From a bacterium (GTDB lineage: Bacteria > ARS69): a stretch of DNA of 26,558 nucleotides. Each line of letters opens with the position of its first letter. Position 1 is the stretch's first letter. The position numbers and the translations under genes were made by a program. The stretch is from positions 1 through 26,558 of the forward strand of contig JALGZO010000509.1 of assembly GCA_025774865.1 (NCBI GenBank). The letters are read 5' to 3'. The notes below the pieces were generated by a model that made no database searches, was not told the origin of the DNA, and saw only the letters and a list, made by a program, of their open reading frames with translations. Below, piece by piece: positions 1 to 26,558 of this stretch.

Positions 1-1093
1 CCCGGACACCGCGACCGGGGTGGAGGTCACGGATCTCCTGCCGGTCGGCGTGACGTTCGTCACGAGCTCCACGACGCAGGGGAGCTACATCAGCGGGACG
101 GGAGTCTGGACCGTGGGGAGCGTCTCCAACGCGGCCTCCGACACCCTCAGCATCACCGCCACCGTGGCCGCCGGGACGGGTGGCACCACGATCGTCAACA
201 CCGGGAGTGTGACGGCCGCGGACCAGGCCGATGGGAATCCGGCGAACGACTCCGACACGTCCTCCGTCACGGTGCAGAGCATAGATCTCGCCGTGACGAA
301 GACGGTGGACGATCCTGCGCCGAACGAAGGCGGCACCGTCGTCTACACGGTGGCGCTCACGAACAACGGCCCGGACACCGCGACCGGGGTGGAGGTGACG
401 GACCTCCTTCCGGCCGGGGTGACGTTCGTCACGAGCGCCACGACCCAGGGGACCTACGTCAGCGGGACCGGAGTCTGGGCCGTGGGGAGCATCCTCAACG
501 CGGCTTCCGACACCCTCAGCATCACCGCCACCGTGGACGCCGGGACCGGCGGCACCACGATCGTCAACACGGCGAGCATCACGTCGGCCGATCAGGCCGA
601 TCCCAATCCCGCCAACGACTCCGACACGGCCTCCATCACCGTCCAGGGCGTCGATCTCGCCGATCAGGCCGATCCCAATCCCACCAACGACTCCGACACG
701 GCCCCCATCGCCGTCGAGGGCGTCGATCTCGCCGTGACGAAGACGGTGGACGATCCTGCGCCGAACGAGGGCGGCACCGTCGTCTACACGGTGACGCTCA
801 CGAACAACGACACGGACACCGCGACCGGGGTGGAGGTCACGGACCTCCTGCCGGCCGGGATGACGTTCGTCTCCAGCGCCACGACCCAGGGAAGCTACGT
901 CAGCGGCACCGGAGTCTGGGCCGTGGGGAACGTCCCCAACGCGACCTCCGACACCCTCAGCATCACCGCTACCGTGAACGGCGGGACGGGCGGCCTTTTG
1001 ATCGTCAACACGGCAAGCATCACATCGGCCGATCAGGCCGATCCGGACGGAGCGAACGACAGCGACTCCGCGGGCGTCACCGTTCAGCTCCCG
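1..1093 (+). repeat. Three near-identical DUF11 coding repeats, 369-bp period
   Basis: Matching landmarks fall at fixed spacing: the CGGACACCGCGACCGG segment is at about 2, 371 and 812, and GATCTCGCCGTGACGAAG is at 284 and 725. The first interval is 369 bp. The second is 441 bp, which is 369 plus a 72-bp insertion. By eye the copies are mostly identical at the nucleotide level, including silent positions, so they were amplified or homogenised recently. The first copy is cut by the window edge. Confidence 0.85.
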
Positions 1094-2374
1094 GCTTTCC
1101 AGGCTGTGGTCCACGACCAGTCCGAGACGACGCTTCTGCCCGGCGCGGGTGGCATCGAGGTCTTCCGCTTCGACGTCGTCAACACGGCTGCGGTCGCGGA
1201 GACCGTGAGCGCGATCACGCTCACGAACGGCGCCGTCGGCCCCGGGAGCCAGAGCCAGCTCGATGCGGAGTGGCTTTCGCTGCAACTGGCTGCCAGAAGC
1301 AGCTCCGGCCTGGCGCTGCCGCTGGAGGCACAGCGTGCCAGCAGCACGTTCACGGGTGGCCTGGCCAGCTTCACAGGGCTTACCGTCGCCGTCCCCCCGG
1401 GGGACAGGACCACGTTCATCGTGACGTCCGGAGCCTCACCGGCCGCCCGCGACGGGGACGTTCTCGATCTCTTGATCGCGGACTCGACCGCCGTCGCATT
1501 CACCCGGCCGGTGAACCTCACGGGAACATGGCCCCTCGATCCGGCGGGCGCCTTCCCCGTGGACGGGATGGCGGCCGTTCAGATCAAGGTCCTCTCGTCC
1601 CCTCTCCCGAACCTGCTCACGGGATCCGCCCGGAACCTCGCGTTCGAAGCGGTCGTTCCGCCGAACGGTTACGAGCCGGACGTGCTCGAGAATCTCAACG
1701 TGCGCAACGACGGAACCGCTCAGCCGGGATCGGACATTGAGAAGGTCGAGGCCTGGTGGGACTCTGACGACGACGGACTCTTCGAACCGGCCGGCGACGA
1801 CGCTTCCGGCCTCCTCGGGGAGATGCTCTTCACGGGCGACCGGTGGGAGCGAACCGGACTGTCCCTCGCGATCCCCGATTCCGGACGGCGCGTCTTCCTG
1901 TCGTGCGACATTTCCAGCTTGGCCACCGAGGGTCGAACTGTGCGATTCGGCGTCCCCGCGGCGCCCTCCGTCGGCGTGGGGATGGCGAGCGCGAACGATG
2001 GGCCCCTCGATGCCCCGGTCCAGAGCCCGGTCACGCAGACGATCAGCAGCAACTTCGCGTCGACGTCGCTCTCGGACAGCTACTTGAACTTCCCGAACCC
2101 CTTCGCCGCCGGGCGCGAGGAGACGTCGTTCGCGTTCTTCTTGCCCCAGCCCGCGAAGGTGACGCTGCGTCTTTGGTCGGTCCGAGGCAAGGGGGTCAAG
2201 ACGCTCATCGACGGCGTCCCCTTGGCGGCCGGCGTCCACCAGGAGACCACCTGGGACGGCCGCAACGGCCGTGGGGACGTGGTCGTGAACGGCGTCTACT
2301 TCGCGGAGATTGCCGCGTCGTTCGACGACGGCACGTCCCAGCGGCACGTCCTGAAAGTGGCGGTGGTTCGATAA
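1..2374 (+). CDS. Secreted DUF11-repeat protein with FlgD/Ig-like C-terminal domain (5' partial)
   Basis: The reading frame is open from base 2 and its first codons (PDTATG) are already inside a repeat, so the GTG at 20 is not the start and the N-terminus lies outside the window. Three DUF11-type Ig-like repeats follow one another, each with the pattern VDLAVTKTVDDPAPNEGG...TNN...GVEVTDLLPAG...VNTASITSADQADPNPANDSD, with a period of 369 bp (123 aa). They are followed by about 330 residues of less repetitive beta-rich sequence. The last ~90 residues form a FlgD-like Ig domain (LNFPNPF ... TTWDGRNGRG ... NGVYFAEI ... HVLKVAVVR). In FCB-type bacteria that tail is usual on secreted or surface-anchored proteins, so a cell-surface or adhesive role is inferred. 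No catalytic motif is seen. The gene ends in TAA. Confidence 0.88.
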   Translation, partial: PDTATGVEVTDLLPVGVTFVTSSTTQGSYISGTGVWTVGSVSNAASDTLSITATVAAGTGGTTIVNTGSVTAADQADGNPANDSDTSSVTVQSIDLAVTKTVDDPAPNEGGTVVYTVALTNNGPDTATGVEVTDLLPAGVTFVTSATTQGTYVSGTGVWAVGSILNAASDTLSITATVDAGTGGTTIVNTASITSADQADPNPANDSDTASITVQGVDLADQADPNPTNDSDTAPIAVEGVDLAVTKTVDDPAPNEGGTVVYTVTLTNNDTDTATGVEVTDLLPAGMTFVSSATTQGSYVSGTGVWAVGNVPNATSDTLSITATVNGGTGGLLIVNTASITSADQADPDGANDSDSAGVTVQLPAFQAVVHDQSETTLLPGAGGIEVFRFDVVNTAAVAETVSAITLTNGAVGPGSQSQLDAEWLSLQLAARSSSGLALPLEAQRASSTFTGGLASFTGLTVAVPPGDRTTFIVTSGASPAARDGDVLDLLIADSTAVAFTRPVNLTGTWPLDPAGAFPVDGMAAVQIKVLSSPLPNLLTGSARNLAFEAVVPPNGYEPDVLENLNVRNDGTAQPGSDIEKVEAWWDSDDDGLFEPAGDDASGLLGEMLFTGDRWERTGLSLAIPDSGRRVFLSCDISSLATEGRTVRFGVPAAPSVGVGMASANDGPLDAPVQSPVTQTISSNFASTSLSDSYLNFPNPFAAGREETSFAFFLPQPAKVTLRLWSVRGKGVKTLIDGVPLAAGVHQETTWDGRNGRGDVVVNGVYFAEIAASFDDGTSQRHVLKVAVVR
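587..730 (+). repeat. 72-bp in-frame tandem duplication inside the DUF11 array
   Basis: Bases 587-658 and 659-730 are two copies of the same 72-bp unit. Each encodes 24 residues beginning ADQADPNP and ending GVDL, with a handful of substitutions (for example PANDSD/PTNDSD and TVQG/AVEG). The duplication keeps frame and lengthens only the linker at the end of one repeat, without adding a complete Ig fold. Confidence 0.85.
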
Positions 2375-2774
2375 CGGCGCGGCCAACGCTCATGGCCGCG
2401 GCTACCGCCGGGCGCTTCCGAGATGCTCGAGTCCGGCGGCCGCCGCCGTGGTGCGGCCGTTCTGCTAGCTCTCAGTCCGGCGGAGCGGCGAAGCGAGCCC
2501 CGGCTTGCCAGGCGGCCATAGGGCCCAAATCCCTCCTCGAAACCCTCGAGACCCCAGAATAGCCTCCTCCGGCGCCGGCTCCCGGAGTCGCCGGGTCCGC
2601 GCGCTCAGACACTATGAGTTAAAGAAAACATCTGATTCGGCCGTCAACTGGAGGAGGAGAGGGCGGGCAATGAGCAGATAAGAACAGCTCGCATACGAGC
2701 AAAGACCTCGGGAGCCGGTCGCCGTCAGGGCGTCGGAGGGGGGACGGTGGCCCCTCGAAACGGAGGTCGAATTG
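2375..2774. other. 400-bp intergenic region, no gene seen
   Basis: The stretch lies between the DUF11 gene and the first tandem lipoprotein gene. Immediately after the stop codon there is a perfect 7-bp inverted repeat (listed separately). Around 2611-2640 there is an A+T-richer patch (ACTATGAGTTAAAGAAAAC) that could contain a promoter for the downstream gene, but no convincing paired -35/-10 is visible. A small stem GCTCG-CATA-CGAGC occurs at about 2688-2701. The frames open here have no recognisable product and overlap the real genes. Confidence 0.5.
2378..2400 (+). terminator. GC-rich hairpin just after the DUF11 gene, possible terminator
   Basis: CGCGGCC (2378-2384) pairs perfectly with GGCCGCG (2394-2400) across a 9-nt loop, starting 4 bases after the TAA stop. 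There is no T-tract, so it is not a canonical intrinsic terminator. Its position fits transcript termination or 3'-end protection. Confidence 0.35.
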
Positions 2775-3758
2775 ATGAAGTGGCCGGAGTGGACCACTCC
2801 GACCGGGCTCGCAACCGCGGTCCTGTTCCTGATGAACGCTTGCGGGCCGACCCCCCTGATGGATGATTCGGCCCCGATCGACCCCGAACCGTCCCGCACC
2901 ATCTCCGAGTCGTTCGAGATGGCGCAGGCAGAACGATTCCTGAAAGGCAACGAGTGGCAGCTCGACGTGGAGCGTTACGCTCGCGACGGGAGCCTCATCA
3001 CGACGAACGCCGGTCAGGACTTCTTCTGGATGCGCACCCAGCTCGATCAGGAGCTCGACGCACCCGGAACACCCGCGCTCTGTGCGCATCTCTCCATCCG
3101 GATGGTCTACGACTCGAACGGCCAGATCGACTTCCCACCGGACTCGTTCTGGCGGCGCTACAACGACGCAATGCTTCCGCACGCGCTCCTCGATGCGCAA
3201 GGAATCCCGATGCGGTGGCCCGGGTACGAAATCTCCTGGGCACTCGATCCGACGACGGATCCGTACTCGACCCTGGCGCAGTTCATCGCTCAAGAATGGG
3301 CTACGGAGTTCGCTCAGCCGGACGGACGCTTCGGTGTCTACTTCGACGATTATCCGGATCTGTACCCGAACATGATGGCGGAGCTCGGCATCGAGGGAGC
3401 GCGCTACATCGAGATGCGTGACGCGTTTCGGGCCGGGCGCACTTGGATCGTCCGGGATCTTCGGGATCGCTTCGGTGACAGCATCGTCCTGACGGTCAAC
3501 TGGGCGAAGGACGAGGACATCCGGAAGATCGACATGATGGATTCGCTGGACGGGATCGGCCTCGAAGGGTTGCTCACGTCCGCGCGCAAGTCGATTCTCG
3601 ACGCCCAGTACAGTGCGTGCGTGGAGAAAGGGCGATCCTGCCTCTCGACGGCGTGGAACGACGTCATTCCCGACGACCTACCGTATCCGATCGTGAGACC
3701 GGGCTCTCACTGGATAGTCCGCTGGTACGAAGGAGACGAGCCGGGGAGCCCCAACTGA
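2775..3758 (+). CDS. Putative glycoside-hydrolase-like lipoprotein, tandem copy 1
   Basis: The ATG at 2775 is chosen because a perfect GGAGGT (2762-2767) sits 7 nt upstream; a TTG one codon earlier is too close to it. The 327-aa product has a hydrophobic leader ending in LMNAC-G, a plausible lipobox, so it is probably a lipoprotein. The mature part resembles TIM-barrel hydrolase relatives: GVYFDDYPDLYP carries adjacent acidic residues at the end of a predicted strand, and GIGLEG later supplies a glutamate. That D...E arrangement is common in putative glycosidases such as the GHL families. I cannot assign a CAZy family or substrate. The gene directly downstream (4022-5011) encodes a close paralogue. 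The alternative is a conserved lipoprotein without enzymatic activity. Confidence 0.8.
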   Translation: MKWPEWTTPTGLATAVLFLMNACGPTPLMDDSAPIDPEPSRTISESFEMAQAERFLKGNEWQLDVERYARDGSLITTNAGQDFFWMRTQLDQELDAPGTPALCAHLSIRMVYDSNGQIDFPPDSFWRRYNDAMLPHALLDAQGIPMRWPGYEISWALDPTTDPYSTLAQFIAQEWATEFAQPDGRFGVYFDDYPDLYPNMMAELGIEGARYIEMRDAFRAGRTWIVRDLRDRFGDSIVLTVNWAKDEDIRKIDMMDSLDGIGLEGLLTSARKSILDAQYSACVEKGRSCLSTAWNDVIPDDLPYPIVRPGSHWIVRWYEGDEPGSPN

Positions 3759-4021
3759 CGACGCACGAGTAGGGGGAGCCTCGACGGTCATCGATGCGTT
3801 GATTTCACGCGCGGCGGCGCGGCATCGCGCCGCGCTGCCCCGACGCGAAGCGCGTTCGAGGCACAGACGAGTCTAGCGCCGCCGGAGGCGTGATTCCAGG
3901 ACTCGCCGGTCATGAATTCCGCGGAGGCCATTCGGGCGTTGCGGTCGAGTTCGGCGCGCCGTACATATCAGGATGGGACCTGTCCGAAAAGTCGGCTTCT
4001 CGGGTGGCTGGGGGGTGCTCA
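3759..4021. other. Spacer between tandem paralogues, no gene seen
   Basis: These 263 bp contain the strong hairpin at 3813-3839 and no ORF with a recognisable product. The frame of the second paralogue is open through the last 130 bp, but that translation has no signal peptide and is unlike the other paralogue, so it is treated as untranslated. A promoter for the second gene may lie here; none is clear. Confidence 0.45.
3813..3839 (+). terminator. Strong GC hairpin between the tandem paralogues
   Basis: GGCGGCGCGGC (3813-3823) pairs with GCCGCGCTGCC (3829-3839) around a 5-nt loop, giving an 11-bp stem with one G-U pair. No T-tract follows, so termination is possible but unproven. It lies about 55 bp after the stop of the first paralogue and well ahead of the second one, which suggests the two copies may not be simply co-transcribed. 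Confidence 0.4.
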
Positions 4022-5011
4022 ATGAACGGGATCGTGAGGGCGCGGGCCCTCGTTCTTACGCTGGCCGTGCTGTTCAGCTTCGGTTGCCGCGACCGCGGTC
4101 CGGTGTCGGCCGGACCGCCTCCTCCGAAACTGCCGGGCGGTTCGACTCCCCAGTCGACTCCCGAGTCGTTCGAGATGGCCCAGAGGGAACGATTCCTGAA
4201 GGGGAACGAGTGGGAGCTGGACGTCGAGAGGTACGGCCGCGACGGCAGTCTCGTCACGACGAACGCAGGCGTGGAGCTGCCCTGGATGCGGGCGCAGCTC
4301 GAACTGCTCGATGCTCCCGGAACCCCGGCGCTCTGTGCCCACATCTCCGTCCGGATGGTCTACGACTCCAACGGCCGGATCGACTTCCCCGAATCCTCGT
4401 TCTGGAGGCGCTACAACGACGCGATGCTCCCGCACGCGCTCCGCGACGACGAAGGGAATCCGATTCGGTGGCCGGACTTCGAGGTCTCGTGGGCGCTCGA
4501 TCCGACGACGGATCCGTACAAGACCATGGTCGATTTCATCGCTGAAGAGTGGGCGGAGGAATTCGAGCACCGGAACGGTCGCTTCGGCGTGTACTTCGAC
4601 GACTATTCGGATCTCTATCCGCCGATCATGGCCCAGATGGGAATCCAGGGCTCACGTTACATCGAGATGCGCGACGCCTTCCGGGCCGGCCGGACCTGGG
4701 TCGTCCGGGAGCTCCGGGGCCGGTTCGGCGACGGCATCGTCCTCACGGTCAACTGGGCCAAGGACCAGGACATCCGGAAGATCGACATGATGGAAGCGCT
4801 CGACGGAATCTGCTTGGAAGGTGCCCTCACGCCTCTGCGGAACGTGATTCTCGAAGAGCAGTACCAAGCGTGCGTCCGGAACGGACGCTTCTGCTATTCG
4901 ACGGCCTGGAACGACGTCATTCCCGGCAACCTCCGGTATCCGACCGTGCGGCCAGGCTCCCACTGGATGGTCCGCTGGCACCAGGGGAACGAGCCCGGCA
5001 GTCCCAACTGA
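4022..5011 (+). CDS. Putative glycoside-hydrolase-like lipoprotein, tandem copy 2
   Basis: The frame is open further upstream, but the ATG at 4022 starts a good lipoprotein leader (MNGIVRARALVLTLAVLF, then SFGC) and has a G-rich ribosome-binding segment (GGGGGGTG) a few bases before it. The product is 329 aa. From ESFEMAQ to the identical end EPGSPN it aligns with the 2775-3758 product almost without gaps, roughly three quarters identical by eye. The leader and the proline-rich linker are unrelated. The putative acidic residues are kept (GVYFDDYSDLYP and GICLEG). Three cysteines of the mature part (CAH, QACV, RFCYS) have counterparts in copy 1. Function is inferred only at the level of a TIM-barrel, hydrolase-like extracytoplasmic lipoprotein. 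Confidence 0.8.
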   Translation: MNGIVRARALVLTLAVLFSFGCRDRGPVSAGPPPPKLPGGSTPQSTPESFEMAQRERFLKGNEWELDVERYGRDGSLVTTNAGVELPWMRAQLELLDAPGTPALCAHISVRMVYDSNGRIDFPESSFWRRYNDAMLPHALRDDEGNPIRWPDFEVSWALDPTTDPYKTMVDFIAEEWAEEFEHRNGRFGVYFDDYSDLYPPIMAQMGIQGSRYIEMRDAFRAGRTWVVRELRGRFGDGIVLTVNWAKDQDIRKIDMMEALDGICLEGALTPLRNVILEEQYQACVRNGRFCYSTAWNDVIPGNLRYPTVRPGSHWMVRWHQGNEPGSPN

Positions 5012-5059
5012 CGAGCTTCGCCGGGTGACGCGCGTCGCGCCAGGGGCTACGCTCGCCCC

Positions 5060-6928
5060 ATGGCGTCTTGGGCCCTCCTCCTCTTCGGCGTCGCCGTGGG
5101 CGCGGCCCTTCTCTCCCGTCACTCTTCCCTGACGTTCCGCGGCTCGTCGCTGCTCGGGTTCACCGCCGTCGCCCTCGGCATGACGTCGCCCTTGGCGCTC
5201 GAGCCCCACCGCCTCATGCTCGCCGCGGGCGCGGGCCCCGACGCGTTCATCGGAATCTGGAACCTGTGGTGGACCCGGACCGCGCTCGAAGAGGGCCTGA
5301 ACCCGTTCTTCTGCGATCGCATCTTCGCGCCGGTCGGAACGAGCCTCGCGCTGCACACGCACGCGGTCAGCTACGGGGTGCTGACCTGGCCGCTGCAGAA
5401 GCTCCTGGGGGAGGGGCCGACCTCGCTGTACCCCGTGTACGCCGTCATCGTGATCGCGTCCTTCGCGCTGACCGGATGGCTCACGTACCGGCTCGCCCGA
5501 GACTTGACCGGGCACCACGAGGCGTCGGTCCTCGCCGGAGTGCTCTTCGCCTACACGAGCTTTCGCTTCGCGAACACCGTACGTCTCCATGTCCTCGCGA
5601 CGGAATGGCTCGTCCTGTTCGCTTGGGCCGTGGTCGCGTTCGTCCGCCGCCCGTCGCCACTTCGGCTCGGAGGAGTCGTCGGGGCCGGCTGGCTCCTGCT
5701 GCACGGATCCCTCGAATACTCGGTGCATGGCGCCCTCCTGGCCACGGGCCTCGTGGGTGCTGCACTCGTTCGACGGCGCGCCCGCTCCGCCCGGCGAGCG
5801 GCCGGTTCCGTCCGCCCGTGGTCAGCCGCTGCGCTGGTCGCGACCCTCGGACTCTTGGCTGCGCTTCCCTTCGCGTTGCAGCTTCGCGCCCGCCTCGCGG
5901 AGGGCGGCGTCGCGTTCGACCCCGGGCTCGCGGCGCACTTTTCGGCCGACGTCGTCGACTTCGTCGTGCCGAACCCGCGCCACCCCGTGTGGGGTGCGCT
6001 CACGGAACCCTGGACGGCCGCGCTTCACGCCGGCGATAGCGGCTACGGACTCTCCCTCGGGCTCGTCTCTTTGGGTCTGTTCGCGGCGGGGGCGGTGACC
6101 GTCGTCCGGCAGCGGCGCGGTCGCACGTGGCTCGCCGGCGGCATCCTGTTCATGGCGCTTTCCCTGGGCCCGGACCTGAGAGCAGGGGGGACCGTGCTCG
6201 CCATCCCGACCCCGCACGATGCGTTGACGACTCTGCTTCCCTTTCTCGGGGGCTCACGAACGCCCCTTCGTTGGATCGCCCCGGCCGGACTCTGTCTCTC
6301 GCTGGTCGCGGCGATTGCCTGGAGCCGGTGGCGGTCGCGTCCTGACGGTGGCCAGGGTCTGACCCGGGTCGGTCTCGGCGTGATCGGGCTCGTTCTGTTC
6401 GAGTCGCTCGTCGCGCCGCTCCCGACGACGGCGGTCCGGATTCCGGATGCGTATCGCGTGGTCGCCGAGACGGCTCGAGCGGCGCCGAAGTCACGAGCCG
6501 CCGTCTTCCACGTGCCGGAGCTCCCACCGCGGGAGAAGCTCCTCTATCAGACGACGCACGGGCAGCCCCTCGTCGGGAACGTGATCGGCGCGATACCTCA
6601 CCGTAGCCCTTCCGCCGACGCGACGCTGCGCGACCCGGCGCGGTCCCTTCTGCTCCGGGAGTTCTCCCGCCCCGGCTGGCTCGCCGCGTGCCCTCCGGAA
6701 GAGAGGGCGCGCTCCGTCGCGACCGCGCAGGACTTCCTGACGAGAAGCGGCGTGCGGTGGATCGTCGTGTCGAGATCGGCGTGGATTCACGAACAGCGTG
6801 GCGCCTCCCGGCATTCCGTGCTCTCCCCGGCGCAGGCCGCGGCGTTCGTCGAGAACCTGCGCGGCCTCGGTCCCGTCCGCGAGCGTTCGGTGGGGGAGGA
6901 GACGCTGCTCGAGCTCATAATCGATTGA
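5060..6928 (+). CDS. Polytopic membrane protein, GT-C glycosyltransferase-like
   Basis: The 622-aa protein begins at an ATG with only a weak G-rich segment (CAGGGG) about 14 nt upstream. About ten hydrophobic segments fill residues 1-470, and a soluble C-terminal domain of about 150 residues follows. The segment PDAFIGIWNLWW followed by GLNPFFCDRIFAPVG and LHTHA resembles a first periplasmic loop seen in GT-C-type or YfhO-like membrane proteins, where an early Asp is often catalytic. These enzymes transfer sugars from polyprenyl-phosphate donors on the outer face of the membrane. The C-terminal part (HVPELPPREKLLYQTTHGQPLVGN ... VRWIVVS, quoted in two pieces) also resembles the tail of such proteins. 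Donor and acceptor cannot be inferred. The neighbouring minus-strand glycan-type operon converges on this gene. It could instead be an uncharacterised transporter. Confidence 0.75.
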   Translation: MASWALLLFGVAVGAALLSRHSSLTFRGSSLLGFTAVALGMTSPLALEPHRLMLAAGAGPDAFIGIWNLWWTRTALEEGLNPFFCDRIFAPVGTSLALHTHAVSYGVLTWPLQKLLGEGPTSLYPVYAVIVIASFALTGWLTYRLARDLTGHHEASVLAGVLFAYTSFRFANTVRLHVLATEWLVLFAWAVVAFVRRPSPLRLGGVVGAGWLLLHGSLEYSVHGALLATGLVGAALVRRRARSARRAAGSVRPWSAAALVATLGLLAALPFALQLRARLAEGGVAFDPGLAAHFSADVVDFVVPNPRHPVWGALTEPWTAALHAGDSGYGLSLGLVSLGLFAAGAVTVVRQRRGRTWLAGGILFMALSLGPDLRAGGTVLAIPTPHDALTTLLPFLGGSRTPLRWIAPAGLCLSLVAAIAWSRWRSRPDGGQGLTRVGLGVIGLVLFESLVAPLPTTAVRIPDAYRVVAETARAAPKSRAAVFHVPELPPREKLLYQTTHGQPLVGNVIGAIPHRSPSADATLRDPARSLLLREFSRPGWLAACPPEERARSVATAQDFLTRSGVRWIVVSRSAWIHEQRGASRHSVLSPAQAAAFVENLRGLGPVRERSVGEETLLELIID

Positions 6929-6986
6929 ACATTCGGCGGTTGCGCGTGTCCCTTCGACAGATACCTCAAGGGAATGCCGCGCTCGC

Positions 6987-8357
6987 TCAGTCCACGTAGC
7001 CGAGAGCACGGAGCTGCTCGATCACCTCGGCGGGGGTGTCGGTTCCGACCGTCGCGGCTGGGGCGCGCGCCTCGACGATCTCGCGGTGCCGGGTGCTGAG
7101 CTCTTCCACGACGTGGGGGAGCTGCGCCGCGACGTTCACCGTCTCGCGCGGGTCGCGGGCCAGATCGAAGAGCTGCTCGTTGTGGAGCTTCCAGCGGCCG
7201 GTGCGGATTCCGAGACTGTCCGGGTCCGACTTCTTGTCGCGGCGGCCGACGGCCGGAAGATCGGAGGCCGGCTGGCCGGCGACGAGGGGCCCGAGGTCGC
7301 GGCCGGAGAACTGGGGAGGCGCCTCCAGCTCGAGCGCGGCCAGGAGAGTCGGGGCCAGGTCGATCCCGCGCACCTGCTCCCTCACGATGCGCCCGGCGTG
7401 CGCGCTCGTCGGAAACTTCACGACGGCCGGCACGAGAAGCAGCTCGTCGAAGAGCGTATGCGAGTGCCACCCCACGGACTTGCGCTCGGCGAACTCCTCG
7501 CCGTGATCCGACACGAGGACGACGATCGTATCGTCCCAGAGGCTGCGCTCCTTCAGGAACGCGACGAGGTCACGGAGTGCGCGGTCGCTGGAGCGAAGCT
7601 CGGCGTCGTAGGTCGCCGCGATGTGGCGGATGTCCGCCCACGTCACCGGTCGGGCTCCCCGGTTGATCTGCTTCAGCAACTGGACCGAGACGCTGTCGGG
7701 AACCAGACCGCGGTAATCGGATTCGAAGACATCCAGCCACCGGGGGTCGGGAGTGTACGGGTGATGGATCTCGTACGAATGCAGGAAGACGAAGAAAGGA
7801 CCGTCCACGGACTCGATCCATTCCATCCCTCGGCGGACGGCGTGAGAGAGCTTCGTCTCCGGTCCGACGAGCGTCTCCGGCCGGTCCTCGGCGGAACGGC
7901 TGCTCTCGTAGGTGTCGAACCCCCGATCCAGTCCGAACGACGCGTCGAGCTGGATTCCCCCGTTGAACGAGGCGGTCGCGTAGCCGGCCTCGCGAAGCAC
8001 TTCGGCGAGCGTCGGCACTCGCGGTGAGACCATCAGCCCCTTCGGCACGGACGCGCTGTGGTGGTGGGGAAGCAGCGAGGTGAGAAGCGAGGCGTGGGCC
8101 GGCAGCGTCGACGGTGAGTGCGACACGAAGGTCCGGAAGAGAACGCCGTCTCGGGCGAGGCGATCGATCGCCGGGGTCGTCGGCCACGGGTATCCGTAAG
8201 TCCCCAGGTGATCGGCGCGGAGCGTGTCGATCGAAACGAGGACGAGGTTGGGGGGAGGTCGCGGCTCATCGCTCGGCCCGCCGCACCCGGCCCCGAGCCA
8301 GGCGATCGAAAGGGCGACGGCGAGCGACCGCCGTGGCCGAAACCGCGCGGCCCTCAC
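6987..8357 (-). CDS. Sulfatase/alkaline-phosphatase-superfamily lipoprotein
   Basis: The open frame extends to 8984, but the real start is the GTG at 8357, which overlaps the TGA of the propeller gene by 4 nt (GTGA) and begins a leader ending LGAGC (Cys25), a clear lipobox. The 456-aa product has the sulfatase fold signature NLVLVSIDTLRADHLGTYGY, with metal ligand Asp44, then STLPAHASLLTS and later VSDHGEEFAE. The nucleophile motif normally reads C/S-x-P-x-R; here it is T84-L-P-A-H88. It therefore lacks the cysteine or serine converted to formylglycine and may use threonine, as phosphotransferases of the superfamily do. It is the last gene of a four-gene minus-strand operon. Substrate is unknown: a periplasmic sulfo- or phospho-ester hydrolase or transferase is the likely class. 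Confidence 0.88.
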   Translation of the reverse strand: MRAARFRPRRSLAVALSIAWLGAGCGGPSDEPRPPPNLVLVSIDTLRADHLGTYGYPWPTTPAIDRLARDGVLFRTFVSHSPSTLPAHASLLTSLLPHHHSASVPKGLMVSPRVPTLAEVLREAGYATASFNGGIQLDASFGLDRGFDTYESSRSAEDRPETLVGPETKLSHAVRRGMEWIESVDGPFFVFLHSYEIHHPYTPDPRWLDVFESDYRGLVPDSVSVQLLKQINRGARPVTWADIRHIAATYDAELRSSDRALRDLVAFLKERSLWDDTIVVLVSDHGEEFAERKSVGWHSHTLFDELLLVPAVVKFPTSAHAGRIVREQVRGIDLAPTLLAALELEAPPQFSGRDLGPLVAGQPASDLPAVGRRDKKSDPDSLGIRTGRWKLHNEQLFDLARDPRETVNVAAQLPHVVEELSTRHREIVEARAPAATVGTDTPAEVIEQLRALGYVD

Positions 8358-9448
8358 CGTGGCAGCTGGTACGCGCGCAACGATCCGTCGAGCGTTCCGA
8401 CGTAGAGCACGCGATCGGCCACGGTGAAGGTCCGGACCATGCTGTCGAGATCGAAGAGGGGCGACGCGGATCCGTCCGCGAGATCGAAGGCGAACACTTC
8501 GCCGCGCTCGTTGCCGGCAAGGACGCGGTCGTCGAGAACGAACGGTCTCTTCGTCGTCCACTTTGAAGTGTCCGGAGGCGGGTGGCTCCAGCGGATCGTT
8601 CCGTCGTCCGGATCCAGCGCCAGGATTTCGCCGAAGGGCTGCATCCAGTCGACGAACAGCACGAGCAACGAATCGGCCGGAACCAGGTCGCCGTTCGGGG
8701 CGGCCGGTACCAGGTGAATCGCGGCCGTTTCGCCGGTCGCGCGACTCAGGCGGTGCACCAAACCGTCCTCCGTTCCGACCAACACGTCGTCCGCGAGGAT
8801 CAGAGGGTTCGTCGTGATCGGCGCCGACAGGAAGCGCTCCCACAGAATCTCGCCGGTCCAGGCGTCGAACGCGAGCAGGGTGGCACTTAGCGGGGCCCAG
8901 AAGACGACCTCGCCGGCGACGGCCGGTGTCATCAAGCCGAGGTCGGGCCCTCCCGACTCGTCGGGGCCGGCCTGAAAGGACCACGCGATCTCACCGGTCT
9001 CGCGATCCAGACAAAAGAGCTCCTCCTCCAGGGTGCCCACCCAGAGGAAGCCGTCACGCTCGATCACCGCGGTCGCGACGCCGCGCCCGGCCGGCAGCCT
9101 CCAGCGAACGTCTCCGGTGTCGCGATCGAACGCCCACAGCGCTCCTTCCTGCTGGCTGTCCGTCCCCACGATCGCGAGCTCGCCGTCGAGGTGAATGTCG
9201 CCGTGAAACTGCGAGCCGCCTTCGTCCGGCCGCGTGTCGACCGACCAGACGACGTGGCCATCGTCGCGACGGAGGCAATAGAACGAACCGGAGCAGGAGC
9301 CCACGAAGAGCACGTCCCCCGAGACCTCGGGGGGGCAGTAGATTCATCCACCCAGGTCGTGATGCCATAGAAGAACGAGCGAATCGTCGGCAGCGGGTGA
9401 GATTTCCGCCAGCAGCAAGAGAGCGGCTCCCAATCTGAAGATCGGCAT
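8354..9448 (-). CDS. PQQ-like beta-propeller protein with an in-frame TGA at codon 35
   Basis: The ATG at 9448 has a GAGGAGAGG ribosome-binding site and lies 11 nt after the upstream GT2 stop. It encodes a signal peptide (MPIFRLGAALLLLAEISPAA) and then LLWHHDLGG. Codon 35 (9346-9344) is TGA, and the same frame continues as IYCPPEVSGDVLFVGSCSG with no other stop for 329 codons. Together the two parts match the usual first PQQ blade (W..D.GG.[IV]..sP.v.gd.v.vGS..G), so the TGA replaces a single residue in an otherwise intact 364-codon gene. At least five repeats of the type LFCLDRETGEIAWSF and LYVGTLDGSLRAY follow, giving an extracytoplasmic propeller that probably scaffolds or binds ligand. 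A GTG at 9313 could restart translation, but without a signal peptide. The gene may be a recent pseudogene, contain a base error, or be recoded (see the hairpin entry). Confidence 0.75.
9316..9346 (-). other. TGA codon with SECIS-like hairpin directly downstream
   Basis: On the minus strand, TGA (9346-9344) is followed by 10 unpaired bases and then a perfect 7-bp stem: CCCCCGA (9333-9327), loop GGTC (9326-9323), TCGGGGG (9322-9316). The first loop G is 17 nt after the TGA. The Escherichia coli fdhF selenocysteine element also has a GGUC loop closed by A-U, about 18 nt after its UGA. Bacterial SECIS elements typically need a stem-loop close behind UGA with a G at the start of the loop. Against this, no bulged U is present in the stem, and the bases also encode the ordinary propeller residues PPEVSGD in GC-rich codons, so the fold may be coincidental. 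Confidence 0.3.
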
Positions 9449-9459
9449 CCGACCTCTCC

Positions 9460-10725
9460 TCAGGCGACGGCCTTCCCCGGCAGAGGCTCCGCGGGCGTGG
9501 CGCGACCGTTGCGCGCGACACGTATGACACGTCCGTCCCCCTCGAGGAAGTACGTGAGATCCTTCCAGTTGAGTCGCCGGCGACGGAGGGTGACGTGCGC
9601 GCAGGCGAGGAGGCTGGCGCCGGGCACCAGAATGGACGCGCCGAACCACGCGTGCACGGACGGTCTCTCCGGAATCAGGAACCTGAAGAGGAAGAACGTC
9701 ATGAACGCCCCGACCCCGGTGAGGATGGCCATCCCTCCGGCCCAAGGACCGGCCGGCCACGCGTGATGAATCAGGTGGTACCCGCCGTGGAACGCTCCGA
9801 GCCAAAGGGTCGCGACGTTCAGCGCCATCATCGTGCCCAGCACCCAGTAGAGGGAGGGAAGGTACGTCTTCACGAAGAAGAACTGCCGCCCGAGCCACCG
9901 GACGAAGCTGCGATAGCTCGTGATCTCCGAATGGGAACTGACGAGGAACTGCGCGATGGGAGTCACTCGCAGGCGTGACCGCTTGAGCACGCGACTCAAC
10001 GTCATGTCGTCGACGACCGTGCGGCTCCAGATCTCGGCCAATCCGTAGCGCTCGAAGACGTCCGCGCGGATGGCCATCGACCCGCCCCACGTAGCGCCGC
10101 GGCACACGAGGGCCGCGAGCGATTGACACGCCTCGGCGATGCCGTGCAACGCGGAGATCAGGCGTCGCCCCTCCGGGGCGATGTAGTGGAAGCTCGTCGA
10201 GGCTTCACTCTGCCGGGTCGCGAGCGGTCGGACCATCATGCGCAGCCACGAAGGTCGAACGAGCAAATCTCCGTCGCAGAACGCGTAGACGTCGAGAGAG
10301 CCGTGCCGCGCCTCGCTGTGACGGATTCCGGCGAGCAGATTGAAGTTCTTCTGAGCGCATCGCATCCCGGTGTCGAGGACGCGTCCGGCGACCACGTGAT
10401 CCGACCGGCCCAGATCGGGCAGGACCTCGCCGAGTCGGATCGCGGCGGCATCGCCCTCGGATGCGGCCGCCTCCGTGACGAACGTGATTCCGAACTCTCC
10501 GGGATAATCCTGCCGGGCGAGGGCCCGGGCGGTCTCCGCGAGTCGCGGCAGGTTTCCCTTCAGGCAAACGAAGATCCGAGTCCGCGGCCAGTGATCCGGG
10601 TCGGTGCGGTCGCGCAGGTGGCTCCTCCACGAGAGGAAGCCGCGGATCGTGCGCACCCAGAATCCGACATTGAAGGCGAGCGTCAGAATGGCGATTCCGA
10701 GAGTCACGATGCCGAGGATTTCCAA
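9460..10725 (-). CDS. Membrane-bound family-2 glycosyltransferase (ceramide-glucosyltransferase/HpnI-like)
   Basis: The 421-aa protein is read from a TTG at 10725 with GGGAG about 7 nt upstream; no ATG fits better. An N-terminal TM anchor (residues ~3-25) precedes a cytosolic GT-A domain: FVCLKG with LARQDYP, the acidic C150-D-G-D153 motif (DxD-like metal and nucleotide-sugar binding), VVDD (D239-D240) as probable catalytic base region, and R272-SFV-R276-W277, close to the (Q/R)xxRW acceptor motif. Three or four TM helices follow (~285-385). This layout matches GT21 and HpnI-like enzymes that glycosylate membrane lipids. It sits 30 nt after the radical SAM gene and 11 nt before the propeller gene, within one operon. 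Lipid or polyprenyl acceptor is inferred; the sugar is unknown. Confidence 0.85.
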   Translation of the reverse strand: MEILGIVTLGIAILTLAFNVGFWVRTIRGFLSWRSHLRDRTDPDHWPRTRIFVCLKGNLPRLAETARALARQDYPGEFGITFVTEAAASEGDAAAIRLGEVLPDLGRSDHVVAGRVLDTGMRCAQKNFNLLAGIRHSEARHGSLDVYAFCDGDLLVRPSWLRMMVRPLATRQSEASTSFHYIAPEGRRLISALHGIAEACQSLAALVCRGATWGGSMAIRADVFERYGLAEIWSRTVVDDMTLSRVLKRSRLRVTPIAQFLVSSHSEITSYRSFVRWLGRQFFFVKTYLPSLYWVLGTMMALNVATLWLGAFHGGYHLIHHAWPAGPWAGGMAILTGVGAFMTFFLFRFLIPERPSVHAWFGASILVPGASLLACAHVTLRRRRLNWKDLTYFLEGDGRVIRVARNGRATPAEPLPGKAVA

Positions 10726-10755
10726 TCTCGCTCCCTGGTCGAGCGTCCCCAGGAC

Positions 10756-11979
10756 CTACCAGCCCATCAACCCACAGCAGCGGGAACAGATGGGCATCAG
10801 GCCGTCCTTCTTCAAGCTCTGACGGAATTTCCGGTACTGATCGTTGTTCCAGATCGTCAGGAGATCGTCCTTCTGGATGTTGCCGCAGACGTAGTCGGGG
10901 TAATCCCGGCACGTTGCGACGTCACCGTTCGGTAGGATTTCGGTGACGACCCACGGCTGGATGCAGCTTCCGTAGCCGAAGCGTTTCGACGGGTCGGCGT
11001 AGTACTCGGGAATCTGATCGAGGTCGAGATCCGGGATGAACATCAGCGGGAATGGCCATTTGCGCGACCGGATCGAGTGGACCTCCTGCCGCAGCGCCTC
11101 ATCATCGAGACCGGTGAAGAAGAGGTATCCCTTCCATGCCTCCGGCTCGACTCCGAAGCGTTCCTGCATGACCTGAGCGTGCTGGCGGCCGTGCTCCTCG
11201 TTCGTGAACCAGGAGTAGTAGTAGGTGAGTAGATCGATCCCCTTGTCCACGCCCCAGTCGGCGATGTCCTCGAGATGGCCGACGTTGTCGCGAGAAATCG
11301 TCGCGAGAACGTTGACGTAAGGCCTGGAGGACTTCTGCCGCTTCTTCTCGGCGAGGACCGCGTCGAGACCCTCCATCATGAGGTCCCACGCGCGGGGCTC
11401 CTGCCGGATCTCGTTGTGGACCGGACCGATGCCGTCGACCGAGAGCATGAGCATGTCGACCCCGGCCCGGACGAGCCGAGCGGCGGTCTTCTCGAGCATG
11501 GTGCCGTTGGTCACGATCCCGACCGCCCCCTGCCTCCGTTTCATGTGCTCCATGAGCGGCATGATGTCGGGGTAGAGGTAGGGCTCGCCGCCCCAGATGT
11601 AATAGAAGGGCTTTCGGGGTGCGAGCTGATCGACCATCCGCCGGTACGTCTCGTACGGCACGATCTCGCGGATCTCGTCCGCGGATTTCTCGTGGTTGTA
11701 CCCGGTTTCGCCCCACTGCCCGCAGGTCTTGCAGCGCAGGTTGCACGAGTTGACGATCTTCAAGCTGATCTGGCGAAGGGTGTGGCTGACTCCGTCGGTA
11801 CGGCGCCGATCACGTGGGGCGAAGAAATGCTTCGTGGCCTCGGCCTGGACGAGGCGCCAGAAGAGGTCGGGCGTCCGAAGGATCACCGAGGAGAGATGCC
11901 GCACCGGGATTCGGCTGTTTCGCGCCCCGGACCCCGGTCGCTCGTCGACGAGCCTGGCTTCGTGCTCGGTGGTCGCCAT
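10756..11979 (-). CDS. Radical SAM/SPASM domain protein
   Basis: The ATG at 11979 is preceded by AGGGAG at good spacing. The product is 407 aa. Residues 79-86, CNLRCKTC, are the CxxxCxxC loop that binds the [4Fe-4S] cluster used to cleave S-adenosylmethionine. WGGEPYLYPDI fits the G-G-E-P SAM-binding motif and MLSVDG lies on a later strand. The C-terminus is cysteine-rich (GSCIQPW ... TCRDYP ... YVCGNI ... C398-SR-CC402), the pattern of a SPASM domain binding auxiliary Fe-S clusters, preceded by EILPNGDVATC. Such enzymes modify peptides, sugars or other small substrates; no precursor-peptide gene is visible next to it. It is the first gene of the minus-strand operon and could modify the glycan or lipid handled by the GT2 enzyme, which is inference. 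Confidence 0.9.
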   Translation of the reverse strand: MATTEHEARLVDERPGSGARNSRIPVRHLSSVILRTPDLFWRLVQAEATKHFFAPRDRRRTDGVSHTLRQISLKIVNSCNLRCKTCGQWGETGYNHEKSADEIREIVPYETYRRMVDQLAPRKPFYYIWGGEPYLYPDIMPLMEHMKRRQGAVGIVTNGTMLEKTAARLVRAGVDMLMLSVDGIGPVHNEIRQEPRAWDLMMEGLDAVLAEKKRQKSSRPYVNVLATISRDNVGHLEDIADWGVDKGIDLLTYYYSWFTNEEHGRQHAQVMQERFGVEPEAWKGYLFFTGLDDEALRQEVHSIRSRKWPFPLMFIPDLDLDQIPEYYADPSKRFGYGSCIQPWVVTEILPNGDVATCRDYPDYVCGNIQKDDLLTIWNNDQYRKFRQSLKKDGLMPICSRCCGLMGW

Positions 11980-12218
11980 TCCGCTCTCCCTTTCGCGCCC
12001 GCGGGCCGTGAAGGGCCCGAACCGCGGAATTGGAACCGCCGGACCGCCCCACCGTCAAGACAAAGTGCGGGCAGGACTGAACGATCTTGGCCGATTGCGA
12101 CCGGAAGGGCACGCCGAAGCGCACGTCTGCGTCGGACGGGGCTCAACCGCTTCCCGCCCTCCACCGATATCCCGAGGGAGGAACTCGCATCCATCGCGCT
12201 TCGTGGAGGTCGTCCGAC
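11980..12218. promoter_or_regulatory. Divergent intergenic region between radical SAM operon and lipoprotein gene
   Basis: The 239 bp between two divergent starts must hold the promoters for the four-gene minus-strand operon and the plus-strand lipoprotein gene. Ribosome-binding sites are visible at each end (AGGGAG on the minus side, GGAGGT at 12205-12210). I see no convincing -35/-10 pair or operator-like palindrome, only a 6-bp inverted repeat (CGGGCC/GGCCCG) near 12002-12019. Confidence 0.4.
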
Positions 12219-13031
12219 ATGTTCCGATCCCGCATCCCTCTTCTCCTTTTCGTGACGGTCTGCGCCACGGGGCTCCTCGCCTCCGGCTGCGATCCGAAAC
12301 TCACGGGTGTGCCCGGCCCGACCGGCAGCGGCGGCGGCGGCAATAATACTGGCGATCCGCCCGTCTCGGTTCAGCCCGAAGCCCGGAGCCTCACCGCGAT
12401 ATTGGCCCTGCAGATGGAGCTCTTGCGCGCGACTCTTTCGCGGAGCGTCGACTACGACACGAGCCTCGCCGGGCCAGCTCCACGAGCCGTCTTCACGACC
12501 GACTGCGTCACCGTCGCGCTGGTGGAGGCCACCGCACCGGAGTACTCGGTGCGCATCGACGATTGTGTGGACGGAAACGGTACTGTTTTTCGCGGTGGCG
12601 GCGCCACGTTCCCGTTCGAGGAGCCGACCGGTTACTACTTCTGGCCGTACTTCAACATCGAGAACAAGATCATCGCGCTGAATGAGGGGAACACGATCTT
12701 CAATCACACGCTGGACAACGGGAATCTCCAATTGACGTTCGAGCGAGCCGGCACGGGCGACGTGACCAGCGTGATCGTTTCGAGCTACTTGCGGCACCTG
12801 CACTTGGAACAGGCGATCACGATGAGCTACGCGGACGTGAAGGTCTCGGGAGGGCACGGGAACTGGAGTGAGTATCCGAACCCGGGCGAGACCCTCAACT
12901 GCTCCTGGAATGGGGTGGACGGTGAGTTCGATGTCGTGTTCTCGGGCGGCGCCGACGTGACCTTCACGCTGGGGGGGATCGCGTACGTCGCGAACCTGTC
13001 CAATGGAAGTGTGACGCTCGCCTCGGACTAG
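12219..13031 (+). CDS. Lipoprotein of unknown function
   Basis: The frame is open from 12087, but the ATG at 12219 has a perfect GGAGGT (12205-12210) 8 nt upstream and begins a textbook lipoprotein signal peptide, MFRSRIPLLLFVTVCATGLL then ASGC (Cys24). The 270-aa product continues with a glycine-rich flexible linker (GSGGGGNNTG) and then about 220 residues rich in predicted beta-strands with no motif I recognise. Two cysteines around VFTTDCV and RIDDCVDG may form a disulfide. It is divergent from the radical SAM operon (239 bp between starts, so the promoters of both are probably there) and is followed by an intrinsic terminator, so it is likely a single-gene transcript. An extracytoplasmic binding or structural role is possible but not shown. 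Confidence 0.8.
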   Translation: MFRSRIPLLLFVTVCATGLLASGCDPKLTGVPGPTGSGGGGNNTGDPPVSVQPEARSLTAILALQMELLRATLSRSVDYDTSLAGPAPRAVFTTDCVTVALVEATAPEYSVRIDDCVDGNGTVFRGGGATFPFEEPTGYYFWPYFNIENKIIALNEGNTIFNHTLDNGNLQLTFERAGTGDVTSVIVSSYLRHLHLEQAITMSYADVKVSGGHGNWSEYPNPGETLNCSWNGVDGEFDVVFSGGADVTFTLGGIAYVANLSNGSVTLASD

Positions 13032-13058
13032 AGGGTGCGGACGGGATGTTCGATCGAA

Positions 13059-13087
13059 GGGGCTGGCCGCGCGGCCGGCCCCTTTTT
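13059..13087. terminator. Intrinsic terminator between convergent genes
   Basis: GGGGCTGGCC (13059-13068) pairs with GGCCGGCCCC (13073-13082), a 10-bp stem with one U-G pair and a GCGC loop, followed by TTTTT (13083-13087). It lies 27 nt after the stop of the lipoprotein gene and touches the stop codon of the opposing gene. It is a canonical terminator on the plus strand; the T-side on the minus strand is poor, so minus-strand action is less certain. Confidence 0.85.
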
Positions 13088-13794
13088 CATGGCCGGGGAT
13101 AGAGCTCCCGGCCCCCCGCCGGAAGCACCGGCTCACCGAGGCTGTCGCCCGACGTCGGTTGGAAGTAGAAGCGAGCCGTGGACCAGTACACGAGACTCCC
13201 GGACTCCGGCAAGAAATCCTCCTCCAGAAAGTCGACGCGCCAGGCGATCGAGTCTGGGGACGCGCCGCCCGGGATGGGCTCGGGCCAGACGACCAGGCTC
13301 GAGAGGCGAGCCGCAAACAGTTCGGGCACCGGAATGCTGTCGGGAGTCACGGAGTTCGCCTGCTCGGCCCAGTTGATCGCCGCCACCACCACGACGTCCG
13401 AGTCCACGATGTCCTCCAGCCGGTCGAAGGGGGGGTCGGGGAAAGCCGCCGGTGAGTCCAGCATCCACGGAGCTCCCCCGATCAGGTGCACGGTGAGCCT
13501 GCGCGTCGTGAACCCCTCGCGCGTGAAGTACTCGAACGAGTGATTGCGAGCCTCGCCCGCGGCGTTCATGACGGTGAACCCGCCTCCGAGCTCCGTGACG
13601 TACGCGTTCTCGGACCAATCGCGGGCCAGCTGGTCCGTGAGCTCGAGCGCATCGAACAGCGTGGCCGGCAGGACCATCCGGTCGTCCAGGAACTCGTGTC
13701 CGGGCTCGCTGCACCCCGCCGCGGCCGCCAAGGCCAGGATCGTGAACCCGGCCCCGCGGTTCCGAATCCGTCGCGCGAGTCCGCTCAGAACCAT
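13087..13794 (-). CDS. Lipoprotein of unknown function, overlapping the upstream barrel gene
   Basis: The frame is open back to 14250, but that region is coding in another frame for the barrel protein. The ATG at 13794 overlaps the barrel gene by 10 nt (ATGGTTCTGA), which suggests translational coupling. The 235-aa product starts with a basic n-region and a lipobox (LALAAAAGC, Cys28). The rest is a mixed alpha/beta sequence with no recognised motif: EFLDDRMVLPATLFDALELT, a stretch HSFEYFTREGFTTRR, a hydrophobic strand SDVVVVAAINWAEQ, and VDFLEEDFLPESGS. The pairing with an outer-membrane barrel suggests both work at the outer membrane, perhaps in one complex, but that is inference from gene order. 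Confidence 0.75.
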   Translation of the reverse strand: MVLSGLARRIRNRGAGFTILALAAAAGCSEPGHEFLDDRMVLPATLFDALELTDQLARDWSENAYVTELGGGFTVMNAAGEARNHSFEYFTREGFTTRRLTVHLIGGAPWMLDSPAAFPDPPFDRLEDIVDSDVVVVAAINWAEQANSVTPDSIPVPELFAARLSSLVVWPEPIPGGASPDSIAWRVDFLEEDFLPESGSLVYWSTARFYFQPTSGDSLGEPVLPAGGRELYPRP

Positions 13795-14561
13795 CGGAGC
13801 CCCAGGCGGATTCCGATCCCGTCGAAATCCACGCGACGCCGGCCGGGGAGGAAAGAGCTCTCCCACCAGGTCTCCTCGAGCTCCACCACCGTGGAGCCGA
13901 GACGGAAGAACAGCTCCGCGAACAGGTTTGTCCTCACATCCGTGAAGTAGTCCACCGTGAAGTCCGCCTCCAGGCCGAATCCCGTTCCCTTCGAGGTCAC
14001 CTCGGACTTCGTTCCGGTCTCGATGAACACCTCGAACGTGTCTTCCAGCTTCAGCGGCGCGACGACGAGGCTCGTCGAGAAGGCGAAGCGAACCGCGTCG
14101 TGGAGGCGGGCTCCACCTACCCCGAGCGTCACGAAGAACGGATTCGTCTGGACCCGGCTCTCGTACGAGAGCGAGACGGGCGTACGTTGCCGTCCGCCGA
14201 GCTGTCCGATGAAGGTGAGGTCCCGGTCGTTCCAGGCGATCGTGGACCACTCGAACTGACTGCGTGCGAACCAGGTCTCCGACAGCCGCACCTGAAGCTC
14301 GATGCCGAACGCGTAGGTGAGCTCGAACGCCCCATCCTCGAAGCGGAAGCCGTCCTGGGAGAAGTGACGGGCCCGGTCGTTGAGGGTTCCCTCGAGGGCG
14401 GTGAGGGACCAGTACTGGAAGCTGCCCGTGAAACCGATCGCGAGGCGCCCGAACTCACGGGCGCCGAGCCCGATCTCCGGGTCAGGATCCTGCGCGCGGG
14501 ACGAGGGCACAGCGAAGCTGCCCGCGGCGAAAACGAGCAGCGCCAGGATCGAGCGAATCAC
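13785..14561 (-). CDS. Predicted outer-membrane beta-barrel protein
   Basis: The GTG at 14561 has GAGGAGGG about 6 nt upstream and begins a Sec signal peptide with a likely cleavage after SSRA (residue 23). The mature ~235 residues alternate hydrophobic and polar positions in amphipathic strands (for example FELTYAFGIELQVRLSE and NLFAELFFRLGSTVVELE) and end with GLRWF. A terminal phenylalanine is the usual signal for BAM-mediated outer-membrane insertion. With about ten or more strands visible, a small barrel of porin or OmpW-like size is likely, without a recognised family. It is the first gene of a two-gene minus-strand unit with the downstream lipoprotein, and it diverges from the small TM protein and MscS pair. 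Confidence 0.8.
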   Translation of the reverse strand: MIRSILALLVFAAGSFAVPSSRAQDPDPEIGLGAREFGRLAIGFTGSFQYWSLTALEGTLNDRARHFSQDGFRFEDGAFELTYAFGIELQVRLSETWFARSQFEWSTIAWNDRDLTFIGQLGGRQRTPVSLSYESRVQTNPFFVTLGVGGARLHDAVRFAFSTSLVVAPLKLEDTFEVFIETGTKSEVTSKGTGFGLEADFTVDYFTDVRTNLFAELFFRLGSTVVELEETWWESSFLPGRRRVDFDGIGIRLGLRWF

Positions 14562-14691
14562 CGAGCCCTCCTCACCGGTTCAATCGTCCACTGTGCGGTC
14601 AATCGTGCACCATCGCAAGCGTGCAGCGCGGCGAGGTACTTGACGCGCCGCACGATCCGCCCGAGAGTCTCGCAGCAGCGGGGGTGTTTTC

Positions 14692-14835
14692 ATGGAGGCA
14701 CAGACCGACGGACCCGAATGGGTACTCGCCACGCTTTTCGTGATCGGTGCCGTTATCGTCGTCGTGGCGGCCGTCCGTGAAATCCGCGCCATGCGTCGGG
14801 AGAGCCGCTCCGGCGATCGAGAGAGCGGGACTTGA
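14692..14835 (+). CDS. 47-aa single-TM small protein coupled to mscS-type gene
   Basis: The ATG at 14692 has a G-rich segment (CGGGGGTG) about 7 nt upstream. The ORF encodes MEAQTDGPEW, then one hydrophobic helix (VLATLFVIGAVIVVVAAV, residues 11-28), then a basic tail (REIRAMRRESRSGDRESGT). Its TGA overlaps the TTG start of the channel gene by 4 nt (TTGA), the signature of translational coupling. The positive-inside rule predicts the C-terminus in the cytoplasm. No family is recognised. It may be an accessory subunit of the channel or a leader ORF that sets its translation. Conservation of the pair would be needed to exclude chance, but its length, TM profile and junction make it likely to be real. 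Confidence 0.6.
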   Translation: MEAQTDGPEWVLATLFVIGAVIVVVAAVREIRAMRRESRSGDRESGT

Positions 14836-15899
14836 ACGAGTTTCCGGTCGCGGAATGGCTCGACCGGTTTTCCTCTCCGATCGTCCGAATCGGCGTGATC
14901 CTCGGCGTCACGATGATCGCCGCGTTCACGCTCGAGTGGGGTTATCAGCGAGTCTTCCGTCGCCTCGCGAGGCGCACGTCCACCGGGATCGACGACAGTC
15001 TCTACGAACTCCTCCACCCGGCGATTCGCAACACGGTCATCCTGCTCGGAGTCTCCGTATGCGTGCCGTTGCTGGGAGCTCCGCCGGTCATCGCCAGTGC
15101 GCTGCTGAACGTCACGAAGTCCGTCGCCATCCTCGTCTGGACGGCGGCGCTGATCCGAGTCTTCTCGACCTCGATCCGTTACGTCGGGGCGACCGGACGT
15201 GTCTCCTACCTTCAGCCGCGCACCGTCCCCCTCTTCGACACGCTGCAGAAGGTCATCATCGTCACGATCGCCGTGTACCTCGTCTTCGTCGCCTGGGGTA
15301 TCGATGTGACAGGCTGGGTCGCGAGCGCCGGCATCGTCGGAATCGCCGTCGGATTCGCAGCGAAGGACACTCTGGCGAATCTCTTCTCCGGCGTGTTCAT
15401 CCTCGTCGACGCTCCGTACCGGATCGGCGACATGATCGTGCTCGATTCGGGCGAGCGGGGCCGAGTCACGGACGTGGGAATCCGGAGCACCCGCATCCTG
15501 ACGCGGGACGATGTGGAGATCACGATCCCCAATTCCGCGATCGGAGCGGCGAAGATCTCGAACGAGAGTGGGGGGCCGCATCGGAAGCAACGAATCGACG
15601 TCCGGGTCGGAGTCGCCTACTCGAGTGACGTCGGACGCGTCCGGGAGATCCTCCTCGAGGTTGCGCACGAGATCGACGTCGTGTGCGAGCATCCGGAGCC
15701 GCGCGCGCGCTTCCGGGTGATGGGCGAATCGTCATTGGACTTCTCGATCCTTTTCTGGATCGACAGCCCCGAAGATCGCGGGCGGGCGGTCGACGCGGTC
15801 AACACGCGGATCTTGGAACGCTTTCGCGAAGCGGGTATCGAGATTCCGTTTCCGCAGCGCGTCGTGCACATGCCGCCCGGCATGCCCCCGGTTTCCTGA
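14832..15899 (+). CDS. MscS-family mechanosensitive channel
   Basis: The 355-aa protein starts at TTG 14832. Four hydrophobic segments lie at about 17-35, 66-85, 96-113 and 140-156, followed by the glycine/alanine-rich pore helix GWVASAGIVGIAVGFAAKDT (161-180) and LANLFSGVFILVD. This is the MscS TM3 hallmark. The cytosolic beta domain follows (PYRIGDMIVLDSGERGRVTD, then TRDDVEITIPNSAI) and the alpha/beta vestibule ends with GIEIPFPQRVVHM, the usual C-terminal MscS motif. The channel opens on membrane tension at hypo-osmotic shock and releases small solutes. With one more TM helix than E. coli MscS it belongs to the wider MscS family, so I give no gene symbol. It is translated in coupling with the small TM protein upstream. 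Confidence 0.93.
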   Translation: MNEFPVAEWLDRFSSPIVRIGVILGVTMIAAFTLEWGYQRVFRRLARRTSTGIDDSLYELLHPAIRNTVILLGVSVCVPLLGAPPVIASALLNVTKSVAILVWTAALIRVFSTSIRYVGATGRVSYLQPRTVPLFDTLQKVIIVTIAVYLVFVAWGIDVTGWVASAGIVGIAVGFAAKDTLANLFSGVFILVDAPYRIGDMIVLDSGERGRVTDVGIRSTRILTRDDVEITIPNSAIGAAKISNESGGPHRKQRIDVRVGVAYSSDVGRVREILLEVAHEIDVVCEHPEPRARFRVMGESSLDFSILFWIDSPEDRGRAVDAVNTRILERFREAGIEIPFPQRVVHMPPGMPPVS

Positions 15900-16008
15900 C
15901 GGCCGCAACCACCCCGCCGCGAACGCGTTGAGCCTGTCGACGCCAGTGCCGGCCTGCTAGGATGATGTAGGAACACATCTCGCTGCTCAGCGCTCGCCGA
16001 GGATCCCG

Positions 16009-16440
16009 ATGCCGAAGCAACCGGAGTCCGCGACCGCGACCCGCCGATCGACGGTCGTGCGTCATTTGCTGTTGTCCGCCGTGCTGTGGGCGACCTACAT
16101 CCTCTACTGGCGGGTCGTGATCTCGCGCGGCGTAGAGCGGCAAGCAGCCCTTTCCCTCGTCCTCCTGGGGCTCTTCGTGGCCCTCCAGGTGCTTTTCACG
16201 CAAGCCTGGGTCCTCTACAACCGGCGCGTCACGGAGCCGAGCCGGGATCGCCGACGCCGCCGGCCGGCCGGGGTGAGAATCCCGACGTCGGATTTTCTCG
16301 GAAGACGCCTGCGCGCCTGGCCGCCGCAGTCGGACCTGACCCGCGCAGCCTGCATCATCGTGAGGGTCGACGGTGAGGAGAAGCGGTTCGAAGCCGGTCT
16401 GCCGCTCGAGGCGGAGAACGCCTTGGAGAGGCGTCGATGA
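16009..16440 (+). CDS. pgaD: PgaD-like subunit of poly-GlcNAc synthase
   Basis: The ATG at 16009 follows GAGGA at 5 nt. The 143-aa protein has two TM helices (~19-38 and ~47-70), then AWVLYNRRV, a basic linker and a small cytosolic domain (TSDFLGRRL ... IIVRVDGEEKRFE). The order matches E. coli PgaD: two TM helices, a W-x-LYN segment, then a short domain beginning with a helix and ending in beta-strands. In E. coli, PgaD and PgaC form the c-di-GMP-activated polymerase complex. Sequence similarity is weak, so the call rests on topology, the shared W-x-LYN segment and its 4-nt overlap (ATGA) with the pgaC-like gene. It opens the seven-gene operon; the 109 bp upstream is the only room for its promoter. 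Confidence 0.68.
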   Translation: MPKQPESATATRRSTVVRHLLLSAVLWATYILYWRVVISRGVERQAALSLVLLGLFVALQVLFTQAWVLYNRRVTEPSRDRRRRRPAGVRIPTSDFLGRRLRAWPPQSDLTRAACIIVRVDGEEKRFEAGLPLEAENALERRR

Positions 16441-17696
16441 CCGACATCGTCTCCATGCTGGAGTGGTTCGAGCACACGCACTTCTACCTGGGTTGGCTGA
16501 TCTTCTTTGCCTGGTACCCGATGCTGACCGGACTCATGTGGATCCTGACCGCTCTGTCCTACTGGTGGCGCCGAGAACGTCGGGCGACCGAGCCGCTCTC
16601 GCTCGGCGATGATCCGCCGTTCGTGACCGTCCTCGTTCCTGCGTACTGTGAGGGCCTGCACGTCGCGGAAACGATCGAGTCGCTGCTCGCCATCGACTAT
16701 CCCGCGTACGAGGTGTTGCTCGTGGACGATGCATCGAGCGACGACACGCTCCATCAGGTCCAGCCTTACCTGCGCGACGGCCGCGTGCGGATCCTCCGGA
16801 AGCAGATGAACGAGGGCAAGGCGATGGCGCTCAACGACGGGATCCTCTGCGCCCGTGGCGATATCCTGCTGATCATCGACGCCGACGCGCGTCCCGATCC
16901 CGCGATCCTCCGTCACCTCGTTCCCCACTTCGAGTCGCCGCGGGTCGGTGCCGTCACCGGGAATCCACGCGTCGCGAACCGGCACACTCTGCTGTCGCGG
17001 TTGCAGGCCATCGAGTTCACGTCGATCATCTCGCTGCAGAAACGGGCGCAGCGAGTATGGGGCCGGATTCTCACCGTGAGCGGAGTCGTCGCGGCATTCC
17101 ACCGCACGGCCCTTCTCGATGTCGGCCTGTTCAGCCCGGACATGGCGACGGAGGACATCGACGTGAGCTGGAAGCTGCAGCTCCGGACGTGGGACATTCG
17201 CTACGAGCCCCGCGCTGTCGTTTGGATGCACGTGCCGCAGCGTTGGGAAGACCTCTGGCGCCAGCGGCGACGGTGGTCGCTCGGCCTCGCGCAAGTCATC
17301 CGGCGCCACGCTCGACGCATCCTCGACTGGAGGGTTCGACGCTTCTGGCCGGTCGTGCTCGAGTCGGTGTCGTCGATCCTGTGGGGATACAGTTTCGTAC
17401 TGCTGACGGGACTCTGGATCCTCTCGTACGCTGTCGGGTATCCGCCCGTGGGGGGTAGCCCGATTCCGAACTGGTGGGGGATGGCGATGGCGACCGTGTG
17501 TCTCGGGCAGCTCCTCACCGGCGTCGGCCTCGATCGGCGCTATGACGTCGGTCTCGGCCGCTCGTATCCGATCGCGGTCTTCTACCCGCTCATCTACTGG
17601 TTGTTTCTCGCGGTGGTGACCGCCCGTTCCACGCCGGAAGGACTTCTTCAACCGCCGTCGGGGCAGGGGACCCGTTGGAAAACTCGTCGCGACTGA
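16437..17696 (+). CDS. pgaC: PgaC-like poly-beta-1,6-GlcNAc synthase, GT2 family
   Basis: The 419-aa protein (E. coli PgaC: 441) has two N-terminal TM stretches (~18-42), a processive GT2 domain and about three C-terminal TM helices. All catalytic landmarks are present: VDD (97-98), IDADA (D148, D150), GNPRVANRHTLLSRLQ (175-190), TVSGVVAAF (213-221), TEDID with TED at 238-240 as the catalytic base, and Q276-RR-R279-W280 holding the acceptor chain. The run GNPRV...N...LL..LQ..E..SII and TEDID.SWKLQ is characteristic of PgaC/IcaA rather than cellulose or hyaluronan synthase. It would polymerise UDP-GlcNAc and extrude the chain through the inner membrane with the PgaD-like partner. It shares ATGA with the gene before and overlaps the next by 22 nt. 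Confidence 0.88.
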   Translation: MTDIVSMLEWFEHTHFYLGWLIFFAWYPMLTGLMWILTALSYWWRRERRATEPLSLGDDPPFVTVLVPAYCEGLHVAETIESLLAIDYPAYEVLLVDDASSDDTLHQVQPYLRDGRVRILRKQMNEGKAMALNDGILCARGDILLIIDADARPDPAILRHLVPHFESPRVGAVTGNPRVANRHTLLSRLQAIEFTSIISLQKRAQRVWGRILTVSGVVAAFHRTALLDVGLFSPDMATEDIDVSWKLQLRTWDIRYEPRAVVWMHVPQRWEDLWRQRRRWSLGLAQVIRRHARRILDWRVRRFWPVVLESVSSILWGYSFVLLTGLWILSYAVGYPPVGGSPIPNWWGMAMATVCLGQLLTGVGLDRRYDVGLGRSYPIAVFYPLIYWLFLAVVTARSTPEGLLQPPSGQGTRWKTRRD

Positions 17697-19336
17697 CCCG
17701 GGCGCTTACGGCGCTGGCGGCGATCGCGTGGCTCTGCGCGGCCACGACGGTGCCGGTGGAAGGCGCTCGCTTCTCGGGCGGCGGCCGGCGACTGCTCGAG
17801 GACGCGCACAACGCGGCGAGCGAAGATCGTCACGGCGCGGCCATCGCGTGTGCGCTCGCGGCCATCCGGCTCGACCCGGATCTCGAAGGCGAGTCGGCGC
17901 TTCTCATTGCGAACCAGCTCACCTGGTCCGATCGACCGAGAGAAGCGATTCCGTGGTACGAAACGCACCTGCGCCACCATCCCGGAGACTGCGACGGATC
18001 TCTCGGGCTCGCCCGGGCGTTGTCGTGGGTCGGTCGGCTCGACGAAGCGGCGGGAGTTTACGCTTCTCTCGGCGAGGACTGCGTCGGGGCGGACGGCGCC
18101 CTCGGCGTCGCACGCATGGAGGCCTGGAAAGGCGCGCCCCCCGCGGCGGCTCGTCGCTACGGTGACGTGCTCGAGGCGGACCCCGGCTCGCGCGAGGCGG
18201 CGCTCGGTCTCGCCAACGCCGAGAACCAGCGCGGCCGGCACCGTCGGGCGGCGGAGATCTACCGCCGGCTGCTCGAGGAGGACCCATCGGACGGCAAGGC
18301 GCGCGTCGGACTCGCGCGGGCGCAGTACTGGATGGGCCGTCACGATCTGGCTCTCGCCACGCTCGAAGGAGTGGACGACTCCGACGCGGAGGAGTTGCAG
18401 GCGGTCGTCCGGCGGGAGGAGCACCTGCGCGTCGAGGCCGAGGGCTCGGCGTTCACGGACGTCGACGACCAGGAGCTCGAGAGCGTCCTGGCCCTCGCGA
18501 CCGTCGGATGGCACCCGCAATCCGGGGGCCGGCTCGAAGTGGTGCACGCCACGACCCGGGAGCCCGGCTCCGACGGCGTGCGCGCGTTTCGCGGAACCGT
18601 CGGCGCCTGGTGGCGGCCCTCCCAGGCGTGGGCCGTCAATGCCTACGTCGGGGCGATCTTCCCACGCGCGGACGTCCCCGTGCCGGCGGGCGAGGGCGAG
18701 ACGCGAACCCCCGAAGAGATCGAAGAAGTACAAGCTCTCTGGGACACGTGGGCGACCTGGACGCCGGCCGACTGGACGCGCTTCGATCTCGCGTGGGCGA
18801 GGGTCCCGATAGAGACGCCGAAGGCACTCGCGCGCGGAATCTTGATCGATGTCCTGGCACTGTCGGGCGAACGGCGCATCACCGACGAATTCGTGCTGCG
18901 CGCCCACGGCTCGCTCGCCGATTACTCCGACGGCAACAGTCGCACGGTCGTGTCCGGTTCCGCGGAGTACGGACCTCTTCTGCGCGGGAAGCCGGTGACC
19001 TTCCGCCTCGGCGGGGGCGGCTCCTACCTCGCGTTCGATGAAGACCGCGATCACGGCTACTACTCACCTGAGAACTACGACACGATCTGGGCGTCGGTGC
19101 GAGCGGTGGCCCGGCTCGGGCACGGCGTCACGCTCGATCTCACCTCACGCCTGGCGAGTGAGCGCGAGAACGGAGTGGATCGATTCGGGGTCTGGGCGAA
19201 TTCGGGCGAGTTGCGCTGGCAGTCCCGCACGGCCTTCGCCGTGGCGATCTTCGGACAGCAATCCACATCGCGTTTCGACACGAGCGCAGGATACGCCCGG
19301 GAAGGGTGGGGGATTCTCGTGTCGCTCGCCCCGTGA
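17675..19336 (+). CDS. PgaA-like TPR/outer-membrane porin protein
   Basis: The TTG at 17675, with AGGGGA just upstream and a 22-nt overlap with the synthase gene, begins a signal peptide (LTRALTALAAIAWLCAATTV). Residues ~35-250 carry about six TPR-type helical pairs, with A/G-x-A patterns such as AIPWYETHLRHHPGDCDGSL, AARRYGDVLEADPG and AAEIYRRLLEEDPSDGKARV. The last ~290 residues are amphipathic beta-strands ending EGWGILVSLAP, consistent with an outer-membrane barrel. This TPR-then-barrel layout is that of PgaA, BcsC and YaiO. At 553 aa it is shorter than E. coli PgaA (807). Its place between synthase and deacetylase supports the role of exporting the deacetylated glycan. The lack of a C-terminal aromatic residue is unusual for a barrel. 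Confidence 0.78.
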   Translation: MENSSRLTRALTALAAIAWLCAATTVPVEGARFSGGGRRLLEDAHNAASEDRHGAAIACALAAIRLDPDLEGESALLIANQLTWSDRPREAIPWYETHLRHHPGDCDGSLGLARALSWVGRLDEAAGVYASLGEDCVGADGALGVARMEAWKGAPPAAARRYGDVLEADPGSREAALGLANAENQRGRHRRAAEIYRRLLEEDPSDGKARVGLARAQYWMGRHDLALATLEGVDDSDAEELQAVVRREEHLRVEAEGSAFTDVDDQELESVLALATVGWHPQSGGRLEVVHATTREPGSDGVRAFRGTVGAWWRPSQAWAVNAYVGAIFPRADVPVPAGEGETRTPEEIEEVQALWDTWATWTPADWTRFDLAWARVPIETPKALARGILIDVLALSGERRITDEFVLRAHGSLADYSDGNSRTVVSGSAEYGPLLRGKPVTFRLGGGGSYLAFDEDRDHGYYSPENYDTIWASVRAVARLGHGVTLDLTSRLASERENGVDRFGVWANSGELRWQSRTAFAVAIFGQQSTSRFDTSAGYAREGWGILVSLAP

Positions 19337-20358
19337 GGAGCCCCGGATCGGTTGCCGGTCTCGTCCTCGCGCTCGGCCTCGTCGTCGGCGCAGGGGCTTC
19401 CGTGGTTCTCGTCGCGGAGTGGATCGCCACGGCCCCGACGATCTCTCCCGAAAGTGACCTCGCCACTCCGCTCTTCTCCGGGGAGGCGCTGCGCCACGAT
19501 GGGCTCGCCGCGCAGGAGGCGTCCGGAGTTCCGATTCTCTGCTATCACTACTTCCGTCCCGGACTCACCCCGGCGCGGATGCTCCGCGTTCTCGGTGCGG
19601 TGTTGCTCAACATGCCGACGATTCCCGACAAGGAGTACTGGACGACCACCGTGCCGGAGTTCGAACGGCAGATGCGGTATCTCGCGGAAAACGGGTATCG
19701 GACCATCAGCCTCGACGAACTCTGCGACTATCTCGAGGGTCGCGCGGAGATCTCTCCGCGCAGCGTCGTACTGACCATCGACGACGGAGACCGGTCGTTC
19801 GTCGAGCACGCCGTGCCGGTTCTTCGCCGCTACGGTTTCACCGCCACCGTCTTCCTGCTGACCGGGCGCGCCGGCGGGAACGACTGGAATCGTCTCGACA
19901 TCGTGGACTGGGAGACGTTACGCAGGCTCGAGGAGGAAGGAGTCGTGCGAGTGGAGAGTCACACCCACCGGATGCACGCGAAGGTGAAGGCCGCGGGGGA
20001 GTGGGTGCCGCGCTTTCTCCAGGAATGTCGAGACGAAGAAGGCCGCGTCTCGCCCTCCTCCGCGCTCGGCCGCGACCTGCTCGCGAGCCGCAACGCGATC
20101 CGACGCCATCTCGGACACGACTGCCGTTTCATCGCGTGGCCTTTCGGCTTCGGCAGCGCCGAGGTCGACTCGCTCGCGCAAACCATGGGAATGCGGCGGG
20201 TGCTCACGCTCCGGCCGAATCGGAACGCGCTGGATCATCGGGCGGAGCCGGAACCGTTGGACGGGGTCAACCTCGGGCGGTACACGATCACGGCCCGGAC
20301 GTCGTTTCGGCTGTTCCGGATGATGGTTCGCCCGGCGGCGACAACGGTCGGCGGATGA
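19333..20358 (+). CDS. pgaB: PgaB/IcaB-like polysaccharide N-deacetylase
   Basis: The frame opens at a GTG at 19306, but the GTG at 19333 overlaps the TGA before it as GTGA, the junction type used repeatedly here, so I prefer it; the earlier start is possible. The 341-aa product has a signal anchor (residues 7-29) and a CE4 deacetylase domain: ILCYHYF, TIDDGD (D150-D151), and SHTHRMH, in which H210 and H215 have the same spacing as the metal-binding histidines of PgaB, then RFIAWPFGFG. These residues bind the metal and catalyse removal of acetyl groups from GlcNAc polymers in the periplasm, which allows export. It lacks the C-terminal glycoside hydrolase domain of E. coli PgaB and so is IcaB-like in length. 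It shares ATGA with the CLC gene. Confidence 0.85.
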   Translation: MRSPGSVAGLVLALGLVVGAGASVVLVAEWIATAPTISPESDLATPLFSGEALRHDGLAAQEASGVPILCYHYFRPGLTPARMLRVLGAVLLNMPTIPDKEYWTTTVPEFERQMRYLAENGYRTISLDELCDYLEGRAEISPRSVVLTIDDGDRSFVEHAVPVLRRYGFTATVFLLTGRAGGNDWNRLDIVDWETLRRLEEEGVVRVESHTHRMHAKVKAAGEWVPRFLQECRDEEGRVSPSSALGRDLLASRNAIRRHLGHDCRFIAWPFGFGSAEVDSLAQTMGMRRVLTLRPNRNALDHRAEPEPLDGVNLGRYTITARTSFRLFRMMVRPAATTVGG

Positions 20359-22100
20359 AAGCGGGCCTCGGTCGATTGCTCACGCGCGGGTACTGGCTCG
20401 TCGAGGAGCGCTCGCTCATCGCCATCGCGCTCACGATCGGAGTCCTCTCCGGTCTCGCGGCGGCGCTCCTCGTCGGAATGATCTCCTGGCTGGCGCGCGG
20501 CGTCCCGGTCGCGGAACTGGGTGGGCATCCACCCTGGTGGATCGTCCTGGTGCCGGCGCTCGGCGGCCTCGCGGTCGGGCCCATCGTCTCGCGCGCCGCT
20601 CCCGAGACGAGGGGGCACGGGGTTCCCGAGGTCATGCTGGCGGTGGCCCGCAATCGCGGCGTCATCCGGGCGCGGGTGGCGGTGCTCAAGGCAGTCGCCT
20701 CCGCGATCACCATCGGCACGGGCGGGTCGGCAGGACGCGAAGGCCCGATCGTGCAGATCGGCTCCGCGGTGGGGTCGGCGCTGGGCTCGAAGGCGCGCGC
20801 CAGCCCGGAGATGGTACGGATGTTCGTGGCCTGCGGCGCCGCGGGAGGCATCGCGGCATCGTTCAACACGCCCATCGCGGGTGTCGTCTTCGCCCTGGAG
20901 GTGATCCTGCGCGACTTTGCGGGGCGGGCGTTCGCGACCGTCGTCATCTCGTCGGTGACGGCCTCCGTGGTCGCGCGGACCCTCCTGGGTCAGCAGGCTT
21001 TCTTCCGCGCGCCGGCGTACGCTCTGGGTGGCAGCTGGGAGCTCCTTCCGTATGCGTTGCTCGGCGTGGCCGCCGCCGTCGTCGCGCGGGGGTTCGTGGT
21101 CACGTTGTACCGGTTGGAGGACGGGTTCGAAGCACTGCGCATCCCCGACATCCTGAAGCCGGCGGTCGGGGGGCTCTGCCTCGGCGGTCTCGCCTGGTTC
21201 GTGCCGGACGTGCTCGGCACCGGACACGACGCGATCGAGCGAGCCCTCCGCGGAGAGATCGTGCTCTCCATGCTCGCCATCCTGGCGATCGGGAAGATCT
21301 TCGCGACTTCCTTCACGCTCGGCTCGGGCGGCTCCGGGGGCGTGTTCGCGCCGTCTCTGTTCATCGGCGCGATGCTCGGCGGTGCGGTCGGACATGTCGT
21401 CGACGCCGTCTTTCCCGGGCTCGGGGTGCAACCCGGCGCGTACGCGCTCGTCGGCATGGGGGCGGTCTTCGCGGGCGCGACCTGGGCGGCCATCTCCGCG
21501 ATCTTGATCCTCTTCGAGATGACGCGGGACTACGACCTCATCCTCCCGATGATGATCTCGTGCGTCACGAGCGTCGTGGTCGCGAAGCAGCTCTCGCGCG
21601 ACACGATCTACACCCTGAAGCTGCGCCGCCGCGGCATCGATCTGGACGAGGAGAGGGACAGCCCGCTCGCGAGGGTCCGGGTGGAGTCGGTGATGACCCG
21701 CGACGTCGAGACGATCGGGGTGGACACGCCGCTCGGAGTCCTGCTTCGGCAGGTGGAGGCCAGCGATCACTCGGGCTTCCCCGTCGTCGACGCCGATGGC
21801 AAGCTCGAGGGACTGATCACCTACGCGGAGTTACGAGACGGTATGCAAGTGGCCGGCACGGACACCGACTTCATCATCGCATCGGATGTGATGCGACCGT
21901 TCGGTCCGGTGATCCATCCCGACTCGAATTTGGAGGAAGCAGTGCACAAGATGCGCCACGCCGGAGTACGTCGCCTCCCGGTGGTGGCCGAGGGCGGCCA
22001 CGGCACGCTGCTCGGGCTCCTCACGAACCACGACGTCGTGACCACGATCGCGCAGATGAGCCCGGGGGGCGCCGCCTCGGCAGGTCCGGTATCACGGTGA
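20355..22100 (+). CDS. CLC-family chloride channel with CBS-domain pair
   Basis: The ATG at 20355 overlaps the deacetylase stop (ATGA). The 581-aa protein has the CLC anion-pathway motifs: GHGVPEV (88-94), GREGPIVQIG (127-136, gating glutamate E129) and GSGGSGGVFAP (323-333), within about 400 residues of TM helices. Two CBS domains follow (~444-500 and ~508-566), usually adenine-nucleotide sensors. The serine that coordinates chloride in E. coli ClC (GSGIP) is His89 here. The E. coli pair E202-E203 aligns with E182-V183; absence of the internal proton glutamate is a feature of channel-type CLCs, so passive anion flux is more likely than Cl-/H+ exchange. Linkage to glycan genes is unusual. A large overlapping frame from 20537 is a shadow. 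Confidence 0.93.
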   Translation: MKAGLGRLLTRGYWLVEERSLIAIALTIGVLSGLAAALLVGMISWLARGVPVAELGGHPPWWIVLVPALGGLAVGPIVSRAAPETRGHGVPEVMLAVARNRGVIRARVAVLKAVASAITIGTGGSAGREGPIVQIGSAVGSALGSKARASPEMVRMFVACGAAGGIAASFNTPIAGVVFALEVILRDFAGRAFATVVISSVTASVVARTLLGQQAFFRAPAYALGGSWELLPYALLGVAAAVVARGFVVTLYRLEDGFEALRIPDILKPAVGGLCLGGLAWFVPDVLGTGHDAIERALRGEIVLSMLAILAIGKIFATSFTLGSGGSGGVFAPSLFIGAMLGGAVGHVVDAVFPGLGVQPGAYALVGMGAVFAGATWAAISAILILFEMTRDYDLILPMMISCVTSVVVAKQLSRDTIYTLKLRRRGIDLDEERDSPLARVRVESVMTRDVETIGVDTPLGVLLRQVEASDHSGFPVVDADGKLEGLITYAELRDGMQVAGTDTDFIIASDVMRPFGPVIHPDSNLEEAVHKMRHAGVRRLPVVAEGGHGTLLGLLTNHDVVTTIAQMSPGGAASAGPVSR

Positions 22101-23755
22101 GAGGACGGGCGGCCCGGATCGCAATGATGGCGTCGCTCGCCTCCGTCGGCTGCGGGGACGGGGAGGCGCCCCCCGAGAGTGGCGACGCGGTCTTCGCGGA
22201 CGTGACGTCGGAATCCGGCATCGACTTCGAGCACGAGGCGGGGGCGCGCGGAGGCTACTGGCTGCCGGAGGGGATCGGCTCCGGCGGGGCGTTCCTGGAC
22301 CATGACGGGGATGGCGACCCCGATCTCTTCCTCGTGCAGGGGGGATTCCCGGAAGTACCGAACGACGATTGGCGCTGTCGCCTGTACCGGAACGAGGGCT
22401 CCGGCCATTTCACGGACGTGAGCGAAGCGGCTGGCGCCGACATGCCCGGTTACGGTCTGGGCGCGGCCGCGGCGGACTTCGACGCGGACGGTGACGTGGA
22501 CCTCTACGTCACGCGACTCGGTCCCAACGTGTTGTTGCGAAACGACAGCGGCCGGTTCGCCGACGTGACGAGGGCAACGGGGGTCGGCGACCCCGGGTTC
22601 GGGACGAGCGCGGCATTCCTCGACTACGACGGGGACGGCCAGCTCGACCTCTTCGTCGTGAACTACGTCGACTGGTCGCCGGAGCGTGAGGGCGCGTGCT
22701 TCGACCCGACCGGCATCCGCGACTACTGCAGCCCGATGACCTACGAGGCGCCGACCACCGACAAGCTCTACCGCGGTCGAGGCGACGGCACGTTCGAGGA
22801 CGTCACGGAGGCGGCAGGAATCGCGGGGGCAGCCGGCAACGGACTCGGCGTCGTCGTCACCGACTTCGACGGCGACGGCCGAATCGACGTCTACGTCGCG
22901 AACGACCAGACACCGGCGTTCCTCTGGATGAACCGGGGCGACGGGACGTTCGTCGAGGATGCGACGTTCCGGGGTTGTGCGTTCTCGGCGGACGGGATGG
23001 CGATCGCCGGCATGGGCGTCGTGGCGGAAGACCTCGACGATGACGGCGATCCGGATCTCGTCGTGACGAACATCCGAAATCAGGCGCACCTCGGGCTGCG
23101 GAACGACGACGGTTTTTTCGAAGACATGAGCCATGCGTGGGGCCTCGCCGACTGGAGCTTTCCGTTCACGGGGTTCGGCATCGCCCTCTTCGACCAGGAC
23201 CACGACGGCTCACTCGACGGACTCATCGTGAACGGAGCGGTGAACCGCTGGACGGAGCCGTACGCGCGTGACAATCCGTTCGCGGAGCCGAACCACTTTC
23301 TGCGCCGCGACCGGACCGGAGGGTTCTTCGAAGTGAGCCCGCCCCCCGCGGTGGTGAGCATCCCGGAGATGAGCCGCGGACTTCTGACCGCCGATGTCGA
23401 CGCCGATGGCGACCTCGACGTCGTCGTGACGAACAACCGCGGACCCGCGCGGATGTGGCGGAACGACAACGGGTCGGGATTCGCCTGGTCGATCCTCGAG
23501 CTCGGCGAGCTCAACGCCCGCGCGACGTTTCACGCGGCGGAACGGACCTGGACGCGGGAGCTGCGGCCGCACGCGGGATATCTCGGTACCAGCGAGCCGA
23601 TCGTACACGCGGGTCTCGGAGCGGCCACGCGGATCGATAGCGTGGTCGTCGCCTGGCCCGGCGGCAAGGAGGAGACCTGGCGGGATCTGCCGGTGAATAC
23701 ACGACTCCGCCTCGAGGCGGGCACGGCGCCGCGCTCGATCGGAGAGGGGAACTGA
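22097..23755 (+). CDS. FG-GAP/VCBS repeat lipoprotein with ASPIC/UnbV C-terminal domain
   Basis: The GTG at 22097 overlaps the CLC stop as GTGA and starts a short lipoprotein leader with SLASVGC; an open frame back to 20537 is only a shadow of the CLC gene. The 552-aa product begins with FADVTSESGIDFEH, the standard N-terminus of this family. It then carries seven calcium-binding loops of the D-x-D-x-D-G type (DHDGDGDPD, DFDADGDVD, DYDGDGQLD, DFDGDGRID, DLDDDGDPD, DQDHDGSLD, DVDADGDLD), forming an integrin-like propeller. The end resembles ASPIC/UnbV (IVHAGLGAATRIDSVVVAWP), though the usual preceding segment is compact. It is probably an outer-surface protein. Genes of this type are often next to TPR genes, as here. 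The molecular role is not established. Confidence 0.9.
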   Translation: MRGRAARIAMMASLASVGCGDGEAPPESGDAVFADVTSESGIDFEHEAGARGGYWLPEGIGSGGAFLDHDGDGDPDLFLVQGGFPEVPNDDWRCRLYRNEGSGHFTDVSEAAGADMPGYGLGAAAADFDADGDVDLYVTRLGPNVLLRNDSGRFADVTRATGVGDPGFGTSAAFLDYDGDGQLDLFVVNYVDWSPEREGACFDPTGIRDYCSPMTYEAPTTDKLYRGRGDGTFEDVTEAAGIAGAAGNGLGVVVTDFDGDGRIDVYVANDQTPAFLWMNRGDGTFVEDATFRGCAFSADGMAIAGMGVVAEDLDDDGDPDLVVTNIRNQAHLGLRNDDGFFEDMSHAWGLADWSFPFTGFGIALFDQDHDGSLDGLIVNGAVNRWTEPYARDNPFAEPNHFLRRDRTGGFFEVSPPPAVVSIPEMSRGLLTADVDADGDLDVVVTNNRGPARMWRNDNGSGFAWSILELGELNARATFHAAERTWTRELRPHAGYLGTSEPIVHAGLGAATRIDSVVVAWPGGKEETWRDLPVNTRLRLEAGTAPRSIGEGN

Positions 23756-23761
23756 GCTTCG

Positions 23762-25225
23762 ATGGCGAAAAAGTCGCGCCGAGCGCACCGCCGCCGATCT
23801 CGCCGGCCGGAGCGGCCGTCGTCAAGTCCGCGCGGAAGGATTCTCGCGGGGGTCGTTGCCGCGGCCATCGTCGTGGCGGGGGTGGTCACGCTGCTGACGG
23901 GACGCGACCACGAAGTCCCCGAGCCTCCGCGCCCGACGGTACGCGTGACGGAGGACGGGGTGCGTTTGGCCCGGTTCGATCTCCACAGCCTCGCGGCGTG
24001 GTGCCGCGACGCCGGACTCCCGGACCCACCCGGCGTTCGCGAGGCGGCGCTCGAGGTGGCCGAGGGCCTTCTCGAGGCGCTTCAGGAAGCGGCCGCCGGC
24101 CAGAGCGCCGAGGCGTACGGAAGAGTCGGGCAGATTGCGGAGGGCCTCGACTCGCACGCCGCGGCGCTCGCCTACTTTCGAGTCGCGGCGGAGAAGAATC
24201 CATCCGACTTCCGGTGGCCGTACTACATCGGGTGCGTTCACCAGGAGACCGGTCGGCGGAACGACGCGATCGCGGCCTTCGAGCGAGCTCTCGAGCTGAG
24301 TGGAACGTATCCGACGACGGCGGCGCGGCTCGGGCAGCTGTACCTCGACGCCGGCCGCGACGACGAAGCGAAGCATCAGTTCGAGCGATACGCGGCCGCC
24401 CGCCCGGACGACTGGTTCGGCCTCGTCGGACTGGCCCGGCTCGCGCTGCGGGATGGCGATCCCGACCGGGCGCTCGCGCTCCTGGGTCGCGCGGCCGAGC
24501 TCGGCCCGGACGACTTCCAGGTGAACTACCAGCTCGGTCGGACGCACACGGCGCTCGGTGATCGGGAAGAGGCGCAGCGGTACTTCGACCGAGCGGAGCA
24601 AGCTCCGCAAGGCGGGTGGTTCCGGATGCGCGATCCGCTCGTGGAGGCGATGCACGGTGCCGCGTCATCGGTCGACGCGCTGAAGGTGGAATTCGAGCGC
24701 AAGAGCGGATCCGGGGACTGGGCGGAGCTGGCGGCCCTCGCCGAGGAGATCGTGCGGCGCCGGTCGGGGGACGTGCGGATGCGCGGCAACCTCGCGGGGC
24801 TGTATCGCAAGTTGGGGCGTTTCGACGATGCTCACGCCGAGCTCGACCGGGCGCTGGCTTATGGCGTGGACGACATCCGGCTTCACAATCTCCGCGCGGA
24901 GCTCCATCTCGCGCAGAACGAGTTCGAACCGGCGATCGCGGCGACCGACCGCGTCCTGGCGTTGAGCGCGACCGACTCCCGCGCGCAGTCGGTGCGGGGT
25001 CGCGCTCTCACCATGCTGGGGCGGTACGCCGAGGCCGAGGAGTGGATGCGCAAGAGTCTGGCGACCGATCCCGGCAATCTGTCGAACCGCGTCGTCCTGG
25101 CCGAGATCCTCGTCGCGCAGGAGCGACTCGACGAGGCCGCGACCGTCTTTCGCGAGATTCTCGGCGCGGAGCCGCTCCACGAATACTCGCGACGTCGTCT
25201 GCAAGAGATCGCCGCGCCGCGCTGA
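23762..25225 (+). CDS. Membrane-anchored TPR protein
   Basis: The ATG at 23762 lies 6 nt after the previous stop, with GAGAGGGGA upstream. The 487-aa protein has a very basic N-terminus (KKSRRAHRRRSRRPERP), one TM helix (~27-46), and then some nine or ten TPR-like helical pairs over residues ~105-480, for example AALAYFRVAAEKNPSDFRWP, AIAAFERALELSGTYP, ALALLGRAAELGPDDFQVN and AEEWMRKSLATDPGN. The basic cytoplasmic tail predicts that the repeats face the periplasm. TPRs bind partner proteins. The immediately upstream ASPIC/UnbV lipoprotein is the obvious candidate partner, since the two types often co-occur. It is the last gene of the operon; 14 bp separate it from the convergent gene and no terminator hairpin is visible there. 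Confidence 0.88.
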   Translation: MAKKSRRAHRRRSRRPERPSSSPRGRILAGVVAAAIVVAGVVTLLTGRDHEVPEPPRPTVRVTEDGVRLARFDLHSLAAWCRDAGLPDPPGVREAALEVAEGLLEALQEAAAGQSAEAYGRVGQIAEGLDSHAAALAYFRVAAEKNPSDFRWPYYIGCVHQETGRRNDAIAAFERALELSGTYPTTAARLGQLYLDAGRDDEAKHQFERYAAARPDDWFGLVGLARLALRDGDPDRALALLGRAAELGPDDFQVNYQLGRTHTALGDREEAQRYFDRAEQAPQGGWFRMRDPLVEAMHGAASSVDALKVEFERKSGSGDWAELAALAEEIVRRRSGDVRMRGNLAGLYRKLGRFDDAHAELDRALAYGVDDIRLHNLRAELHLAQNEFEPAIAATDRVLALSATDSRAQSVRGRALTMLGRYAEAEEWMRKSLATDPGNLSNRVVLAEILVAQERLDEAATVFREILGAEPLHEYSRRRLQEIAAPR

Positions 25226-25239
25226 TCAGGCCGGACGGC

Positions 25240-26558
25240 TCAGCGAAGCAACGTGCCCTTCGTGACGCGGGTGCCGTGGTCCGAGTCGAGCCGGAAGAAG
25301 TAGACGCCGTTCGCGGCGGGCCGCCCCGACGAGTCGCGTCCGTCCCAGCGGACGACGGTCCGGCCGGGCGGGGCCGTATCGTCCGTCAGGACCTGAACGA
25401 CGCGTCCCGTCACGTCCAGTACGGAAAGCCGCACGCGCCCGCGCCGGGGCAGTGCGAACCGGAGGGCAGTACCGTGTGAAAAGGGGTTCGGCTCGAGCGA
25501 AGAGAGCCGAATCGCGGCCGGGGCGTCGCGAACCGGCGCTCCGGGGGACGCCAGGGCCGGCCCCTGCGTGTCGAGGAAGACGGTGGTTCCGAGGCCCGGC
25601 TTGAAGATGCCGGCCGTCGCCGAGGACGGGCCCGGGGCGCGGTCCGCGTCGAACCAGAAGTTGAAGAGCGTCTGGAAGAAGAGTGCGGGAGCGTCGGGGT
25701 CGGTGGCGTGATCGTCGGTCGACCAGGTCACCATGCCGTCGGCGACCGTCACCGTCCAGTCGCTCGCGGCGTCTCGGTCGGCGTCACGGAACCCGACCTG
25801 GGAGACGTTCGCGGTCCCGACGGGCACCGCGAAGGAGTACACGCCGCGATCACTCGTGCGGTTGTAGAGAGCGTACTCGTAGTGCCAGTCGGAGTCCGGT
25901 CGGGTCACCTTCGTCGCGAGGATGACGAGGCCGTCGTCCGGGGCCACCGCCTCGGTGTCATGGACGTCTCCCCAGTTGAAAACGACCGGATTCGGGTTGG
26001 GCTCCAGCTGGAACGGCATTCCGATGGTCGAGAATCTCCAGCGCGACCCGTCCCACGTGGTCGTGCACTCACGCCACCCGATGTTGTTGGGCAGGTATTC
26101 GTCGTCGGCGACGTAGTAACAACCCTCGTAGAAGTAGCGGGCGTCGGGATCGCCCAGGTCGGCGTCGTGAACCTCGAGACGGTGGGCCACGTCATCCGGC
26201 GCCTCGCCGAAGTAGCTCCGATTGCAGTCCGCGGGCTCGCCGTCGAAGAAGGACCCGCACGGCTCCCAGCCTCCGGTATGGGGATTGAACTCCTCGCGCG
26301 GTCCCAGGTAGAGGCGCGCCGCGTTGTTGCCCGCGGAGTAGGTGTCGGAGCAGCCGACGGCGAGATAACTTCCGCCGCCGCCAACGCACCCCAGGTCGCA
26401 CTGGTCGTTCGCGAGCGCGAGAAAACCGTGCTTGAGCCAGTTCTTCCCGAGCATCTCGAGCCGGTCGTCCTTTTCGCGGAAGAGCGCGAGGCCGATCGTC
26501 GGGTGCGCTGGATCGAGCGGCATGTTTCCTATGCGCCAGGGAACATCGACATATCCGT
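25240..26558 (-). CDS. Secreted protein with FlgD/Ig-like C-terminal domain (5' partial)
   Basis: The minus-strand frame has no stop up to the window edge; codons before the ATG at 26523 read GYVDVPWRIGN, so the N-terminus is outside. The visible ~439 residues begin with a cysteine-containing domain (CDLGC, VGCSDTYSAGNNAARLYLGP, PCGSFFDG, DCNRS, GCYYVADDEYLPNNIGW) that I do not recognise. A beta-sandwich-like region follows (YEYALYNRTSDRGVYSFAVP). The C-terminal ~80 residues are a FlgD-like Ig domain (LEPNPFSHGTALRFALPRRG ... VRWDGRDSSGRPAANGVYFF). The tail is shared in type with the protein at 1-2374 and suggests secretion or surface attachment. No enzymatic motif is seen. The C-terminus ends TRVTKGTLLR. 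Confidence 0.85.
   Translation of the reverse strand, partial: GYVDVPWRIGNMPLDPAHPTIGLALFREKDDRLEMLGKNWLKHGFLALANDQCDLGCVGGGGSYLAVGCSDTYSAGNNAARLYLGPREEFNPHTGGWEPCGSFFDGEPADCNRSYFGEAPDDVAHRLEVHDADLGDPDARYFYEGCYYVADDEYLPNNIGWRECTTTWDGSRWRFSTIGMPFQLEPNPNPVVFNWGDVHDTEAVAPDDGLVILATKVTRPDSDWHYEYALYNRTSDRGVYSFAVPVGTANVSQVGFRDADRDAASDWTVTVADGMVTWSTDDHATDPDAPALFFQTLFNFWFDADRAPGPSSATAGIFKPGLGTTVFLDTQGPALASPGAPVRDAPAAIRLSSLEPNPFSHGTALRFALPRRGRVRLSVLDVTGRVVQVLTDDTAPPGRTVVRWDGRDSSGRPAANGVYFFRLDSDHGTRVTKGTLLR

Follow-up and report, generated by a model that had tools for sequence, protein, structure and literature searches.

A conserved in-frame UGA codon is very probably read as selenocysteine in a small family of exported bacterial beta-propellers

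The propeller gene studied here contains a single in-frame TGA with a hairpin shortly downstream, which raises the question of whether this codon is a mutation or error, a genuine stop, or a site of selenocysteine (Sec) insertion. The gene lies on the minus strand at 9448-8354 of the window (the whole stretch of 26,558 nucleotides that was analysed), and its frame reads MPIFRLGAALLLLAEISPAADDSLVLLWHHDLGG-TGA-IYCPPEVSGDVLFVGSCSG..., continuing for 329 codons past the TGA at codon 35 (9344-9346) to a TGA stop (8354-8356); read with Sec at UGA35, the product has 364 residues. The frame is open on both sides of this one TGA, and the product matches Pfam PQQ_2 (E 1e-37). Judged from the sequence, a strong ribosome binding site, GGAGAGG (9453-9459), stands 4 nt 5' of the ATG, and the codons before the TGA encode a likely signal peptide (MPIFRLGAALLLLAEISPA, 9392-9448) and the first propeller strand. 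The sequence-only reading of this DNA had described the same gene layout, the TGA at codon 35 and a 7-bp stem with a GGUC loop starting 10 nt after it, all of which we confirmed; it had named selenocysteine as an option and had taken a recent nonsense change or base error to be the simpler explanation. Our results favour the former. We consider it very probable that UGA35 is decoded as Sec in an exported propeller, and we infer the incorporation of Sec itself from a UGA shared by six genes, the presence of the Sec machinery and a covarying SECIS-like hairpin.

The glycosyltransferase gene immediately upstream (Glyco_transf_21; 9460-10725, minus strand) ends 11 nt before the propeller ATG, and the two genes are likely to form one transcription unit. 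A radical SAM/SPASM protein is encoded further upstream (10756-11979) and a sulfatase downstream (6987-8354, start approximate), both on the minus strand. Elsewhere, the window encodes two tandem paralogous secreted proteins (2772-3758 and 3890-5011; ESFEMAQAERFLKGNEW...) and a protein (20-2374) that contains DLAVTKTVDDPAPNEGGTVVYTV repeats and has a FlgD-like sorting tail at its C terminus.

The window copy and five further homologues make up a six-gene family, the homologues being 31-36% identical where full-length. One homologue belongs to another genus of the same taxonomic family (G002), and the rest, found by profile search, come from three genomes of another phylum (G368, G386 and two copies in G388). 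All six genes carry TGA at the same column. In the closest relative, that of G002 (JALGZR010000048.1; 36% identity), the TGA is the sole in-frame stop, and DILWQFDTEG-U-VFSTPAVAGDLLLIGSC aligns with LLWHHDLGG-U-IYCPPEVSGDVLFVGSC of the window. Five of the six genes are intact except for the TGA, while one G388 copy lacks about 54 residues and loses the frame farther down. An alignment of homologues at codon 35, proposed earlier as a check on TGA or Cys conservation, thus bore out the TGA but yielded no Cys: neither Cys nor any other sense codon occurs at this column among the six members from the genomes searched, which are a partial sampling. The residues directly after the UGA codon are conserved as I/V-Y/F. 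The UxxC spacing first noticed (U35-I-Y-C38) occurs only in the window copy, and the conserved partner is instead Cys52, in a GSC motif (codon at 9293-9295). The N terminus of every member is hydrophobic or lies in frame behind a membrane protein.

Apart from the G002 record, a contig scan with a two-sequence query returned a single generic propeller, whose residue at the column was neither Sec nor Cys; viral contigs held no relatives, plasmids held only generic propellers of less than 30% identity, and broader, partly overlapping genome samples added no further phylum. The second G388 copy (L107:8872-9831, contig C45), with its internal deletion and frameshift, resembles the G002 copy (56-64%) more closely than it does the other G388 copy, and this closeness suggests that the gene may have been transferred between phyla.

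Several explanations without Sec have to be weighed against these alignments. The UGA could be a true stop that closes a signal-peptide leader ORF, with re-initiation then producing a truncated, perhaps regulatory, propeller. GTG codons do lie 11 and 14 codons past the TGA in the window, but downstream starts fall at differing places in the members, and in G002 there is none for 79 codons. Such a product would lack both the signal peptide and the propeller's first strand, and the conservation of I/V-Y/F and the invariant Cys52 would be left without a reason; we regard this explanation as very unlikely. A nonsense mutation or a sequencing or assembly error, making the gene a pseudogene or hiding a true sense codon, is highly improbable and, for practical purposes, disproved by the homologues. 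It might be suspected from the state of the window genome, a 4.7-Mb draft in 785 contigs with 8.3% estimated contamination, and from a comparable propeller that has a lone TGA in another column. However, the identical TGA column recurs in six genes of two phyla in which up to about 70% of the residues differ, and five of these genes are otherwise undisrupted. In addition, the comparison of G368 with G386 shows 6 silent and 2 amino-acid changes over the 21 codons before the TGA and 13 silent versus 8 amino-acid changes over the 60 codons after it, so that both sides look constrained as protein. The G368 genome is assembled in 10 contigs and is 95% complete, and a base error there is therefore unlikely.

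Two propellers outside the family also have in-frame stop codons. The comparable propeller mentioned above (L070:867-1481, minus; contig C141 of G289) has its TGA at a different blade position (GG-TGA-DG) and is a useful control for isolated nonsense changes. The other (L072:1501-2151; contig C21 of G124) has a TAG two residues before the Sec column (WTYQT*GAVRTTPV), for which an amber nonsense change, an error and pyrrolysine are all conceivable.

A search of the genome for selA, selB, selC and selD had also been suggested from the sequence, and it recovered the whole set: a SelA match (2.5e-135), tRNA-Sec with anticodon TCA, selB and selD. The SelD of this genome is a Sec-containing form (AGUASK), and UGA therefore stands for Sec as well as stop in the window organism. 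SelB was found in all 12 genomes tested; tRNA-Sec is present together with selB in G002, G368 and G388. No selD above the cut-off was found in G002, and no tRNA-Sec in G386, whose genome is 82% complete. Four genomes of the window's family contain Sec-type selD genes followed by long hairpins (L051, L050, L052 and L053), with loops unlike the nGUn type seen in the propeller genes.

The SECIS-like hairpin of the window (9316-9333, minus strand) is a perfect 7-bp stem in which CCCCCGA (9333-9327) pairs with TCGGGGG (9322-9316) around a GGTC loop (9326-9323), the stem beginning 10 nt and the loop 17 nt after the TGA. A hairpin lies at a constant distance in all six genes, with an nGUn loop that is GGUC in four and AGUU in two. 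Three alignment pairs vary on both sides while remaining paired: 15/30 (G-C, U-A or C-G), 20/25 (A-U or C-G) and 21/24, which closes the loop (G-C or A-U). At pairs 15/30 and 21/24 both sides are third codon positions and the changes are silent. Pairing is broken at 15/30 in G002 and at 14/31 in the second G388 copy; over the six genes, 95% of the alignment cells are paired. Covariation exceeded that in all or all but one of 500 shuffles and in every slid control, six related sequences being few for such a measure, and an nGUn loop on a stem of 5 bp or longer occurred in none of 46 other PxVxG blades, all without UGA. Shuffling of synonymous codons gave probabilities of 0.03 to 0.22 per gene for the stem and loop together; this is weak support by itself, since the PxVxGD motif already makes hairpins of this kind likely where the DNA is GC-rich, and covariation and the blade control support the hairpin more strongly.

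The SECIS of E. coli fdhF likewise has GGUC in its loop, at about 17 nt from the UGA, whereas the window stem is without the bulged U. The perfect 7-bp stem does not have the bulged U that E. coli-type elements carry in the upper stem, and an Rfam scan matched no SECIS family, its one chance match lying far below the gathering score. The missing bulge had been raised as an objection to selenocysteine; it is a feature of the E. coli type and carries no weight outside it, and many bacterial SECIS elements do not resemble the E. coli ones at all (PMC13188914). The bSECIS model describes a loop of 3-9 nt located 16-37 nt after the UGA with G in the first two loop positions, an upper stem of 4-16 bp and a minimum free energy of at most -7.5 (PMC13188914), and the window hairpin (GGUC, 7 bp, 17 nt, -14.4 kcal/mol) falls within each of these limits. 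Decoding of the UGA as some other amino acid, whether through a suppressor tRNA or under a genetic code in which TGA is sense, might be entertained from the assorted residues that generic PQQ propellers have at the column matching residue 35, but it is scarcely credible, as TGA is the stop of both the propeller gene and the neighbouring glycosyltransferase gene, the TCA-anticodon tRNA found is tRNA-Sec, and the hairpin fits a Sec insertion model.

With UGA35 read as Sec, SelB and tRNA-Sec would insert the residue under the direction of the nGUn-loop hairpin 17 nt downstream, and the product would be exported and fold as an eight-bladed BamB-like propeller. An AlphaFold2 model built on two sequences (mean pLDDT 84.4) is a propeller whose nearest structure is the eight-bladed BamB (Z 38.5 over 335 residues, 2.4 A, about 18% identity), and on this model and match the protein has the eight-bladed fold of BamB. 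The best NCBIfam match, TIGR03300 (BamB), scores 115.7 bits against a cut-off of 285.2, and TIGR03075 (PQQ-dependent alcohol dehydrogenase) 63.8 bits against 480.05, so that both lie below their thresholds. Across the five full-length members, positions 35 and 52 are the only invariant thiol positions; His82 (FHGD/E motif of blade 2; codon at 9203-9205), Asp97 (codon at 9158-9160) and Glu143 are also invariant. Blade 1 has strands at 41-43 and 46-50 in the model; Sec35 would immediately precede the innermost strand, and Cys52 would directly follow the one after it. From this strand register, Sec35 and Cys52 are predicted to be neighbours where the central channel ends, and His82, Asp97 and Glu143 to fall at or close to the equivalent positions in blades 2 and 3; residues 82 and 97 would occupy places in blade 2 like those of 35 and 52 in blade 1, Asp97 being in the register of Cys52. 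On this basis, a site may be located at one end of the channel.

The most likely work of such a site is reversible selenol/thiol redox chemistry, in which Sec35 and Cys52 would act outside the cytoplasm as a redox pair near the channel end and could form a selenenylsulfide; we hold this tentatively, at close to an even chance. As a second choice, which we think rather unlikely, the same two residues of the same selenoprotein could form an extracytoplasmic binding site for a soft metal or a metalloid (arsenite, mercury or copper). Several recent selenoprotein families have been tied to metal resistance (PMC13188914), and the G002 gene stands behind genes for an arsC-like protein and an ACR3-type permease, in frame with the latter; however, no arsenic or metal genes lie beside the other copies. 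The arsenic link is possibly local to G002, because the neighbours of the other copies are unrelated: a glycosyltransferase and a sulfatase in the window, and an M13 peptidase in G368 and G386. Assigning a function from gene neighbours was rejected, since the contexts differ in every lineage. At the G002 locus (L060:9000-11786, contig C238, minus), the arsC-like arsenate reductase (LMWPc), the ACR3/SBF-type permease and the propeller follow in a row, and the permease frame enters the propeller without a stop. This is a possible natural fusion, and the product may be a permease-anchored propeller. As for the origin of the redox or metal-binding site, we offer, as a conjecture somewhat short of even odds, that a Sec/Cys/His/Asp selenoenzyme site at the propeller mouth arose directly with Sec and had no Cys enzyme as its forerunner, and that the PxVxGD codons of the gene itself gave rise to the Sec insertion element. 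The family offers a compact and testable system for the origin of a Sec insertion element within a coding motif. Genes of this kind can pass for pseudogenes or truncated genes in draft genomes.

Known selenoproteins mostly belong either to the thioredoxin-like proteins or to the redox and metal enzymes that have Cys counterparts. Against this background, the best reading of the locus is that it belongs to a small family of exported bacterial selenoproteins, not catalogued before, in which Sec decoding itself is ordinary. With its UGA kept across two phyla, the residue is almost certainly Sec, and it is the first known to us on a BamB/PQQ-type beta-propeller. The 2026 catalogue of 119 prokaryotic selenoprotein families (PMC13188914) has no propeller, PQQ or BamB entry, nor do the deep-Sep paper and the 2022 review, and among open-licence papers none pairs a selenoprotein with PQQ propellers.

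Like the 119 catalogued families, many of which are thioredoxin-like, the family has an in-frame UGA, the Sec machinery, a bSECIS-type hairpin and a possible redox or metal role (PMC13188914). Cys homologues exist for most selenoproteins (PMC12013277), whereas none was found for this one in the partial sampling of genomes searched. Tetrathionate hydrolase of Acidithiobacillus is also an extracytoplasmic eight-bladed PQQ-type propeller (Z 34.5, 14% identity) and carries out sulfur chemistry without PQQ, but it has no Sec and follows another mechanism, a cysteine-independent catalysis that rests on Asp325 (PMC10859504). BamB (YfgL) is likewise an exported eight-bladed PQQ-like propeller; the present protein differs from it in carrying Sec35 and Cys52, and the window copy is without a lipobox, a lipobox-like AAC/LAC motif being found in the G368 and G386 copies. 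A conserved Sec on a propeller of the BamB/PQQ type, with no Cys form found, would add a new fold class to the selenoproteome.
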